The notes under the pieces: generated by a model | What the model was told of the DNA's origin: nothing | What the model saw: only the letters and a program-made list of their open reading frames with translations | Databases searched by the model: none | Position numbers and translations under genes: made by a program | Assembly (NCBI GenBank): GCA_026388275.1 | Contig: JAPLKB010000009.1 | Span: 1 to 64,000, forward strand | Origin: Pseudomonadota bacterium | GTDB lineage: Bacteria; Desulfobacterota; Syntrophorhabdia; Syntrophorhabdales; Syntrophorhabdaceae | Reading direction: 5' to 3' | Length of the DNA stretch: 64,000 nt | Shown: one piece after another, positions 1 through 64,000 of the stretch | How positions within the stretch are numbered: position 1 is the first letter of the stretch | How the letters are laid out: each line of letters starts with the position of its first letter

Positions 1-79
1 GCCACATCAGGGCCTTGACGATAGGACCCCGGATGATGTTTATTGGAGTACACTGCCGAAGGCAAAAGAGGCAATATGA
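1..79 (+). pseudogene. IS3-family transposase orfB, C-terminal end only
   Basis: The window opens inside a coding frame (first full codon at position 2) that reads PHQGLDDRTPDDVYW and ends at TGA 77-79. The H-Q-G-L...RTP-x-x-VY pattern is the typical C-terminal tail of the integrase-type (rve, DDE) transposase of IS3-family elements. Only about 25 residues are in view, so catalytic residues and intactness cannot be judged; it may be a complete gene truncated only by the window edge. Confidence 0.7.
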
Positions 80-135
80 ATCGGAGCGGCAAACCACTTA
101 AAAACTGCCTGAGGTTGTCTAAAAGAACTTGACCG
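1..135 (+). mobile_element. Right end of an IS3-like insertion sequence
   Basis: The transposase tail is followed by about 55 bases without coding sense, ending near AACTTGACC at 127-134, which resembles the terminal bases of IS3-type elements. The left end lies outside the window, so the terminal inverted repeat cannot be confirmed and the exact boundary is a guess. The TTGACC near the end could act as a -35 box for the downstream riboswitch transcript; TAAAAT at 155-160 is the best -10 candidate, but the spacing (20) is not ideal. Confidence 0.5.
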
Positions 136-170
136 TCTCTTTTCTTTATTATGTTAAAATTATTTTGATA

Positions 171-266
171 AAGTCAAACCATCCGAGAGGGTGGGACGGA
201 AAACCCAACGATTCTCAAGTTAGTCCACCCATGTCGTTCATCAGTTTGACAGCCGGGTTGCTGCAC
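171..266 (+). promoter_or_regulatory. c-di-GMP-I (GEMM-I) riboswitch
   Basis: The RNA would carry the conserved CAAACC (175-180), a stem CCATCC-GAGA-GGGTGG with GNRA tetraloop (179-194), the GGGACGGAAAACCC block (193-206) and a 3' hairpin with AGCCGGGTTGCTG (251-263). These are the hallmarks of the class I cyclic di-GMP aptamer (P1b tetraloop, J2/1 and P3 with its loop). It lies about 47 bases upstream of the start codon at 313 of a secreted VPLPA-CTERM protein. GTCAAAC (173-179) is exactly complementary to GTTTGAC (244-250); this could be a competing fold. I see no clear intrinsic terminator, so whether it works at transcription or translation is open. Confidence 0.85.
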
Positions 267-312
267 ACACATAATTACATTTATTATAATGATAGGAGAA
301 GAACCTATAAAG

Positions 313-1221
313 ATGTTTCAGAATATTTTTTCGGTATCGGTTCTGTTGCTGGCTTTCTTTGTTTTTGGGGGCTGGTGTGTCCTGCATCAAGTACAGCAAT
401 GAATATAGGCCCCAATGCTTTTTGGATACAGGGCCACGGATAACATCACCCCGGGTTTCGTTGACATCTCTGGTAGTGGCACACAAGTTCTTGCGGGTGT
501 TGACGATGAAATAGCATTTGTACAAGTAGGAGTTAACTTCAAATTCTATGGGCAGACGTACAATAGCGTCTATGCGAGTTCTAATGGCCTCATCACATTT
601 GGATTGGGTAATTCCGAATGTTTGAATAGCTCATTAACCTCCACCGATTGGATTGGACATGCGGTTGCGGTCCTATGGAGTGACTGGGCCACCCATTTCC
701 CTGGCAGCGTATACTATAAAACTGTGGGGACTCAGGGCAGCCAGCAATTCATTGTCCAGTGGAACCAGGTGATGGGACATTCCTCTTCTCCCAAGAATAT
801 TACTTTCCAAGGTATTCTATTTGAGGGGAGTAATTCTATTCTGTTTAACTATGCGAATATGAAGACCGGGGATGGTAGGGCTGATGGCGGAACTGCAACA
901 GTAGGGCTTGCGAAGGAAGGCACCAAAATTGTAGTTGGAACAGAGCCAATATTTATGCCAGACCCGAACTGGAGCACACCTGAAGACCCTCAAGTGTGTG
1001 AGCAGGATCCAAGCCGATGTATTCAGCCAGTGATTCAGGTTGGTGAACAACCAACATATAATTATGTAGATAAAGATCCCCTGGAATGGTCGTACAATAA
1101 TGCCATTATTGGAGACAACTACTCTATTATATACTCTACCGTACCTATCCCAGGTGCGATCTGGCTTCTCGCTCCCGGCCTTGTGGGTCTCATAGGGCTT
1201 AAGAGGAAATATCTTGGATAA
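313..1221 (+). CDS. Exported VPLPA/PEP-CTERM-type protein, frameshifted near its N-terminus
   Basis: The intact frame runs from 415 to 1221 and ends in VPIPGAIWLLAPGLVGLIGL then KRK, a VPLPA/PEP-CTERM sorting tail: short motif, transmembrane helix and basic end, recognised by exosortase-type enzymes. ATG 313 in the same frame starts a good signal-peptide core (MFQNIFSVSVLLLAFFVFG) but meets TGA at 400 and TAG at 406. Moving one frame over inside GGGGG (367-371) and back inside TTTTT (418-422) restores a continuous protein: signal peptide, CPASSTAMNIGPNAF, GYRATDN, FVDISGSGTQVLAG. So one base seems lost and one gained in two homopolymers, either true mutations or sequencing errors. The mature part (GVNFKFYGQTYNSVYASSNG) resembles beta-rich surface proteins of the family. 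Expression is probably governed by the riboswitch upstream. Confidence 0.75.
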
Positions 1222-1224
1222 AGA

Positions 1225-1290
1225 AATTAGCAATGAATTAATAAATGCAGAGCCATTTCTGACTCTGCATTTATTAATTCATTGCTAATT
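1225..1290. terminator. 28-bp perfect inverted repeat after the VPLPA-CTERM gene
   Basis: Bases 1225-1252 and 1263-1290 are exact reverse complements with a 10-base loop. The repeat starts 3 bases after the stop codon, so it probably terminates or stabilises the transcript. No U-run follows on either strand, so it is not a canonical intrinsic terminator; its length would also fit a remnant of a small palindromic repeat element. Confidence 0.6.
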
Positions 1291-1586
1291 GAAATGCAGC
1301 AAGAGAAAGATAAGCAGGAAAAACACTCTTTCAGCTATATCTCTTTACTTTGATGAATTTTATGTTGTTTTAACCTTAATGCATACTTTTTACTGTGAAG
1401 TGATTTTTTCCTTTCAAAATTCCTGCAATTTCATATCTGTGCGCTGGCTTGATAAATATTTTCTTACTATTCCGATCTATTGTATAAGATACCCGTAATA
1501 TTGGGTAGCTTGTTAAATATTTCTCTTGCATTTTGTGTTAATAACTGTTAGTAAATATAGGATAATTTAAAATAACAGGTGTGCAA

Positions 1587-2228
1587 ATGGCTAAATACCC
1601 TAAGATCCCTGGGGCTACAGTAAGACGTTTATCAAACTACTTGAAATGCCTTGAAGATCTTCAAACAAAAAATGAAAAAGTAGCATCAAGTGCGCTTCTG
1701 GCCACAATATGCAACGTTAATGCTGCTCAGGTAAGAAAAGATTTTGCATATTTCGGCGAATTTGGCATTAGAGGCATGGGTTACAACATTAAAGAGCTCG
1801 AGCATCACATAAAAGAAATACTTGGTGTGAACAGAGAATGGAGGATTGCCGTTATCGGTATTGGGAACATGGGAAGTGCCCTTCTTGTATATAAAGATTT
1901 TTTAAAACAGAATTATAGAATAGTGGCTGCATTTGATATAGACCCTGTTAAAGTTATTGGGCAGATATCGGAAAAGATGGGAAAGCCTGTAGAAATTCTT
2001 CATATGGAAAGATTAAAGGAAGTAATAGAAACAAGAAAAGTTGAAATAGGCATTATAACAGCGCCCCCTCAGGAAGCGCAGAAAGTCGCGGATCTCCTTG
2101 TTGATGCAAAAATAAAGGGAATTTTAAACTTTTCGCCTGCACCGGTCAGAGCCGCAGAACCTGTTAAAGTGAGAAATATTTTCTTTACATCTGCTCTTGA
2201 CAATCTTGTATACTACCTAACCAACTAA
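1587..2228 (+). CDS. rex: Redox-sensing transcriptional repressor Rex
   Basis: Rex is a homodimeric repressor that senses the NADH/NAD+ ratio and in anaerobes controls fermentation, hydrogenase and electron-transfer genes. Residues 1-80 form the winged-helix part (IPGATVRRLSNYLKCLEDL; VNAAQVRKDFAYFGEFGIRG), followed by a Rossmann domain with VIGIGNMGSALL near residue 90. The length, about 213 residues, is normal. A GTG at 1581 is in frame, but AGGTG at 1577-1581 sits at the right distance for ATG 1587, which I prefer. The gene leads a run with a small membrane protein and bioD. TTGTTAAATATTT at 1510-1522 resembles one half of a Rex operator, but the other half is poor. Confidence 0.95.
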   Translation: MAKYPKIPGATVRRLSNYLKCLEDLQTKNEKVASSALLATICNVNAAQVRKDFAYFGEFGIRGMGYNIKELEHHIKEILGVNREWRIAVIGIGNMGSALLVYKDFLKQNYRIVAAFDIDPVKVIGQISEKMGKPVEILHMERLKEVIETRKVEIGIITAPPQEAQKVADLLVDAKIKGILNFSPAPVRAAEPVKVRNIFFTSALDNLVYYLTN

Positions 2229-2236
2229 GGTGTTTT

Positions 2237-2446
2237 ATGTGGAAGCTACTTGGAAATATTACTGAGATGTTTGTTTATTCAGCAGTTTATATGATTATTG
2301 TACTTGTTTCAGTGAAGATTGTTGGTGCAATATTCTCAACTGATTTTGAGAAAAAAATCTCAGAAGAAGGCAACGTCGGACTTTCGTTAATCTGTGCATG
2401 TATTTTTGTCGGACTTGCAATCCTTCTTTCCACGATTGTCAGGTAA
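2237..2446 (+). CDS. Small two-helix membrane protein, DUF350-like
   Basis: A 69-residue protein with two predicted membrane helices: residues about 10-33 (FVYSAVYMIIVLVSVKIVGAIF) and 46-67 (VGLSLICACIFVGLAILLSTIV). The glycine-rich second helix after an N-V-G-L stretch resembles DUF350 membrane proteins, whose function is unknown. It begins 8 bases after rex and its stop codon directly abuts the bioD start, so the three genes are almost certainly cotranscribed. The family call is by eye. Confidence 0.6.
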   Translation: MWKLLGNITEMFVYSAVYMIIVLVSVKIVGAIFSTDFEKKISEEGNVGLSLICACIFVGLAILLSTIVR

Positions 2447-3172
2447 ATGAAAACACTCTTTATAACCGGTACAGATACAGGAGTTGGTAAAACCACAATA
2501 GCAGCAAGCATATCTGCCTTTCTATCACTTCGGAAAAAATTAAACGTTGGAGTAATGAAGCCTTTTGAAAGCGGGATTTCAAGAAGAAACAAAGACCAGC
2601 TTCCCTGGGATGCAATATGCCTGAGAGAGGCATCTGATAGTACAGATGACCTTGATGATATAAATCCGTATATGTTTGAGGCCCCTCTTGCACCGGAGGT
2701 CGCAGCAAACCTCGAGCATATTCAGATAGATATTGATATTGTTGACAGGACATATAAAAAGATTTCCAAAAAACACGATATTGTCTTAATAGAAGGTGCT
2801 GGAGGCGTGCTCGTACCGATTAAAAAAGATTTTTTTTATGCTGACCTCATAGAGAAGTGGAATGCGTCCACGATTATTGTATCAAGAATAGGTCTGGGCA
2901 CTATAAACCACACCCTGCTGACCTGCAGTTACCTTCAGTCAAGGGATATAAAGATTATTGGAGTGATTTTAAACAACGATAACGGGACAAACGACCTTGC
3001 AGCACAAACTAATCCTGAAGCATTAAAAAGGCATATAAACGTGCCCATTCTTGGTGTTTTTCCTTATTTCAAGGGCTTATTGAAGGAAGGTATGGATAGA
3101 GAACTACTTGCAGATATATTTACCAAACACATAGATACCGAAATGATGCTTGAACGCATTGAAAAAATATAA
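2447..3172 (+). CDS. bioD: Dethiobiotin synthetase
   Basis: Catalyses ATP-dependent closure of 7,8-diaminopelargonate with CO2 to dethiobiotin, the penultimate step of biotin synthesis, in the cytoplasm. The 241-residue sequence shows the P-loop GTDTGVGKTT (8-17), the substrate-binding KPFESG (38-43) and the EGAGGVLVP motif (116-124) of the family. It starts immediately after the stop of the DUF350-like gene. No other biotin gene is nearby, so the pathway is split in this genome. Why bioD is cotranscribed with rex is unclear. Confidence 0.95.
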   Translation: MKTLFITGTDTGVGKTTIAASISAFLSLRKKLNVGVMKPFESGISRRNKDQLPWDAICLREASDSTDDLDDINPYMFEAPLAPEVAANLEHIQIDIDIVDRTYKKISKKHDIVLIEGAGGVLVPIKKDFFYADLIEKWNASTIIVSRIGLGTINHTLLTCSYLQSRDIKIIGVILNNDNGTNDLAAQTNPEALKRHINVPILGVFPYFKGLLKEGMDRELLADIFTKHIDTEMMLERIEKI

Positions 3173-3284
3173 ACATAGAAGTTAAAACAATCTGTAATTT
3201 CATTTTTCAATACATAACATATATGCATAATCCCATTTTTCAATAAAACCATTTTCAGTATCGTTGTTGTATCATTACCCTTTT

Positions 3285-4457
3285 CTACTTACTAAGTACC
3301 TCTTTAAAAAAGGGTCTTGAACGCTCAATAATATCCATCTCAACACAATATGCGATCCTGAAATAGCCCTGTTTGCCGAAACCTATCCCTGGAACTGCCA
3401 GTACACGATGTTTTTGAAGGTTGCTTACAAATTTTATATCATCTTTTATCGGCGACTTCGGGAAAATATAAAAGGCGCCCTCAGGTTTTACAACTTCAAA
3501 GCCTGCATCTACAAGTATATTGTAAATAACATCCCTCTTTTTCTGATAATCTGCTATATCTACGCTCTTTTTCTGAAACTTACCGACAAGCTTCTGCATG
3601 ATTGCCGGGGCATTGATGAATCCAAGGATTCTGTTTGCAAATATGGCAGCGCCTATAAGCGCTCCAGCGTTCTTCATAAGTGGAGAGATTGCGATGTAGC
3701 CTATCCTCTCACCGGGAAGTGCAAGGTCTTTTGAGTGGGATGTAACCGTAATTGTGTCTTCGTACAGGAGAAACATGTCTGGAAACTGAATGCCGTCATA
3801 TAGGATCTTTCTGTATGCTTCATCGGAAATAACAAATATTCTCTGCCCTTTCCTCTTTCTTTCATTGAGCACGGATACAAGTTCTTTAAGCTCTTTTTTG
3901 CTATATACAACACCTGTCGGGTTATTGGGAGAATTTATAATGATTGCCTTTGTCTTTTCAGTGATAGCTTCTTTGATCTTTTCGATGTCGAGATGAAAAT
4001 CATCCTTTGTGTCTACGAGCTTCATTATACCACCGTGGTTTCCGATATAGAACATGAACTCCACAAAGAACGGGCATGGCACAATTACCTCATCCCCTGG
4101 GTCCAGGAGCGATTTCATTACAACATTAATGCCTCCTGCACACCCTACTGTCATTATAATGTGGTCCTTTGTAAAATCAAGGCCTGAACGTTCCCTGTGA
4201 AATTCTGCAATCTCTTCCCTGACATCTTCGTAGCCGCTGTTGGTCATATACCTGTGCATGCCCTTTGTACCGGATGAAACTATTCTTATAAGTTCCTTTT
4301 TTAACTCATCCGGGGGCTCGGTAATCGGGTTGCCGAGGGTAAAATCATAGATTTGCTCCTGACCGTATTGTTTTTTAAGCCTTTCCCCTTCTTCAAACAT
4401 AGCCCTAATCCAGGAAGAACTTTTCATTGATTCCGAAATATTTTTTGAGATAACCAT
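3285..4457 (-). CDS. PLP-dependent class I/II aminotransferase, downstream copy of a pair
   Basis: A fold-type I aminotransferase of 390 residues. NSPNNPTG (175-182), DEAY (212-215), SHSKDLALPGERIGY with the PLP-binding lysine at 243 and its arginine at 251 are all present. It is similar along its whole length to the gene at 4469-5653, from which it is separated by only 11 bases, so the pair arose by tandem duplication and forms one operon. Substrate specificity cannot be read from the motifs, but the operon leader peptide is packed with Phe and Tyr codons, which argues for an aromatic amino-acid aminotransferase acting in Phe/Tyr synthesis or turnover. Confidence 0.9.
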   Translation of the reverse strand: MVISKNISESMKSSSWIRAMFEEGERLKKQYGQEQIYDFTLGNPITEPPDELKKELIRIVSSGTKGMHRYMTNSGYEDVREEIAEFHRERSGLDFTKDHIIMTVGCAGGINVVMKSLLDPGDEVIVPCPFFVEFMFYIGNHGGIMKLVDTKDDFHLDIEKIKEAITEKTKAIIINSPNNPTGVVYSKKELKELVSVLNERKRKGQRIFVISDEAYRKILYDGIQFPDMFLLYEDTITVTSHSKDLALPGERIGYIAISPLMKNAGALIGAAIFANRILGFINAPAIMQKLVGKFQKKSVDIADYQKKRDVIYNILVDAGFEVVKPEGAFYIFPKSPIKDDIKFVSNLQKHRVLAVPGIGFGKQGYFRIAYCVEMDIIERSRPFFKEVLSK

Positions 4458-4468
4458 TTACTGCCTCC

Positions 4469-5653
4469 TTATGAATATCGCTTCCCTATTCTTCTGAAAC
4501 CATCAAGGGCATTCATTATTTTCTCCATAGTCACACAGTATGCAATCCTGAAATAACCGCTTCTGCCAAAACCTCTTCCAGGTACAACGAGAATTCTCTC
4601 TTCTCTTTGTACTCTCTTAACGAATGCAAGCTCGTCCTTAACCGGAGATTTTGGGAATAGATAAAACGCTCCGCCAGGTTTTACGCATTCGAAACCCGAT
4701 TCAATCAGTGTGTTGTATATAATATCCCTCTTTTTTTTGTATTCCAGAACATCTACGGAATTTTCCTGAAACTTTCCGGCAGCCCGTTGAAACAATGCAG
4801 GAGCATTCACAAATCCCAAAGCCCGTATGGATATAATAAGTCCGGAAACAAGAAGATCAATCTCCTTTATATTCGGTGATATAGCAATGTACCCTATTCT
4901 TTCTCCAGGCAGAGCAAGGTCTTTTGAGTGAGATGTAATACTGATGGCAAGATCATAGATCTCAAAGATATTCGGCAACACAATGTTGTCATAAACAATC
5001 TTTTTATATGCCTCATCAGCTAAAAGATATATTTCTTTACCTTCCTCTCTTTTCTTGTACAACAGTTTTGCCAATTCTTTCAGACTTTCTTCGCTGTATA
5101 CAGCCCCAGTAGGATTATTCGGGCTGTTTATTAGAATAGCCTTTGTTTTTTCGTTTATTGCGTCTTCTATTTTTTGTATATCAAGTTGAAAATCATCTTT
5201 TGTATCAACAAGTCTCATGATTCCGCCGAAGTTTTCAATATAGTTTTTAAACTCCCAGAAGAACGGGTTCGGTACAACAATCTCATCACCCTTATTCAAC
5301 ATGCTTTTAAAAAGTATGTTAATGCCACCGGCACACCCGACTGACATGAAAATATGTTTGCTTGTAAAAGGTAATCCGTAATGCATCTCCATGTACTGGG
5401 CAATTTCTTCCCTTACGCTTTGGTAACCACTGTTCTCCATATACTTGTGCATGCCCGGTGTTGTTTGTGTAAGCATATTTATCAGGGCAGACTTTAATGC
5501 CTGGGGGGGTTCTACATCAGGGTTACCGAGGGAAAAGTCGTAAACTTTATCTTCACCCAAGGTCTTCTTCATCTGCATACCTTCTTCAAACATCTTCCTT
5601 GTCCAACCCTCCTGGTTCTGGATAAGCTTTCTCATCTTGTTTGAAACTATCAT
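4469..5653 (-). CDS. PLP-dependent class I/II aminotransferase, upstream copy of a pair
   Basis: A paralogue of the next gene with the same motif set: YDFSLGNP, NSPNNPTGAVY, ADEAYKKIVYD, the lysine in SHSKDLALPGERIGY, and a C-terminal SGYFRIAYCV. The reading frame stays open up to 5698, but a strong AAGGAGG stands just before ATG 5653 and the extra residues would be encoded inside the attenuator hairpin, so 5653 is the real start (394 residues). It is the first gene of the operon controlled by the Phe/Tyr leader at 5752-5829. The pair may differ in substrate (for example phenylpyruvate against hydroxyphenylpyruvate or branched-chain keto acids); that is inference. Confidence 0.9.
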   Translation of the reverse strand: MIVSNKMRKLIQNQEGWTRKMFEEGMQMKKTLGEDKVYDFSLGNPDVEPPQALKSALINMLTQTTPGMHKYMENSGYQSVREEIAQYMEMHYGLPFTSKHIFMSVGCAGGINILFKSMLNKGDEIVVPNPFFWEFKNYIENFGGIMRLVDTKDDFQLDIQKIEDAINEKTKAILINSPNNPTGAVYSEESLKELAKLLYKKREEGKEIYLLADEAYKKIVYDNIVLPNIFEIYDLAISITSHSKDLALPGERIGYIAISPNIKEIDLLVSGLIISIRALGFVNAPALFQRAAGKFQENSVDVLEYKKKRDIIYNTLIESGFECVKPGGAFYLFPKSPVKDELAFVKRVQREERILVVPGRGFGRSGYFRIAYCVTMEKIMNALDGFRRIGKRYS

Positions 5654-5672
5654 TATTTCCTCCTTCAATAGT

Positions 5673-5705
5673 AAAAAGGCCATAGAAATAGGTGCCATGG
5701 CCTTT
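5673..5705 (-). terminator. Second terminator-like hairpin in the aminotransferase leader
   Basis: On the minus strand AAAGGCCAT (5705-5697) pairs with ATGGCCTTT (5683-5675), followed by a short U-run (5677-5673). It lies between the main attenuator terminator and the Shine-Dalgarno of the first aminotransferase, so it may act as a back-up terminator. Loop of 13 bases. Confidence 0.55.
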
Positions 5706-5706
5706 A

Positions 5707-5744
5707 AATAAAAAGAGCCATGGGCATTGCACCCATGGCTCTTT
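5707..5744 (-). terminator. Attenuator terminator of the aminotransferase operon
   Basis: On the minus strand AAAGAGCCATGGG (5744-5732) pairs perfectly over 13 bp with CCCATGGCTCTTT (5724-5712), with a 7-base loop and a U-rich tail. It stands 8 bases downstream of the leader peptide stop codon. The GGGTGCAA that spans its arm and loop (5734-5727) is exactly complementary to TTGCACCC inside the leader peptide coding region (5778-5771), giving a mutually exclusive antiterminator pairing. Confidence 0.85.
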
Positions 5745-5751
5745 GCTTATA

Positions 5752-5829
5752 TTAAAGCAAATTTATGCCCGGGTGCAAGCTTCTAAAGTAAAAGTAAAAA
5801 AAACTAAAAAATTCTCTAAACATTTCCAT
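5752..5829 (-). CDS. Phe/Tyr-rich attenuation leader peptide (25 aa)
   Basis: Reading from ATG 5829 on the minus strand gives MEMFREFFSFFYFYF followed by RSLHPGINLL and a stop at 5754-5752: seven Phe and two Tyr codons within codons 4-15. This is the pattern of amino-acid attenuation leaders such as those of pheA and pheST. The Phe/Tyr run ends 7 bases before TTGCACCC (5778-5771), the segment that can pair with and disrupt the terminator at 5707-5744. A ribosome stalled for lack of Phe-tRNA (or Tyr-tRNA) would leave this segment free and allow read-through; a fluent ribosome would cover it and permit termination. The ribosome site is weak (GTTGAG), and ATG 5823 is an alternative start. Function is inferred from sequence architecture only. 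Confidence 0.8.
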   Translation of the reverse strand: MEMFREFFSFFYFYFRSLHPGINLL

Positions 5830-5836
5830 ACTCAAC

Positions 5837-5865
5837 ATTTAAAAACAATATGTTATGCTTGTCAA
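5837..5865 (-). promoter_or_regulatory. Sigma70-type promoter of the aminotransferase operon
   Basis: TTGACA (5865-5860), 17-base spacer, TTAAAT (5842-5837) on the minus strand. Transcription would start near 5830, almost at the leader peptide ATG 5829, so the leader peptide would be nearly leaderless from this promoter; an additional upstream promoter is possible. Confidence 0.55.
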
Positions 5866-5957
5866 GAAGAAAAAGTAGGCTTCTCCGAAAACAACTGCAC
5901 CAAGTTTCAGAAATGCTAAAAAATATTTTTGAGAGAAAGTTTTGCACTGATAAATAG

Positions 5958-6518
5958 CTATTTTACAAGTGGGAGAATGGCCTTAAACTCATCCGTTCCA
6001 GCCTTTTGTAACAACTCATAAATAAACATCTCGGCAGATGATATTGTGGCGCCGTATTGGCGCATCCTTTTAATGGAGACGATACGGTTTTCCCGGGTAC
6101 GAGAAGAAACGGCGTCGCTTATAATGTGTACGTTAAAGTGGGGCAGCGCAAAGATTGCGGTCTGTGCTACGCATATGTGAGCTTCAGCCCCTGCAAGGAT
6201 AAGGGTACTCTTCCCGATTGTGTCTATACGATAAGCAAAATCATCGCAATAAAAACAGTTGAAATGAACCTTATTTATTGGCTGGACATTTTCCAGCTCT
6301 TTTTTTACTTCAGGTATAGTATTACCAAGCCTTTTCTGCTCTGTTAATACTATCGGCAGTCCGATTATATTTGCGAATCTGACAAGCCGAACCACGTTCT
6401 CAACAATCTTTTCTTTGTCTGATATTACAGGAAGTAATTTTTCCTGGACATCAATAATTACAAGGACACTATCTTCTCGTGCAATCAAGCTTTGTCTGTT
6501 AGGCTGTTCCACTGTCAT
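5958..6518 (-). CDS. Isochorismatase-family cysteine hydrolase
   Basis: A 186-residue protein of the isochorismatase-like hydrolase superfamily. The expected Asp-Lys-Cys triad is present: D23 in VLVIIDVQ, K83 in PINKVHF and C116 in AEAHICVAQTA. The cis-peptide region before the cysteine (GAEAH) is also typical. Members hydrolyse amide or ether bonds of small molecules (nicotinamide, ureidomalonate, isochorismate); the substrate here is unknown. AGGAGG precedes the start. It follows hpt at 119 bases, with a dispersed repeat copy between them. Confidence 0.88.
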   Translation of the reverse strand: MTVEQPNRQSLIAREDSVLVIIDVQEKLLPVISDKEKIVENVVRLVRFANIIGLPIVLTEQKRLGNTIPEVKKELENVQPINKVHFNCFYCDDFAYRIDTIGKSTLILAGAEAHICVAQTAIFALPHFNVHIISDAVSSRTRENRIVSIKRMRQYGATISSAEMFIYELLQKAGTDEFKAILPLVK

Positions 6519-6560
6519 TTTAGCCTCCTATAATGCCTCACCAAGTTCCTCTTTACTTCT

Positions 6561-6600
6561 AAGTGGGTAAATTTCCCGTAGATTGTTGCGAAAGCTTTTC
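6561..6600 (+). repeat. Dispersed intergenic repeat, copy 1
   Basis: AAGTGGGTAAATTTCCCGTA followed by GATTGTTGCGAAAGCTTTTC. Two similar copies lie at 7851-7892 and 25194-25233. Shared core: G-G-[GA]-TAAATT-CC, a short purine-rich stretch, then GAAAGCTT. All three are intergenic and next to operon breaks. Confidence 0.55.
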
Positions 6601-6637
6601 TCATTTTTTTATTGTTAACACTCTGTCCGCTTAACTC

Positions 6638-7162
6638 TTACTCTTTGCAGTTTTTTTCAACCACACATATTTCCGGGAGATTCCGGTACTGCTCTGCATA
6701 ATCAATCCCATAACCCACAACAAAACCGTCTTCTATTGTAAACCCTACATAGTCGCCTTCCATTTCTACTTGCCGTCTTGCCCTTTTATCGAGAAGCACG
6801 CAAATCTTCAAAGATTTCGGATTTCTTTCAAGGAGCATTTCCTTTATGTTCTTCAGCGTGATTCCTGAATCAATAATGTCTTCTACAATTACAACATTTC
6901 TGCCGTTTATATCTTCCTCAAGGTCTTTTGTGATAGTAATTTCCCCTTTGGATTGCATATTGTTTCCGTAGGACGAAACCCTCATAAAATCAATTTTTGA
7001 CGGGTTTTTAATGTATCTTATGAGGTCTGACATAAACATAAAAGAACCTTTCAGAAGGCAAATAAAATAAATCTCCTCGTCACCATAGTCTTTCTCGATA
7101 GACACGGCGAGGCCTCTTACCGTGTTATCAATCTCTTCTTTTGTAAATAAAGGCTTGAGCAT
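6638..7162 (-). CDS. hpt: Hypoxanthine phosphoribosyltransferase
   Basis: Purine salvage enzyme that joins hypoxanthine or guanine to PRPP. It is 174 residues, standard for the family, with the PRPP loop VVIVEDIIDSGIT (90-102), the flexible-loop residues MRVSSYGNNMQSKG (60-73) and the C-terminal purine-binding region VGFTIEDGFVVGYGIDYAE with the usual Asp and Tyr. It starts 11 bases after the UPF0173 hydrolase, so the two are cotranscribed. Confidence 0.95.
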   Translation of the reverse strand: MLKPLFTKEEIDNTVRGLAVSIEKDYGDEEIYFICLLKGSFMFMSDLIRYIKNPSKIDFMRVSSYGNNMQSKGEITITKDLEEDINGRNVVIVEDIIDSGITLKNIKEMLLERNPKSLKICVLLDKRARRQVEMEGDYVGFTIEDGFVVGYGIDYAEQYRNLPEICVVEKNCKE

Positions 7163-7173
7163 TCGTAGGTCTC

Positions 7174-7830
7174 CTAAAGTGCAGGTTCAAGAACTATTAT
7201 TTCACGTTCTTTTGGCAGCAGCTCCTTTTTAATTTCTATTTCAGAAGCTTTTACCCTCTTAACATCTTTTTTGTCACCAATAAAACCTTGAACATTCGAG
7301 ATGGGAAAATTGCACTTATCGGTTTTAAAATGCATCGGTATGGTGATAGCAGGTTTCAGATCTTTCATGACCTTTGTAGCTTCCCGAGCATCAATGGTAT
7401 AAAAACCTCCGACAGGGATAAGCAGAATATCGATTTTTCCGATTTCCTCGACCGCTTCCTTTCCCAGTGTATGACCCAGGTCACCGGCATGCATTATTGT
7501 GAGACCGTCTGCATCTATAACAAATATCAGATTGTTACCTCTTTCCTTGCCTTTTGATGTGTCGTGATGGCTTGGGATTGCCCTTATTTTGAGACCATTT
7601 ACATCATAAGCACCTGCTGTTTTGATATGGACAAAATTCCCTTTAATGTCTTTTGTATAATTATGGTCATCATGGTCATGGCTTGCAAGTACGATATCGG
7701 CTTTGTCGGTAATTTTACCATATGACAGTGTCCCGCCAAATGCGCCTGACTTGTAAGGGTCGGTTATTATCCTGACACCCGTGTCAGTTGTTATCATAAA
7801 AGCTGAGTGTCCATAAAATTTAATCTTCAT
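7174..7830 (-). CDS. UPF0173-type metal-dependent hydrolase (metallo-beta-lactamase fold)
   Basis: A 218-residue metallo-beta-lactamase-fold protein. It begins with the compact MKIKFYGHSAF strand typical of the UPF0173/YtkL group and has the metal-binding HDHDDH motif at 51-56, further ligands in HAGDLG and a C-terminal IPMHFKT. The family is widespread and the physiological substrate is unknown. AGGAGG precedes ATG 7830. It is in the same operon as hpt. Confidence 0.9.
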   Translation of the reverse strand: MKIKFYGHSAFMITTDTGVRIITDPYKSGAFGGTLSYGKITDKADIVLASHDHDDHNYTKDIKGNFVHIKTAGAYDVNGLKIRAIPSHHDTSKGKERGNNLIFVIDADGLTIMHAGDLGHTLGKEAVEEIGKIDILLIPVGGFYTIDAREATKVMKDLKPAITIPMHFKTDKCNFPISNVQGFIGDKKDVKRVKASEIEIKKELLPKEREIIVLEPAL

Positions 7831-7850
7831 AATCCCCTCCTTTTAATTTC

Positions 7851-7892
7851 AAGTGGATAAATTCCCTGCAGATTGCTCTGCGAAAGCTTATT
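7851..7892 (+). repeat. Dispersed intergenic repeat, copy 2
   Basis: AAGTGGATAAATTCCCTGCA followed by GATTGCTCTGCGAAAGCTTA. Matches copies at 6561-6600 and 25194-25233. It separates radC from the UPF0173 gene. Confidence 0.55.
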
Positions 7893-7957
7893 CCTGTTTT
7901 ATCTCTCAAGCCCTGTCTTTTTGAGGCGTTGCAGTTTGTTGCCCTTTCTGGTGGCTC

Positions 7958-8704
7958 TTATATTAGCCCTTTTTCCTTGAAGCTGCAATAGCTTTCCTTT
8001 TCAGGTTTGTTTTTGTGCCTGGTAATTGTACTTTTTGCCGAATGTTTTCCTATAATAATATGGTCAAGCACCTCGATACCAAGTATTTTGCCCGCCTCTA
8101 TAAGACGGCGGGTGATTCTTACATCCTCTTCAGAGGGCTCTGTGTCGCCGGAGGGATGATTATGGGCGACAATTACCGCTGATGCAGTATGGGCAATTGC
8201 TTTGTTGAAAACTTCTCTTGGATGTACCAGGCTGGCGTTGAGGGTGCCCACAGAAATGTTTTCAATACGGATAATCTTATTTCTTGTGTTAAGTATCATG
8301 AGCATAAAATGTTCTTTTTTCATATCCTTGATGCTTGCACGTATAGCCTTAACAACACTCTGAGGATTTTTGATATCCATGCCCTCAAATCCGTTTTCTG
8401 TTTCAAGTTCCTGTCTTTTTGCAAGCTCAAAAGCTGCTTTAAGCTGTGTTGCCTTGGCTGTGCCCACGCCCTTTATAAGGGAGAGTTCCTCAATCGTTGC
8501 TTCACCTATAGCCCTGATGCTGCCGAATTTTATATATAATTCCTGAGCAATAGTCATTACGGATCTTTTTGAAACTCCGCGACCGATAATCAATGCTAAA
8601 AGCTCCGGGGAGGAGAGCGCCTCTGCGCCAAGCCTCAAGAGCCGTTCCCTTGGCCTTTCTTCCTTTGGCATATCGCGGACAGTAAAGGATGTATTATCGA
8701 TCAT
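7958..8704 (-). CDS. radC: RadC-family JAB-domain protein
   Basis: 248 residues: N-terminal helix-hairpin-helix (LSLIKGVGTAKATQLKAA, about 75-92) and a C-terminal JAB/JAMM-like metal-binding domain with HNHPSGDTEPSEED (181-194) supplying HxH...D. RadC proteins were once linked to DNA repair, but their role is unsettled. A short polar tail of about 20 residues after the JAB domain is unusual. It starts 15 bases after the upstream serine hydrolase stop. Confidence 0.93.
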   Translation of the reverse strand: MIDNTSFTVRDMPKEERPRERLLRLGAEALSSPELLALIIGRGVSKRSVMTIAQELYIKFGSIRAIGEATIEELSLIKGVGTAKATQLKAAFELAKRQELETENGFEGMDIKNPQSVVKAIRASIKDMKKEHFMLMILNTRNKIIRIENISVGTLNASLVHPREVFNKAIAHTASAVIVAHNHPSGDTEPSEEDVRITRRLIEAGKILGIEVLDHIIIGKHSAKSTITRHKNKPEKESYCSFKEKGLI

Positions 8705-8719
8705 ATGTTCCTGCTAATA

Positions 8720-10291
8720 TTACTTCACCTTTTTAAACACGATATCTTCAACAGCCGGTTCAAGGGGCAATAAAAGTCTGTCTATATCGCCGTTTTCATT
8801 CATTATAAAGTTCACTTTCATATCAAAACCTCCTACAAGACTCCTGCTCGATGTTTTGAAAGTGTTGTACTGGTAATGTTTGAGTGTTGAGATTGTTTCT
8901 TCAATATCTCTTAAAGAAAATATGAGATTGTCTTTCTTAAGCTCTATTTTGGCGGCGCCAAAGGCCGGATGCTCATATTTTCCGGCATAATCGGCCAGTG
9001 CATGGGACGGTTTCGTATCCTTTTTTCTTTTCTTTTCTTCAGTTTCCCTGCTTGCTTTCAAGCCTGCCAAAGCAGACGGATATTCATCAATTAACTTTTT
9101 GCTCCAGGATATTTCTTTTAATCCCAGCACTCTGTCATATGTGGAAAGGGATATGGAAGCGATAAATTCATAGTTATCCGACCTATTGGTAAGAATTACA
9201 AGACCAATGTTTTTTCCAGGGATAAAGCTTACATGTGCGGTAAACCCTTCAATCATGCCGTCGTGGCTGACAAGATAATGTCCCCGGTAAGGTGTTATCA
9301 TCCAAGCCATGCCATAACTTGCAGGCAAAATTTCTTCATATTTAAGTATCCCCCCCATCAATATCTGCGGCGTAATAAGCTGTGTTAATGTATCTTTGGA
9401 AATCAATTGTTTATCCCCAGCTTTGCCCTGATTCAGGTACAGTATTACCCATTTTGCCATATCTTCAAGGTTGGAATTGATAGAGCCTGCAGGCCCGTAT
9501 ACCCCTATATTCTCGACAGGAAGTTTCTTTAACGGCACGCCGAAAAGCTCAGCCTGATTTTCAGGGAATTTCTTTAATGCTTCCATATCCATTCTGTAAG
9601 GAAAAGCATGATCAGAAGATTTTTCTAATTCTTTGGAAGAGAGGCTGGAACTGTCCATATTGAGAGGTTTGAATATTCTGTTTAATACAAATTCCTCCCA
9701 TGTTGTTCCTGAAACTTTATCTACTATGGCTCCTGCGGCCATATAGTGAAAATTACAGTATTGAAAACTCTCTCTGATCCCCTTATTTGGCATAAAATAT
9801 TTAAGCTTTTTCATGGCTTCGTCTCTTGATGCATCTTTCGGATCAATGGCTGTATCGTATCTGGGGAGTCCCGTTCTATGCGACAACAAATCCCGTATTG
9901 TTACGTACTCTGTGGCATAGGCGTCATGGAGCTTGAAGGCGGGATAATATTCACGAACAGGCTTGTCGAAATCAATCTTCTTCTCATCAACAAGCATTCC
10001 TATGGGTAGAGATACAAATGCCTTACTGCATGAACCGATGCCAAAAAGAGTCTTTGGTGTTACTTTAATCTTTTTTTCCACATCCTTGTACCGAAAACCT
10101 TCTGAAAAGACAACCCTTCCGTCTTCTATAGCCAGAATTGCAGCTGCGGGCACATTCCATATTTTCATCTCTTCTTTTATAAAAGTTTTATAGCTTTCAG
10201 CATTGAAAGCAGCCACCGATGATGCTTTGGAAAGGGATAAAAATACTATAATGCAAAAAACAATCTTCAATAATATTTTAAACTTTTTCAT
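8720..10291 (-). CDS. Exported serine hydrolase, class C beta-lactamase/DD-peptidase family
   Basis: 523 residues with a signal peptide (MKKFKILLKIVFCIIVFLSL, cleavage probably after SVAA). The catalytic triad motifs of the beta-lactamase family (PF00144) are visible: SxxK at S87-K90 in GIGSCSKAF, YxN at Y178-N180 in FQYCNF, and an HxG-type motif in VSHDGMIEGF. A C-terminal region of about 100 residues (YAGKYEHPAFGAAKIELKKD) matches the DUF3471-like accessory domain common in these proteins. Probably periplasmic; it may act on peptides or esters rather than beta-lactams. Confidence 0.9.
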   Translation of the reverse strand: MKKFKILLKIVFCIIVFLSLSKASSVAAFNAESYKTFIKEEMKIWNVPAAAILAIEDGRVVFSEGFRYKDVEKKIKVTPKTLFGIGSCSKAFVSLPIGMLVDEKKIDFDKPVREYYPAFKLHDAYATEYVTIRDLLSHRTGLPRYDTAIDPKDASRDEAMKKLKYFMPNKGIRESFQYCNFHYMAAGAIVDKVSGTTWEEFVLNRIFKPLNMDSSSLSSKELEKSSDHAFPYRMDMEALKKFPENQAELFGVPLKKLPVENIGVYGPAGSINSNLEDMAKWVILYLNQGKAGDKQLISKDTLTQLITPQILMGGILKYEEILPASYGMAWMITPYRGHYLVSHDGMIEGFTAHVSFIPGKNIGLVILTNRSDNYEFIASISLSTYDRVLGLKEISWSKKLIDEYPSALAGLKASRETEEKKRKKDTKPSHALADYAGKYEHPAFGAAKIELKKDNLIFSLRDIEETISTLKHYQYNTFKTSSRSLVGGFDMKVNFIMNENGDIDRLLLPLEPAVEDIVFKKVK

Positions 10292-10484
10292 GTATTTTCC
10301 TTTAAAGAAAGTCTATGTTTACTATAAAAAAATCCCGATAAAATGTCCATATGGATTTTAATCAATCACATCCATTTTCACTATATATAATATTTGTTAA
10401 TATTGCTGTATAATGAAGATAAGTATCGTAAGACATAAATGTTTATTTAATACACTCAAATAATGTTTATGCGAAGAGGGAGAA

Positions 10485-11165
10485 ATGAAAGCAAGGGAGA
10501 TCATAAAAGACATATATCTTGTTGGAAATTCGGATATTACGGATACACGGGATTGCTCGGTTTATCTGTTGAACCTGGGAGAGTTGATACTCATAGACAC
10601 CGGAGCAGGTTCAAGCGTTGATATGATCGTACAGAACATTACAGAGCTTGGTTTAGGCCCTGGTAAAATCTCAACAATAATTCTTACGCATTGCCATATT
10701 GACCATGTCGGCGGAGCAAATGAATTGCGGAGAAGGTTCGGCTCCCGCATCATCATGCATGCCATTGATGCAGCCGTTTTGGAGCGGGGCGACAACATGA
10801 TGACGGCAGCTTACTGGTATGGTGTTCTTTTTAAACCTTTACCGATTGATGTGAAGTTTTATGCAAAGGAGGAACGCTTTAGCTTCGGAGGGCAGGAAAT
10901 TGTATGCCTTCACACGCCCGGCCATTCGCCGGGATCTATCTCTATTTATCTAGACAGGGGAGGCAAAAGGGTTCTTTTCGGTCAGGATATCCATGGCCCC
11001 TTCCTTGCAGAATTCGGGGCCAATATGTCTCATTGGCGGCAATCTATGGAAAAACTTCTTGCCCTTAAGGCGGATGTGCTTTGTGAAGGACACTTCGGAA
11101 TATATCAACCAAACGAAAAGGTGACGGGATATATTGAACAATATCTTGACGAGTACGGGGAGTAA
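10485..11165 (+). CDS. Metallo-beta-lactamase-fold hydrolase
   Basis: 226 residues; zinc-binding THCHIDHVGG (68-77), later ligands in HTPGHSPGS and FGQDIHGP, and CEGHFG near the end. The pattern is of the glyoxalase II-like/flavoprotein-free MBL hydrolases. GAGGGAG precedes ATG 10485. It stands alone, divergent from the serine hydrolase, with about 190 bases of AT-rich promoter region between them. Substrate unknown. Confidence 0.88.
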   Translation: MKAREIIKDIYLVGNSDITDTRDCSVYLLNLGELILIDTGAGSSVDMIVQNITELGLGPGKISTIILTHCHIDHVGGANELRRRFGSRIIMHAIDAAVLERGDNMMTAAYWYGVLFKPLPIDVKFYAKEERFSFGGQEIVCLHTPGHSPGSISIYLDRGGKRVLFGQDIHGPFLAEFGANMSHWRQSMEKLLALKADVLCEGHFGIYQPNEKVTGYIEQYLDEYGE

Positions 11166-11300
11166 CTTTTTTTGCCTTAGCGGCAAGCCTACTATGCCGA
11201 AGAGAATGTTATTACAGAGCGATTTACCTTGCCAAGGAAGTAAAAGACTTCTTTTTCGGCGTAGGGAATATATTGGTGTAATGAAAGATGCCCTTACTCA

Positions 11301-11331
11301 GGGAGAATACAGGATATCCCTCTATTCTCCC
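11301..11331 (-). terminator. Inverted repeat after the FHA gene
   Basis: GGGAGAATA (11301-11309) pairs with TATTCTCCC (11323-11331); the 13-base loop contains AGGATATCC. It starts 5 bases after the stop of the FHA gene, the last gene of the kinase operon. No U-run, so termination efficiency is uncertain. Confidence 0.45.
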
Positions 11332-11336
11332 GCTGA

Positions 11337-12032
11337 CTACTCTTTTACAAAGAACTGCATCTTTACACCGGCTACTTCGACAATATCGCCGTCTTTGAGA
11401 TCATAGCGCTGATCCACCTTATTGCCGTTTATTTTCAATTCTTTACCACCTGAAGGGGCTATGAAGTATCCCTCCTTTCTCCTGTTGATAAGTGCCGCCA
11501 CTTTCGGAGCAAAAAAGCCCTTGAGACGGATGAGTGCATTGTCCTCTTTCCCTATGGTAGCTATTCTCTCTTTAAGGAGGTATTCCTTGCTGTCTGTAGA
11601 GCCCTCTATAATCATCATCCCTCCGAGAACTTCGAGCTTTTCCGAAGAGGCAAGTATCTTCTGCTGTTCTGTGGGACTGAGGAGAATAGTCTCATTCATT
11701 GAACGGGAACGGACACCTGTTTTCGTTGCATCCTCAGGAGGTTTGATGTCCGTTTTGTATTCAATAGTGTGGCTTCCAATAAGAACAACATCACCATTTT
11801 TCAAGGCGCTTTTCGTAACCTTCCTGCCGTTTAAAAATGTGCCGTTTGTACTCTCCTGATCCTCTATATAGAGTACGTCGCCCTCCTTGACAAGCTTAGC
11901 ATGAAAACCCGACACGGCAAGGTTGTCGATTTGTATATCATTTTCCTCTTTGCGTCCTATCGTATAGCTATCCTGTTCAATAGACATTTCCTTAATTACC
12001 GCATCCTTAAATTTCAGTAGAATTTTCATCAT
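11337..12032 (-). CDS. FHA-domain protein, probably two FHA-like domains
   Basis: 231 residues. The N-terminal FHA domain (about 1-90) has the phosphothreonine-binding signatures GRKEENDIQID, SGFHAKL and the STNGTFLNG loop. Residues about 135-231 repeat the pattern weakly (ATIGKEDNALIRLKGFFAPK; INGNKV; LKDGDIVEVAGVKMQF), suggesting a second, degenerate FHA domain. FHA domains bind phospho-Thr peptides, so this is the likely reader of the kinase encoded upstream. It lies 4 bases after the phosphatase gene, and AGGAGG precedes the start. Confidence 0.9.
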   Translation of the reverse strand: MMKILLKFKDAVIKEMSIEQDSYTIGRKEENDIQIDNLAVSGFHAKLVKEGDVLYIEDQESTNGTFLNGRKVTKSALKNGDVVLIGSHTIEYKTDIKPPEDATKTGVRSRSMNETILLSPTEQQKILASSEKLEVLGGMMIIEGSTDSKEYLLKERIATIGKEDNALIRLKGFFAPKVAALINRRKEGYFIAPSGGKELKINGNKVDQRYDLKDGDIVEVAGVKMQFFVKE

Positions 12033-12036
12033 AGGT

Positions 12037-12846
12037 TCACCTCCTAAACCATTCTCTTAAACGTGACAGAAAATAAAACAATGTTTTCTTTTTGACAAGC
12101 CTTGCAATAATAACCGTGATGTTATCATTGCCACCATTCTTGTTGGCCATATCAGCAAGCCTTCCACACGCTTCTGATGGATCATGGAAAGCTTCTACTG
12201 TTGATATTATCCCATTATCGTCTACCATGTTCGTTAAGCCATCGGAACAAAGAAGCAGGACATCGTTATCGAAAAGGCTCAGTTCTCCAAGGTCCACCTC
12301 CACATCCTCAGCGACACCGAGTGCACGTGTCAGGATGTTCTTCATTTCCGACTCTCTTGCCTGCTCTCTGGTGATAATATCCCGTTTTACCTGTTCGGAT
12401 ACAATTGAGTGGTCATCGGTGAGTTGCTCGATGCCCCCGGATCTGATTAGATAAACGCGGCTGTCTCCGACATGGGCGATGCTGAGCCGTTTTCCCGTTA
12501 TCAAAACCGCAGCAATTGTGGTGCCCATACCATGAAATTGCACGTTGCCCCGGGATGCTTCAAACACTGCCTGGTTGGCCAGGCGTATGGCCGAACAAAG
12601 CCAATTCGTCTCCTCGGAAAACTCGCTCCGACAGGAACCTATCTGGAGTTGTTTGCCGGCATTCTGGGCATCGAAATATCCCTTTATGACATCAACGGCA
12701 ATCTTGCTTGCCACTTCTCCTGAGGCATGACCACCCATGCCGTCTGCAACAACAAGGAGGCCGATGCTTTCAATTACACAAAGATTGTCCTCATTTTTCT
12801 GCCGGACCATGCCTGTGTCGGTTTTTGCTCCAACAGCAAGTATCAA
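12037..12846 (-). CDS. PP2C-family protein serine/threonine phosphatase
   Basis: 269 residues with the PP2C metal-binding motifs in order: KTDTGMVRQKNEDN, VVADGMGGHASGEVAS, GMGTTIAAVLI, AHVGDSRVYLI, LLLCSDGLTNMV and GGNDNITVI. It is the Mn2+-dependent soluble phosphatase type (Stp/PrpC) that reverses Hanks-type kinases. The start overlaps the kinase stop by 4 bases, so the two are translationally coupled. The C-terminal 20 residues are basic. Confidence 0.95.
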   Translation of the reverse strand: MILAVGAKTDTGMVRQKNEDNLCVIESIGLLVVADGMGGHASGEVASKIAVDVIKGYFDAQNAGKQLQIGSCRSEFSEETNWLCSAIRLANQAVFEASRGNVQFHGMGTTIAAVLITGKRLSIAHVGDSRVYLIRSGGIEQLTDDHSIVSEQVKRDIITREQARESEMKNILTRALGVAEDVEVDLGELSLFDNDVLLLCSDGLTNMVDDNGIISTVEAFHDPSEACGRLADMANKNGGNDNITVIIARLVKKKTLFYFLSRLREWFRR

Positions 12847-15329
12847 TTGGCCTCCCCGGTTTTTTCCATATAAGCGGTGATTTCTGCCGCAAGCTCTCTT
12901 CCGTGCTGATACCGGTCATCCTTGTTCTTGTTAAGGAGCTTCATAATGATCTCCTCACAGAACTGTGGGGCATCGGGGGCAACATCCTTCAGAAGGATCG
13001 GTGGTGAATTGGTAATATTGAACATGAGGGTGGTAATATTGTCTCCACCGAAGGGCTTTTCTCCGCTTAGCAGCTCATAGAATACAACGCCGAGAGAAAA
13101 AAGATCAGACCTGCCATCCACCTTCTGCCCCGAGATCTGTTCTGGCGACATATAGCTTGGCGTTCCCATGATAACTCCAGTCTGGGTTTTTGAACTCGAC
13201 ATGACCCTTGCAATGCCGAAATCGGCAACCTTGATCTCTCCATTCTTTAGGAGCATGATATTCGCCGGTTTTATATCACGGTGTACAACCCCGTTTTCGT
13301 GGGCATAATCAAGAGCCTGGGCAACAGAAGTAATGACCCTTGCCACTTCCTTAAGAGGCATGAGACGATCCTTCTGGCAGTAATCAGACAGATCGGAGCC
13401 GTCAAGGAGTTCCATGGCCATATATGCAATTTCATAGTCTTCGCCGACATCGTAAATTGTAACAATATTCGGATGTGAGAGCTTACCTGCTGCCTCAGCC
13501 TCCCGGAAGAACCGTTTCTTCAACTCGGCAACCTGATCTTCCTCGAAATCGTCATAACGGAGTGTTTTGATTGCCACTTCCCGATTGATTCTGGGATCTT
13601 TGCCGAGATAGACAGTGCCCATTGCTCCGCGCCCCAATTCCTTGGCAATCTCATAACGGCCAAGCGTCGGTTTGGTTTCTGCCCCATCGATGAGGACAGT
13701 CGCATCCTTCTTTGCCCCTGTCGCTCCGAACATAACCGTATCGCCCACGGTCTTCAGCTTCTTTATCCGCTCAGTAATATCCTTGTATTCGCCGTCCTGC
13801 ATGACATGTTCATAAGCTGAAACAGCCTTGTTGAACATTCTCTTCCGTTCGAAATCGAGCCCCAGGTTGTAAATAAGGTCCTTGACGGACGTGTCCTCTA
13901 TCGGGCATTTCCGGAACTTATCAAAAGCCATGTCGAGCATGCCCTGCCCCTGAAAGGAGAGGCCGAGCATCTTGTTTGTCTCAACACTGTCAGCCTCCAC
14001 ACGTTCCTTGGCGCGTTCCGTAAAGAGATACCGGCATGATACGACGGCAATATATCCAACAACAAGCATCAGTGACGGGTATACAACTTTAAACCAGTAC
14101 CCGTATTTGACAAGGAGAAACCAGGCTATCGCCGACCATCCGAAGAAGAGTATCACGGAAATAATGGCATTGATGCCGGCATGGAGCTTTGGAAAGATAA
14201 AAGCGAGAAAAATCCCGAATAAAATGATCAACGCCAGTTCAACATAAAATGCCCAGGCAGGGCGCACTATATGCGTGTTGCTTAGTATATTGTCGACTAC
14301 GTTGGCAACGATCACCCAGGAAGGCATGTTCGCTCCTATCGGGGTCATAAGTGTCGTTGCAATCCCGGTAGCGCTGCCGGCAATAATGACAATCTTGTTT
14401 TTAAAATGGTCAGGGGGCACCTTATTGTCAATGACATCAAGGAAGGAATAAATGGGGATTTTTTTGTTGAAACTGATAAGCATCTTAGATTTTTCAGTCG
14501 TCGGTATTTTGATGTCCCTGATCCTGACAGTTCTTGCAGGTACTATGTCTTTGAGTTCATAGTTCAGGTAGCTCATAACCAGTTGCAGTCCGAAGGAAGG
14601 AAATATCCTGTTTCCGAAAGCTATTAAGAGAGGCTCGCTTCTAACTGCTTTATCGCTGTCGTTAACAAGATTTATATGACCCAGAGCCATAGCATGTTGG
14701 GCAAGAGCAGGTATGGGCGGGATGATTTCATTGGCGGTAAGAAAGGCCGTGGGGCTTGTAGTTAGTGGAATAGAGTTGTTTTGAAGGTAGTTCGGGAGCT
14801 TAACTTCGCCTCCTTCAAGGGTTTTACTCAAGGTAAAAAATGAGGGCAGGACTACCTTATTGCTTGCGGTGATTGATGTCGAGAGGACTGTATCGTTATC
14901 AAGGCGTTTCTCCGACTCCTTCAGAAGGGTGTATAAATCATTCACCTGTTTTGTTTTTGAATAGTCGGCCTCTATTTTCTTTATTATCTCCTGCACTTCC
15001 CAGAGCCCTTGGTTATAGTCTGTCTCTGAGTAGAGAATGTTGATGCCAATGACCTTTGCTTCATAATTCTTGAGATTGTCGATCATCTCGGCTATATAGC
15101 TGCGTGGCCAGGGCCACCTTCCCATTTTGGCTATGCTGATGTCGTCTATCTCTACAACAGCAACCGGCGCAGACGAGGCCTTCCCCCGCATATTGACGCC
15201 AAAATCATAAAAACGGTATTCCAGCCCTTCAATTGGGTCCCATTTGAAGACAAAGGCCGTTACCGTCAGCAGCATGATTACAAATCCGATAATAAATTCT
15301 TTGCTGAATATTTTTCCGATTGCTTTCAT
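12843..15329 (-). CDS. CHASE2-domain membrane serine/threonine protein kinase
   Basis: 828 residues. A membrane anchor (about 12-30) precedes an extracytoplasmic CHASE2 sensor domain (roughly 30-350; AVVEIDDISIAKMGRWPWPR; HINLVNDSDKAVRSEPL). Three membrane helices follow, then a short TPR-like linker, then a Hanks-type kinase domain from about 560 with the P-loop LGRGAMGTVYLG, catalytic lysine in VAIKTLR, HRDIKPANIM and DFGIARV, then APE-like MSPEQ. All key catalytic residues are present, so an active kinase is expected. It heads an operon with phosphatase and FHA genes: sensor-kinase, eraser and reader in one unit. The external signal for CHASE2 is unknown. Confidence 0.93.
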   Translation of the reverse strand: MKAIGKIFSKEFIIGFVIMLLTVTAFVFKWDPIEGLEYRFYDFGVNMRGKASSAPVAVVEIDDISIAKMGRWPWPRSYIAEMIDNLKNYEAKVIGINILYSETDYNQGLWEVQEIIKKIEADYSKTKQVNDLYTLLKESEKRLDNDTVLSTSITASNKVVLPSFFTLSKTLEGGEVKLPNYLQNNSIPLTTSPTAFLTANEIIPPIPALAQHAMALGHINLVNDSDKAVRSEPLLIAFGNRIFPSFGLQLVMSYLNYELKDIVPARTVRIRDIKIPTTEKSKMLISFNKKIPIYSFLDVIDNKVPPDHFKNKIVIIAGSATGIATTLMTPIGANMPSWVIVANVVDNILSNTHIVRPAWAFYVELALIILFGIFLAFIFPKLHAGINAIISVILFFGWSAIAWFLLVKYGYWFKVVYPSLMLVVGYIAVVSCRYLFTERAKERVEADSVETNKMLGLSFQGQGMLDMAFDKFRKCPIEDTSVKDLIYNLGLDFERKRMFNKAVSAYEHVMQDGEYKDITERIKKLKTVGDTVMFGATGAKKDATVLIDGAETKPTLGRYEIAKELGRGAMGTVYLGKDPRINREVAIKTLRYDDFEEDQVAELKKRFFREAEAAGKLSHPNIVTIYDVGEDYEIAYMAMELLDGSDLSDYCQKDRLMPLKEVARVITSVAQALDYAHENGVVHRDIKPANIMLLKNGEIKVADFGIARVMSSSKTQTGVIMGTPSYMSPEQISGQKVDGRSDLFSLGVVFYELLSGEKPFGGDNITTLMFNITNSPPILLKDVAPDAPQFCEEIIMKLLNKNKDDRYQHGRELAAEITAYMEKTGEAN

Positions 15330-15552
15330 ACACCCCCTCCTGAAAACTCTTCCCTGGTTATCGTTGCGAGAAGTCCAGCTTTTTAGGACAACGTGATAAC
15401 CCCGCCTTTCTGAGATCGCTACAGCTTTGCCTCGCGATGATATTAAATATGAAACTTCTTCCGATAACCGTCGTAAAAGCTTCTTTTTTTGCTAATGCCC
15501 ATGTACAGCACAGGGTCATTTGCTCACAATCACACCTTTTACTGATTATCTC

Positions 15553-15598
15553 AAAAAAAAATACTTTTGACAAGGAAAACTATTCTTGTCAAAAGTAG
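15553..15598 (-). terminator. Intrinsic terminator downstream of tRNA-Sec
   Basis: TACTTTTGACAAG (15562-15574) and CTTGTCAAAAGTA (15585-15597) are perfect complements (13 bp, 10-base loop). On the minus strand they are followed by nine consecutive U (15561-15553). It is about 115 bases downstream of the tRNA. The rest of the 15330-15713 gap holds no recognisable gene. Confidence 0.8.
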
Positions 15599-15713
15599 CT
15601 TTTAATTAGCGTGTGAAGCTGTGAAATAATCACCTCATTTATAACTTATCGATAGACCTGGCTTGCATATATATCATTTATCGATTCTTTGTCGGGCGAG
15701 TGTACAGAGTTTA

Positions 15714-15809
15714 TGGCGGAAGTGCATGGGAATCGAACCCACCCACGAGCTCATCACCCGTGCACTGGTTTTGAAGACCAGGAGACCCACCAGGCGCCTT
15801 GGCACTTCC
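15714..15809 (-). tRNA. selC: tRNA-Sec (anticodon TCA)
   Basis: Minus strand 15809 to 15714. The acceptor arm is GGAAGTGC/GCACTTCC (8 bp, the selenocysteine-specific length). The anticodon loop reads CTTCAAA, giving TCA, on the stem CTGGT/ACCAG. There is a long extra arm and a T-loop GTTCGATTC. G-CCA is encoded at the 3' end (15717-15714). A UGA-decoding selenocysteine tRNA implies that selA, selB and selD exist elsewhere; none is in the window. Confidence 0.95.
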
Positions 15810-15817
15810 ATGTGAAT

Positions 15818-15846
15818 AATGTATTAGATGTTTGCTTTTTTGTCAA
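15818..15846 (-). promoter_or_regulatory. Promoter of tRNA-Sec
   Basis: TTGACA (15846-15841), 17-base spacer and TACATT (15823-15818) on the minus strand, placing the transcription start 7-8 bases from the -10 box, close to the mature 5' end at 15809. Confidence 0.7.
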
Positions 15847-15983
15847 TCTACTTATCTTATTATATATCGGGGTTCCTATAACTTGGCAGGATCCCTTTCT
15901 ATTTGTCCTGCTCAAGATGATCCATGAAATAAAGACAGTATCAATTGCACCTTTTACAGACAATAAAAAATTGTCAACAATCG

Positions 15984-17087
15984 CTAAAGATAAAATTCCT
16001 TTATGGTATCTACAATATAGTCTTTTTCAACCCTTTTCAGTTCAGGGTACACCGGCAAAGCAAGACTTTTCAGGGCAGCTTCTTCAGAGACAGGAAAAGA
16101 ACCCTTTGTGTAGCCAAGATATCCGAAGCATTCCTGGAGATGAAGCGGGACAGGATAATATATTCCTGTCTGAATACCCTTCTCTTTTAAAAAGCTCTGG
16201 AGCTTATCCCTATCTTTTACTCTTATGACATATTGATGGATGATATGAGAGCCGCCATCATCTATCTGGGGAAAGATAACGGGCAGACCACTCAGTTTTT
16301 TATTATAAAATTTTGCATTTTCAATCCTTTTTGTATTCCACGATTCAAGGTGAGGGAATTTTGCGACAAGAGCACAGGCCTTTATCTCGTCAAGCCGGCT
16401 ATTTATCCCTATCATCTCGTGATGATATGTAGCGCCACCCATCCCGTGAACCCTGAGTTTTTTAACTTTCTCGCCGAGATCTGCTCTCTTTGTAAGCACC
16501 ATTCCACCTTCACCGATACCGCCCAGGTTTTTTGTCGGGTAGAAGCTCAGAGATGCTATGTCTCCAAAACTGCCGGACATACTTCCCCTTCGCCGTGCCC
16601 CCAGTGATTGTGCCATGTCCTCGACAACGGGGATTCCATATTTTTCACCGATCTTACATATGCTGTCCATATCGCAGAGTTTTCCAAAGAGATGAACTAC
16701 TGTAATGGCCTTTGTTTTCGATGTTATTGCACCTTCAATAAGCACGGGGTCAATATTCAGATCTTCATTTTTCACGTCAACAAATACCGGTTTTGCCCCC
16801 AGAAGGGCAATAGAGCTTGCCGTTGAAAAAAATGTATATGGTGTCGTGATGACCTCGTCGCCTTCTTTTATGCCAAGTGCCATTAGAGCAAGAATTAATG
16901 CGTCGGTGCCGTTTGCACATGTAATTGCATAAGGTACCCCGGCATAATCTGCAATAGCGTTTTCAAGCAACGTGCAGTATTTACCAAGTATCAATCTTTG
17001 TTCTGATAGAATCTCCTGTAAACTCCTGGTAATGTCCTTTTTTACCTTTCTGTATTGCTCCTTTAAGTTTATAACCGGTATGTTCAT
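15984..17087 (-). CDS. DegT/DnrJ/EryC1/StrS-family PLP aminotransferase
   Basis: 367 residues. Fold-type I PLP enzyme of the sugar aminotransferase family: ANGTDALILAL (58-68), TTPYTFFSTASSI (81-93), VVEDMAQSLGA (154-164) and the PLP lysine in SFYPTKNLGGIGEGG (K186). Members transfer an amino group to a keto-sugar nucleotide for lipopolysaccharide or glycan decoration. No sugar-nucleotide genes are adjacent. It is followed upstream by a nitroreductase gene at 26 bases, possibly cotranscribed. Confidence 0.92.
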   Translation of the reverse strand: MNIPVINLKEQYRKVKKDITRSLQEILSEQRLILGKYCTLLENAIADYAGVPYAITCANGTDALILALMALGIKEGDEVITTPYTFFSTASSIALLGAKPVFVDVKNEDLNIDPVLIEGAITSKTKAITVVHLFGKLCDMDSICKIGEKYGIPVVEDMAQSLGARRRGSMSGSFGDIASLSFYPTKNLGGIGEGGMVLTKRADLGEKVKKLRVHGMGGATYHHEMIGINSRLDEIKACALVAKFPHLESWNTKRIENAKFYNKKLSGLPVIFPQIDDGGSHIIHQYVIRVKDRDKLQSFLKEKGIQTGIYYPVPLHLQECFGYLGYTKGSFPVSEEAALKSLALPVYPELKRVEKDYIVDTIKEFYL

Positions 17088-17113
17088 TATTAAAATCCTT
17101 TGTCTTTATTTGT

Positions 17114-17674
17114 TTAAATTTTGTACAATTCACCGAATTGATTGAGATATACGATATCCTGGAGGGTCTTTCTTGGTGTTGCGGCAGATACCGTATCAAA
17201 ATATCCGAGGGGTGTCATCTCGACTATTGCATAACCATCGGGAATTTTTAATATATCCTCTGCTTTCCCTGCGTCAAAGAGACCGATATGGCATGTACCA
17301 AGACCGAAATTCCATGCCGCAAGCACTATGTGCTCCATGGCAATGCCCGCATCGAACATGAACCAATAATCCCCTTTATCTGTAGAGCACTGTCCTTTGT
17401 AAAAACCGGATGCGCCTTTTTTCGCGGCAATACATATCATTAACGGGGCTTCAATAAGTGCATTCCTGGCGGGGTTATTTGATGCGAGTGTGTCTGATAA
17501 AAGTCTTTTTGTCTGGTCATCTTTTACAATGATAAACCGCCAGGTTTGTGTATTTGCCCAAGAAGGTGCCCGTCTTGCTGCCTCAAGAATCTCAAAGAGA
17601 ATCTCTTCGGGCACAGGATCACTTTTATATTTTCTTATACTCCTTCTTTCCTGTATGGTTTTTAATATATCCAT
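17114..17674 (-). CDS. Nitroreductase-family FMN oxidoreductase
   Basis: 186 residues. The FMN-binding N-terminal RRSIRKYKSDPVP and RAPSWANTQTWRFIIV patterns and the C-terminal MTPLGYFDT are typical of the nitroreductase superfamily, a dimeric flavin oxidoreductase using NAD(P)H. The internal cysteine-rich part around KGQCSTDKGDYWFMFDAGIAMEH is typical of anaerobe members. Physiological substrate unknown. Confidence 0.9.
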   Translation of the reverse strand: MDILKTIQERRSIRKYKSDPVPEEILFEILEAARRAPSWANTQTWRFIIVKDDQTKRLLSDTLASNNPARNALIEAPLMICIAAKKGASGFYKGQCSTDKGDYWFMFDAGIAMEHIVLAAWNFGLGTCHIGLFDAGKAEDILKIPDGYAIVEMTPLGYFDTVSAATPRKTLQDIVYLNQFGELYKI

Positions 17675-17816
17675 GGCTTTTAAAAGACTATGCTAACATA
17701 TTTTTTTAGAAATTCTCAACAGAACATTGAATTGATTTTGATATAATCCCGTATTTTCCATTAAGATTAGGTATTAGTGCCGGGCCGATTAGAACACAAT
17801 TGTGTTTGCCTTGTGT

Positions 17817-19502
17817 TTATAGTTCGATTTTATCGATGTCTATCTGTTGAGACGCAAGTTCTTTTCTGGCGTAATCTAAATAGATTTGTTCTTTTACGAA
17901 TAGGTTCAAAAGATCAGGGTCAAGGTGATTGTCTTTCACCATAAATTTCATGATATTAATCGCTTCAGATAGGGTTTTGCCTTTTTTATACGGTCTGTCT
18001 TTGGCAGTAAGAGCCTCAAATACATCGGCCAAAGCAAGTATGCGGGATTGAAGTGGAAGCTGATCCCCCTTAAGACCAAGAGGGTAGCCTGAACCATCAA
18101 GTCTTTCATGATGGGCTGCTGCATAATCCGGCACATGCCTCAATTTCTTCGGGAAAGGTAATTGTGAGAGCATCTTATAGGTAACTCTGGAATGGTTGTT
18201 GATGACATCCCTTTCGTCATCGGCAAGGGTCCCGTTTCTGATACTGAGATTACGGATTTCATCGTTAGTAAGCACAGATTTTAAAGTGCCATCTGTTGCG
18301 GTCCATTGTCTGCTGGCAATTTCGTTTACCCGCCTGACCATTTCGTCAGTCATGAATTTGCTACCGTCATTAGCACCGTTAAGGAACATAAGATCTTCAT
18401 CAAGCTTTTCTATAAAATTGTGTTCCTCGTAAACAGCGTTATCCATTCCCTGGGATATTCCCTGGCCTATACCTTTTTTGAGAATCGCAATTTCATAGTC
18501 TCTTTTTAATACCTCAAAACGAGTCTTCAGCAATTCCATGCGGTCACAAATAGTTTCAAGCTTTGTTGCTTTGTCGACGATATATTCCGGTGTAGTTATT
18601 TTGCCTACATCATGGAGCCATGCGGCTATCCGGAGCTCTTTCATTTCGTCTTCGTTGAAGTATATCTTTGCGTAAATACCTTCTGTTGTCTGGTTTATCT
18701 TGTTTGCAATTGTTATTGTTAATTCTGCAACCCGTCTCACATGGCCGCCGGTATAGGGAGATTTTTCATCAATTGCGGCAGCTATTGATTTGATAAAAGA
18801 TTCCAGGAGGTTTTCAAGTTCGTGAATGAGCCGGTTATTGGTAAGGGAAACCGCTGCCTGGGATGCCAACGATTCCGTCATCTGACTGCTTTCGATAGAG
18901 AAGGGAACAACCTTGCCTGTTAGTGCATCGCGGGCGTTTAAAAGCTGAAGCACGCCGATAATGTCATTCTCGTGATTTCTCATAGGGACAACAAGCATTG
19001 ATTTTGATCTGTATCCGTTTCTTTTGTCAAATGTACGCGTGCCTTCAAAATTAAATCCCTCAGCATCATAAACATCTGGAATATTAACCACTTTTCCAGA
19101 CAGGGCAGCGTAAGCAGATACATTTGAATAATTCGGGGTTCCGTCTGTATTCATCAGCAGTACGGGATCCCAGGTAATTTCTTCGCTTGTTCCACCCATT
19201 CGTATATTAAGGGTAGAGCTTTGAACAACGGCGAAACCGAGCTCCTGTTTATCGTCGGACATGATATACAATGTCCCCCCGTCGGCATTTGTAAGGTTTT
19301 TTGCCTCCTCAACAATCGTTTCGAGAAGTCGGTCAAGGTTTTTCTCTGCAGACAGTGCAAAACCGATCATGGTCAGTTTTTTTGTTTTTTCAAGCTGATC
19401 CTCAATAAATTCCCTGATGAAGGATGCAGGTTTATTAAGCAGTTCAGATATTGAATCTTCTTCCGGATAATATGTATATTGTTCTTTCTTTTCTATGTCC
19501 AT
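17817..19502 (-). CDS. GAF and HD-GYP domain protein, predicted c-di-GMP phosphodiesterase
   Basis: 561 residues. A GAF sensor domain (about 45-225) is joined to an HD-GYP domain (240-555) with HDVGK at 297-301 and HHERLDGSGYP at 464-474, the metal and substrate signatures for cyclic di-GMP hydrolysis. Between them residues about 320-425 form an insertion absent from ordinary HD-GYP domains. No membrane segment: cytosolic. There is no Shine-Dalgarno; instead TTGGG/CCCAA forms a small stem just before ATG 19502. A TATAAT lies at 19531-19526. Active residues look intact. Confidence 0.9.
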   Translation of the reverse strand: MDIEKKEQYTYYPEEDSISELLNKPASFIREFIEDQLEKTKKLTMIGFALSAEKNLDRLLETIVEEAKNLTNADGGTLYIMSDDKQELGFAVVQSSTLNIRMGGTSEEITWDPVLLMNTDGTPNYSNVSAYAALSGKVVNIPDVYDAEGFNFEGTRTFDKRNGYRSKSMLVVPMRNHENDIIGVLQLLNARDALTGKVVPFSIESSQMTESLASQAAVSLTNNRLIHELENLLESFIKSIAAAIDEKSPYTGGHVRRVAELTITIANKINQTTEGIYAKIYFNEDEMKELRIAAWLHDVGKITTPEYIVDKATKLETICDRMELLKTRFEVLKRDYEIAILKKGIGQGISQGMDNAVYEEHNFIEKLDEDLMFLNGANDGSKFMTDEMVRRVNEIASRQWTATDGTLKSVLTNDEIRNLSIRNGTLADDERDVINNHSRVTYKMLSQLPFPKKLRHVPDYAAAHHERLDGSGYPLGLKGDQLPLQSRILALADVFEALTAKDRPYKKGKTLSEAINIMKFMVKDNHLDPDLLNLFVKEQIYLDYARKELASQQIDIDKIEL

Positions 19503-19551
19503 TTGGGGTTAATTCCCAACTGTCTATTATAGCATATTTTTCAGTAATTAT

Positions 19552-20376
19552 TCACGGTTTGTTTATAACTACGGATGCTTTTCGATCAAAGGGGTTTGTC
19601 CTTAAAGCGAGAGAAAATAAAAAAGGATAATTCTTCTTAAGGTATGTTATGTAATCCAGCCACTCACTGACGATTAGATGAAATACCCTCTTGATATCAA
19701 CGGCAAGATGATCTCCATCCGGTTTTGGAAGATCAACAAAATCATTGCGGTAAGCCAGCTCTTCTGTCAGGTGAAATGTTGCCCGGAGGAGATCGGTAAA
19801 AGACTGATGTTCCATCAGCACCGGATTTTCCAGAAGTCTTACCAAAAAACCCCTCTTCTCAAAAAGAAATTTCTTCAGATCTTCAAGATCAACTCTAACT
19901 ATGTCCACGCCATAGTTGTGTTTATGGGCCTTTGCGCTTGCAGCATTGAAGTCCTTATCTGTCCATTGTGCAGTAATGATCAGCTCCGGTCTTATCACAT
20001 CAAAATCAGGGTCGTATCGGGAAAAATTTTCCATAAGGCCCATGCCTACTTCGCTGAAAAAGACGCCGATAACCATGTTCAGCTTCTCCATACGGCTCTC
20101 GATCTCTCTTTTGGCAAGCATGATTTCGGTTAGATTGCCTATCACCCCAAGGAATGTTCCCACCCCCATAATAACAAGGATTATGGTAAATATCTTGCCG
20201 GACTGTGTTATGGGATGTATATCTCCGTATCCTACGGTGGCCATGGTAACTATAACAAAATAGGCGGAATCAATAAGCGACTTTTTCTCAATAACCATAA
20301 AGCCGAAAGTCCCCGTGGCTATCAAGGCAAAAAAAACAATTAAAAAAATCTTCAAACGTGTTTTTATGGCATGCAT
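19552..20376 (-). CDS. Two-helix potassium channel protein
   Basis: 274 residues. Two membrane helices (about 8-28 and 62-82) flank a pore loop with the K+ selectivity filter TVGYGD at 47-52. The cytosolic part (85-274) has no GxGxxG Rossmann motif, so it is not a standard RCK/TrkA-N gate; it may carry a divergent regulatory domain. GGGAGGA precedes the start. Its stop lies 49 bases from the start of the HD-GYP gene. Confidence 0.9.
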   Translation of the reverse strand: MHAIKTRLKIFLIVFFALIATGTFGFMVIEKKSLIDSAYFVIVTMATVGYGDIHPITQSGKIFTIILVIMGVGTFLGVIGNLTEIMLAKREIESRMEKLNMVIGVFFSEVGMGLMENFSRYDPDFDVIRPELIITAQWTDKDFNAASAKAHKHNYGVDIVRVDLEDLKKFLFEKRGFLVRLLENPVLMEHQSFTDLLRATFHLTEELAYRNDFVDLPKPDGDHLAVDIKRVFHLIVSEWLDYITYLKKNYPFLFSLALRTNPFDRKASVVINKP

Positions 20377-20465
20377 TGTATAAAGTCCTCCCGGACTTCT
20401 GTAAAAGTATAAATCTAATAATATCAGTATATTTTATGATTTGTCAACGGGAAAGCCTTAAAAGT

Positions 20466-20497
20466 AGTAACCATTCAAATGGGCGATGGGTTACTAA
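20466..20497. repeat. Inverted repeat in the 20.4 kb divergent promoter region
   Basis: TAGTAACC (20466-20473) and GGTTACTA (20490-20497) are perfect complements, with a second CATT/AATG pair inside. It lies between the K+ channel and flavin reductase genes and just upstream of a possible TATAAT at about 20524; it could be an operator. Confidence 0.35.
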
Positions 20498-20563
20498 AAA
20501 TACACTTTTAAACGAAAATAGTTTATAATTTGTGCTTCTAATGTAAACAAGGAGGACTGTTAT

Positions 20564-21256
20564 ATGAACTCAAAGACTATCCAGAAAATTAGTTACGGAA
20601 TGTATGTTATCGGTTCTAAAAAGGAAGGTAAGTTAAACGGACAAATTGCCAACACTGCATTTCAGATCACTTCAGAACCTCCGACAATAGCGATAAGTAT
20701 TAATAAATTGAATCTGACTCATGAGTACATCATGGAAAATAAAGTTTTTACTATTTCCATACTTTCAAACGATGCACCTATGACAATTATCGGGAATTTT
20801 GGATTCAAATCAGGCAGGGACATTGATAAACTTAAAGATGTAAAATTTAAAACCGGATCTATAGGCACTCCTATTATACTGGAATATACTGCAGGCTATT
20901 TTGAATGTGAGGTAGTCGGAGTTACCGACGTGGGCACCCATTCTATTTTTATCGGGAAAGTGATTGATTGTGATATCTTAAGCGATGGAGAACCCATGAC
21001 TTATGCATATTACCATAAGATAAAGGGCGGCAAATCCCCTAAAACAGCCCCGACTTATATTAAAGAGGATGAACCCGGAGAAAAGCCTGCTATTACCGGC
21101 AAGTATAAATGTAATGTCTGCGGATATGTATATGACCCGGCAAACGGTGATCCTGATGCTGGTATAAAACCAGGTACAGCCTTTGAAGAGCTGCCTGAGG
21201 GCTGGGTATGCCCTGTTTGCGGTGCATCAAAGAGCGAGTTTGTGCCGGAGAAGTGA
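20564..21256 (+). CDS. Flavin reductase-rubredoxin fusion (high-molecular-weight rubredoxin type)
   Basis: 230 residues. Residues 1-160 are a flavin reductase-like FMN-binding domain ([42 protein letters not shown]). After a proline/glutamate linker, residues about 178-230 are a rubredoxin with [10 protein letters not shown] and [11 protein letters not shown], all four iron-binding cysteines present. Known homologues (Hrb) pass electrons from NAD(P)H to flavodiiron proteins for O2 or NO detoxification in anaerobes. AAGGAGG precedes ATG 20564. It is followed by purC at 44 bases. Confidence 0.92.
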
Positions 21257-21300
21257 AAAGACAATGTTTCACAACATAAAGAAATTAAAAAGGAAGGTTT

Positions 21301-22194
21301 ATGATTATGAATAAAACTTTAAGAGAAACCAACTTTCCTGAGATAGGTACCCCAAAGAAGGGAAAAGTAAGGGATGTGTACGATCTTGGCGATAAACTTT
21401 TAATTGTTGCTACCGACAGGTTATCTGCCTTCGATGTGGTCTTGCCTACAGGCATCCCGGATAAAGGTAAGGTTTTAACAAAGCTTTCCGAGTTCTGGTT
21501 TAAAGAAATGGAAGATGTTATCGCGAACCATATATTAGAGACGGATGTGGGGAAATATCCCGAACCGTTAAAAAAATATGATAGTCAGTTGAGGGACAGG
21601 AGCATGATTGTAAAGAAAACCAAGGTATTGCCGATCGAATGTGTGGTCAGAGGATACCTTGCAGGCTCCGGCTGGAAGGATTATCAGGAAAAAGGAAATA
21701 TTTGCGGAATATCTTTGGACAGAGGCCTCCGGGAATCATCAAAACTGAAAGCACCAATTTTTACACCAACAACAAAGGCTGAAGAAGGCCATGATATGAG
21801 TGTAACTTATAATGAAACGGCTGATTTGATAGGTTCAACGCTGGCAAAAAAACTAATGGATACAAGTATAAACATATATGAGAAAGCATGTAAAATTGCA
21901 GAAGAAAGGGGCATCATCATAGCAGACACGAAGTTCGAATTCGGTATGCTGGACGGGGAAATGATAGTTATAGATGAGATGTTGACTCCTGACTCATCAA
22001 GGTTCTGGTCGATAAAGGATTATCAGCCGGGAAAGCCTCAGGATAGTTTTGATAAACAGATTGTCAGGGATTATCTTAATACCCTCGACTGGGACAAGAC
22101 ATATCCCGGACCGGAACTACCCCCTGAGGTTGTTCAAAAAACAATGGCAAGGTACACAGAGATACTCCGGATATTGACAGGACAAGGATTATGA
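21301..22194 (+). CDS. purC: Phosphoribosylaminoimidazole-succinocarboxamide synthase
   Basis: SAICAR synthetase, the ATP-dependent ligation of aspartate to CAIR in purine synthesis. 297 residues, the long PurC form. The family signatures are visible: GKVRDVYDLGDKLLIVATDRLSAFDVVLP (start), VLPIECVVRGYLAGSGWKDY and LDGEMIVIDEMLTPDSSRFW. ATG 21307 (MNKTLRE) is an alternative start. It is transcribed after the rubredoxin fusion. Confidence 0.95.
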   Translation: MIMNKTLRETNFPEIGTPKKGKVRDVYDLGDKLLIVATDRLSAFDVVLPTGIPDKGKVLTKLSEFWFKEMEDVIANHILETDVGKYPEPLKKYDSQLRDRSMIVKKTKVLPIECVVRGYLAGSGWKDYQEKGNICGISLDRGLRESSKLKAPIFTPTTKAEEGHDMSVTYNETADLIGSTLAKKLMDTSINIYEKACKIAEERGIIIADTKFEFGMLDGEMIVIDEMLTPDSSRFWSIKDYQPGKPQDSFDKQIVRDYLNTLDWDKTYPGPELPPEVVQKTMARYTEILRILTGQGL

Positions 22195-22360
22195 AGTATT
22201 GATTGTTGAATGTGGCTTTTTGTCTTAAGTGCCCCGTAGTTTTGCATAGTTTTCTCTTCTGTTGAAGAACAAAAGATTTTTTTAATGTAATGTGGGGAAG
22301 AAATAATTTTTAAAGTATTGTATGATTTTTTTGTAGTAAATGTTTCTGGAAGTGTATGTT

Positions 22361-23998
22361 ATGGAAGATAAAGACAAAAGCAAAGAACAACTTATCAAAG
22401 AATTATCTAAATTACGCCAACGTATTGGTAAATCTAAAAAGGCAGACACAGACAGTAAGCTGACAAAAAAAACCCTCAAGAATGAGAGAAAAATCCTTTT
22501 TACCATCCTCGAACATCAGCCCGTCGGCATTGTAATGGTTGATAAAGCCGGGAAATATAAGTACCTCAACCCGGAATTTACCAATATCACCGGTTATACA
22601 CTTCAGGATGTTGATTGCGGAAGGGATTGGCTCGAGAAAGCACATCCTGATCCATCATACAGGGAAAAAGTAATTGAAGCATGGAAGATAGACAGATTAT
22701 CCGGAGAAGGCAAAAGTGTCGATCGCGAGTTTGTCATTACCTGCAAGGATGGGCAGACAAAGTATATAGAATTCAGGACAACATATCTGAACGATTACGG
22801 CATCAATGTTCTTACAGATATAACCAGACAGAAACAGGCAAAAGAAGAAAAAGAAAAATTACAAACACAGCTCTTCCATGCACAAAAAATAGAGTCAATC
22901 GTTCAGCTTGCCGGCGGAATTGCCCATGACTTTAATAATATTATTTCCGCTATTATGGGATACGGGGAAATATTAAAAATAAAAATTGACAAAGATGATC
23001 CGAGAAGAAAGTATGCGGAAAATATACTTGCATCATCGGAAAAAGCTGCTGCCCTTACCCAGAGCTTGCTGGCCTTCAGCAGAAAAAAGGCAGTGGAACT
23101 TAAGCCCCAAAAGATCAATACTCTTATAAGATCATTGGAAAAAATGTTAAGAAGACTCTTAACGGAAGATATAGAGCTGGAAATAATGCTCGAAGATCCA
23201 GATGTATCTGTTATGGCCGATAAAATGCAGATAGACCAGGTATTGATGAATCTTGCCTCAAACGCACGTGACGCTATGCCAAGAGGTGGAAAATTTATTA
23301 TCGAAACAAAGAGGGTAAAACCGGATATTGAATTTCTGCAAATGCACGGATGCTCAGAGCAGGGCGAGTACGCCTTGATATCAATAAAAGATACCGGTAT
23401 TGGAATGGATAAAACGACGAAGGAGCAGATATTTGATCCCTTTTTTACGACAAAAGAGGTCGGTAAGGGTACGGGGCTTGGCCTTTCAGTAGCATACGGT
23501 ATTATCAAGCAGCATAATGGGTTTATTGATACATATAGCGACCTGGACGTAGGTACAACTTTTTTCATATATATACCGGCAATAAAAACTACTGAAGAAG
23601 AGAAGCCCGAAATCCTGGAAATTGATGGTGGCTCAGAGACAATCCTGGTAGCTGAAGATGATACCGAATTGCGGAATATTACTACTACGATGCTCGACAT
23701 GGCAGGGTATACTGTCATAGAAGCCGTAGACGGAGAAGATGCTATCAAGAAATTTATGGAATATAAAGATAATATAGACCTCCTTTTCTTTGACATTATT
23801 ATGCCCAAAAAGAACGGAAAAGAAGCTTACGAGGAGATAAAAAAGATTAATCCTGATATTAAGGTGCTCTTTACCAGCGGTTATACCAGGGAAGTAGTTA
23901 TTGATAAGGGAGTTCATGATAAGACTGTAGACTTTATTAATAAACCGTTATCATCGTATGATCTGCTGAATAAGATAAGGAAAGTGCTGAACAAATAG
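22361..23998 (+). CDS. Hybrid sensor histidine kinase (PAS, HisKA, HATPase, receiver)
   Basis: About 545 residues. N-terminal coiled coil, PAS domain (about 50-170; GIVMVDKAGKYKYLNPEF), HisKA with the phosphoacceptor in LAGGIAHDFNNIISA, HATPase (NLASNARDAMPRGG; DTGIGMD; GKGTGLGLSV) and a C-terminal receiver (VAEDDTELRNI; acceptor Asp in LLFFDIIMPKKNG; NKPLS). No membrane segment, so a cytosolic sensor. The frame opens at 22340, but GGAAG lies at the right distance before ATG 22361, so I start there. No output gene is adjacent. Confidence 0.92.
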   Translation: MEDKDKSKEQLIKELSKLRQRIGKSKKADTDSKLTKKTLKNERKILFTILEHQPVGIVMVDKAGKYKYLNPEFTNITGYTLQDVDCGRDWLEKAHPDPSYREKVIEAWKIDRLSGEGKSVDREFVITCKDGQTKYIEFRTTYLNDYGINVLTDITRQKQAKEEKEKLQTQLFHAQKIESIVQLAGGIAHDFNNIISAIMGYGEILKIKIDKDDPRRKYAENILASSEKAAALTQSLLAFSRKKAVELKPQKINTLIRSLEKMLRRLLTEDIELEIMLEDPDVSVMADKMQIDQVLMNLASNARDAMPRGGKFIIETKRVKPDIEFLQMHGCSEQGEYALISIKDTGIGMDKTTKEQIFDPFFTTKEVGKGTGLGLSVAYGIIKQHNGFIDTYSDLDVGTTFFIYIPAIKTTEEEKPEILEIDGGSETILVAEDDTELRNITTTMLDMAGYTVIEAVDGEDAIKKFMEYKDNIDLLFFDIIMPKKNGKEAYEEIKKINPDIKVLFTSGYTREVVIDKGVHDKTVDFINKPLSSYDLLNKIRKVLNK

Positions 23999-24072
23999 AC
24001 ATCCTGCAAAAGCATTAATAAATATAGGGATCATCATCTTTATAATATCCGGTAAAATTTTCCGGAGAAACA

Positions 24073-25107
24073 TTATTCTTTGGAAATCCTTAACACTTTT
24101 GCTCCGCGGATTTTTCTTTCTTTAAGTTCCACGAGGGCTTTATTAGCGTCTTCAAGCCCGTATTCCTGTACTTCCGGTTTTATAGGTATTTTTGCCGCCA
24201 GCTCGAGAAATTCGCTTATGTCCCTGCCTGCTACATTAGCAACGCTTTTAATCTCTTTTTCAAGCCATAGATGACCCGGATAATCAAGCTCAAGAAGGGT
24301 TTGCTTGTCTATTTCCTCCTTCCGTATGGCATTTATGACGAGCCTGCCGCCCCTCTCAAGATGCCTTAATCCTTCAAGAATAGGTTTCCAGACCGGCGTT
24401 GTATCAATGGCGCAATTGAGACTTTCCGGGGGGTCGTCTTCAATATCTCCTGTCCATTGAGCGCCGAGTTCTTGTGCAAAGGCACGTTCCCCGTCGCTGC
24501 GTGCGAAAACAAAAAACTTGGAATGTGGAAACCTGTATTGTGCCATCTGCAGAACAATATGAGCAGATGCGCCGAATCCGATAAGACCGAGATTATCACC
24601 GTCTTTCATTTCTGTATGCCGTATCGACCGGTAACCTATAGCACCGGCACATAAAAGCGGTGCTGCTTCCATGTCAGAGAATGGACTGGGTATCAAATAG
24701 GAGAAATTTTCCGGAACAACGGCGTATTCGGCGTATCCGCCGTTAATATCCCTGCCTGTGGCTTCAAAATGAGTGCAAAGATTTTCATTGCCTTCAAGAC
24801 AGAACCTGCAAGTTCCACATGCAGAATGAATCCATCCGACGCCCACCCTGTCGCCCTTCTTTAGTTTCTTCACCTTTTTGCCTGTTTTTTCTATCCTTCC
24901 CACAATCTGGTGTCCGAGAATAATAGGAAGCCTGGGTGGAGGTGTTCTTCCCTCAATCTCGTCAAGTTCTGTATGGCAGACACCGCAGGTAGAAACCTTA
25001 ATAAGGACTTCATCTTCTTTCGGGACAGGAATAGGTAAATCTGTAAGTTCAAGGGGATGTGGGTCCTCACTGATTTTGCAGGTTTTGTTCAATACCATTG
25101 CTTTCAT
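24073..25107 (-). CDS. Zinc-dependent alcohol dehydrogenase
   Basis: 344 residues of the medium-chain dehydrogenase/reductase family. Catalytic zinc ligands in TCGVCHTELD (Cys about 38) and GHQIVG; the structural zinc site is complete in SACGTCRFCLEGNENLC. The cofactor fold (IGFGASAHIVLQMAQ) deviates from the usual GxGxxG as GFGASA, as in the AdhA/cinnamyl-alcohol-type branch. Probably NAD(P)-linked oxidation of an alcohol or aldehyde. It stands alone and convergent with the hybrid kinase. Confidence 0.92.
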   Translation of the reverse strand: MKAMVLNKTCKISEDPHPLELTDLPIPVPKEDEVLIKVSTCGVCHTELDEIEGRTPPPRLPIILGHQIVGRIEKTGKKVKKLKKGDRVGVGWIHSACGTCRFCLEGNENLCTHFEATGRDINGGYAEYAVVPENFSYLIPSPFSDMEAAPLLCAGAIGYRSIRHTEMKDGDNLGLIGFGASAHIVLQMAQYRFPHSKFFVFARSDGERAFAQELGAQWTGDIEDDPPESLNCAIDTTPVWKPILEGLRHLERGGRLVINAIRKEEIDKQTLLELDYPGHLWLEKEIKSVANVAGRDISEFLELAAKIPIKPEVQEYGLEDANKALVELKERKIRGAKVLRISKE

Positions 25108-25193
25108 ATTATTAACCTTCCTGTAGTGAGTTGCACCGTGAATAACAATACTCTATCACCATGATATTCAAGGGTCAACGAAGTTTTTAGTAG

Positions 25194-25233
25194 CTGCGGG
25201 TAAATTCCTGGCAGCTTGCTGTGAAAGCTTTTT
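25194..25233 (+). repeat. Dispersed intergenic repeat, copy 3
   Basis: TGCGGGTAAATTCCTGGCAG followed by CTTGCTGTGAAAGCTTTTTG. Core shared with 6561-6600 and 7851-7892. Flanking AGTAG and CTACT could extend it into a hairpin. The rest of the gap 25108-25459 is very AT-rich and has no other feature I can name. Confidence 0.55.
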
Positions 25234-25459
25234 GGATCTTACTACTGATATGATTGCAGGCAGGGCGGTCATAATACAAGCCTTAAAGATTCAGGATCTT
25301 TTTTGTTTTTTGTTATCAGAATATTTCATTATATTATTTTCAACTCATTTTTTCCTTACAGTTTTTTTGTTTAATCGTATCTACTTAATATTTTTAAATT
25401 TAATTGCCTTTTTTCAAATGAGTTTAGTTTTTGAGCATATATAATCCGGAGGTGTTTCT

Positions 25460-25730
25460 TTGATAAAAGGCAGAAGAATAGCACAGACGCATCTTATATT
25501 TATCGGCATGTTTGCAGGGATTGTTTATAGGAGGGTGTTTCCCTGGTATTGGTGCGCAGATGGAACCACTCAGCGCCATATTCATACGACTCGTTAAAAC
25601 GATCATTGTCCCGATAGTCTTTGCAACCCTTGTGGTCGGCATTGCAGGCCACGGCGATCTGAAGGCTGTTGGGAGGATGGGGGTTAAATCGTTAATTTAT
25701 TTCGAGATTATCACTACTTTTGCAGAGTTT
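25460..25730 (+). pseudogene. Dicarboxylate/amino acid:cation symporter, frameshifted and truncated
   Basis: After GGAGGTG, TTG 25460 starts a frame reading IKGRRIAQTHLIFIGMFAGIV. A shift of one base at the TTT near 25528 continues it as IGGCFPGIGAQMEPLSAIFI then RLVKTIIVPIVFATLVVGIA and MGVKSLIYFEIITTFA, the N-terminal third of a GltP/DctA-type symporter. Homology stops near 25725 where the convergent RND gene begins. It is therefore both frameshifted and cut by a rearrangement. Confidence 0.8.
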
Positions 25731-28700
25731 TTATGTTTATCAGTGAGCCGCTTATTTAATTTGTCAAAATAGACATAAAAAACCGGTGTTACGTAAAGTG
25801 TCATAAGTTGTGAGAATAAAAGGCCGCCCACAACAGCAAGTCCCATTGGTTGGCGGGCATCTCCTCCTGCGCCGATGCCGAGCGCAAGAGGCATGGAGCC
25901 AAAAAGCGCTGCCAGTGTGGTCATCATAATCGGGCGGAAGCGGATCAGGCAAGCCTTATGGATAGAGTCTTCGGAGCTTAACCCCTCAGTTCTTTCAGCC
26001 TCAAGGGCGAAGTCAACCATCATAATACCGTTTTTCTTCACGATGCCGATGAGTAGTATAATACCCACCATACCGTACATGTCAAGGTCCCTGCCGAAAA
26101 TAAACAGTGTAAGTATGGCGCCGAACCCTGCAAGAGGGAGGGCTGTCAATATGGTAATGGGATGTATAAAGCTTTCATAGAGAATGCCGAGGATCATGTA
26201 AAGTATAAGAATGGTGATAGCTAATAAAAAGCCCATGCTTCCGAAAGACTTCTGAAACTCGTCTGCTGACCCCTGAAAGCTGTATGACAAACCTGTTGGC
26301 AGATTTACATCAGCGGCTATTTTTTTTGCCGATTCAACGGCGTTGCCGATGGAATATCCGGGTTTCAGGTTAAAGGAAACTGTTGCTGATGTGAGCTGGC
26401 CCGTGTGGTTAACGCTTGTAGGGCCTGTTGTCTGTACGAGACTTGCAACAGTGCTTAAGGGCACGAGCTTTCCGGCGCTGGTTTGAATATACAGGTAGGA
26501 AAGTGCATTCGGATCCTGCTTGAACTCAGGCTGAACTTCAAGTATAACGTAATATTCATTAAGCGCCGCATATATGGTTGATATTTTGCGTGACGCGTAG
26601 GCTGAGAAAAAAGCGTTCTGTATCTGATCGAGGGAAAGTCCGAGAGTTGCAGCCTTATCTCTGTCAACGTTGATATATATCTTCGGGTTGTTTAATTTTA
26701 CATCTGTATTAACATCTGTCATGCCCGGAAGAACCTTCATTCTTGTTTCAAAAATCCCTGCAAAACGGTAAAGTTCATTAAGATCCGAACCCTGAAGGGT
26801 AAGCTGATACTGGGCAAGGGATTTACCAGCCCCTATCTGGATGGGTGGAGGGTTCTGAGGGAAGGCAAATAATCCTGGAATATTGTTCAGCTTGGGCCGG
26901 ATATCATCAACAATCTGGTCTATCGATCTCTTTCGTTCTTTTAGATTTTTTGTGTCAACGAAAATAATGCCCTGACTGTATGTATTTAATCCTGCAATAG
27001 ATACAAACGTATCAATATCAGGGTCTTTTTGTACTATCTCGTTTGCTGCTGTCTGATGTTTTACCATGTCGTCAAAGGAAATCCTGTCTGCCGCCTGAAT
27101 ATAGGCCATATAAAAATTCTGGTCCTGACTTGGCAGAAACCCCTTCGGAATTTTCATAAACATAAAGCCCGTGCCGAGCAAAATAAGAACGGTAAATACA
27201 AGCGTCATAAGCCGATGGCCAAGAACAAACTTCAAGGTCGAACCGTAATGCGCGGTTCCCATGTTGATTATATGCTCGATGCTCTGATAAAATTTCCCCT
27301 CCTCCTTTTTTTCGGAAAAACCCTTCAAAAGCCGGCTGCACAGCATGGGGGTTAAAGTAATTGATATAAAACCTGAAAGCAAAATTGACACGGCAATGCT
27401 TACCGCAAACTCACGGAAAAGTCTGCCGATGAGGCCGGGCATCAAAAGAATGGGAATAAATACAACTACAAGAGAGAGCGTCATTGAAATGATTGTGAAA
27501 CCGATCTCTTTGGAGCCGTTCAACGATGCTGTCATAGCATCTTCGCCCATTTCCATGCGCCGGACAACATTTTCAAGCATGACGATAGCGTCATCCACGA
27601 CAAGGCCCACTGCAAGGACAAGGGCCATGAGTGACAGGTTGTTAAGGCTGTAACCCATGAGATCCATTGCGGAAAAGGTGGCAATAATCGAAAGGGGAAT
27701 GGCAATGTTTGGTATTATTGTAGATCTAAAGGACCTCAGAAAGAGAAATATGACGATAAGAACGATAAAAATGGTCAGGATAAGAGTAAACTGAACATCC
27801 GAAATGGATTCCTCAATATACTCCGAAGAATCATAAATAGTATGCCACTCTATTGATTCAGGTATCATTTTTTTAAGCTTGGGGATAACCTCTTTAATAC
27901 CTTCGGATACCTTTACCGCATTGGCACCTGGTTGTTTTTTAATAGCAAGTACGATGGCATATTGACATTTATCCCTTGTCCCGTACCATGCAGCAAACTG
28001 TTTGTCTCTTTCAACACCGTCAACAGCATCACCTATATCTTTAATCCTGACAGGGTTGCCTTTGTTATATCCCACAATCATCTGCCGATATGGTTCGGCA
28101 GCCATAAGCTGGCCGTTGGAGTCGATAGTAAAGGACTGAAATTGACCATCCAGCGTTCCACCAGGAAGGTTAACATTGCTCTTTTTTACTGCATTCTCCA
28201 CATCGTTTATTCCGATCCCCTTATTGGCAAGAAGTTTCGGATTTACCTGTATACGGACCGCATATTTCCGTCCGTATACGATGACCTGTGACACGCCGTT
28301 TACTGTTGAGAAATTTTGTGCCAGTATGTTCTCCGCGTAATCATTCAGCTTATTCAGGGGCATTGTTTCTGAAGTAAGGGCAAAATAAATAATTGGCTCG
28401 TCAGAGGGGTTCACTTTATCATAGGTGGGCGGGCTCGGCATATTCTGTGGCAGATCGCCCTGAGCAGCACTGATCTTGGCGCTAACATCCTGAGCGCAAT
28501 TGTCAATGTTGCGGTCAAGTGTAAACTGAAGGATGATAGTGGTAGACCCCTGAAAACTCTGTGATGACATGGATGTCAACCCTGCTATGCTTGAAAAGGA
28601 TTTTTCCAGAGGCTTGGCAATGGATGATGCCATGGTCTCGGGGCTTGCCCCTGGCAATGAAGCGGAAACCTGTATAGTCGGAAAGTCTGTGGCCGGAAGG

Positions 28701-28807
28701 TTGTTAATCGGTAGCGCCATATAGCTTAAGATACCGAAAAAAAGTATGCCGAACATGACCAGAATGGTCATGACCGGTCTTTTTATCCATATTTCTGAAA
28801 GATTCAC
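25697..28807 (-). CDS. RND-family multidrug efflux permease (HAE1/AcrB type)
   Basis: 1036 residues. Inner-membrane proton antiporter of the AcrB/MdtB type: N-terminal IWIKRPVMTILVMFG, twelve membrane helices and two large periplasmic loops (GASPETMASSIAKPLE), with the proton-relay Asp pair in LAVGLVVDDAIVMLENV. Its last dozen residues (HKNSAKVVIISK) are read from the opposite strand of the broken symporter gene, so the original C-terminus was replaced by a rearrangement just after the last helix. It forms an operon with adaptor and TolC genes. Confidence 0.95.
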   Translation of the reverse strand: MNLSEIWIKRPVMTILVMFGILFFGILSYMALPINNLPATDFPTIQVSASLPGASPETMASSIAKPLEKSFSSIAGLTSMSSQSFQGSTTIILQFTLDRNIDNCAQDVSAKISAAQGDLPQNMPSPPTYDKVNPSDEPIIYFALTSETMPLNKLNDYAENILAQNFSTVNGVSQVIVYGRKYAVRIQVNPKLLANKGIGINDVENAVKKSNVNLPGGTLDGQFQSFTIDSNGQLMAAEPYRQMIVGYNKGNPVRIKDIGDAVDGVERDKQFAAWYGTRDKCQYAIVLAIKKQPGANAVKVSEGIKEVIPKLKKMIPESIEWHTIYDSSEYIEESISDVQFTLILTIFIVLIVIFLFLRSFRSTIIPNIAIPLSIIATFSAMDLMGYSLNNLSLMALVLAVGLVVDDAIVMLENVVRRMEMGEDAMTASLNGSKEIGFTIISMTLSLVVVFIPILLMPGLIGRLFREFAVSIAVSILLSGFISITLTPMLCSRLLKGFSEKKEEGKFYQSIEHIINMGTAHYGSTLKFVLGHRLMTLVFTVLILLGTGFMFMKIPKGFLPSQDQNFYMAYIQAADRISFDDMVKHQTAANEIVQKDPDIDTFVSIAGLNTYSQGIIFVDTKNLKERKRSIDQIVDDIRPKLNNIPGLFAFPQNPPPIQIGAGKSLAQYQLTLQGSDLNELYRFAGIFETRMKVLPGMTDVNTDVKLNNPKIYINVDRDKAATLGLSLDQIQNAFFSAYASRKISTIYAALNEYYVILEVQPEFKQDPNALSYLYIQTSAGKLVPLSTVASLVQTTGPTSVNHTGQLTSATVSFNLKPGYSIGNAVESAKKIAADVNLPTGLSYSFQGSADEFQKSFGSMGFLLAITILILYMILGILYESFIHPITILTALPLAGFGAILTLFIFGRDLDMYGMVGIILLIGIVKKNGIMMVDFALEAERTEGLSSEDSIHKACLIRFRPIMMTTLAALFGSMPLALGIGAGGDARQPMGLAVVGGLLFSQLMTLYVTPVFYVYFDKLNKRLTDKHKNSAKVVIISK

Positions 28808-28819
28808 TTATAAATGCCT

Positions 28820-29980
28820 TTATTTTTTATTAGCTGCGTCAACAGGCTTGGCAGGTGCGCCGGATGTCGGCGGAGCCAGAGAATCCCTGATTTCTACAGG
28901 AAACCCATCCCGAAGCTTCAACTGGCCGTCTGTAACAACGGTTTCTCCTGCAACAACACCCTTGGTCAGGACTGCTTCGTTGCCGATAGTTCTGGAAACT
29001 GTGACAAGGCGGTATTCTACTTTTTTGTCAGGTTTTACGACAAACATGTATGATCCGTTCTGGCTTATCTGAACAGCAGCAGAAGGCACTACGATTGCAT
29101 TAGGTTCCTCGGTAAGTTGAAGGACTATGTTTACGAACTGTCCCGGCCAGAGGAACTTATCCTTGTTGGCGAAACCTGCCTTAAGGACGATCATGCCTGT
29201 TGCGGGGTCTATAGTATTGTCGATAAACGATAAAATACCTTCCTGTGTTCTGTCCTGAAAGCCAGGTGTGGATGCCCTTACTTTCAGTTTATTTGACGAC
29301 ATATATTTCCTTATATCGGGAAGCTGTTTCTCGGCAACGGAAAATTTTACATATATGGGAGTTATCTGGTTAATAACTGCAAGTTTTGTGTCGTTATCTT
29401 TTATCATTGTACCTTCATTGACAATGTAAACCCCGGTTCTGCCGGTAAAGGGAGCGCGAATATAACAGAAACTTACATTAAGACGGGCATTGTCCACATC
29501 GGCTTTATCTGAGATGACGATTGATTCCTGGGTAGCTGCAAGTGTTTGTTTGCTTTCGAAGTCAGACTTGGATACGGCCCCTTTTTCCATGAGGAAGGCA
29601 TAGCGTTTTGCCTCTGTTTCGTTATATTTTAGTTGCGCTGTATCCTGCGCAAGTTTTGCCTCTGTGTTTCTGAGTTTTTCATTAAATGGTGCCGGATCTA
29701 ACGTAAAAATTAAATCACCCTTTTGAACGTCCTGCCCTTCCCTAAAATGGATTTTTTGAAGTTGCCCCACTACACGGGAATAGACGGTGACGCTGTTATA
29801 TGCTTCAACTGACCCGATTGCTTCGACTATTACAGGCATTGTTTTCTGCACAGCCTTTCCTGCAAGGACAGGTACTGCATATTGTGCCGGCGGCTCTGGT
29901 TTCTTTTTAGATAAAACAAAGTAACCGATGATAATTAAAACAATAACAACGACAATTATTGTGACTTTTTTGTTTTTCAT
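28820..29980 (-). CDS. RND efflux periplasmic adaptor (membrane fusion protein)
   Basis: 386 residues. N-terminal membrane anchor (VTIIVVVIVLIIIGYFVLS), then the HlyD/AcrA-type layout: lipoyl halves (GQLQKIHFREGQDVQKGDLI; RAPFTGRTGVYIVNEGTMI), alpha-hairpin and beta-barrel. It bridges the RND pump to the outer-membrane TolC-like protein. Its start codon overlaps the TolC stop by one base and its stop is 12 bases before the permease start. Confidence 0.93.
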   Translation of the reverse strand: MKNKKVTIIVVVIVLIIIGYFVLSKKKPEPPAQYAVPVLAGKAVQKTMPVIVEAIGSVEAYNSVTVYSRVVGQLQKIHFREGQDVQKGDLIFTLDPAPFNEKLRNTEAKLAQDTAQLKYNETEAKRYAFLMEKGAVSKSDFESKQTLAATQESIVISDKADVDNARLNVSFCYIRAPFTGRTGVYIVNEGTMIKDNDTKLAVINQITPIYVKFSVAEKQLPDIRKYMSSNKLKVRASTPGFQDRTQEGILSFIDNTIDPATGMIVLKAGFANKDKFLWPGQFVNIVLQLTEEPNAIVVPSAAVQISQNGSYMFVVKPDKKVEYRLVTVSRTIGNEAVLTKGVVAGETVVTDGQLKLRDGFPVEIRDSLAPPTSGAPAKPVDAANKK

Positions 29981-31281
29981 TATTTATTCCCCATGGCTTT
30001 TTCAATGTTTGCCTGAGCAATCTTGTAATCATAGAGCGCGCCAATATTGGCCAACTTTGCCTGACTGTAAGAGACGGTGGCATCTGTTACTTCAAGGGGG
30101 TCTGCAATTCCGGCGCTATATCTGAGTTTTGCAATCTCAAGATTTTCCGTTGCCTGTTTTACCTGTATCTCAGTATTGGCAATGGCATCTTTGGCCTTTA
30201 ACAGGTTTAAATATGCCTGTTTTACTTCAAGCAGTATATCAAGCCGTTTAGACTCTATACTTGCTTCGATAGACCGCTCCTTTGCAATCGATTCATCAAC
30301 CTTATTTCTGGTCAAATTGCCTTCAAAAATATTCATCGTTAATGCCACACCGGCATTCCAACCCCGTCCGAGAGGATATTCGCTTCCTATAAAGTTATAT
30401 GCCGCTTTACCGTTTATACTTGGCAAGTAATCTTTTTGCGACCGCTTGACAGCCATTGAGGCAGAGTTTTTCTGAGCCATGAGAGACTTAAAGTCCGACC
30501 TGTTCTGATAAGCCCTGTTAAGCGCATCTTCAAGGGTTATGTTATACTCCAGAAAGGAGAGAGTGTCTTCAATGCTATAAAACGATGTTTCATCAATACC
30601 CATGGCGTTGTTGAGCTTGACCTGTGCAATCTTCAGATCATTTTCGGCGGTAATCAATTTAAGTCCGGCATTGCTCAAATCCAGTTCAGCTTTTGTTACA
30701 TCGTACTTTGGTTTTTTCCCGGCTGTAAAAAGTATTCTTGCCTGCTCGAGATGTTGTCTGTTCTGGTCAACTGCTTCAAGATTTACGTCCCTTGATTTTT
30801 TTGTCCTTAATACTTCATAATAAGCTGTTCTTACATTGTTCGATACCGTGATTGTGGTGTTATCAAGATCAAACTTGGATGATTCAAGATCAAACTTTCT
30901 TGTCTTTACTTCTGATGGTGTTCTGCCGAAGTCATAGATCATCTGGTTAAGGGAGGCAGTTCCGTTATTTTGATTATATGCATTGTAAGGGTATGAGCCC
31001 TTGAAAATCGGATCATTTGTCTGTTTTTCAATAAAGTTGCGTGTAACCCCGGCAGATACATCAATTTTCGGATAGTAAGACGATTTTGTCTGGCCAAGGA
31101 GCGCTTCTTTTTGCATGACTGTATACCTGTCACGCATAAGTGCAGGTTGAACTTTCAGGGCTATTTCTAAGCACTTTTCAATATTTAACTGTTCACCTTT
31201 TTTGATCAGCGGTTCATCAGCGTATACAGAAAAAGGTATGATAAAAACGAGGATTATCAGGAATACATTGGCTTTGTTCAT
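29980..31281 (-). CDS. TolC-family outer-membrane efflux protein
   Basis: 433 residues with a signal peptide (MNKANVFLIILVFIIPFSVYA). Two repeats of the outer-membrane efflux domain, each with a long coiled-coil hairpin (YPKIDVSAGVTRNF; YLPSINGKAAYNF) and YSAGIADPLEVTDA near the end. It is the first gene of the tolC-adaptor-permease operon and has a near-consensus promoter. Confidence 0.93.
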   Translation of the reverse strand: MNKANVFLIILVFIIPFSVYADEPLIKKGEQLNIEKCLEIALKVQPALMRDRYTVMQKEALLGQTKSSYYPKIDVSAGVTRNFIEKQTNDPIFKGSYPYNAYNQNNGTASLNQMIYDFGRTPSEVKTRKFDLESSKFDLDNTTITVSNNVRTAYYEVLRTKKSRDVNLEAVDQNRQHLEQARILFTAGKKPKYDVTKAELDLSNAGLKLITAENDLKIAQVKLNNAMGIDETSFYSIEDTLSFLEYNITLEDALNRAYQNRSDFKSLMAQKNSASMAVKRSQKDYLPSINGKAAYNFIGSEYPLGRGWNAGVALTMNIFEGNLTRNKVDESIAKERSIEASIESKRLDILLEVKQAYLNLLKAKDAIANTEIQVKQATENLEIAKLRYSAGIADPLEVTDATVSYSQAKLANIGALYDYKIAQANIEKAMGNK

Positions 31282-31295
31282 AGTCCGATTTCCAC

Positions 31296-31324
31296 ATAAT
31301 ATTTAAAAGGGGCTATTTTGTCAA
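31296..31324 (-). promoter_or_regulatory. Promoter of the RND efflux operon
   Basis: TTGACA (31324-31319), 17-base spacer and TATTAT (31301-31296) on the minus strand, ending 15 bases before the start codon at 31281. Confidence 0.7.
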
Positions 31325-31337
31325 GCTTTTTAAGATG

Positions 31338-32009
31338 TTAGGAGGGTGTTTGCGGGAGTTGTATGGTGTAACGTTTCTTTACAACACTGAGGATACCTTT
31401 TTCGACAAGATTCTTTATCATTCTCGAAACAGTCTCGCGCGCGCATCCGCATGATATGGCTATTTCAACCTGTGAAGGGCCTTTTTCTATAATAAGATAA
31501 TTTTTTATTTTAACACCTGTTCTCTCGCCAAAATCTATGAGGTATTTCAGAATTCTCCCCTCAACGTTTAAAAAGGCAAGTCCTCTGATCCTTTCATCTG
31601 CAGCCCTCAATCTTTTTGACATGGTTTTCAATATACTTATGGTAATTGTGGGATTATCTATCAGTAGTTTTGAGAATTCAACCTTCCTTATGACTAAAAA
31701 TGTTGAATCTTCAATAGTCATAATGTTTGCAGACCTCGGCAGTTCATCAATAAGGGAAAGTTCTCCGAAAAAACCGTCTTTTCCAATTATATAAAGTATA
31801 TATTCCCTGCCTTCATCATCATAGATTAATACCTTCACCTTGCCGTTAACAACAATGTACAGGGCGTCTCCTTCTTCCCCCTCCTGAAAGACCAAATAAC
31901 CTTTAGGGCAGTTTTTAAGCGTTGTTATCCTGGAGATTGCCTCTATCTCGTTATCTTGTAATGCAGAGAAGAGGTTAACAGTCTTTATGTTGTCGATATA
32001 TTGCTTCAT
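31338..32009 (-). CDS. Crp/Fnr-family transcriptional regulator
   Basis: 223 residues. cNMP-binding-like beta barrel (about 20-130; VFQEGEEGDALYIVVNGKVK; FGELSLIDELPRSA) and a C-terminal winged helix with IAISCGCARETVSRMIKNLVEKG. FGELSL...RSA resembles the phosphate-binding cassette of Crp, so cyclic nucleotide binding is possible. There is no N-terminal Fe-S cysteine cluster as in Fnr. It overlaps alaS by 4 bases. Confidence 0.92.
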   Translation of the reverse strand: MKQYIDNIKTVNLFSALQDNEIEAISRITTLKNCPKGYLVFQEGEEGDALYIVVNGKVKVLIYDDEGREYILYIIGKDGFFGELSLIDELPRSANIMTIEDSTFLVIRKVEFSKLLIDNPTITISILKTMSKRLRAADERIRGLAFLNVEGRILKYLIDFGERTGVKIKNYLIIEKGPSQVEIAISCGCARETVSRMIKNLVEKGILSVVKKRYTIQLPQTPS

Positions 32010-34636
32010 GTCCGGCTGTCCATCACCGCCTGTATGTCTTTTATTGCATCAGCAATTACCTCAGCAGGAACGCCGCCCTGTGCAATCTGAGCCCCGCCGC
32101 CGCCTTTTCCATTATACTTTTCTGAAAGTTTTTTTACAATTTTTCCAGCATTGTAGATGTTCTGAATGTCTTTGCTTACTGCAACGACAAGCATTCCTTT
32201 GGTTTCATCTTTTGTTCCTACGAGCGCAATACAGCTTTTTGCCTTGCTCCTGATTATATCGGTCATCTTCCGCAGATCATCTGCCTTTGCGTTTTCAGCA
32301 AAGATAGATATAATCCTCACCCCGTCTTTCTCGTAGGCATGTTGCAATGCCTCATCGACCCTGTATATGATGATTGCATTTTTCAGATTTTCAATTTCTT
32401 TTTCTTTTTCCCGCAGTTCTTCTAGGATGTCTTCAACTCTCTTCAGGACCTTTGCAGATTCTATATTGGATACCTCGGCAATTGCATTGATAGTACCCTT
32501 CCTTTCCCTGTTGAGTGCAACCGCTGCCTCTCCGGTAACTGCCTCTATTCTCCTTACACCGGACGCAAGAGAGCCTTCGCTCATAATGGAAAAACTGCCT
32601 ATTTCTCCGGTATTGTGCACATGGGTTCCACCGCAAAGTTCTTTGCTGAAATCGGCTATTCCGACAACCCGTACGTTTTGACCGTATTTTTCCTCAAATA
32701 AGGCAGTTGCGCCTTCCCTTATCGCATCATCCCGTGTTTTAATGTCGGTAACGACATCTGAGCATTCCATGATTTTTTTGTTAACTATGTCTTCAACCTG
32801 TGCAATTTCTTCATTGCTTATGGGCTGAAAATGGGTAAAATCGAATCTTAGTCTGTCCTTTTCCACAAGGGAGCCTGACTGTTTTACATGTGTCCCCAAT
32901 ACCTGCCTCAATGCATACTGGAGGAGGTGAGTAGAAGTATGGTTTCTTGCCACAGATTTGCGCCTGTTTTTGTCAACCGATAAGCGAGCTTTATCGCCCT
33001 TCCTTAGCACTCCGCCTTCAACTACAACTTTATGCGAAAAAAGGTCTTCCTTTATCTTTTCAACGTCTATAACCCTTGCTTTTCCGGCAGATGTTTCAAT
33101 AGTCCCCTCATCCTCAACCTGACCACCGCTCTGGGCATAAAAAGGTGTTATATCGAAAAACATCCTTCCTTCCTCGCCTTCACAAAGTTCTTTGACTATA
33201 CCCTGTTCCTTCACAATATTTAAAATTGTGCTGTCTGCCTCAAGACTTTCATATCCGACAAAGATGTTTTTTGTATCTGTTTTCAATATTGAAGAGTATA
33301 TTTCGTCAATAGTCTCGCCCTTTATTTTTGAGCCGGTCCTTGATCTTTGCTTTTGTTCTCTGAGTGCCTGTTCAAAGCCTGACATATCAACAGAAAGGCC
33401 GTCTTCCTCTGCTATCTCTTTTGTAATATCTATGGGAAAACCATGTGTGTCGTAGAGTTTATAGACAAGATCACCGGGTATGACGTGCCCGCCTTTTGAT
33501 TTTATTTCATCGGCAATCTCTTCATATACCCTCATGCCTATACTCAAGGTTTCAATAAACCTCTCTTCTTCGCCCTTCAGGACACGTACTATGTAAGAAT
33601 GGTTGCCTTTGATTTCAGGGTATACATCCTCCATCATATCTACAACAGATGCGGAAAGTTTGTGGAGAAATTCTTTTTCTATACCGATTTTTTTGCCGTA
33701 CCTTAATGCCCGACGTATAATCCTTCTCAGAACGTAGCCTCTGCCGTCTTTTGAAGGCATGACCCCGTCGTTTATTATAAAGGTTGCGCCTCTTATGTGG
33801 TCTGCTATAACCCTCATGGCAATATCCGTCTTTTTATCATTGCCATATGCACATCCTGCAATATCTCCGATCTTTGCAAGAATAGGACTGAACAGGTCTG
33901 TTTCATAATTACTAGTCTTCCCCTGGAGTACCGAACAAATTCTTTCAAGGCCCATACCTGTATCTATGGAGGGACGGGGTAATTTCTTCATCGAGCCGTC
34001 CTTTGCCCTGTCGAATTCCATGAATACAAGATTCCAGATCTCAAGATACCTGTCGCAATCGCAGCCCACCTTGCATGAGGGCTTTCCGCAACCCACTCCT
34101 TCGCCAAGATCATAGATAATCTCCGAGCAGGGACCACAGGGGCCTTCATCCCCCATAGACCAGAAATTGTCTTTTTCACCAAGCCTGACTATTCTATCTT
34201 CTCTGACCCCGATATCTTTCCAGAACTTTGGGGCATCATCGTCTTTTTCGTATACCGTAATCCACATTTTGCTCTCATCAAGATTGAGAACACCTTTTAG
34301 AAATTCCCATGCATAGGCTGCAGCCTCTTTTTTGAAATAATCACCGAAAGAGAAATTCCCAAGCATTTCGAAAAAGGTGTGGTGCCGCAACGTCTTCCCC
34401 ACGTTCTCAAGATCATTATGCTTGCCGCCGGCACGCACGCACTTCTGGCATGTGGTTGCAGTGCTGTATGGTCTTTTTTCAATCCCGAGAAATGTATTTT
34501 TGAACTGTACCATGCCGGCGTTGACGAACAGGAGTGTGGGGTCCTTGTCCGGCACCAGAGATGAACTTGGCACAACAGTATGGCCATTTGATGAAAAATA
34601 ATCTAAAAACTTCTTCCGTATTTCCTTTGATGTCAC
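32006..34636 (-). CDS. alaS: Alanyl-tRNA synthetase
   Basis: 876 residues, the full bacterial length. Class II catalytic core at the N-terminus ([35 protein letters not shown]), editing domain zinc motifs HTSTHLL and [13 protein letters not shown], then the C-Ala domain with a glycine-rich [13 protein letters not shown]. It charges tRNA-Ala and edits Ser/Gly. The start overlaps recA by 4 bases, the classical recA-alaS order of Deltaproteobacteria without recX between. Confidence 0.97.
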
Positions 34637-35640
34637 GCTTCACCCTTCTTTAATTCGTAATAGGCAAGTATCCTTCCATAAATCTCGTTAGCTGCCTCTT
34701 CGTGCTTTTTCAAGTAATCCTTGGCATTTTCTCTGCCCTGTCCAATCCGTAAGTCTCCGTATGAATACCATGTTCCGCTCTTTTCAACAATACCTGCCTC
34801 AACACCAAGGTCGACCAGATCTCCTTCTCTTGATATGCCCTGCCCGAATATAATATCGAACTCAGCTTCTTTAAAAGGCGGGGCAACTTTATTCTTTACA
34901 ACTTTTACCCTTGTCCTGCTCCCGACAACCTCCTGACCGTCTTTAATGGAGGCTATTCTCCTTATATCAAGCCTTACAGAAGAATAAAATTTCAATGCGT
35001 TTCCACCTGTTGTGGTCTCAGGGTTTCCGAACATTATCCCTATTTTCTGCCTGATCTGATTTATAAATATGACGGTAGTCATTGATTTACTTATAGTTGC
35101 GGTGAGTTTCCGCAATGCCTGGGACATAAGCCGTGCCTGCAAACCCATATGGGCGTCGCCCATATCCCCCTCGATCTCTGCCTTTGGCACAAGGGCGGCA
35201 ACAGAGTCAATTACAACAATATCGATGCCCCCGCTCCTTACAAGAATCTCCGTAATTTCAAGAGCTTGTTCGCCGGTATCCGGTTGAGAAATAAGGAGTT
35301 CGTCAGTTTTTACACCTATCTTTTTTGCATAAGCAACATCCAGTGCATGTTCTGCGTCAATAAATGCCGCTGCTCCCCCAATTTTCTGTATTTCCCCCAC
35401 AACCTGTAAGGCGAGTGTTGTTTTGCCGGATGCCTCCGGGCCGAATATTTCGATGACTCTGCCCCTTGGCAGGCCGCCCACTCCAAGTGCGACATCCAAT
35501 GCAATAGAACCTGTGGGTATGACAGGCACTGCTTCAATGGGTTTTTCTCCCAGCTTCATAATGGAGCCCTTACCGAAAAGCTTCTCGATATGAGATACTG
35601 CCATATCTATTGCCCTTGTCTTGTTTTCTTCTTCTTTCAC
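34633..35640 (-). CDS. recA: Recombinase RecA
   Basis: 335 residues. ATP-dependent strand-exchange protein: Walker [10 protein letters not shown], Walker [11 protein letters not shown]1 and L2 loop regions ([23 protein letters not shown] with [26 protein letters not shown]). The start is GTG 35640 with GGGAGG about 9 bases upstream. A palindrome ACACT-CAA-AGTGT at 35727-35739 overlaps the likely -35 region and could be an SOS-type operator. Confidence 0.97.
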
Positions 35641-35784
35641 CTCTTAATACCTCCCTTTGTTTCGGTCATGCGTCCATCACGTATTTGGTGGGATTGACCG
35701 GATATCATTTTGCTTTATTCATAAGAACACTCAAAGTGTCTCGTGCCTTTAACGGTTTTGTTTTACCGATTATTCTTTACAGCC

Positions 35785-36324
35785 TCATAGCTTTAATTCC
35801 CATACCGGTGTATACAGTGCGCCTTCCGGCCTCAGCGTACTCTTGAAAAGTACTACGGAACCTGCAACAAAGCTTATCCTTTCTAAGTCTTTAATCACCT
35901 TATCAGGCAAGGGTGCAGATATTTTCTTCCTCCCCAATGTGATATGCGGAGTAAACGGTCTTTTTTCTTTTTCAATACCGAGAGTCAAAATACTTTCCTC
36001 TATATAATTGTATATGTTTATTATGTTGTCAACCCCATTTTCTAACGTGATGACGATAACCCGTGCTCTCCTCCTGTCCGGGAAAGCGTCGATGCCTCGT
36101 ATTGTTACATCAAACGGGCTATATTTCTCCTCTATGTACAACATTGACTCTTTTATCTGCCATGCCTTTTTTTCTTCAATTTCGCCAAAGAATTTAAGCG
36201 TTATATGCTGGCCTGCCTCATTTACCCATTTTACCCCGTCAATGTGTGGAGCCATAGATTTTATTACGGTTTTAAGGTACTTTTTAACATCATCAGAAAT
36301 CTCAATTGCTAAAAATGCCCTCAT
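35785..36324 (-). CDS. thpR: RNA 2',3'-cyclic phosphodiesterase (ThpR/LigT type)
   Basis: 179 residues of the 2H phosphoesterase family with both conserved motifs: HITLKFFG (about 46-53) and HITLGRKK (about 126-133). It hydrolyses 2',3'-cyclic phosphates in RNA; the cellular substrate is uncertain. It overlaps the CinA-like gene by 4 bases, in the common pgpA-cinA-thpR-recA order. Confidence 0.93.
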   Translation of the reverse strand: MRAFLAIEISDDVKKYLKTVIKSMAPHIDGVKWVNEAGQHITLKFFGEIEEKKAWQIKESMLYIEEKYSPFDVTIRGIDAFPDRRRARVIVITLENGVDNIINIYNYIEESILTLGIEKEKRPFTPHITLGRKKISAPLPDKVIKDLERISFVAGSVVLFKSTLRPEGALYTPVWELKL

Positions 36325-36803
36325 ATTAGCCTACCCTCAAGAAAATCAAGCACAAACATCAATGCAGCATCGGAAGTCTGTTTTTTTATCTCCTCTCTGT
36401 CTCCGTTGAATCGAAAGTGACGCACAAAGTTCCCGGTTTTAGAGGAGATGCCAATATAAACAGTTCCAACAGGTTTTTCAAGCGTGCCACCTGTGGGGCC
36501 TGCAATGCCTGTTACGGAAAGTCCTATGTCCGTTTCTGTTGCCCGTCTTACACCTTCTGCCATCAGCAAAGCAACGTCATGGCTCACAGCGCCGTTTTTC
36601 ATAATAGCTTCTTCCGGAACAGCAAGAAAAAGTGTTTTTGCACGGTTGCTGTATGTTATAAAACCAGCTTCAAAGTATTCTGATGCACCGCTTATATTGG
36701 TAATCCTGTTCGCAACAAGCCCGCCGGTGCACGATTCGGCTGTGGCAACCTTAAAGTTGCTTTTTTTTAATATCAATCCAATTTTCTCTTCCAGCTTCAT
36801 CAT
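36321..36803 (-). CDS. pncC: CinA C-terminal-type nicotinamide-nucleotide amidohydrolase
   Basis: 160 residues, only the deamidase domain (the full CinA has about 410). Motifs: TAESCTGGLVANRITNISGASEYF, VSHDVALLMAEGVR and GIAGPTGGTLEKPVGTVYIG. PncC-type proteins convert NMN to nicotinate mononucleotide in pyridine nucleotide recycling. Translationally coupled to thpR. Confidence 0.93.
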   Translation of the reverse strand: MMKLEEKIGLILKKSNFKVATAESCTGGLVANRITNISGASEYFEAGFITYSNRAKTLFLAVPEEAIMKNGAVSHDVALLMAEGVRRATETDIGLSVTGIAGPTGGTLEKPVGTVYIGISSKTGNFVRHFRFNGDREEIKKQTSDAALMFVLDFLEGRLI

Positions 36804-36832
36804 AAGTCACTAACTATGTTAAATTATTCTCC

Positions 36833-37324
36833 TTATGATTTAAAAATCATGTATCCTAAATACATAAGCAGGTTTGCAAAAATACCGGCAAGCACATCAT
36901 CGGCAACAATACCATAACCTTTTTTAAAACGCTCAACATGCCGTATGGGGAACGGTTTTATTATATCAAAAAACCTGAAGAGAATAAAACCGCTAATGAT
37001 GTTCAAGAGGTTTATCTTATGCCCAGCCATAGTAACAAACATGCCCACAAGCTCATCTATTGATATATAGGAAGGATCATCATCGTCGTATTTCAGAAGA
37101 TTGATACAAACAATTGAGCACACGGTCAGGCAGCAAACAAAGATTATGTTTCCGAAAACAGAACTGAAAGTAAAGAAATATAAAATAAAACATCCGAGAA
37201 TTGATGCATATGTCCCAGGTGCACCAGGCAGATAACCAATGAACCCGCAAGTAACGATGAAAAGCAAAAAATTGTTTGCCAATTTAGATAACGGCACCTT
37301 ATTATTAATGATTTCCAAATTCAT
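36833..37324 (-). CDS. pgpA: Phosphatidylglycerophosphatase A
   Basis: 163 residues with about four membrane helices and the PgpA signatures GYLPGAPGTYASILG, ISIDELVGMFVTMAG and FRFFDIIKPFPIRHVER. Removes phosphate from phosphatidylglycerophosphate in phospholipid synthesis. It leads the pgpA-pncC-thpR group. Confidence 0.93.
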   Translation of the reverse strand: MNLEIINNKVPLSKLANNFLLFIVTCGFIGYLPGAPGTYASILGCFILYFFTFSSVFGNIIFVCCLTVCSIVCINLLKYDDDDPSYISIDELVGMFVTMAGHKINLLNIISGFILFRFFDIIKPFPIRHVERFKKGYGIVADDVLAGIFANLLMYLGYMIFKS

Positions 37325-37335
37325 AGTCCTTTAAT

Positions 37336-37518
37336 CTATAAAGATTTGAATAATTTATATTTGTAATATAACATGCAATCTATGGCAGATTCCATTTTTT
37401 CCATCAACCGGTTCGAGATTCTTATATCATCTTCAGGAGTTGTATTTAAACAGATTCTTTTATTAAGGTAATGGGCAAATACGGGTATCCTCCTGCGATT
37501 GAGTGTCGTGAATTGCAT
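37336..37518 (-). CDS. Small unrecognised ORF upstream of pgpA (60 aa)
   Basis: 60 residues, basic and helical-looking (NTTPEDDIRISNRLMEKMES; YYKYKLFKSL), with no family I recognise. It ends 11 bases before pgpA, which suggests cotranscription. No good ribosome site precedes ATG 37518; a competing short frame with AAGGA starts a few bases upstream. It may be a real small protein or a remnant. Confidence 0.35.
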   Translation of the reverse strand: MQFTTLNRRRIPVFAHYLNKRICLNTTPEDDIRISNRLMEKMESAIDCMLYYKYKLFKSL

Positions 37519-37563
37519 ATTTTTTCATTGAATTATCCTTACTGTTGAGCTAATTTGATACAC

Positions 37564-38283
37564 ATGTCTGAGAAAAAGACTACGGATACAGGATATTCTT
37601 TCTGGTTTGTGCTGGTTGCAGTTATGTTTACGGCTTGCCTTATCACATCTAATATTACTGCTGTAAAACTGATAAACATATTCGGTCTTGTCATGCCTGC
37701 AGCTATAATCATTTTCCCGATAAGTTACATTTTCGGCGATGTACTCACCGAGGTATATGGTTACCAGATGGCCCGCCGTGTAATCTGGCTGGGTTTTTTA
37801 TGCAACCTCTTTTCGGTAGTTGCTATCTGGCTTGGACAGATTATGCCTGCAGCTTCATTCTGGGATGGGCAGGTTGCGTATGAACGTATCCTGGGTTATA
37901 CGCCGCGATTGCTGGTTGCATCTTTTATTGCTTATCTGATAGGAGAGTTTGCAAACTCCTACGTGCTTGCAAAAATGAAGTGTGCAACAAAAGGTAAATG
38001 GCTGTGGACCCGGACTATCGGTTCGACACTTATCGGGCAAGGGCTGGATTCTCTGGTATTTATAGTGCTCGCATTTGCAGGAGTCATTCCTGTATCAGGG
38101 CTTGTGAATGCCGTTGTAACCCAATGGCTTGTAAAGTCAGCATATGAAGCTGTATTAACACCTGCGACTTATCAGATAGTACGGTTCCTTAAATGCCGCG
38201 AAGGTATTGACTACTATGACTATGATACACGGTTCAACCCGTTCTTAATCATAGATTCAAACGGACGACGCAATCCCCTTTAG
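37564..38283 (+). CDS. Queuosine precursor transporter (YhhQ/VUT family)
   Basis: About 239 residues with six or more membrane helices. Family signatures SNITAVKLINIFG, FPISYIFGDVLTEVYGY and the C-terminal GQGLDSLVFIVLAFAG with VTQWLVKSAYEAVLTP. It imports queuine or preQ0/preQ1 for tRNA modification. The frame opens with TTG 37555, but ATG 37564 is more likely. No preQ1 riboswitch is visible in front of it. Confidence 0.92.
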   Translation: MSEKKTTDTGYSFWFVLVAVMFTACLITSNITAVKLINIFGLVMPAAIIIFPISYIFGDVLTEVYGYQMARRVIWLGFLCNLFSVVAIWLGQIMPAASFWDGQVAYERILGYTPRLLVASFIAYLIGEFANSYVLAKMKCATKGKWLWTRTIGSTLIGQGLDSLVFIVLAFAGVIPVSGLVNAVVTQWLVKSAYEAVLTPATYQIVRFLKCREGIDYYDYDTRFNPFLIIDSNGRRNPL

Positions 38284-38320
38284 CAAAAGAACAAACAACT
38301 GTTAATCTATGTTATTACAT

Positions 38321-38815
38321 TCAAGAGGACTTTCCCCATTCACGCCAGTTCAGTCCTGTCTTTTTTTCCCAATCTGATTCAAATTTTTCTGTAAAAAAAC
38401 CATGTAATTTTTCAAAGAGTTTTGTCCATCCGGTTTCGAATTCATATTTCAGCACGTCTTCAAGGAAAGGCACTATTTCCCCGAGCTTCTCTTTCGGCAG
38501 GTAAGCCCGGGCCCCTTTTTCATGTGATTGTTTCAAGGCATCGGGACTCAATGCGCGGGCAGTAAGCATTACAACTTTTAAATTTTTCTTTACAGCAATA
38601 TCAAGAAGACTAAAACCGTTGACCCCCATAATATCAAGGATAACAACGTCGTAATGATTAGATTCCAGCTTCTCTGCCGCATCTTCATATGTGATGGCTT
38701 TATCAAAGCTGCATTGCGGGCAGGCATCTACAATCTCTTCTTCGAGAATCGTCAAAACATCAGGCTCATCATCAACTGCAAGTATTGATTTACCGTTTAA
38801 AATTGACTCAGCCAT
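38321..38815 (-). CDS. Response regulator, receiver domain only (copy 1)
   Basis: 164 residues. Receiver with acidic pocket DDE 15-17, phosphoacceptor D61 (VVILDIMG), T85 and K108. The C-terminal ~40 residues (FETGWTKLFEKLHGFFTEKF) have no known output domain. It is a near copy of the gene at 39094-39558, with even the upstream ribosome site conserved. It keeps a longer tail (TGLNWREWG) that copy 2 lost by frameshift. Confidence 0.9.
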   Translation of the reverse strand: MAESILNGKSILAVDDEPDVLTILEEEIVDACPQCSFDKAITYEDAAEKLESNHYDVVILDIMGVNGFSLLDIAVKKNLKVVMLTARALSPDALKQSHEKGARAYLPKEKLGEIVPFLEDVLKYEFETGWTKLFEKLHGFFTEKFESDWEKKTGLNWREWGKSS

Positions 38816-38844
38816 AAAATATTCCTCCTTATTTGTTTTTTATT

Positions 38845-39070
38845 CTAAAGAGATGGAATCCGTATTGTAAAACACGGCCCCCCTCTTGCTTGACAATACA
38901 ATAATCCCGTTCATTGTTTCCACAATGTTTTTACACATGAAAGACCGAATCTGAGACCTTTCATGTTGTTATGCCCTATGTCTTCCAAGCAGGTAAAACG
39001 CTCAAAAATGTCATCCTGTTTTTCCTGTGACATTCCTGCCCCCATCATTTTCAATGGATATGATAAGAGG
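38845..39070 (-). pseudogene. Decayed C-terminal fragment of a histidine kinase
   Basis: This stretch between the two response regulators closely matches the last part of the kinase gene at 39590-39830: same stop context (RIPSL stop), TGTAAAACACGG, CATTGTTTCCACAATG and ATATCATCCTGTTTTTCC-like blocks. It has several indels and no open frame. It is the remnant of the kinase end that was carried along when the response regulator was duplicated in tandem. Confidence 0.8.
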
Positions 39071-39093
39071 AACTTTTTACCCATTAGCGACGT

Positions 39094-39558
39094 TTAATCC
39101 TGTTTACTTTTCCAATCTGCCCCGAATTTTTCTGTAAAGAAATCATGCATTTTTTCATAGAGTCTTTTCCAACCGGGTTCAAATTCATATTTCAGCACGT
39201 CTTCAAGATAAGGAACCATTTCTCCGAGTTTTTGCTTTGGCAGGTACGCCCGGGCTCCTTTTTCATATGATTGTTTCAAGGCATCGGCACTCAATGCACG
39301 GGCGGTAAGCATTACAACTTTTAAATTTTTCTTCACAGCAATATTAAGAAGTATAAAACCGTTGACCCCCATAATATCAAGAATGACAAGGTCGTAATGA
39401 TTGGATTCCAGCTTTTTTAGCGCCTCTTCATATGTGGTAGCCTTATCTAATTTGCATTGCGGGCAGGCATCCATAATCTCTTCTTCGAGAACCGTCAAAA
39501 CATCAGGCTCATCATCAACTGCAAGTATCGATTTACCGTTTAAAATTGATTCAGTCAT
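39094..39558 (-). CDS. Response regulator, receiver domain only (copy 2)
   Basis: 154 residues, paralogue of 38321-38815 with the same receiver residues (DDE, ILDIMG acceptor Asp, T, K). A frameshift near the end replaces the TGLNW tail of copy 1 by KSKQD and a stop; the old tail sequence is still readable in another frame downstream. It lies 31 bases after the kinase, its probable partner. Confidence 0.9.
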   Translation of the reverse strand: MTESILNGKSILAVDDEPDVLTVLEEEIMDACPQCKLDKATTYEEALKKLESNHYDLVILDIMGVNGFILLNIAVKKNLKVVMLTARALSADALKQSYEKGARAYLPKQKLGEMVPYLEDVLKYEFEPGWKRLYEKMHDFFTEKFGADWKSKQD

Positions 39559-39589
39559 AAAATATTCCTCCTTATTTGTTTTTTTTATT

Positions 39590-40330
39590 CTAAAGAGATG
39601 GAATCCGTATTGTAAAACACGATCCCCCTCCTTCCTTGCTTGATAGTGTAATGGTTCCGCTCATTGTTTCGACAATAGTTTTTACACATGAAAGGCCGAA
39701 TCCGAGACCTCTAAGGTTGTTAGGTTCTTTATCTTCCGAGCGTGAAAAACGCTTAAAAATATCATCCTGTTTTTCCTTTGGTATTCCGGCTCCGTCATCT
39801 TCAACTGATATGATAATATCTGTATCACCACTTATCGATATTAAAATCTTTTCCCGGCGATATTTCAGGGCATTAGTAAAAATATTTTTCAATATCTGCT
39901 GGATCTTCTTCCTGTCATGACAGAAAGAAGATGTGTTATATTTCCCTGCAATATCGATATTAACCCCGTTATCCTCAAGAATCTTAAGGAATTTATCATA
40001 GTTCTCTTCGCCGGATAATTTTTCTGCAATGTTCGGGTTAGTCAGATCCATTGCTTCGATAAGAGCGCCCCTGAGAACATCCTGCATCAAACAAAAATCT
40101 TTTTTGAACAAACCTTCTTCCGAACGGTAAACCTCTATCATTTCGTTTAGAATAGTCTGTGCCTTATTTATGTTCCGTAAAGCCATATTCAAAGTTGTTG
40201 CCTGACGCTCTGTAACAGGGCCATACCTGTCTTTTTTGTTGATAAGGTTGTTGATGTTTGTTGATGCTATTGATAATGGTCCCGTCAGGTCATGGATCAA
40301 TAAATCTACTAAAAGTTCCTTTCTTTTCAT
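39590..40330 (-). CDS. Soluble sensor histidine kinase
   Basis: 246 residues with only HisKA and HATPase: phosphoacceptor H13 in LLIHDLTGPLSI, N-box KNIFTNALKYR, DDGAGIP and GLGFGLSCVK. There is no sensor or membrane domain, so it may read a partner protein. Its start lies 10 bases after the Mla-associated lipoprotein, so it belongs to the mla operon. Confidence 0.92.
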   Translation of the reverse strand: MKRKELLVDLLIHDLTGPLSIASTNINNLINKKDRYGPVTERQATTLNMALRNINKAQTILNEMIEVYRSEEGLFKKDFCLMQDVLRGALIEAMDLTNPNIAEKLSGEENYDKFLKILEDNGVNIDIAGKYNTSSFCHDRKKIQQILKNIFTNALKYRREKILISISGDTDIIISVEDDGAGIPKEKQDDIFKRFSRSEDKEPNNLRGLGFGLSCVKTIVETMSGTITLSSKEGGGSCFTIRIPSL

Positions 40331-40340
40331 TGTTGTTGCC

Positions 40341-41033
40341 TTATCTCGTTGTAGTATCCGGCTTGATGCCGGGTTGACCGGAGCTTGCCAGGTCAGTTGC
40401 AGCCATAATCGCTTTGTGGAAATCCTTTACTAATTGTTCTGAAAGTCGCGACATGTTAATGCTCATCCCTTTTGCAAATTCTTCGGGTGCGTGCTCTCTG
40501 ATCTTTTCCTGAAACTTATACTGTTTTTGAAATACAATCCTTTTGTTAATCTCTTTCCGGTAAGTATCGAGCAATGTAATATTTACGGAAAGAATTGCAT
40601 TCACATCATTCTTATCGGCTGTTTCTAAAAAGTCTTCTATCTGACCTTCAATGATAAATCTGGTTTTTTCTATGTCGTGATGAGAAAAAACTGCCTGAAA
40701 TATATTGGTATTACGTAGATCGCGGAGAAGATAGTCTGTTACCATATCGGCAGGATTAACTCTCCACTGGCTGTAATTGTATGTCATAAATTTAAATGGA
40801 TGCGGTTTATAAACCATTGACCGGGTATTGAAAGACTGATTCACGAAAAATAGCTCGACCTTTATCGATTCGGCTAGAGCGATAAGACCCCCAATAGCAG
40901 GCGGTGTATACTCGAACATATAGCGATCTATAGTATAGGCCGGTTTCGACCTTGAAAAACAACCTGCAATAATAAGCACAAACAACAAAAGTATGCCAAT
41001 TTTCCCGAGGCCGCCAATAGTATTTTTTTTCAT
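40341..41033 (-). CDS. ABC-transport auxiliary lipoprotein (MlaD-system associated)
   Basis: About 230 residues. Lipoprotein signal with lipobox LIIAGC after a hydrophobic stretch, then the ABC_trans_aux fold (YTIDRYMFEYTPP; PFKFMTYNYSQWRVNPADMVTDYLLRDL). Such proteins partner MCE/Mla importers in the periplasm. The frame opens at 41060, but ATG 41033 (MKKNTIGG) gives a proper signal peptide. Confidence 0.85.
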   Translation of the reverse strand: MKKNTIGGLGKIGILLLFVLIIAGCFSRSKPAYTIDRYMFEYTPPAIGGLIALAESIKVELFFVNQSFNTRSMVYKPHPFKFMTYNYSQWRVNPADMVTDYLLRDLRNTNIFQAVFSHHDIEKTRFIIEGQIEDFLETADKNDVNAILSVNITLLDTYRKEINKRIVFQKQYKFQEKIREHAPEEFAKGMSINMSRLSEQLVKDFHKAIMAATDLASSGQPGIKPDTTTR

Positions 41034-41078
41034 GGCCAGCCTTTCTTCTTTTTCCATCACTTCACCTTGTCATCCTTC

Positions 41079-42002
41079 TTACTTCCCCGATGGCGGATTG
41101 CTGAAAATTATTTCCGACGGATCAGCCTGCAATCTGTCCAGCAGGTTCTCGAGAGTTTCCGAAGCACGTCTTAAGTTTTCGCTGGTAGCCTGAATCTCAG
41201 TAGATATCTCCTGAGTCTTTCTTGCCATGTTATTTATTAACTGGTTTGCTTTCCCGGCGGTTTCTGAAATTTTCATTGCTTCTATTTCTCCGTCTACCTT
41301 GGAAATTACTTTCTTTGCATCGGAAATAGCACTCCTTGCTTCAATAAGAATATCGTCTATTTTACCACCTTTTTCCATCATATCAGCAATCCTACCGGAT
41401 GCTTTCTCGAGATTGGCAGCAACATTTGTCATGCTCGACATGAAATTTTTCATTCTGTTATCGTTTACTAAGTTCTCTATGGCTTTTGAAGTATCTTTAA
41501 TCTGGTCTGAGATACCTCTGAAATCAATTTGCTTTGCCTTTTCAACTACTGAATGTATACCGATAAATATCTGCTGGATCTCCGAAGGCATTGAAGGTAT
41601 CACCGGATAATCAGTTTTAAAATCTATTCTCGGTGTTAATTTTACCTGTGTGGCCTTAAATCTTTCTAGCCCGACGAAAACCATACCTGTTATGCCTGCC
41701 ATTTCAAGCTTTGCAACAGAATTATGTTCCAGGTCGCCCTTAAAATTAATCTTCATAGTTACTTCGACAAGCTTGTTGTCCGGCGCAACCCCTATCTTTG
41801 TTACCCAGCCTATATCCACACCCTGGTATTTGACCTTTGAATCAATCTGTAATCCTTGAACCGACTCATCAAAGTACGTCACATAAATAGAGCCTTTCTG
41901 AAAATATTTAGAAGCACCTACCCATACTACTCCGCTTACACCCACAATGATGCCTACAATAATAAAAATACCGACAGTGAAAACAGGTTTCTTCCTTGCC
42001 AT
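41079..42002 (-). CDS. MlaD/MCE-domain substrate-binding protein
   Basis: 307 residues. N-terminal membrane anchor (FTVGIFIIVGIIVGVSGVVWVG), MCE domain (FDESVQGLQIDSKVKYQGVDIGWVTKIG) and a long C-terminal coiled coil (160-290). Forms the periplasmic hexameric ring of the phospholipid transporter. It starts immediately after the ATPase gene. Confidence 0.92.
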   Translation of the reverse strand: MARKKPVFTVGIFIIVGIIVGVSGVVWVGASKYFQKGSIYVTYFDESVQGLQIDSKVKYQGVDIGWVTKIGVAPDNKLVEVTMKINFKGDLEHNSVAKLEMAGITGMVFVGLERFKATQVKLTPRIDFKTDYPVIPSMPSEIQQIFIGIHSVVEKAKQIDFRGISDQIKDTSKAIENLVNDNRMKNFMSSMTNVAANLEKASGRIADMMEKGGKIDDILIEARSAISDAKKVISKVDGEIEAMKISETAGKANQLINNMARKTQEISTEIQATSENLRRASETLENLLDRLQADPSEIIFSNPPSGK

Positions 42003-42839
42003 TTACATCCCTTTATTTTTGTGTTCCATTACCTGTCTGTTAAAAAACGTTTTCACTCTGGGATCTGTGGAGTGTTCCTTCAGGTCCCAGGGATTGCCTT
42101 CTGCTATTATACCTTTTTTAGTTTTATCAAGCATAATAATTCTGTGTGCAATGCTAAAAATAGATTCAAGCTCATGGGTTACAATAACCATTGTTGTACC
42201 GATTCCTTTATTGATGTTCTTTATCAGCATGTCAAGCTCGGCTGAGGTAACAGGGTCAAGCCCGGCAGAAGGTTCGTCAAAAAAGAGTACGTTGGGGTCT
42301 AATACCATAGCTCTTGCAATGCCTGCTCTTTTCTTCATGCCGCCCGATAATTCCGACGGAAGGTGATTTTCGTACCCTTCAAGCCCTACCAAGCCCAACT
42401 TCATCTTGACAATAAGATCTATCAATTCCCGGGGAAGATGAGCAAATTCCTGCAGCGGGAGCGCTACATTCTCATACAGTGTCATAGAACCAAAAAGTGC
42501 GCTCGATTGAAATAGAACCCCTGTTTCTCTTCTCAGCTGCATTATTTCCTTATCTTCGGCAATGGTTATGTCAATCCCATTTATAAATACTCTTCCAGAA
42601 ACAGGTTCGTGCAGCCCGATCATGTGTTTCAGTAGTGTTGATTTTCCACACCCACTCCCGCCCAGAATAATGAAAATTTCTCCCGTGGAGACCTCAAAGC
42701 TTACATCTTCAAGAACAGTGTTTGTCCCGAAACCTGCCCTGAGACGTTCAACGCGTATGATCGGGGCCTGGGCCTGTGTTCCAAATCCCATATCCTGATT
42801 CCCATATCCTGATTTCTGTATGTCTATATCTGGTATCAT
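42003..42839 (-). CDS. mlaF: Mla-type ABC transporter ATPase
   Basis: 278 residues: Walker A GGSGCGKST, signature LSGGMKKRAGIARA, Walker B VLFFDEPSAGLDP, switch His in VTHELES. ATPase of the lipid transporter. The first ~25 residues (SGYGNQDMGFGTQAQAP) are encoded over a 14-bp tandem repeat and are not part of the ABC fold; ATG 42839 overlaps the permease stop by 4 bases and is kept as start. Confidence 0.93.
   Translation of the reverse strand: MIPDIDIQKSGYGNQDMGFGTQAQAPIIRVERLRAGFGTNTVLEDVSFEVSTGEIFIILGGSGCGKSTLLKHMIGLHEPVSGRVFINGIDITIAEDKEIMQLRRETGVLFQSSALFGSMTLYENVALPLQEFAHLPRELIDLIVKMKLGLVGLEGYENHLPSELSGGMKKRAGIARAMVLDPNVLFFDEPSAGLDPVTSAELDMLIKNINKGIGTTMVIVTHELESIFSIAHRIIMLDKTKKGIIAEGNPWDLKEHSTDPRVKTFFNRQVMEHKNKGM
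42787..42814 (+). repeat. 14-bp tandem direct repeat in the mlaF start
   Basis: CCCATATCCTGATT occurs twice back to back (42787-42800, 42801-42814). The unit is not a multiple of three, so slippage would shift the frame of the mlaF N-terminus. Confidence 0.85.
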
Positions 42840-43990
42840 ATATAATTCAACACTATTGCAAAAATCGAATCAACCACAATTATGAGAAACAGGCCTGCTA
42901 CAACTGCAGAAGTTGTGGCATTCCCTACACCCTGAGCCCCGCCTCTTACTGTAAATCCTCTCTGACAGCCAATGCCGGCTATAAGTATTGCAAGAACCAT
43001 GGACTTAATAATGCTCATAACAATATTAAACAAATCTATTGCTTTTATTGTTTGATTTATATATGTGTAGACTGTAAGGTCAAGCACCATAATTCCGATT
43101 AACAAGCCCCCTGCAATGGCAAAAACATCTGCAAACATGGTGAGAAAAGGGAGAACTACAACGGAAGCAAAAACTTTCGGTATAGCCAGGAATCTTGTAG
43201 GATTAAAGCCCATTGTAATGAGGGCATCCACCTCTTCGTTTACTTTCATGGTGCCGATCTCTGCGGCAAAGGCAGAACCTGACCTGCCGGCCACGAGTAT
43301 TGCTGTCATTATGGGCCCAAGTTCCCGTACCATTGCAACACTCAAAAGGGCAGGTACATATATATTGGCGCCGAACTGTTTGAGTTGCAGCGCAGACATA
43401 AACGCAAGAATAAGGCCGAGTAGAAAGCTTATAAGACCTATTATAGGGAGTCCGTCAACGCCGATTTTTTTCATGTAAAGTATTACATCTCCCCATCTGA
43501 CCGAGCGAGGATGAAGTATACAATAGATAATTTCTAAAACAAGCTGTCCCCCGAATGTTATTACCTCTATGATATCATTATAAAAAAGAATACTTTCCTC
43601 ACCGATTTTTTCGATGATGCCCGTTGTCCTCTTTTCACTGATAAGCGGCGTTGTCCTCAGGGCATCACGGTTGATCAGAGACAACATCTCTTTTGTTTTA
43701 TCGGATATGTTGATTAACTCAAAGGGTATCGATTTTGCCTTAACCTTCTCTTCCATCTCAATAAGCATGAGTGCACCTGAACTATCCAGATAATCGACAT
43801 GTGCGAGGTCTATTACAAGCCTTGTAGGAAGTTTTTCATCAAGGAAAGGCATAATCTCGTTCAGTATACTCCCGATACTGTCTATTGATATATGCCCTGA
43901 TAAAGAAATGGTGGCTTCACCATTTCTTCCCTCCCGATAAGAGGGGATAGAACATTCCTGTAACATAAGTTTATCTATATCATACTGCAC
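42836..43990 (-). CDS. mlaE: MlaE-family permease with N-terminal STAS domain
   Basis: 384 residues. STAS domain (about 20-115; VIDLAHVDYLDSSGALMLIEMEE) fused to the MlaE permease (VPALLSVAMVRELGPIMTAI; AGRSGSAFAAEIGTMKVNEEVDAL). In other systems the STAS part is separate (MlaB), so this is the fused form. First gene of the mla-kinase operon. Confidence 0.93.
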   Translation of the reverse strand: MQYDIDKLMLQECSIPSYREGRNGEATISLSGHISIDSIGSILNEIMPFLDEKLPTRLVIDLAHVDYLDSSGALMLIEMEEKVKAKSIPFELINISDKTKEMLSLINRDALRTTPLISEKRTTGIIEKIGEESILFYNDIIEVITFGGQLVLEIIYCILHPRSVRWGDVILYMKKIGVDGLPIIGLISFLLGLILAFMSALQLKQFGANIYVPALLSVAMVRELGPIMTAILVAGRSGSAFAAEIGTMKVNEEVDALITMGFNPTRFLAIPKVFASVVVLPFLTMFADVFAIAGGLLIGIMVLDLTVYTYINQTIKAIDLFNIVMSIIKSMVLAILIAGIGCQRGFTVRGGAQGVGNATTSAVVAGLFLIIVVDSIFAIVLNYI

Positions 43991-44071
43991 GGGAAATAGG
44001 AATATTTTTGATAAAAGGGAGATTTTTCCTAAAGGCGGAACAGAATCCGGCGATAATGTTTATGGATAGAT

Positions 44072-46741
44072 ATGGATTTGTATGCCCCGACAAAAGAAAA
44101 AACTTTTCACATGGATTTGCCATCCTTATTTGAGTTGTATACTGATGAGCCGATAAAAAACATAGCTGTACTCTTTACGGATTTGGTCGGTTCAACAGAT
44201 TATTTTAAAAAATACGGAGACAAAGCCGGCAGGACAATGTTGCAGGATCACTACGAAATTGCTACGCCTATAATCAATGAATATGGCGGTAAACTAATTA
44301 AGGCTTTAGGCGATTCTGTAATGGCTTCTTTTATCAGTCCCATAGAGGCATTTAAATCGGCAATAAAAATGCAGCAGCAATTCTACATTTACAATAATGG
44401 GAAAAACGAGCAGGATAAGGTACATGTGAGAATAGGCATACATTATGGGAATGTAATTGTAGAAGAAAAAGACATTTACGGGGATGTTGTGAATGTTGCT
44501 TCGAAGCTGACAAATATGTCTAATGGTGGTCAGATTTATATATCACAGGAAGTGTATGAACTTACTAAACACATACCCTTAGTCCACTTTGAATTAATAA
44601 CCGGCAGTAATAAAATGAACATGCCAACCGGCCTGATTGCCTATAAGGTTGTCTGGGATAATGATGTTGAGCTTAACCCTGTAATCGATACAATGTTATT
44701 TTTGAAGCCACTATGGAAACTATGCGAAGATGATTTCAATGAGATATGGGATGGCTTACTTGAGGGGAAAGGCAGATTCTGGAAACAGGAGAAAAAAGAA
44801 GAACAGTTCCTTGCAGATAAATCCATCTTATTAACCATGAAAGAAAGCTCGTTTGCTTATATCGTAGCGGAAAGAATATTGCAATTCTTAAAAGAAATGT
44901 TTTTAGAAAAAAATAAAGACACTTTTATCCCTGTTCAAATAATTATCGATGCCAGTTCTTTTTTGTCAAAAGATAAAATAAAAGATCAAGCTATAGGTGG
45001 CAATTGGGAGGATATTAACCCCGGGGAAATTTATATTTCCTCTGATGCCTATGAGTTAATCAAAAAATATATTGATTTTTCAACAACTTCAATGCTGAAA
45101 GGACCTTCAAACCGGGTTTTTTACAAAGTTACTTCCAATGAGAAAGGACAGAAAGACCATTCCACTCTGTTTCTGTATAGACAAAAAATTGTACAGGGAG
45201 AATTTTTGCCATGTTATTATTGTGGAGGCAAAAGCCACCAGCCTGTCGATTGCCCTTCTAAGAAGCTGCCGGAAATTACTAACGCCCTGGAAGGCTTGGG
45301 GTATCTTTCTATTGAGGAAATAAACGAACTCTTTTTTAAATACCTCATTGCTGATGGGACTAATTTTGATATACCTATACGCAGCGACGATAAGTATTCG
45401 AGTAAATCTGTTATAATGGCACACCTTGGATTCTTCGAGCTCAAAAGGGTTTTTCAACTCCGGTTTTTCAGGACCATATGGGACACTACAAAGGAAGAAT
45501 GGAACAAGATAAAAGAAAGCAAGGGAGAGAGCGATGGGGGCATGGCATGGCTTGCCCAGGACTCCTTGCGCGTTTCGGACCTGAACAGGGCAGAATCAAT
45601 CCTCAATAAAGAACTGAAAAGTGATCCTGAAGATTATCGGATATATTGTGCGACAGGATATCTTCAAATGGAAAAAAATGATCTTCTGAAGGCGGAACGC
45701 TGTTTTAACAAAGCACTTCTTTATGCCGCCTCTAACGCGCAAAAAATATTTCTACTCCTTTTACTTTCACGTATCTATATATTTAATGGCGACTATGACG
45801 ATGCCCAAAAAAAGATTAATAATATCTTATTGCTGAACCCAGGTTGCAATGATGCTGTATACCTGGATGTTGTATTGAGATTTTATCAAAACAAAGAAAA
45901 GTCGGCCATTCAGAGACTTATAAAACTTATTCAATACAACAGGGTATACTTTATATATGCTTTAATTGATCCTGATCTTGCGCCTTACAGCGATATAATA
46001 AATCCTCAGTTGTCGGTACTCTATAATGCAGCAAGAGAGAATGCAAAATCTATTTTCCAGGCAGCAGAGGAAGAGATTAATAAATCAAAAAAAATGCTTG
46101 ATAAGCACGGAATTATGGAAACCCAATCGTTTTTGTTGAAAACAAAAAATATGCTTGAGTCAGACAGTTATTTCAGTTATATGGACATCATATTTTACAG
46201 CAATTCCATCATCACGATATGTAAAAACCACATAAAAGAGCGAAAGAAAGACCTTTCCGAACAGCTTTCTCAACTTAACGGCCGGATTGAACGGCATATG
46301 GTTTTTGTCAAACGCTACCATTACCCGCGACTTATAAATTCCTGCCGGAAGCAGTTAGCGCATGCCGGTAAGGAAATAGATCAGATCTTAAACAATATGA
46401 AATTTCTACCTGAGGAACAGTTTACTGAATTTGAAACATTTTCTGAAGAGCTTTCTGCAGAGTTAAACAATTTAGAGCTTAGTCTTAAAAGGCTCGATAT
46501 CATTCAGCAATTTCTAATTAATTTCTCCATATTTGTGAAGAAAAGCGCCGTTCTTCTCTCAATTGTTCTTTTGATAGGTATTTTTGCAGTTCCGGTCATT
46601 ATGCCTGCCATAACAAGAATTGATGCCACCGAGTCCAACAGCGTATGGTTTTATCAAAAAACATTTTTAATTATCGGCACTATCGTAAGTATAGGTATAT
46701 CGCTTCTCCTCACAATCAAGAAAATCATACGCGATGATTAG
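44072..46741 (+). CDS. Class III adenylate cyclase domain protein with CCHC zinc knuckle and C-terminal membrane helices
   Basis: 889 residues. Cyclase domain (about 28-190): metal-binding D37 (LFTDLVGST) and D81 (ALGDSVMASF), adenine-selecting K77 and D134 (KDIYGDVVNVASKL), so ATP is the likely substrate; the transition-state Arg is replaced by Lys 145. Residues about 285-360 look like a second, degenerate cyclase half (NPGEIYISSDAYELIKKY). A perfect CX2CX4HX4C zinc knuckle follows (C381, C384, H389, C394). Residues ~480-620 form TPR-like helices (LNRAESILNKELKSDPEDYR), then a coiled coil (660-820) and two membrane helices at the end. No nearby effector; tail overlaps the next gene by 17 bases. 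Confidence 0.88.
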   Translation: MDLYAPTKEKTFHMDLPSLFELYTDEPIKNIAVLFTDLVGSTDYFKKYGDKAGRTMLQDHYEIATPIINEYGGKLIKALGDSVMASFISPIEAFKSAIKMQQQFYIYNNGKNEQDKVHVRIGIHYGNVIVEEKDIYGDVVNVASKLTNMSNGGQIYISQEVYELTKHIPLVHFELITGSNKMNMPTGLIAYKVVWDNDVELNPVIDTMLFLKPLWKLCEDDFNEIWDGLLEGKGRFWKQEKKEEQFLADKSILLTMKESSFAYIVAERILQFLKEMFLEKNKDTFIPVQIIIDASSFLSKDKIKDQAIGGNWEDINPGEIYISSDAYELIKKYIDFSTTSMLKGPSNRVFYKVTSNEKGQKDHSTLFLYRQKIVQGEFLPCYYCGGKSHQPVDCPSKKLPEITNALEGLGYLSIEEINELFFKYLIADGTNFDIPIRSDDKYSSKSVIMAHLGFFELKRVFQLRFFRTIWDTTKEEWNKIKESKGESDGGMAWLAQDSLRVSDLNRAESILNKELKSDPEDYRIYCATGYLQMEKNDLLKAERCFNKALLYAASNAQKIFLLLLLSRIYIFNGDYDDAQKKINNILLLNPGCNDAVYLDVVLRFYQNKEKSAIQRLIKLIQYNRVYFIYALIDPDLAPYSDIINPQLSVLYNAARENAKSIFQAAEEEINKSKKMLDKHGIMETQSFLLKTKNMLESDSYFSYMDIIFYSNSIITICKNHIKERKKDLSEQLSQLNGRIERHMVFVKRYHYPRLINSCRKQLAHAGKEIDQILNNMKFLPEEQFTEFETFSEELSAELNNLELSLKRLDIIQQFLINFSIFVKKSAVLLSIVLLIGIFAVPVIMPAITRIDATESNSVWFYQKTFLIIGTIVSIGISLLLTIKKIIRDD

Positions 46742-47198
46742 TGTATACAAATTTAAATAGGGCCTGTATGGCCTTATGTGTTTTTCCAGGTTGTATAGGA
46801 GACCAGTCTCCTTTCATACCTTTAAGCAGGGTTTGGCCCTCAATGTCTAAAACTTTTGCTTGGCCCAGTTCATTGTTTTTGTCATCATAATCTATAGCCG
46901 GAATCACTCTGTACAGCATTTTTTCAGAATCTATATCGATAAGACAAAGAATATTATTAAAATCCTTGTAACCTTCCACCGCAAGACCTGCTTTTCCCCT
47001 TTGCTCAACGTAATGCCTGATTTCTTTCTTATTTTTAAAGAAAATAGACATCCATGCCGCGACTCTTTCGGGTATTGCCCGATAGCACTCTACTGAACTG
47101 TAAAAACCATCTTCGTCCTCTACCGGATCGTTTATGCTGTCTATATCACAGTAACAAACAATCTCTTTATCTTCATGCATCAGTTTCCAGTTCCACAT
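46725..47198 (-). CDS. Hypothetical protein
   Basis: 157 residues, acidic, no signal or membrane segment and no family I recognise (MWNWKLMHEDKEIVCYCDID; AIPERVAAWMSIFFKNKKEI; GQTLLKGMKGDWSPIQPG). The length, AGGAGG upstream and typical composition support a real gene. Convergent with the cyclase, overlapping its end. Confidence 0.7.
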   Translation of the reverse strand: MWNWKLMHEDKEIVCYCDIDSINDPVEDEDGFYSSVECYRAIPERVAAWMSIFFKNKKEIRHYVEQRGKAGLAVEGYKDFNNILCLIDIDSEKMLYRVIPAIDYDDKNNELGQAKVLDIEGQTLLKGMKGDWSPIQPGKTHKAIQALFKFVYTNHRV

Positions 47199-47441
47199 GG
47201 GTATATATCCTCCTGTTAATCACAGATATTTTTCTTAATGTATTCCGTGTGTAGTGTAGAGTATAGACATACTACAAACTCACGGAACTCGCTGGTTGTA
47301 TACCGACCGGTTGTTTATCAATCGATACCTTGCATATATAACCGCATTTTATTTGTGTTTCCATAAGATAAACAGAAAACACCCTTAAATACTGAAACAA
47401 TAAGTCAATAAAATTGACTATTTACATAGTAGCAAAAAGGT

Positions 47442-47477
47442 GAGCATAAAACAAATGTTTTATGCTCGGTGATTTTT
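47442..47477 (+). terminator. Terminator-like hairpin before the orphan VPLPA-CTERM fragment
   Basis: GAGCATAAAAC (47442-47452) pairs with GTTTTATGCTC (47457-47467) around a 4-base loop, followed by TTTTTT (47473-47478). It precedes a gene remnant rather than following a gene. The rest of 47199-47441 shows only a small inverted repeat AGTCAAT/ATTGACT near 47403-47419. Confidence 0.55.
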
Positions 47478-47512
47478 TCCACCTGCCTGTATGTAACATG
47501 TATTCCCATTAA

Positions 47513-47710
47513 TCAAAGTATCAGTTTAATTTTACAGCCACGGACAGCGCTACAGATATGACATTTGCGTTTCGTAATGATCCGTCCTATTATGCCCTTG
47601 ATGATGTATCCGTATCAGGCGCGTCGTCTGTGCCCCTTCCTTCCTCATTGTTTCTTTTTGCCCCTGGTCTTGCCGGTCTTGTGGCAATAAGGAGAAGATT
47701 CACAAAGTAA
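47513..47710 (+). pseudogene. Orphan C-terminal end of a VPLPA-CTERM protein
   Basis: A frame without start codon reads FTATDSATDMTFAFRNDPSY then YALDDVSVSG and ends in VPLPSSLFLFAPGLAGLVAI with RRR. This is the last part of a choice-of-anchor surface protein with a VPLPA sorting tail; TAA 47510-47512 stands just upstream and no 5' part exists nearby. It is a deletion remnant, the second sorting tail in the window. Confidence 0.8.
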
Positions 47711-47730
47711 TCATAAATAATCAATTACCA

Positions 47731-47760
47731 AGGCAGGGTCAATTCGACCATGCCTTTTTT
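47731..47760 (+). terminator. Intrinsic terminator after the VPLPA-CTERM remnant
   Basis: AGGCA-GGTC and GACC-TGCCT arms with one mismatch (47731-47755), followed by a U-run (47756-47760). It would have ended the now truncated gene. Confidence 0.7.
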
Positions 47761-47805
47761 ATTAACAAAAGATTCATTTTTCTTAAAAATTTATTTAGAA
47801 ATCTC

Positions 47806-47834
47806 TTGACATAATTTTTGCGATTTATTAAGTA
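47806..47834 (+). promoter_or_regulatory. Candidate promoter of the NuoEFG-Nfn operon
   Basis: TTGACA at 47806-47811 with a 17-base spacer leads to TAAGTA (47829-47834), a poor -10 match; other AT-rich hexamers nearby give suboptimal spacing. The -35 is clear, the -10 is not. Confidence 0.4.
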
Positions 47835-47862
47835 TTGTAAAAGAAGAAAAAGGGGGTTTATT

Positions 47863-47922
47863 ATGATAAAAGGTAAAGAAGCCTTTTTATCAAGCGTACT
47901 CCCTTGCAAAGAAACAGGTTAA
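47863..47922 (+). CDS. Short ORF in the leader of the electron-transfer operon (19 aa)
   Basis: ATG 47863 follows a strong AAGGGGG at the right distance and encodes MIKGKEAFLSSVLPCKETG before TAA. It lies between the promoter and the NuoE-like gene. No family. It could be a leader peptide or a chance ORF; no terminator-antiterminator pair is visible around it. A CACGC/GCGTG hairpin follows before the next gene. Confidence 0.3.
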   Translation: MIKGKEAFLSSVLPCKETG

Positions 47923-47999
47923 TTTAATCGGATCAGTAAACAACAATTTATTGGTTCTAATGCTTTCACGCTGGCGCGTGATCTACAAGGGGAGAATTT

Positions 48000-48449
48000 A
48001 TGCCTGAAAAGATTGAATTCATTTTTGAAAAGTATGAACGAAAGCCGGATCAGCTTATACCGATTCTTCAGGATGTCCAGAAACATTATGGTTATGTGGC
48101 ACCTGAATCGGTAAAAATGATTTCCAGACACCTCCGCATTACAGAAAACCAGATTTTTGGTGTGTCCTCTTTTTATGCACAGTTTCGATTCAATCCGCCC
48201 GGCAGACACTCAATAAAGGTTTGTCTCGGGACTGCCTGCCACGTAAGAGGTGGTGCTACCTTGCTTGACATGCTGGAACGTGAACTGGGCGTAGGCTGCG
48301 GTGAAACTACCCCGGATAAACGTTTTGACCTGGAGCGGGTTGCCTGTTTAGGATGCTGCGCATTATCTCCTGTGGTTCAAGTTGATGCTGATATTTACAG
48401 CAGAATGACCGTAAACAAATTATCGGAGCTATTAAAACAATATGAATAA
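48000..48449 (+). CDS. NuoE-like [2Fe-2S] subunit of a soluble NADH-linked complex
   Basis: 149 residues, thioredoxin-like [2Fe-2S] ferredoxin family with cysteines in VCLGTACHVRGG and ACLGCCALSP (four ligands present). N-terminal helical bundle (ILQDVQKHYGYVAPESV). Homologous to NuoE/HydC-type subunits that accept electrons next to FMN. AAGGGGAG before ATG 48000. First of five overlapping genes; overlaps the next by 8 bases. Confidence 0.93.
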   Translation: MPEKIEFIFEKYERKPDQLIPILQDVQKHYGYVAPESVKMISRHLRITENQIFGVSSFYAQFRFNPPGRHSIKVCLGTACHVRGGATLLDMLERELGVGCGETTPDKRFDLERVACLGCCALSPVVQVDADIYSRMTVNKLSELLKQYE

Positions 48450-50322
48450 ATTAAAATTGAAAATTAAATCGGCAAAAAAGAAATGGGAAGAATTGCGGAA
48501 CAATAAAGTACCGCTTATATACGTTGGCGCCGCATCATGTGGAAGGGCTGCCGGGGCTCTTGAACTGATCTCGGAAATTGAGAGGTTCCTAAAGAATAAC
48601 AATTTGAAGGCAAGGATAATACAGGTTGGATGCATAGGCCCCTGTTATCTTGAGCCCCTTGTTGATATCAAGATGCCGGAACAGCCTCGGGTGAGCTACT
48701 CAAATATGACCCCCAAGCTGCTTACCAACGTATTAAAATCGCATCTTGTTGATGGAGTGCCCTTTGCTAAAGCTGCAATAGGTCATTTTGGAGACAATAG
48801 CTTCCACAATATACCTCCTTTCTATGAACTGCCCATGTTAAAACCGCAGGTAAGGGTAGTTCTCAGAAATTGCGGACTCATTGATCCTGAAGATATTGAC
48901 CAGTACCTTGCAACTGACGGATATCAGGCCATTGTGAAAGCCCTCCAGATGACGCCGGAGGATGTCATAGGCGTTGTACGGCAGGCAGGTATGCGCGGCA
49001 GAGGAGGGGCAGGTTTCCCGACTTTCAGGAAATGGACTGTCTGCAGGGGTGCGCCAGGTGAGCAAAAATATCTGATTTGTAATGCAGACGAGGGAGATCC
49101 CGGTGCTTTCATGAACAGATCGCTCATTGAGTCAGACCCCCATGCGGTGCTCGAAGGAATGCTCATTGCAGGATATGCCATAGGTGCGAGCAAGGGCATT
49201 GTCTACATAAGGGCTGAATATCCCCTTGCGATCGAGCGTTTGAAAACCGCCATAAAACAGATGAAAGAAAATAATTTGCTGGGCAGTAATATACTCGGCT
49301 CTAAATTCGGTTTTGATATTAAGATCAAGGAAGGTGCAGGAGCCTTTGTGTGCGGCGAAGAAACGGCATTAATTGCATCCATTGAAGGCAAACGTGGAAT
49401 GCCGCGTTCACGCCCGCCATTTCCTGCCATAGCAGGACTTTTCGGATGCCCGACCATAATTAATAATGTTGAAACCATGGGAACACTCCCGAATGTCCTC
49501 CGAAACGGAGCAGAATGGTATAACAGGTTCGGCAAGGAAGGGAATAGGGGAACCAAGACGTTTTCTCTTGTGGGCAAGGTACGCAGGCCCGGCCTTATCG
49601 AGGTGCAGCTCGGCACAACGCTCAGGGAGATCATCTTCGACATAGGCGGTGGGGTGCAAAAAACCTTCAAGGCAATCCAGACAGGCGGGCCGTCCGGAGG
49701 ATGTCTTTCGGAAGAATTTCTCGACCTTCCTGTAGATTATGAATCGCTGGCTTCTGCCGGCTCCATCATGGGTTCAGGTGGCCTTATTATCATGGATGAT
49801 GATACTTGTATCGTTGATGTGGCAAAATATTTCCTTGATTTTACCCAGAAAGAGTCCTGCGGCAAATGTGTCCCTTGCCGTGTGGGAACCCGCCATATGG
49901 TTGAGATACTGGAGCGCATAACGCATGGTGAAGGCATGCCGGAAGATCTGATGACGCTTCGGACGCTGGGTGATACGATAAAGAAAGGTGCTCTTTGCGG
50001 TTTGGGTCAGACTGCCCCGAACCCTGTCCTTACAACGCTTCGTTACTTTAGAAATGAGTATCTTGAGCACATAAAGGATGGACGTTGCAGGGCAGTTGTC
50101 TGTAAAGATCTCATTGAATACAGGGTTATCAAGGAAAAATGCACTGGTTGCCAGTCCTGTGTAAGAGCTTGCCCAACAGGGGCAATATCAGGACCAAGGT
50201 CTGAGCCTCATAACCTCGATGCAACGAAATGTATTAAGTGCCGTTCATGCTACGAAGTATGCAGATTTGAGGCAATCGCCGGTGATGCAATCGTTATCAG
50301 GACTGCGGAGAAAAAATCATGA
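48442..50322 (+). CDS. NuoF/HydB-like FMN and NADH-binding subunit
   Basis: 626 residues. N-terminal thioredoxin-like [2Fe-2S] region (1-110; GAASCGRAAGA; VGCIGPCYLEP), then the NuoF core with FMN/NADH sites GRGGAGFPTFRKW and CGEETALIASIEGKRG, the [4Fe-4S] motif ESCGKCVPCRVGT, and a C-terminal 2[4Fe-4S] ferredoxin (CTGCQSCVRACPTGA; CIKCRSCYEVCRFEA). This is the HndC/HydB architecture of bifurcating hydrogenases and formate dehydrogenases. Translationally coupled on both sides. Confidence 0.93.
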   Translation: MNKLKLKIKSAKKKWEELRNNKVPLIYVGAASCGRAAGALELISEIERFLKNNNLKARIIQVGCIGPCYLEPLVDIKMPEQPRVSYSNMTPKLLTNVLKSHLVDGVPFAKAAIGHFGDNSFHNIPPFYELPMLKPQVRVVLRNCGLIDPEDIDQYLATDGYQAIVKALQMTPEDVIGVVRQAGMRGRGGAGFPTFRKWTVCRGAPGEQKYLICNADEGDPGAFMNRSLIESDPHAVLEGMLIAGYAIGASKGIVYIRAEYPLAIERLKTAIKQMKENNLLGSNILGSKFGFDIKIKEGAGAFVCGEETALIASIEGKRGMPRSRPPFPAIAGLFGCPTIINNVETMGTLPNVLRNGAEWYNRFGKEGNRGTKTFSLVGKVRRPGLIEVQLGTTLREIIFDIGGGVQKTFKAIQTGGPSGGCLSEEFLDLPVDYESLASAGSIMGSGGLIIMDDDTCIVDVAKYFLDFTQKESCGKCVPCRVGTRHMVEILERITHGEGMPEDLMTLRTLGDTIKKGALCGLGQTAPNPVLTTLRYFRNEYLEHIKDGRCRAVVCKDLIEYRVIKEKCTGCQSCVRACPTGAISGPRSEPHNLDATKCIKCRSCYEVCRFEAIAGDAIVIRTAEKKS

Positions 50323-52631
50323 CAAAGGAAAAGACCATTCAAATTACAATTGATAACAGAAAGATAGCAATCCAACCAAACTTTACCGTGCTTCAGGCAG
50401 CCAGGATGAACAACATCTTTATCCCATCACTGTGTACGCTGGAGCATTTGCCGTCATACGGTGCCTGCCGGCTTTGTGTTGTTGAGGTAGATGGTTTAAG
50501 GGGCTTTCCTACTTCATGTACGACACCTGTAGAAGACGGCATGGTTATCCGGACGGATACTGCGGAAATAAGAAGTTTAAGGCAGGAGGTGCTTAAGCTT
50601 CTTTTGAGCGAACATCCTGCAAGCTGCCTCTTCTGCACAGAACAGGATGAATGCAAAGATTTTCAGGGCACAATCCGTAAAGTAGGTGTAACTACGGGCT
50701 GTCGTTACTGTCCCAATGACAACCGTTGCGAGCTTCAGCAGATTACCGAAAGTATAGGTTTGACTGAAACCTCTTATCCTGTTTATTACAGGGGTTTTAC
50801 TGTTGAGAAAAACGATCCTTTCTATGATCGCGATTACAACCTCTGCATACTCTGCGGACGTTGCGTGAGAGTCTGTAATAGCGTCCGCATGAACGGGACA
50901 TTGAGCTTCAAGCAGCGCGGGAGACTTACTACGATCGGCCCTGCCTTTGACCGGACACACCTCGAATCAGGATGTGAATTCTGCGGAGCCTGTGTAAGTG
51001 CATGTCCCACCGGTGCATTGAGCGTTAAGGTAAGCAAATGGTATGGAAAGCCTGACACACAGGTTGCTACTACATGCAATTACTGTGCTGTAGGCTGCAA
51101 GCTCCAACTCCAGGTGAAAAATAATGAGGTGATTGATGTTCTGCCTGACTATGATTCAGCGATAGATCATGGCCTTCTATGCGTAAAAGGGCGGTTTGCT
51201 GTTCCGGAATATGTTCATAGCCCGCTTCGCTATGGGGTACCGATGGAGATGACCCCTATGGGGTATAACGATATTTCATGGGATCAGGCAATTTCATCAG
51301 CAGCCGATAAACTGAAAGGGGTCAAACCCGAGGACTGTATGTTTCTCGTTTCACCTCAACTATCCAACGAAGACCTCTTTTTAGCACAAAAGTTCATCCG
51401 TAGCCTCACCGGTTCTGAAAACATTGCATCCTCACTTATGATAGAGCTCGGTGATGACCTTGACAATTTTCTGGACCTTGCCCTTGGGTCCGAATCTATA
51501 GATATTATTGAAGCTGCCCAGGGCATTCTTACTGTTGGATTCGATGCCCTTTACGGATATTCACCAATCGGCATAAACATTAAAAAGGCTGCACAAACAG
51601 GCGCCAGTCTCGCTGTCATAAACTCTGTTGATACAAATCTCGACCTCCTCAGTGAAGCGGCCTTCCAAACCGACGAAACACAATGGGTGAATATACTGGA
51701 ATTCTTAATCGCCGGCATCCCAAAAAGAAAGCAGGAGAAAGGCACCTCGGGTATGAATAAGGAATGGGGTAGTGATATAGAGAAAGTATCCAGGCATTTT
51801 GCCGCCTCATCCAAAAACGTTGTTGTTGTGGGGGAAGGGGTTATACATGCTCCTGGACGGGGTGCAATTTTGCAGACTCTCATCAAAATGAGAAACAAGT
51901 ATGGATGGAAAACAGTTGTTGCACACCCTTATACAAATCTCAAGGGTATGCTTGCCATGGGCGCTTTTCCGGGTGTTATGCCAGGCGAGGTGTTGAACAA
52001 TGCTGCTCAGGATAAGTCCGTAGACGTTAAAGTTGATCTTGCAAAAGTTGATTTAAAAAAGCGGAAAAAGGTGATTTACCTTATCGGTGAAACATCTGTT
52101 GATGCGCTGCCGGCATGTGATTTTCTCATTTACCAGAATGCGTTGCCTCTTCCATCTTCCCGACTTCCTGATCTGATTCTCCCGGTAAGCCTGTTCCCTG
52201 AATCCGAAGGCACACTTATCAACGGAGAAGGCAGGATTTTGTCTGTTAAAAAGGCAATAGAGCCATATATGGAATCAAGGCCTGACTGGTGGATATTTAA
52301 AAGTATTGCAGAGAAGATGGGTAAGAACGTTTCGAAGTATAAAGATGTACCATTGATTCAGAATGAGATTAAAAAATATGTGAAAGGCTTCCTGAACTTA
52401 AAAAAGAGACTTGAATTTGTCAAAATTATCATTAAAGGTTCAATTGTTGGTTCCGGAAAGGGTAAAGGAATTTCCACTACCCCAGCCAAAAGCAGCTACA
52501 GAGGCATATTGCTGGCAGATATTGTAGGTGGTATGAAAGTGATAGAAAGCGAAAGTTATGACCTTAGCTCGCAGGGCGAGCGAGAAAGGGGCGGAAAGCA
52601 GTCCCGGGAAACAGCAGGGAGGGCAAGATGA
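50319..52631 (+). CDS. NuoG/FdhA-like iron-sulfur and molybdopterin-fold subunit
   Basis: 770 residues. N-terminal [2Fe-2S] ferredoxin (CTLEHLPSYGACRLCVVE), His/Cys cluster (HPASCLFCTEQDEC), cysteine-rich GCRYCPNDNRCELQ, two [4Fe-4S] (CILCGRCVRVCN; CEFCGACVSACPTGA) and the molybdopterin-oxidoreductase Fe4S motif CNYCAVGC. The following molybdopterin-like domain lacks the Cys/Sec metal ligand expected of an active formate dehydrogenase and ends early, in a charged tail (SSQGERERGGKQSRETAG). No H-cluster cysteines either. It is probably an electron conduit, like NuoG, not a formate dehydrogenase or hydrogenase by itself. Confidence 0.88.
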   Translation: MTKEKTIQITIDNRKIAIQPNFTVLQAARMNNIFIPSLCTLEHLPSYGACRLCVVEVDGLRGFPTSCTTPVEDGMVIRTDTAEIRSLRQEVLKLLLSEHPASCLFCTEQDECKDFQGTIRKVGVTTGCRYCPNDNRCELQQITESIGLTETSYPVYYRGFTVEKNDPFYDRDYNLCILCGRCVRVCNSVRMNGTLSFKQRGRLTTIGPAFDRTHLESGCEFCGACVSACPTGALSVKVSKWYGKPDTQVATTCNYCAVGCKLQLQVKNNEVIDVLPDYDSAIDHGLLCVKGRFAVPEYVHSPLRYGVPMEMTPMGYNDISWDQAISSAADKLKGVKPEDCMFLVSPQLSNEDLFLAQKFIRSLTGSENIASSLMIELGDDLDNFLDLALGSESIDIIEAAQGILTVGFDALYGYSPIGINIKKAAQTGASLAVINSVDTNLDLLSEAAFQTDETQWVNILEFLIAGIPKRKQEKGTSGMNKEWGSDIEKVSRHFAASSKNVVVVGEGVIHAPGRGAILQTLIKMRNKYGWKTVVAHPYTNLKGMLAMGAFPGVMPGEVLNNAAQDKSVDVKVDLAKVDLKKRKKVIYLIGETSVDALPACDFLIYQNALPLPSSRLPDLILPVSLFPESEGTLINGEGRILSVKKAIEPYMESRPDWWIFKSIAEKMGKNVSKYKDVPLIQNEIKKYVKGFLNLKKRLEFVKIIIKGSIVGSGKGKGISTTPAKSSYRGILLADIVGGMKVIESESYDLSSQGERERGGKQSRETAGRAR

Positions 52632-53485
52632 ATAAAGTAATAGAGCGTAAGATGATCGTTCCGAATATGCATCTCCTTGTTATTGAGACGCCTGAAATAG
52701 CATCAAAGGTAAGGCCGGGTCAGTTTGTTATTGTACGTGCCAATGATGAGGGCGAGCGTATTCCACTCTCCGTAGCCGACTGGGACGTTGAAAAAGGTAC
52801 GATTACCATTGTCTTCATGGAGGTCGGTGCATCAACAGGAGCGCTTGCCTGCCTGAACGAGGGAGATAGTGTTGCCACATGTGTCGGCCCTCTGGGCAAT
52901 GAGACAGAAATCGGCAATTTTGGTACAGTCATGTGCATCGGTGGTTGCTATGGCATCGGGAGCATGTACCCTGTTGTGAAAGCGTTAAAAGAGGCAGGAA
53001 ATAAAATCATCACTGTCTTTGAGGCAAGGAGCAATTACCTGATATACTGGACTGACAGGTTTATCCCTTTATCAAACAGAATATTCAATATAACCCGTGA
53101 CGGCAGTCAGGGGTTTAAGGGTCATGTGAGCCGGCTGCCGGATGTCATCAACGGCCTTCTTGCCCCTCCTGATAGAATTATTGTAAACGGCTGCACATAT
53201 TTAATGGCTCATGTATCAGAGATTACGAAGGACCTCGGGATTAAAACGGTTGTAAATCTGAACCCAATTATGATTGACGGGACCGGTATGTGCGGTGTCT
53301 GTCGTGTAACAGTCAATGGTAAGATGAAATTTGCCTGTGTCGATGGCCCTGAATTTGACGGACATGAAGTGGATTGGAAGGAATTTCTTGCACGCAGAAA
53401 GGCATATCTTGAGGAAGAGGTGTTGTTTTTCAGACGAAGTGAACCAAAACCAATAATCCACAAGGGGGGTAAGTGCCAAGCATGA
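52628..53485 (+). CDS. NfnA-like FAD/[2Fe-2S] reductase subunit (SudB type)
   Basis: 285 residues: FAD-binding barrel (RPGQFVIVRANDEGERIPLSV), NAD(P)-binding GGCYGIGSMYPVVKAL, and a C-terminal [2Fe-2S] motif CGVCRVTVNGKMKFACVDGP with EFDGHEVDW. Family of ferredoxin:NADP+ reductase alpha/sulfide dehydrogenase/dihydroorotate-dehydrogenase electron-transfer subunits. Overlaps the NuoG-like gene by 4 bases and the next by 13. Confidence 0.92.
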   Translation: MNKVIERKMIVPNMHLLVIETPEIASKVRPGQFVIVRANDEGERIPLSVADWDVEKGTITIVFMEVGASTGALACLNEGDSVATCVGPLGNETEIGNFGTVMCIGGCYGIGSMYPVVKALKEAGNKIITVFEARSNYLIYWTDRFIPLSNRIFNITRDGSQGFKGHVSRLPDVINGLLAPPDRIIVNGCTYLMAHVSEITKDLGIKTVVNLNPIMIDGTGMCGVCRVTVNGKMKFACVDGPEFDGHEVDWKEFLARRKAYLEEEVLFFRRSEPKPIIHKGGKCQA

Positions 53486-54900
53486 ATGAAGAAAAGACAG
53501 AAAAAACATCAAAAATAGATCTAAACCGGAACGATATGCCAAGGCAGTCTCCTGAAATCAGGCGTCATAATTTCAATGAGGTGGCGTTGGGCTATACAGA
53601 GGAACTTGCAGTTAAAGAGGCAAAGCGCTGCCTGCAATGTAAGAAACCGAGATGCAAAACAGGCTGTCCTGTAGAAATCGATATCCCTGATTTCATCTCC
53701 TTTATTGTAAAAGGAGATTTTGCGTCCGGGATAAAGAAATTAAAGGAAAAAAATTGTCTCCCTGCAGTGTGCGGAAGGGTGTGCCCCCAGGAGAGCCAGT
53801 GCGAATCACAGTGTATACTGGTCAATAAAAAAGGTGAAATCGCTATAGGAAGACTGGAAAGGTTCCTTGCAGATTGGGAGGCCAAACAGGGTGTTGTGGA
53901 TATACCGCCCAAGGCAAAGCCTACCGGTAAAAAAGTAGCTATAGTCGGTTCCGGCCCGGCAGGGATCACAGTGGCAGGCGACCTTATACTCCTTGGCCAC
54001 GAAGTGACAATATTCGAGGCGCTCCATAAGGCTGGAGGGGTATTGACATACGGAATCCCCGAATTCCGTCTCCCTAAAGCAATTGTTGCCAGAGAAGTTG
54101 ACTACGTTAGAAAGCTTGGCGCAAAGGTCTTCACAGACTATGTTGTGGGAAAAACACGCTCTATAGATGAATTACTGAAAGAATTCGATGCTGTTTTTGT
54201 GGGAACAGGCGCAGGGCTCCCCTGGTTTATGGATATCCCGGGAGAAAATTTAAACGGAGTTTATTCGGCAAACGAATACCTTACCCGTATGAATCTCATG
54301 CAGGGATACCGTTACCCTATGTCTTCTACGCCTGTAAAAAAACATTTAAAGATAGCAGTTGTCGGCGGCGGGAACGTTGCCATGGATTCTGCAAGGACAG
54401 CACTCCGTATGGGGGCTGCTGAATCCAGGATCATTTACAGGCGCTCTCATGCAGAGCTGCCTGCACGGCTGGAAGAGAGTGAAAATGCCGAGGAGGAAGG
54501 AGTTATCTTTAACGTGCTGACCCTACCTGTCCGATATATCGGGGATGAGAACGGCTGGCTGAAAGAGATCGAATGTCTGCGAATGGAACTTGGTGAACCG
54601 GATGCCTCAGGGAGAAGAGCCCCTATAGAGATACCTAACTCAAACTTCCGTATGCAGATGGATGCTGTAGTCTGTGCTATCGGCAACAGCCCTAACCCGC
54701 TGGTGCCGTCAACTACTCCGGGGCTTGAAACAACACGTCGCGGGACGCTCGTTGCCGATCCTGAGACAGGAAAGACAACAAAAGATCGTGTCTGGGCAGG
54801 AGGGGATATTGTAACCGGCGCTGCAACGGTTATTCTCGCTATGGGTGCGGGACGAAAAGCGGCGCGCTCAATGCATCAATACCTGACGGCAGGAAAATAA
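53473..54900 (+). CDS. NfnB/GltD-like NADPH-dependent oxidoreductase subunit
   Basis: 475 residues of the glutamate-synthase small-chain fold: two [4Fe-4S] motifs (RCLQCKKPRCKTGCPVEIDI; CGRVCPQESQCESQC), FAD site VGSGPAGITVAGDL and NADPH site VVGGGNVAMDSAR, ending in GGDIVTGAATVILAMGAGR. With the preceding gene it gives an NfnAB pair (NADH-dependent reduced ferredoxin:NADP+ oxidoreductase). GTG 53473 has AAGGGGGG close by; ATG 53482 is an alternative start. No glutamate synthase large subunit is nearby, supporting the Nfn role. Confidence 0.92.
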   Translation: MPSMNEEKTEKTSKIDLNRNDMPRQSPEIRRHNFNEVALGYTEELAVKEAKRCLQCKKPRCKTGCPVEIDIPDFISFIVKGDFASGIKKLKEKNCLPAVCGRVCPQESQCESQCILVNKKGEIAIGRLERFLADWEAKQGVVDIPPKAKPTGKKVAIVGSGPAGITVAGDLILLGHEVTIFEALHKAGGVLTYGIPEFRLPKAIVAREVDYVRKLGAKVFTDYVVGKTRSIDELLKEFDAVFVGTGAGLPWFMDIPGENLNGVYSANEYLTRMNLMQGYRYPMSSTPVKKHLKIAVVGGGNVAMDSARTALRMGAAESRIIYRRSHAELPARLEESENAEEEGVIFNVLTLPVRYIGDENGWLKEIECLRMELGEPDASGRRAPIEIPNSNFRMQMDAVVCAIGNSPNPLVPSTTPGLETTRRGTLVADPETGKTTKDRVWAGGDIVTGAATVILAMGAGRKAARSMHQYLTAGK

Positions 54901-54946
54901 AAATTACCCCGCCTGAAAAACATCCTGTTTGAGGGCGGGGTAATTT
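54901..54946. terminator. Bidirectional terminator between the Nfn operon and cyclophilin gene
   Basis: AAATTACCCCGCC (54901-54913) pairs perfectly with GGCGGGGTAATTT (54934-54946). It lies directly after the NfnB stop and 12 bases from the convergent cyclophilin stop; A/T-rich ends on both sides serve both directions. Confidence 0.85.
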
Positions 54947-54957
54947 AATATCTATAA

Positions 54958-55587
54958 CTATTTCCCTTTAATTTGAAGTGATTTATTCCAGTCATCAAGC
55001 TGGTCTTTATATTTTTCTGCAAGGCCGCTGTAATCGCCGTCTATAGTAATGGAAACAATCCTGTCTCCGCCGACGATGCTGTTCACGACCTTCTGGTCTT
55101 CTTCGCTTACGACCTGCCCGAAAATGGTGTGTTTATCATCCAGCCAGGGTGTGGCTACATGAGTAATAAAGAACTGGCTTCCGTTTGTACCGGGGCCTGC
55201 ATTCGCCATGGAAAGTTTACCCGGTTTGTCGTGCCTCAAATCTTTTGAAAATTCATCCTTAAAACGATATCCAGGCCCGCCTGTGCCGGTGCCTGTTGGA
55301 CACCCTCCCTGGATCATAAAATCCGGTATTACCCTGTGGAAAGTAAGACCGTCATAAAAACCCCTTTTGGACAAATTTACAAAGCTGAGAATCGTTAAGG
55401 GAGCTTTGTCCGGGAAAAGTGTCAGCCTGATATTGCCTTTTGCCGTGTTAATTGTTGCTGTTAACTGAGAATCATCCATTTTCTTATCACCTTTCGTTAA
55501 ATTTTTTTCAGCAGCGTTTGCGCTCGCATTAAAGAGGAAAAATCCGATCAATAATATTGAACTTAAAACAAATATTTTTCTACCCAA
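54958..55587 (-). CDS. Exported peptidyl-prolyl cis-trans isomerase (cyclophilin)
   Basis: About 209 residues. Cyclophilin core with [42 protein letters not shown] and [11 protein letters not shown]. The frame is open to 55803, but TTG 55587, preceded by AGAGGA, gives a clean signal peptide ([20 protein letters not shown] ending SANA), and a good promoter lies between 55641 and 55670, downstream of all in-frame ATGs. The mature enzyme should be periplasmic. Confidence 0.9.
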
Positions 55588-55640
55588 TTTAATCCTCTTG
55601 AATATTTTACCTCTGAAGCAGGAAAAAATTATGTGAAGCA

Positions 55641-55670
55641 AATATAACATCATCAGCAAACAAGGGTCAA
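55641..55670 (-). promoter_or_regulatory. Promoter of the cyclophilin gene
   Basis: TTGACC (55670-55665), 18-base spacer, TATATT (55646-55641) on the minus strand; transcription would start near 55635, about 48 bases before TTG 55587. Confidence 0.6.
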
Positions 55671-55774
55671 GGTTTGCTTTATGTTCAGCGGCAGGGATTA
55701 CAGTTTGAAGCGGGGAGATTTTGAATCCTTTGAACTTACTGAAAAATGAATATTGAAGTCTGTAAGAAATGTTT

Positions 55775-55990
55775 CTACGAGGCCATGAGCGCAATGTCTT
55801 CAAGCGTTACTTTCTTGAAAACATCTTTACTGCCGAACCTTTTTATTGCATCAAGTATCTCTATACCTGCTATCTTGCCGTCCGGGTCATAATCAACGGC
55901 AATGTCTTCTGCAACATGTTTTGTTGTGACTGTGGTCTCAATAAAACGAATATATAGTGCATCCACTTTCGAATCATAAGAAATTCTCAT
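55775..55990 (-). CDS. DUF2283 protein
   Basis: 71 residues, [16 protein letters not shown]...[20 protein letters not shown], the whole of the DUF2283 domain. Such genes commonly follow a DUF4258 gene in a toxin-antitoxin-like pair; here only the tail of that partner remains upstream. GGGAGG before ATG 55990. Confidence 0.85.
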
Positions 55991-56004
55991 GACATTCCCT
56001 CCCG

Positions 56005-56090
56005 TCAGTAATAATAAGTATATACCGTTATCACAACAATTTCATTCTCTTCTTCAACAAAAACAGGTTTTATCGGTTTTGTTACGGCAG
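56005..56090 (-). pseudogene. C-terminal remnant of a DUF4258 protein
   Basis: The minus strand upstream of the DUF2283 gene reads VTKPIKPVFVEEENEIVVIT then VYTYYY and stop at 56007-56005. The conserved E-x-N-x-I-x-VITVY end is that of DUF4258 proteins. The 5' part is gone and no start codon is in frame nearby. Confidence 0.6.
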
Positions 56091-56228
56091 TGAGGGCACA
56101 GAGTTTACAGACAAATTATATCATTACCGGTTTAACTTTTTGCTTGACCAACTCTTTCCTTGTTCCATAATAAAGAAAGGAGAGTTTATTTATCTGGAGT
56201 TCTACAGTTTTCATCATTTTTTTATTTT

Positions 56229-56402
56229 CTATTTTTTTAGCCAGTATTTGCTTCTCAAAGCCCTGAGCACATGGAGCTCATACACCATCCTATCATTGGG
56301 AAATTCTTTTTTAATCTCCTTTTCTATCTGTTTCATAAGAACGTCCGGTATTCCCATTTCTCCCGCGACCTTCTGATAATCAAAATATTTTAGTGTTTCC
56401 AT
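56229..56402 (-). CDS. Small helical protein next to PIN remnant (57 aa)
   Basis: ATG 56402 with AAGGAGG starts a 57-residue protein: METLKYFDYQKVAGEMGIPD, KQIEKEIKKEFPNDRMVYEL and RSKYWLKK at the end. It lies 9 bases after the PIN-domain fragment on the same strand, the place of a partner in PIN-associated toxin-antitoxin pairs. No family recognised with certainty. Confidence 0.65.
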   Translation of the reverse strand: METLKYFDYQKVAGEMGIPDVLMKQIEKEIKKEFPNDRMVYELHVLRALRSKYWLKK

Positions 56403-56411
56403 TGCCCCTCC

Positions 56412-56654
56412 TTATAATTCCTGGGGAGAAATAATCTCTATTACTCCAAATCCTGCCAAAGCGTTTATTGAGTTTACCATTCGTCTTGTCTTCACTTTTA
56501 CCAGATGTGTAAAATTCCAGGATACGAGATATGGTACTTTCAGAGAGGCTTGTAGCTTTTCCCAGTCGATTTTATTCTCCGTGAATGCTTCGGGGATAAT
56601 TTCCCTAAGTCTATTAATTTTTTCTTCGGTTATATTCAAGGATTTCCCGTCCAT
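56412..56654 (-). CDS. Chimeric ORF: type III methyltransferase N-terminus joined to a PIN-domain C-terminus
   Basis: 80 residues. The first ~38 (MDGKSLNITEEKINRLREII, then PEAFTENKIDWEKLQASL) look like the start of a type III restriction Mod methyltransferase. The rest (PYLVSWNFTHLVKVKTRRMV; ALAGFGVIEIISPQEL) is the C-terminal third of a VapC-like PIN ribonuclease. Neither half carries catalytic motifs, so it is a fused remnant though still an open frame. A similar AGGATAAT-TAAAAAT motif occurs twice upstream (about 56664-56710). Confidence 0.65.
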   Translation of the reverse strand: MDGKSLNITEEKINRLREIIPEAFTENKIDWEKLQASLKVPYLVSWNFTHLVKVKTRRMVNSINALAGFGVIEIISPQEL

Positions 56655-56824
56655 TTTTAAATTATCCTATTTTCTTGTAACTTTCCTCTATTTTTATATT
56701 ATCCTCGCAAAATGCCAATAACATTACATAAAACCATTGCTGCAATGCTAAATGCTAAATGTTTCCCATTCACAGCAAAGAGATAACCTTGGGAAACAAG
56801 GGGCGTTCCATCCGTACGGTTTAA

Positions 56825-57085
56825 TCACGGCAGCGGAGAGACAATTACGTCCTGAATTTTAGAAACAAGTTTTAATAGTGATATCGTACGGAACAAGGTA
56901 GGATAAGACTTTACGGAGATTTGTATTACGGTGTCCACTGTGGACACCACCGTGTCCGATAAGGTTTCAGGTTTCCGGTTATACTTTACTAAATCACTCA
57001 TCACCCCATCCAAATTGTACCCTTTATCAGGATGTTTTGCCTGAATATATGCAAGTATGCCTTTGGCCTGATCTATGGGATTCAA
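56825..57085 (-). CDS. Hypothetical small protein (86 aa)
   Basis: 86 residues from a TTG start with GAGG nearby (NPIDQAKGILAYIQAKHPDK; TLSDTVVSTVDTVIQISVKS). No family recognised. It contains the DNA palindrome GGTGTCCA-CTG-TGGACACC (56937-56955). It may be a real orphan or a remnant in this accessory patch. Confidence 0.45.
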   Translation of the reverse strand: MNPIDQAKGILAYIQAKHPDKGYNLDGVMSDLVKYNRKPETLSDTVVSTVDTVIQISVKSYPTLFRTISLLKLVSKIQDVIVSPLP

Positions 57086-57116
57086 GTCCTCGCAATGACT
57101 TTTAATATTTCACAAA

Positions 57117-58091
57117 TCAGGGCTCATGTTTCAGATCAGCATAACACTTAAGGCTGAAGAGGGATTCGGTGTTTTTTATTGCTGCAACCACCGCTCTTTC
57201 CATTGCTCTTGCTGCTAAAAAACCTGTAACAGTAAGATCGGCTTCGATGGAGCCGGTTGCCATGGCAAATATTGTGTCGCCATCGAACATGGTATGGGCT
57301 GGCCTCATTGTTCTGGCATACCCGTTTTGGGCCATGGAAGCCAGCTTGGTGGCTTGTGCTTTGGTAAAGGCAGCGTTTGTTGCTATAACGCCGATGGTTG
57401 TATTGCCGCTGAAAAGATCCTTTTTGTCAGAATAAGATTTAATCATGATTTCTTCAGTATCGGCCAGAGTCATCATATTTTCATTAAGAGGACCTGCAAG
57501 CTTTTCTCCTGTCAGGGGATCAATGACATCACCCAGACAGTTCACGGCAACAAGGGCACCTATTTTCAAATCTCCTGCCTGAAGGGCATAACTCCCCAGG
57601 CCACTCTTCATCGCATGTTCCATGCCCAGAATTTTACCCACCGTAGCCCCTGTGCCGGCACCAGTATTCCCCTGTCCAGCACCCCTGTTGCCGGCATTTA
57701 CACAAGCTTGGTACCCCATCTTTTTGTCGGGTCTGATTCTGCAGTCGCCGATTGTGAGGTCAAAGAGCGCAGCAGCGCAAACAATGGGAACCTTAGTTAC
57801 ATGGACATCAAAACCGATGCCTCTTTCCTCAAGGTACTGCATGACTCCGGCAGCAGCATCCAGCCCGAAGGCACTGCCTCCGGCCAGCATAACAGCATGA
57901 ATCTTTTGCACCAGATTGACAGGATTTAACAAATCGGTTTCTCTGGTTCCGGGAGCGCCGCCTCTTACGTCCACCCCTGTTGTAGCACCTTGCTCGCTTA
58001 TAATGACGGTGACGCCGGTTGCGGCTTCCAGGTCACTCGCGTGACCGACCATAATGCCTTCTATTTCATTGAAGCCTATTTCTTTTATCAT
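57117..58091 (-). CDS. P1-family (S58) peptidase
   Basis: 324 residues of the DmpA/L-aminopeptidase-type autoprocessing family: GIMVGHASDLEAATGVTVII, DVRGGAPGTRETDLL, AVMLAGGSAFGLDAAAGVM and GNTGAGTGATVGK (with the processing-site region). Members cleave themselves into two chains that form an Ntn-like aminopeptidase or lactamase. The substrate is unknown. Confidence 0.92.
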   Translation of the reverse strand: MIKEIGFNEIEGIMVGHASDLEAATGVTVIISEQGATTGVDVRGGAPGTRETDLLNPVNLVQKIHAVMLAGGSAFGLDAAAGVMQYLEERGIGFDVHVTKVPIVCAAALFDLTIGDCRIRPDKKMGYQACVNAGNRGAGQGNTGAGTGATVGKILGMEHAMKSGLGSYALQAGDLKIGALVAVNCLGDVIDPLTGEKLAGPLNENMMTLADTEEIMIKSYSDKKDLFSGNTTIGVIATNAAFTKAQATKLASMAQNGYARTMRPAHTMFDGDTIFAMATGSIEADLTVTGFLAARAMERAVVAAIKNTESLFSLKCYADLKHEP

Positions 58092-58272
58092 TACACACCC
58101 CCTTTTTGATAATACTGGTTTTTTAGACGGTCAACGGCATGATTGGAATGTCAATCTGCGGTGCTCTGCTTCGCCTTGCGATCCTCCATCGTACATTCAG
58201 TACGATTACGGCCTGCAAGCCTCACAGCCCATCCACATCTTAGACATCCCTGCCATGCCGTTGCCCATCCAA

Positions 58273-58306
58273 GCCGGATTATCATCTAAGCTGATGGTAA
58301 TCCGGC
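58273..58306. repeat. Palindrome in the 58.1-58.4 kb gap
   Basis: GCCGGATTATCATC (58273-58286) pairs with GATGGTAATCCGGC (58293-58306) with one G-T pair. The gap 58092-58452 also holds ATCGTAC/GTACGAT near 58187-58207 and TTAGTGTC/GACACTAA (58405-58439), but no gene I can recognise. Confidence 0.6.
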
Positions 58307-58452
58307 GGAACTGAATAAAGCCTTCTTCATTTCCCATACTTCGCTCTCCCTCCCGTACGGTCTTTCAAGAGTGCAGAAAAAGCTTTCCTTTGCGGAAACC
58401 AATCTTAGTGTCTGTCAGGGGTTTCCAGATGGACACTAAAATATTAATCTAA

Positions 58453-59742
58453 TTAATCCTTTTTCAGCAGGGTAATTTCTTCCCGAAGCCACCAAAGCAG
58501 TACCAGTCCAGGAAGGGCAGTAAGGGTCGTTAGGAAGAAAAAGATTGCCCAGCCGGTGTATTCCACTACATAGCCTGCCGAAGGCGAAATGAAGATCCTT
58601 CCGATAGCGGCAATGGATGAAAGCAGTGCAAACTGTGTTGCACTAAAGCGCTTGTTGCACAAAGCCATTATAAGCGCTACAAAGGCTGTGGAGCCCATGC
58701 CGCCTGACAGGTTTTCAAAAGCTATGGCGAAAATCATCATGAAATAGTTTTTTCCTGTCCAGGCAAGGACCATGAAGGAAAGATTGGATACCATCTGGAG
58801 CAGGCCGAACGACATAAGCGCGCGATATAGCCCAAGCTTTATCATAAGGGTGCCACCGAAAAGAGCTCCGACGATTGTGGCAATAAGCCCCATGCCTTTG
58901 TTGATCGTGCCGACCTCGGTTGGAGTAAAACCGACGCCTCTCAGCAAAAAGGCGGTTGTCAAGGTGCCCGCATAGGCATCCCCAAGTTTGTAGAGGATAA
59001 TCAGCAGCATAAAGACCAAAGCAAGACGACGGGAAAAGAAGTCTTTCAGCGGTCCCCATATTGCCTCTTCAAGGCTTTTGGGTGGGGCTATGTTTGAATC
59101 CGGTTCCTGCCCGGCAAGCGTGCCGAGCATACCGATTATCATCAATCCTGCCATTAGAAGGTATGTATTCTGCCAGCCTATATGTTCGGACAATATTAGA
59201 GCCAGGGCACCGGCAACAAGCATGGCGATACGGTAACCGGTTAAGAAAACAGCAACCCCTACGCCGCGCTCAACGACAGGAAGCACGTCTGTCCTGTATG
59301 CGTCAACGACAATATCCTGAGAAGCAGAGGTAAAAGCAACAAGGAAAGCAAGCGTTGCAAGCATAAGCGGGGCATGACGGGGCGAGATGATACCCATAAT
59401 CCCTATGCCGATCATCAAAATAAGCTGGGTAAGGATTATCCATCCACGCCGCCGTCCCAGCCATGGCGGTACAAACCGGTCCATAAGCGGCGACCACAGG
59501 AATTTTATTGTGTAGGGGATACCTACCAGGGAAAAGATGCCAATGGTGCGCAAATCTGTCCCTGCAATAGTCAGCCACGCCTGCAATGTCCCGCTGGTAA
59601 GCGGCAAGGGAAGCCCTGAGGCAAAACCCAGAAGAACCATTACTGCCATGTGACGGCTGGTAAAAATTTGGAGATAGGGAGAAGGTTTTGGAGATGTTGA
59701 ATGCCGAGTGTTGAATGTTGAATTGTTATCGTTTTCTGCCAT
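58453..59742 (-). CDS. AmpG-like major facilitator permease
   Basis: 429 residues with about 12 membrane helices. AmpG signatures: GFASGLPLPLTSGTLQAWL, GIPYTIKFLWSPLMDRFVPP with GRRRGWI, and SQDIVVDAYRTDVL. AmpG imports muropeptides for cell-wall recycling. The first ~20 residues (NSTFNTRHSTSPKPSP) are not part of the fold. The frame is intact. Confidence 0.9.
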   Translation of the reverse strand: MAENDNNSTFNTRHSTSPKPSPYLQIFTSRHMAVMVLLGFASGLPLPLTSGTLQAWLTIAGTDLRTIGIFSLVGIPYTIKFLWSPLMDRFVPPWLGRRRGWIILTQLILMIGIGIMGIISPRHAPLMLATLAFLVAFTSASQDIVVDAYRTDVLPVVERGVGVAVFLTGYRIAMLVAGALALILSEHIGWQNTYLLMAGLMIIGMLGTLAGQEPDSNIAPPKSLEEAIWGPLKDFFSRRLALVFMLLIILYKLGDAYAGTLTTAFLLRGVGFTPTEVGTINKGMGLIATIVGALFGGTLMIKLGLYRALMSFGLLQMVSNLSFMVLAWTGKNYFMMIFAIAFENLSGGMGSTAFVALIMALCNKRFSATQFALLSSIAAIGRIFISPSAGYVVEYTGWAIFFFLTTLTALPGLVLLWWLREEITLLKKD

Positions 59743-59819
59743 TTGTCCTGAAAAAGTCCTTTGTGTACTGACCCGGGATTCTTAATGCTTCATTCAATGC
59801 CGGCTGTGTCATGCAGTTA

Positions 59820-61289
59820 TTAAAAACTGAATCCTTTTACCCGGAACAGCCTGAGACATATCTCAACCACCTCATAATCATAGAGAATGTCCTTGTTCTT
59901 TTCTATCTCCTCAAGAGCTTCTTCAATCACACTGGCAGATCTGTACGAACGATGCGATATGATAGTTTCCAATGCATCGGCAACAGCAAGGATACGGGCC
60001 TCAATGAGTATCTGATTACCCATGAGTCCTTTCGGATAACCGGTGCCGTTTATCCGTTCATGGTGCTGAATTACTATTTCTGCTACAGGATGAGGCAGCC
60101 CGACATTTTTTAAAATATCGTAACCTGCTTGAGCATGCGTCTTAATGATTTCTATTTCCTTGTCATTAAGCTTGCCCGGTTTATTCAATATCTCGGCAGG
60201 TATAGATATCTTTCCGATGTCATGGGTAGAACCGGCAATGCGAATATTTTCGACCATATCTTTCGGCAGACCCATTTCCTGAGCTAAGGTACGTGAGAGG
60301 CTTGATACCCTCCTCTGGTGTCCTGCCGTATAGGGGTCTCTGATCTCAACAGCCAAAGATATTATATTGATTGTGCTCGCGAGGGTTCTCCTCAGTCTGT
60401 CCGTGTTCTGTTTAAAAGAATCTTCCGCAAGTTTATAACGTGTAATATCCTCTATTATGCCATCATGACGGATTATCCTGCCTTCTTCATTCTTAATAGT
60501 GCGGACATTCATTGAAACCCAGGATATATCCCCGTCCTTTTTGTAAAACTGTGTCTCAAAGCCTTTAACAACACCTTTTTCTTTAAGAAGATGTGTATAT
60601 TCTTCCAGATTTTCATCGTCAACAAAAAGTTGCCGATCCATATCGGCAATGGTTGTTATCATTTCTTCAGGTGTCGCAAATCCGCATATGCGGGCCATTG
60701 CAGGGTTAACGCTGATTAAACTACCTTCAGGAGCGCTTTGGAAGATTCCTTCCAGAGCATTCTCAAAAAATGAACGATATTTGTTTTCGTTTTTGCTAAG
60801 GATATCTTCTGTCTGTAAGTGAAGGGAGTTTCTATATTCTAAAGCTTCAGCCATTTCATTAAATGTCTTGAACGCCTGGCTCAGTTCATCTTTCATTTGA
60901 TCTTCGACGATACGCGCCGCAAGATCACCTTCCTTCACCTTCTTGCAGGCATCAAGGAGTTTGTCCAGCCTGCCTGTATTAATAATATTGCCTGCGCAAC
61001 ATATCAGAAAAACTTTAATAAACAAGTTTGTTCCGGCAGGCGTGTTTTGATTTTCTGCTTGAGGTAAACCTGCCTGTATTACAACGGATTGTCGGCTCAT
61101 ATCCTGTAAGTATTGCTGTTCGCACAACATGGCCTGTGAAAACTTTAGAATGTTGTCCCTTGTATTTGTCCTTTCATGCTTGTTTCGGTCCAATCCGAAA
61201 CAGATAATAATTACAAAGGCAGAAAGAAAGGTTATTATTGCCGGAAAAAGTAATTTGATCCGGATAGACCTGAAAAATGCGTATCTCAT
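59820..61289 (-). CDS. Membrane HAMP-PAS-HD-GYP protein, predicted c-di-GMP phosphodiesterase
   Basis: About 489 residues. Two membrane helices (about 12-32 and 88-106), HAMP-like linker, PAS domain (about 175-290; GIFQSAPEGSLISVNPAM), and HD-GYP (310-490) with STHDIGKISIPAEIL and HHERINGTGYPKG. AGGAGG is 6 bases before ATG 61289, preferred to the in-frame GTG at 61295. Second HD-GYP protein in the window. Active-site motifs are intact. Confidence 0.92.
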   Translation of the reverse strand: MRYAFFRSIRIKLLFPAIITFLSAFVIIICFGLDRNKHERTNTRDNILKFSQAMLCEQQYLQDMSRQSVVIQAGLPQAENQNTPAGTNLFIKVFLICCAGNIINTGRLDKLLDACKKVKEGDLAARIVEDQMKDELSQAFKTFNEMAEALEYRNSLHLQTEDILSKNENKYRSFFENALEGIFQSAPEGSLISVNPAMARICGFATPEEMITTIADMDRQLFVDDENLEEYTHLLKEKGVVKGFETQFYKKDGDISWVSMNVRTIKNEEGRIIRHDGIIEDITRYKLAEDSFKQNTDRLRRTLASTINIISLAVEIRDPYTAGHQRRVSSLSRTLAQEMGLPKDMVENIRIAGSTHDIGKISIPAEILNKPGKLNDKEIEIIKTHAQAGYDILKNVGLPHPVAEIVIQHHERINGTGYPKGLMGNQILIEARILAVADALETIISHRSYRSASVIEEALEEIEKNKDILYDYEVVEICLRLFRVKGFSF

Positions 61290-61396
61290 TTGCACCCTCC
61301 TGAAGAAGGAAACTTACATCTAAGAATAGCTGCAAAGGTGTGTCGGAAGTATGTTGGTTCACCATTACAAACTTCGGTACACTAAACTTGTGCATA

Positions 61397-61425
61397 CATT
61401 TACATATTTAATTGCTGTGTGTCAA
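61397..61425 (-). promoter_or_regulatory. Promoter of the HAMP-PAS-HD-GYP gene
   Basis: TTGACA (61425-61420), 17-base spacer, TAAATG (61402-61397) on the minus strand. The remaining sequence to 61740 is non-coding with one inverted repeat CAGTTCC/GGAACTG (61592-61617). Confidence 0.55.
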
Positions 61426-61759
61426 CATCCTCCTTCTTTTTGAAATTAAATTCCGCCCAAAGTCGGAAAAAGCCGGAAGCAGGCGACCCGGAGTAAGGCG
61501 CATTATATTGATATGCTTTATATTGCAGTTTTTTACCAAATTTCCCCTATTGAGCAGCTACTAAAAAATGTTCGAAATCACAAATCACACACAGTTCCAT
61601 GCAGCATACAGGAACTGCACAGCCCTTTCTGCCAAGGAGTGGATAATAAATATAAATTTTTTAACATCATGATAATACATGGTTATTTCAGTCATTAACC
61701 AATTAAAAAAGCAAAGTGTTGATTGTAAATATATTTGATTTATTTTGCATACAAATTAC

Positions 61760-61806
61760 TTGACAATATTTAAAACAATAATATATATATTGTATACAGT
61801 ATACAA
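61760..61806 (+). promoter_or_regulatory. Promoter and GntR-type operator of the CoA-transferase operon
   Basis: TTGACA at 61760-61765 and TATATA at about 61782-61789 form the promoter. Directly after the -10 box lies the perfect palindrome TTGTATAC-A-GTATACAA (61790-61806), at the expected transcription start. TTGTATACAA-like palindromes are typical FadR/FCD-subfamily GntR operators, and such a regulator is encoded in the operon. A related TTGCATACAA is at 61746-61755, before the -35 box. Confidence 0.75.
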
Positions 61807-61816
61807 GGGGTAATTT

Positions 61817-63016
61817 ATGGAAGATTATGAAATATTTAAAAATGTTACAATGCTTTCCCTTGAACAGGCAACGGTCTTGCCCTTTCTTACTTACAGATTA
61901 TCGCTGGAAGGAACAAAGGTAATCAGAATGGAACACCCTGTTTATGGAGATCCGAACAGAAGAGTCGGAGAGAATAGACTGAACGAAGACAGGATGTATA
62001 CATACTTTCTTGCCATTAACTGCAATAAAAAGGCGATAACTTTGGACCTCTCTGCGCCTGAGGCGCAGGATATTTTTAAAAAAATGCTTATTGATCTGAA
62101 TGTTGATATATTTGCTACAAACCAGCTTCCAAAACATTACAAAAAACTTGGCATTGATTATGAAACAGTAAGTAAAATTAAAGAAAACATCATATGGGTG
62201 GGACTAACAGGTTTCGGCCCCGAGAGCAACGAGGCCGCATATGATCCTATTCTGCAGGCAAGAAGCGGGCTCATGGATATTACCGGTGATAGAAACGGTC
62301 CTCCTTATGTACTCGGAGTACCTCTCCCAGATATGGGTACGAGTGAGCACGCCTATGGGTTAATTATGAAGGCATTATACAAAAGAGCAATAACAGGAGA
62401 AGGCTCCAAAATAGATCTTTCAATGTTTCAGAGCACGGTCTCCTGGTTGACCGTGCCTATTACCCAGACCAAATCTTTTAACAAAAAGATCAAAAGAAGG
62501 GGGAATACCCACGAGTTTTTTGCCCCTGTCAGCGTATATAAAACGAAGGATGGTTATGCGTATATCGCTGTAGGAAACGACATACAGTGGGAGAGGATGT
62601 TGAAGATAAGCGGTTTTGAAACCCTTGAGAAACCCGAATATTCGAGAAACGAAGGAAGGATAAAGGATGTTGATGCTCTGAACAGAGCGATAGAAGAGGT
62701 TACGGTTAGATTCGGGACAGATGAATTAATCAGTCTGTTCGCCGATGCTACTATTCCTATTTCTAAAGTGAACACAATCGAGGAGGTACTGGAAGATCCC
62801 TATATAAAGGATGAAATACTTTCTTCAACCGATAAAAAATCCGGCACAACAATCTATCTTGCACCGCAGCCGCTTACAACTGGTTATGTGAAATCTCTGA
62901 ACAGAAAATTACCTTTCCCCCCAAGGTTCGGAGAGCATAATGAGGAAATATATTGCAAAAAGCTTGGTATTTCTATAGAACATTTGGAACAATTGAAAGC
63001 TAAGAGGGTTATCTGA
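61817..63016 (+). CDS. Family III CoA-transferase (CaiB/BaiF)
   Basis: 399 residues with the family III CoA-transferase layout: N-terminal Rossmann part (EGTKVIRMEHPVYGDPNRR; INCNKKAITLDL), catalytic Asp 172 in PLPDMGTSEHAYG, and C-terminal FPPRFGEHNEEI. It moves CoA between a donor acyl-CoA (often succinyl- or acetyl-CoA) and an organic acid. Operon with a GntR regulator and a MeaB-type GTPase points to catabolism of a carboxylic acid through a cobalamin-dependent acyl-CoA mutase. Confidence 0.93.
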   Translation: MEDYEIFKNVTMLSLEQATVLPFLTYRLSLEGTKVIRMEHPVYGDPNRRVGENRLNEDRMYTYFLAINCNKKAITLDLSAPEAQDIFKKMLIDLNVDIFATNQLPKHYKKLGIDYETVSKIKENIIWVGLTGFGPESNEAAYDPILQARSGLMDITGDRNGPPYVLGVPLPDMGTSEHAYGLIMKALYKRAITGEGSKIDLSMFQSTVSWLTVPITQTKSFNKKIKRRGNTHEFFAPVSVYKTKDGYAYIAVGNDIQWERMLKISGFETLEKPEYSRNEGRIKDVDALNRAIEEVTVRFGTDELISLFADATIPISKVNTIEEVLEDPYIKDEILSSTDKKSGTTIYLAPQPLTTGYVKSLNRKLPFPPRFGEHNEEIYCKKLGISIEHLEQLKAKRVI

Positions 63017-63076
63017 AATAGGGGGAATGTAAGGGCAACAGATTGATCCTGAATGTAATTTTTAAGAGGAGGAGAT

Positions 63077-63787
63077 ATGATTGACGAAGAACAGACATTA
63101 AGAAAAGGAAGGTTTTTACGTGAACAGGTTCACAAAAAACTGAAGGAAAACATAATAAACGGGATTTTGCCGCCTCATAAACGTTTAATCGAGGAAAAGA
63201 TTGCGGCAGAAATGGAAATGAGCAGAACTCCTGTAAGGGAAGCTATTCAAAAACTTGAAAAAGAAGGTCTTATACATAAGCTTCCCAGAGGCGGCTATGC
63301 CATAAGTGTTGTTACAATAGAAGACGTAGACGATGTTTTCGGCCTTCGTGCTGTTATTGAGGGATATGCTGCGTATCTTGCAACGTTGAGGGCAACTGAC
63401 GAGGACATAGCAGTTCTTGAAAATATTGTAAAAAAGGAAGAAAAATGCCTGCAGGTAAAGGATTATGATGAAATTATAACATTAAACACTGAGTTTCATG
63501 AAAAGCTTTACAAAGCAGCCAGAAGTTCAAAATTGTATGCCATGATATATGACCTGAGAGATTATATACATCGTTTCAGGGTCATGATCCTCCGTTATCA
63601 GGACTTTGTGGAGATATCCATTAAAGACCATAAGGATATGATTGCTCTGATGAAGGCAAAGGATGCGCAACGTGTCGAAAAGCTTGTCCGTAAGCACATC
63701 GCAAGAGGCAAGAACCTGTTAAAGAAGAGGATCAAGCGGGGCAATGTAAAATATGGATCTGGCAAAAAAGGTGCTGCAGGGGGATGA
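63077..63787 (+). CDS. GntR-family regulator, FadR/FCD subfamily
   Basis: 236 residues. N-terminal winged helix (IAAEMEMSRTPVREAIQKLE; GLIHKLPRGGYAI) and all-helical FCD ligand domain (VDDVFGLRAVIEGYAAYLA; with His ligands EFHEKLYKAARS and KDHKDMIALM). AGGAGG is 7 bases before ATG 63077. It is the likely repressor acting on the palindrome at 61790-61806; ligand unknown, perhaps an acyl-CoA or the carboxylic acid. Confidence 0.93.
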   Translation: MIDEEQTLRKGRFLREQVHKKLKENIINGILPPHKRLIEEKIAAEMEMSRTPVREAIQKLEKEGLIHKLPRGGYAISVVTIEDVDDVFGLRAVIEGYAAYLATLRATDEDIAVLENIVKKEEKCLQVKDYDEIITLNTEFHEKLYKAARSSKLYAMIYDLRDYIHRFRVMILRYQDFVEISIKDHKDMIALMKAKDAQRVEKLVRKHIARGKNLLKKRIKRGNVKYGSGKKGAAGG

Positions 63788-64000
63788 GAAAAGCGCAGCT
63801 CGTCTGATCTCGATAATGGAAGATGGTGGAGATGAAGGATACAGGTTAATCCCGCTTCTATTTCCTCATACAGGAAAAGCCAATATAATAGGTATAACCG
63901 GCACACCCGGTGCAGGGAAGAGCACCCTTATCGGCAAACTTGCCGTAATCTTTGCGAATAATGGAAAAAAAGTGGGGATTATTGCTGTTGACCCCACAAG
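63753..64000 (+). CDS. MeaB/ArgK-type G3E GTPase, N-terminal part (runs off the window)
   Basis: ATG 63753 overlaps the end of the regulator and stays open to the window edge: MDLAKKVLQGDEKSAARLIS, YRLIPLLFPHTGKAN, IIGITGTPGAGKSTLIGKLA, with Walker A GTPGAGKST at 50-58, then VGIIAVDPT. These are the first ~82 residues of the GTPase chaperone that protects adenosylcobalamin-dependent acyl-CoA mutases. A mutase gene is expected just beyond the window. Confidence 0.85.
   Translation, partial: MDLAKKVLQGDEKSAARLISIMEDGGDEGYRLIPLLFPHTGKANIIGITGTPGAGKSTLIGKLAVIFANNGKKVGIIAVDPT

Follow-up and report, generated by a model that had tools for sequence, protein, structure and literature searches.

The 64,000-nt window analysed here (contig JAPLKB010000009.1 of assembly GCA_026388275.1, family Syntrophorhabdaceae) carries on its minus strand two tandem genes encoding class I/II aminotransferases, preceded by a leader that comprises a predicted promoter, a short ORF rich in Phe and Tyr codons and two U-tailed hairpins (Table 1). 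The two aminotransferases are 57% identical, their genes are separated by an 11-nt gap, and the tandem pair is kept across the family Syntrophorhabdaceae and the order Syntrophorhabdales. A Shine-Dalgarno sequence, AGGAGG, is located upstream of the first of these genes, behind both U-tailed hairpins. Among the solved structures, the one nearest in sequence (3ele) carries only the name 'Amino Transferase'.

Table 1. Leader elements, the downstream gene pair and sister attenuators (window positions, unless a contig is named)
Feature	Position	Strand	Basis and details
Predicted promoter	TTGACA 5865-5860; TTAAAT 5842-5837	minus	consensus scan; 17-nt spacer
Leader peptide ORF MEMFREFFSFFYFYFRSLHPGINLL	5829-5752	minus	25 codons; ATG 7 nt past the -10 box, predicted leaderless start
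Phe/Tyr codon run	5820-5785	minus
Region 2, antiterminator 5' arm, TTGCACCCGGGC	5778-5767	minus	folding with region 3, pair counts
Stop-codon hairpin	5761-5742	minus	TTTGCTT 5761-5755 / AAGCAAA 5748-5742; compensatory changes
Terminator 1	5742-5710	minus	AGAGCCATGGG 5742-5732 / CCCATGGCTCT 5724-5714, U run to 5710
Region 3 (of terminator 1)	5742-5732	minus	extends through GGGTGCAA to 5727
Region 4 (3' arm of terminator 1)	5724-5714	minus
Terminator 2	5705-5673	minus	AAAGGCCATGG 5705-5695 (region 5) / CTATGGCCTTT 5685-5675 (region 6), U run to 5673
Aminotransferase 1	4469-5653	minus	PRK06836 / NF005305, class I/II; 523 bits vs. cut-off of 376
Aminotransferase 2	3285-4457	minus	PRK06836; 558 bits vs. 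cut-off of 376
L117, source genome	contig C64, 114501-114619	minus	leader MKEQRKMQENINKYFGWWYFNASLHPRPH before DAHP synthase and aroB
L123			WRFYW leader before pheA
L125, L126			Phe/Tyr leaders before aroFGH-type DAHP synthase, then pheA
L148			Trp run before trpE
L150, L152, L176			Trp runs before TrpB-like genes

A sequence-only reading of this DNA had proposed that the leader encodes a 25-residue peptide with seven Phe and two Tyr codons, and direct reading of the sequence confirms this peptide: in MEMFREFFSFFYFYFRSLHPGINLL, Phe occupies positions 4, 7, 8, 10, 11, 13, and 15, and Tyr positions 12 and 14. The proposed exact complementarity within the leader was found as well, TTGCACCC (5778-5771) being the reverse complement of GGGTGCAA (5734-5727), and the second U-tailed hairpin noted behind terminator 1 is the one assigned by us as terminator 2 (5705-5675 and the U run). 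The antiterminator pairing proposed in the same reading is longer than the 8 bp noted at first: it is a helix of 11 bp with one bulged A (TGCACCC-G-GGC with GCC-A-UGGGUGCA), in which the TGCACCC stretch is followed by a G paired with U and then by GGC/GCC around the bulged A, and which encloses the stop-codon hairpin. The predicted fold of the 193-nt leader has an energy of -57.9 kcal/mol (z = -4.4), equalled by none of 200 shuffles. A short ORF with nine Phe/Tyr residues in 12 codons did not arise in any of 3000 dinucleotide shuffles, while the 8-base complementarity of TTGCACCC and GGGTGCAA is on its own less striking (37 of 3000 shuffles).

In the upstream regions of relatives with the tandem pair, the leader element was present at 40 of 40 Syntrophorhabdales loci; contigs too short to cover the upstream region were left out of this count, and one of the 40 loci (L031) is cut by a contig end within the Phe/Tyr run. 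Terminator 2 is absent from locus L019, and leader L027 has lost its hairpin-loop stop codon. At the codons -8 to -4 before a conserved His codon, Phe or Tyr is encoded in 85, 97, 97, 95, and 100% of the 40 leaders, respectively. Phe and Tyr replace each other, and TTT alternates with TTC and TAT with TAC; the interchange of the two residues fits the sensing of both amino acids.

An RNA model constructed from the 40 leaders and run over 395 genomes of the phylum identified this element in 19 genomes from five more families (f10, f13, f26, f74, and f82), where it precedes a single-copy gene for a PRK06836-type aminotransferase. Model matches of less than about 45 bits take in ordinary tandem terminators (e.g., L118, before an NRAMP gene, and L136) as well as opposite-strand echoes of the palindromic hairpins; weak matches were accepted as attenuators only when accompanied by a fitting leader ORF and gene. 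For homologues from another six families (L056-L061), the upstream sequence read contains no such leader. When named genomes were scanned with a DNA pattern, the element turned up in Syntrophorhabdaceae-like MAGs; one match in Daejeonella was rejected as a likely product of chance. The occurrence of the leader before single-copy orthologues indicates that it is older than, or independent of, the gene duplication. Hence, the proposal of an attenuator on a duplicated aminotransferase operon holds as far as its position before the tandem pair is concerned, but the leader is not tied to the duplication, as the other families have one copy. The preservation of the Phe/Tyr frame and of the alternative pairings in relatives, on which the sequence-only reading had made its proposal depend, is evident both at the 40 loci of the order and in the 19 genomes elsewhere.

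These data also bear on a possibility that the hairpins are ordinary terminators of upstream transcripts and that the Phe/Tyr frame arose by chance in T-rich sequence. The Phe/Tyr run is indeed T-rich, but no shuffled sequence yielded such an ORF, the frame, run, and pairing are kept in about 59 genomes, and the sister leaders described below contain Trp codons instead of T-rich runs. The conserved frame, pairing, and start position refute this explanation, and we consider it extremely improbable.

When the leaders were folded without region 4, the antiterminator formed in 41 of 41 cases (z < -2 in each, mean -4.3), and its computed stability exceeded that of terminator 1 in 40 of 40. The 2:3 pairing shows compensatory changes, such as that of TTGCACCC/GGGTGCAA to GGTCACCC/GGGTGACC, and the antiterminator of other leaders contains continuous CACCCATG/CATGGGTG. 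Compensatory pairs in the antiterminator outnumber those in all 500 shuffles on most measures, as well as those in slid controls, by alignment counts in which kinship is ignored. Within Syntrophorhabdales, region 3 is highly conserved, and the covariation of regions 2 and 3 comes mostly from the outer pairs and from distant families; an A.C mismatch in this pairing occurs in one relative (L033). The stop-codon hairpin, with variants such as TTTGC/GCAAA and GTGCC/GGCAC, has compensatory changes at six of its seven pairs, and 79% of cells are paired. Covariation of the pairings and conservation of the Phe/Tyr codons in relatives, suggested earlier as a check of the proposed mechanism, thus both speak in its favor.

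The stop codon lies 7-15 nt ahead of terminator 1 in most leaders and within region 2 in others. A ribosome located 7-15 nt before terminator 1 would block the antiterminator and leave the terminator largely free. In trp-type attenuators the stop codon is inside region 2, like in part of the leaders studied here.

High conservation of the LHPG tail of the leader peptide could suggest a selection at the protein level and an action of this peptide in trans, as described for the Sinorhizobium peTrpL peptide (PMC7298713). However, the LHP codons form region 2 and are constrained by its pairing with region 3, and in the leaders in which region 2 is changed (to GGTCACCC or GGCTCATCC), the peptide reads RGHP or RAHP and region 3 carries the matching change. 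A function of the peptide in trans is therefore highly unlikely.

An exact TTGACA and a -10 box are present in each of the 38 Syntrophorhabdales leaders scanned, usually with a spacer of 17 nt and a fair match at the -10 box. In 36 of these 38 leaders, the AUG is located 6-10 nt past the -10 box and is not preceded by a Shine-Dalgarno sequence. Such a short distance predicts a transcript start at or near the AUG, and the leader mRNA is probably leaderless, with a predicted 5' end at the AUG or within a few bases of it. In the source sequence, a second in-frame ATG (5838) is within the predicted -10 box TTAAAT, which leaves the ATG at 5829 as the usable start. In other families, the AUG follows the -10 box by 12-37 nt, and a Shine-Dalgarno sequence is often present. 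The short distance from the -10 box to the AUG recurs in most of the order's sister leaders (those of aroF, pheA, and TrpB-like genes and a Tyr-rich aminotransferase leader). If the prediction is true, the start of transcription coincides with that of leader translation, which is a simple arrangement. The transcript of the Sinorhizobium meliloti trpL attenuator starts at the AUG of the leader ORF (PMC7298713).

The leader thus combines a short Phe/Tyr-rich ORF, U-tailed hairpins before the first gene and, behind the regulatory codons, a compensating antiterminator that excludes the terminator. Most probably (with a probability of about 0.93), it is a transcription attenuator of the ribosome-mediated type, which responds to charged tRNA-Phe and tRNA-Tyr and lies ahead of the two aminotransferase genes; classical Phe/Tyr attenuation, as put forward in the sequence-only reading, is supported by the anatomy, conservation, folding, and compensatory pairs. 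The following course of stalling, termination, and read-through may be deduced from the sequence, its conservation, folding, covariation, and spacing. RNA polymerase would start at or next to the AUG of the 25-codon leader ORF. Under a shortage of Phe or Tyr, the ribosome would stall in the Phe/Tyr run and leave region 2 free to pair with region 3 around the stop-codon hairpin, which would block terminator 1 and permit the transcription of both aminotransferase genes. With both amino acids in good supply, the ribosome would reach the stop codon, cover the stop-codon hairpin, and end near the foot of terminator 1; the 2:3 pairing would be prevented, the 3:4 pairing would form, and transcription would stop at terminator 1 or terminator 2.

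In its Phe-rich peptide, mutually exclusive antiterminator and terminator, and amino-acid genes downstream, the leader resembles the Phe attenuators of gammaproteobacterial pheA and pheST (RF01859). It differs from them in the mixture of Phe and Tyr codons, the second terminator, the hairpin around the stop codon, the predicted leaderless start, the control of aminotransferases, and the occurrence in another phylum. The score of the leader against the Rfam Phe_leader family (RF01859) is 17.1 bits (E = 2), below the gathering score of 55, and a search of Rfam at gathering and permissive thresholds returned no relevant family.

In Firmicutes, amino-acid supply genes are under T-box control, and by eye the TGGCACC of terminator 2 resembles a T-box core, which could indicate a T-box or another leader that binds tRNA or a protein, the short ORF being incidental. 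However, the leader has no Rfam T-box match, either at the gathering score or among weak matches to E = 10, its length does not suffice for a T-box stem I, and its coding frame is conserved, so that there is very little chance of this explanation being correct.

The trpL attenuator of S. meliloti shares with the leader a transcript beginning with the leader-ORF AUG (predicted in our case) and transcription attenuation (PMC7298713), but it responds to Trp and not to Phe/Tyr, belongs to another phylum, and shows no homology as far as tested. A study of leaderless transcripts of mycobacteria proposed Cys-rich upstream ORFs as leaders (PMC4633059); they are similarly candidate leader ORFs with many codons for the amino acid under regulation, and differ in the amino acid, genes, and phylum. 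We found no description of a leader like that of the aminotransferase pair in the literature on Phe/Tyr attenuation in Deltaproteobacteria, on aminotransferases under attenuation, and on amino-acid synthesis in Syntrophorhabdus, a search that took in few subscription journals; earlier comparative studies of attenuators in proteobacteria may refer to relatives. The leader is a new case, at the phylum level, of a known mechanism, with an unusual architecture and a metabolic puzzle attached.

The RNA model indicated also sister attenuators in the phylum, which precede aroF-aroB, pheA, trpE, and TrpB-like genes (Table 1). Like the Phe/Tyr leader, they comprise a leader ORF, region 2 behind the regulatory codons, and CC(A/G)TGG-type terminators, usually two, but their codon content follows the pathway, and several of them lack terminator 2. 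The leader of the source genome at L117 contains Phe, Trp, and Tyr codons and has similar counterparts in relatives. The agreement between the codons of sister leaders and the genes behind them strongly supports the reading of the Phe/Tyr leader as an attenuator. In this phylum of anaerobes, many aromatic amino-acid genes are evidently preceded by leader-peptide attenuators, and the set is absent from Rfam.

Several observations concern other leaders and genes. The third ORF behind the L117 leader (214 aa) has no NCBIfam match at the threshold used. A Tyr-run leader (FSYYYYYYTPG) is present at L122 (genome G004, contig C57) before another aminotransferase gene, whose product is 27% identical to the source pair. 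At L132 and L141 (family f22), a FabK-like gene follows a leader that has tandem terminators and an ORF containing leucine. Tandem-terminator leaders with Phe/Tyr or Tyr runs occur at L120 and L144 before genes of periplasmic binding proteins (Peripla_BP_6 in L144, assigned by eye only in L120), which suggests attenuated amino-acid uptake.

The presence of two terminators allows for a two-stage relay. When the 2:3 pairing is formed, the freed region 4 could pair with region 5 and thereby disarm terminator 2 as well; when the 3:4 pairing is formed, region 5 would remain free, and terminator 2 would act as a second stop. Regions 4 and 5 are able to pair in almost every leader (99.6% of cells), and the 4:5 matches exceed those of all 5000 permutations (38 distinct arm sets). 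Five arm sets have U at position 10 of region 4; in four of them, region 5 carries A while region 3 stays G (G.U), so that changes in region 4 are mirrored better in region 5 than in region 3. In L024, the 4:5 pairing is perfect despite a mismatch in 5:6. The 4:5 pairing has a mean energy of -16.4 kcal/mol, emerges ahead of region 6 and is weaker than terminator 2 by no more than 3 kcal/mol in 27 of 40 leaders. On the other hand, terminator 2 exceeds 4:5 in stability by a mean of 2 kcal/mol, leaders of family f10 have a C.A mismatch in 4:5, and the control pairing 3:6 also exceeds its permutations and scores almost as well, so that part of the 4:5 signal reflects the mutual resemblance of all four arms. 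The cross-pairing between the arms of both terminators suggests a relay without proving it. A simple back-up terminator accounts for most of these observations and is the simpler reading; we regard the relay as a tentative proposal, with somewhat less than an even chance of being true.

Attenuation by Phe and Tyr implies that the enzymes are most likely phenylpyruvate and 4-hydroxyphenylpyruvate aminotransferases that would work in the synthetic direction. The prediction of an aromatic substrate class for both of them, based on regulation and pathway context, is well supported, and in this way the leader indicates what kind of substrate is likely for a family of aminotransferases that has been known by a number only.

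The source genome (99.5% complete) yielded matches to neither prephenate dehydratase nor prephenate dehydrogenase, while all 14 control genomes match each of them. Prephenate dehydratase is also absent from 29 of 37 Syntrophorhabdaceae genomes. In the phylum sample, it is missing from 22 of 36 leader-bearing vs. 34 of 359 other genomes (odds ratio of 15, kinship being ignored and genomes with a leader missed or unchecked being counted as leader-free); among the leader-bearing genomes outside Syntrophorhabdales, 12 of 19 lack it. The retention of a Phe/Tyr-starvation switch on aminotransferase genes despite the missing last steps suggests another route to Phe and Tyr.

Some anaerobes carboxylate arylacetates to arylpyruvates with ferredoxin oxidoreductase-type enzymes and then transaminate the products. 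Such carboxylation would plausibly explain why a Phe/Tyr-controlled aminotransferase is kept in the absence of the prephenate steps. The source genome encodes two indolepyruvate ferredoxin oxidoreductase alpha subunits above the curated cut-off, and a further indolepyruvate ferredoxin oxidoreductase locus of this genome (L197) adjoins another aminotransferase gene. In a relative, a Trp-run attenuator precedes TrpB-like, aminotransferase, and ferredoxin-oxidoreductase-like genes (L200, 1377-6296, minus strand), and a Trp route via indolepyruvate is possible for this operon. One may speculate, with considerable doubt, that a leaderless two-terminator relay has outlived the usual pathway and that in the Syntrophorhabdaceae without prephenate dehydratase and dehydrogenase the twin enzymes make Phe and Tyr from arylpyruvates of another source, for example from the ferredoxin-dependent carboxylation of arylacetates.

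Elsewhere in the window, a c-di-GMP-I riboswitch (163-265; 44 bits) is located upstream of a gene encoding a protein with a PEP-CTERM-like tail (415-1221), and a selenocysteine tRNA gene is present at 15718-15809 (72 bits).
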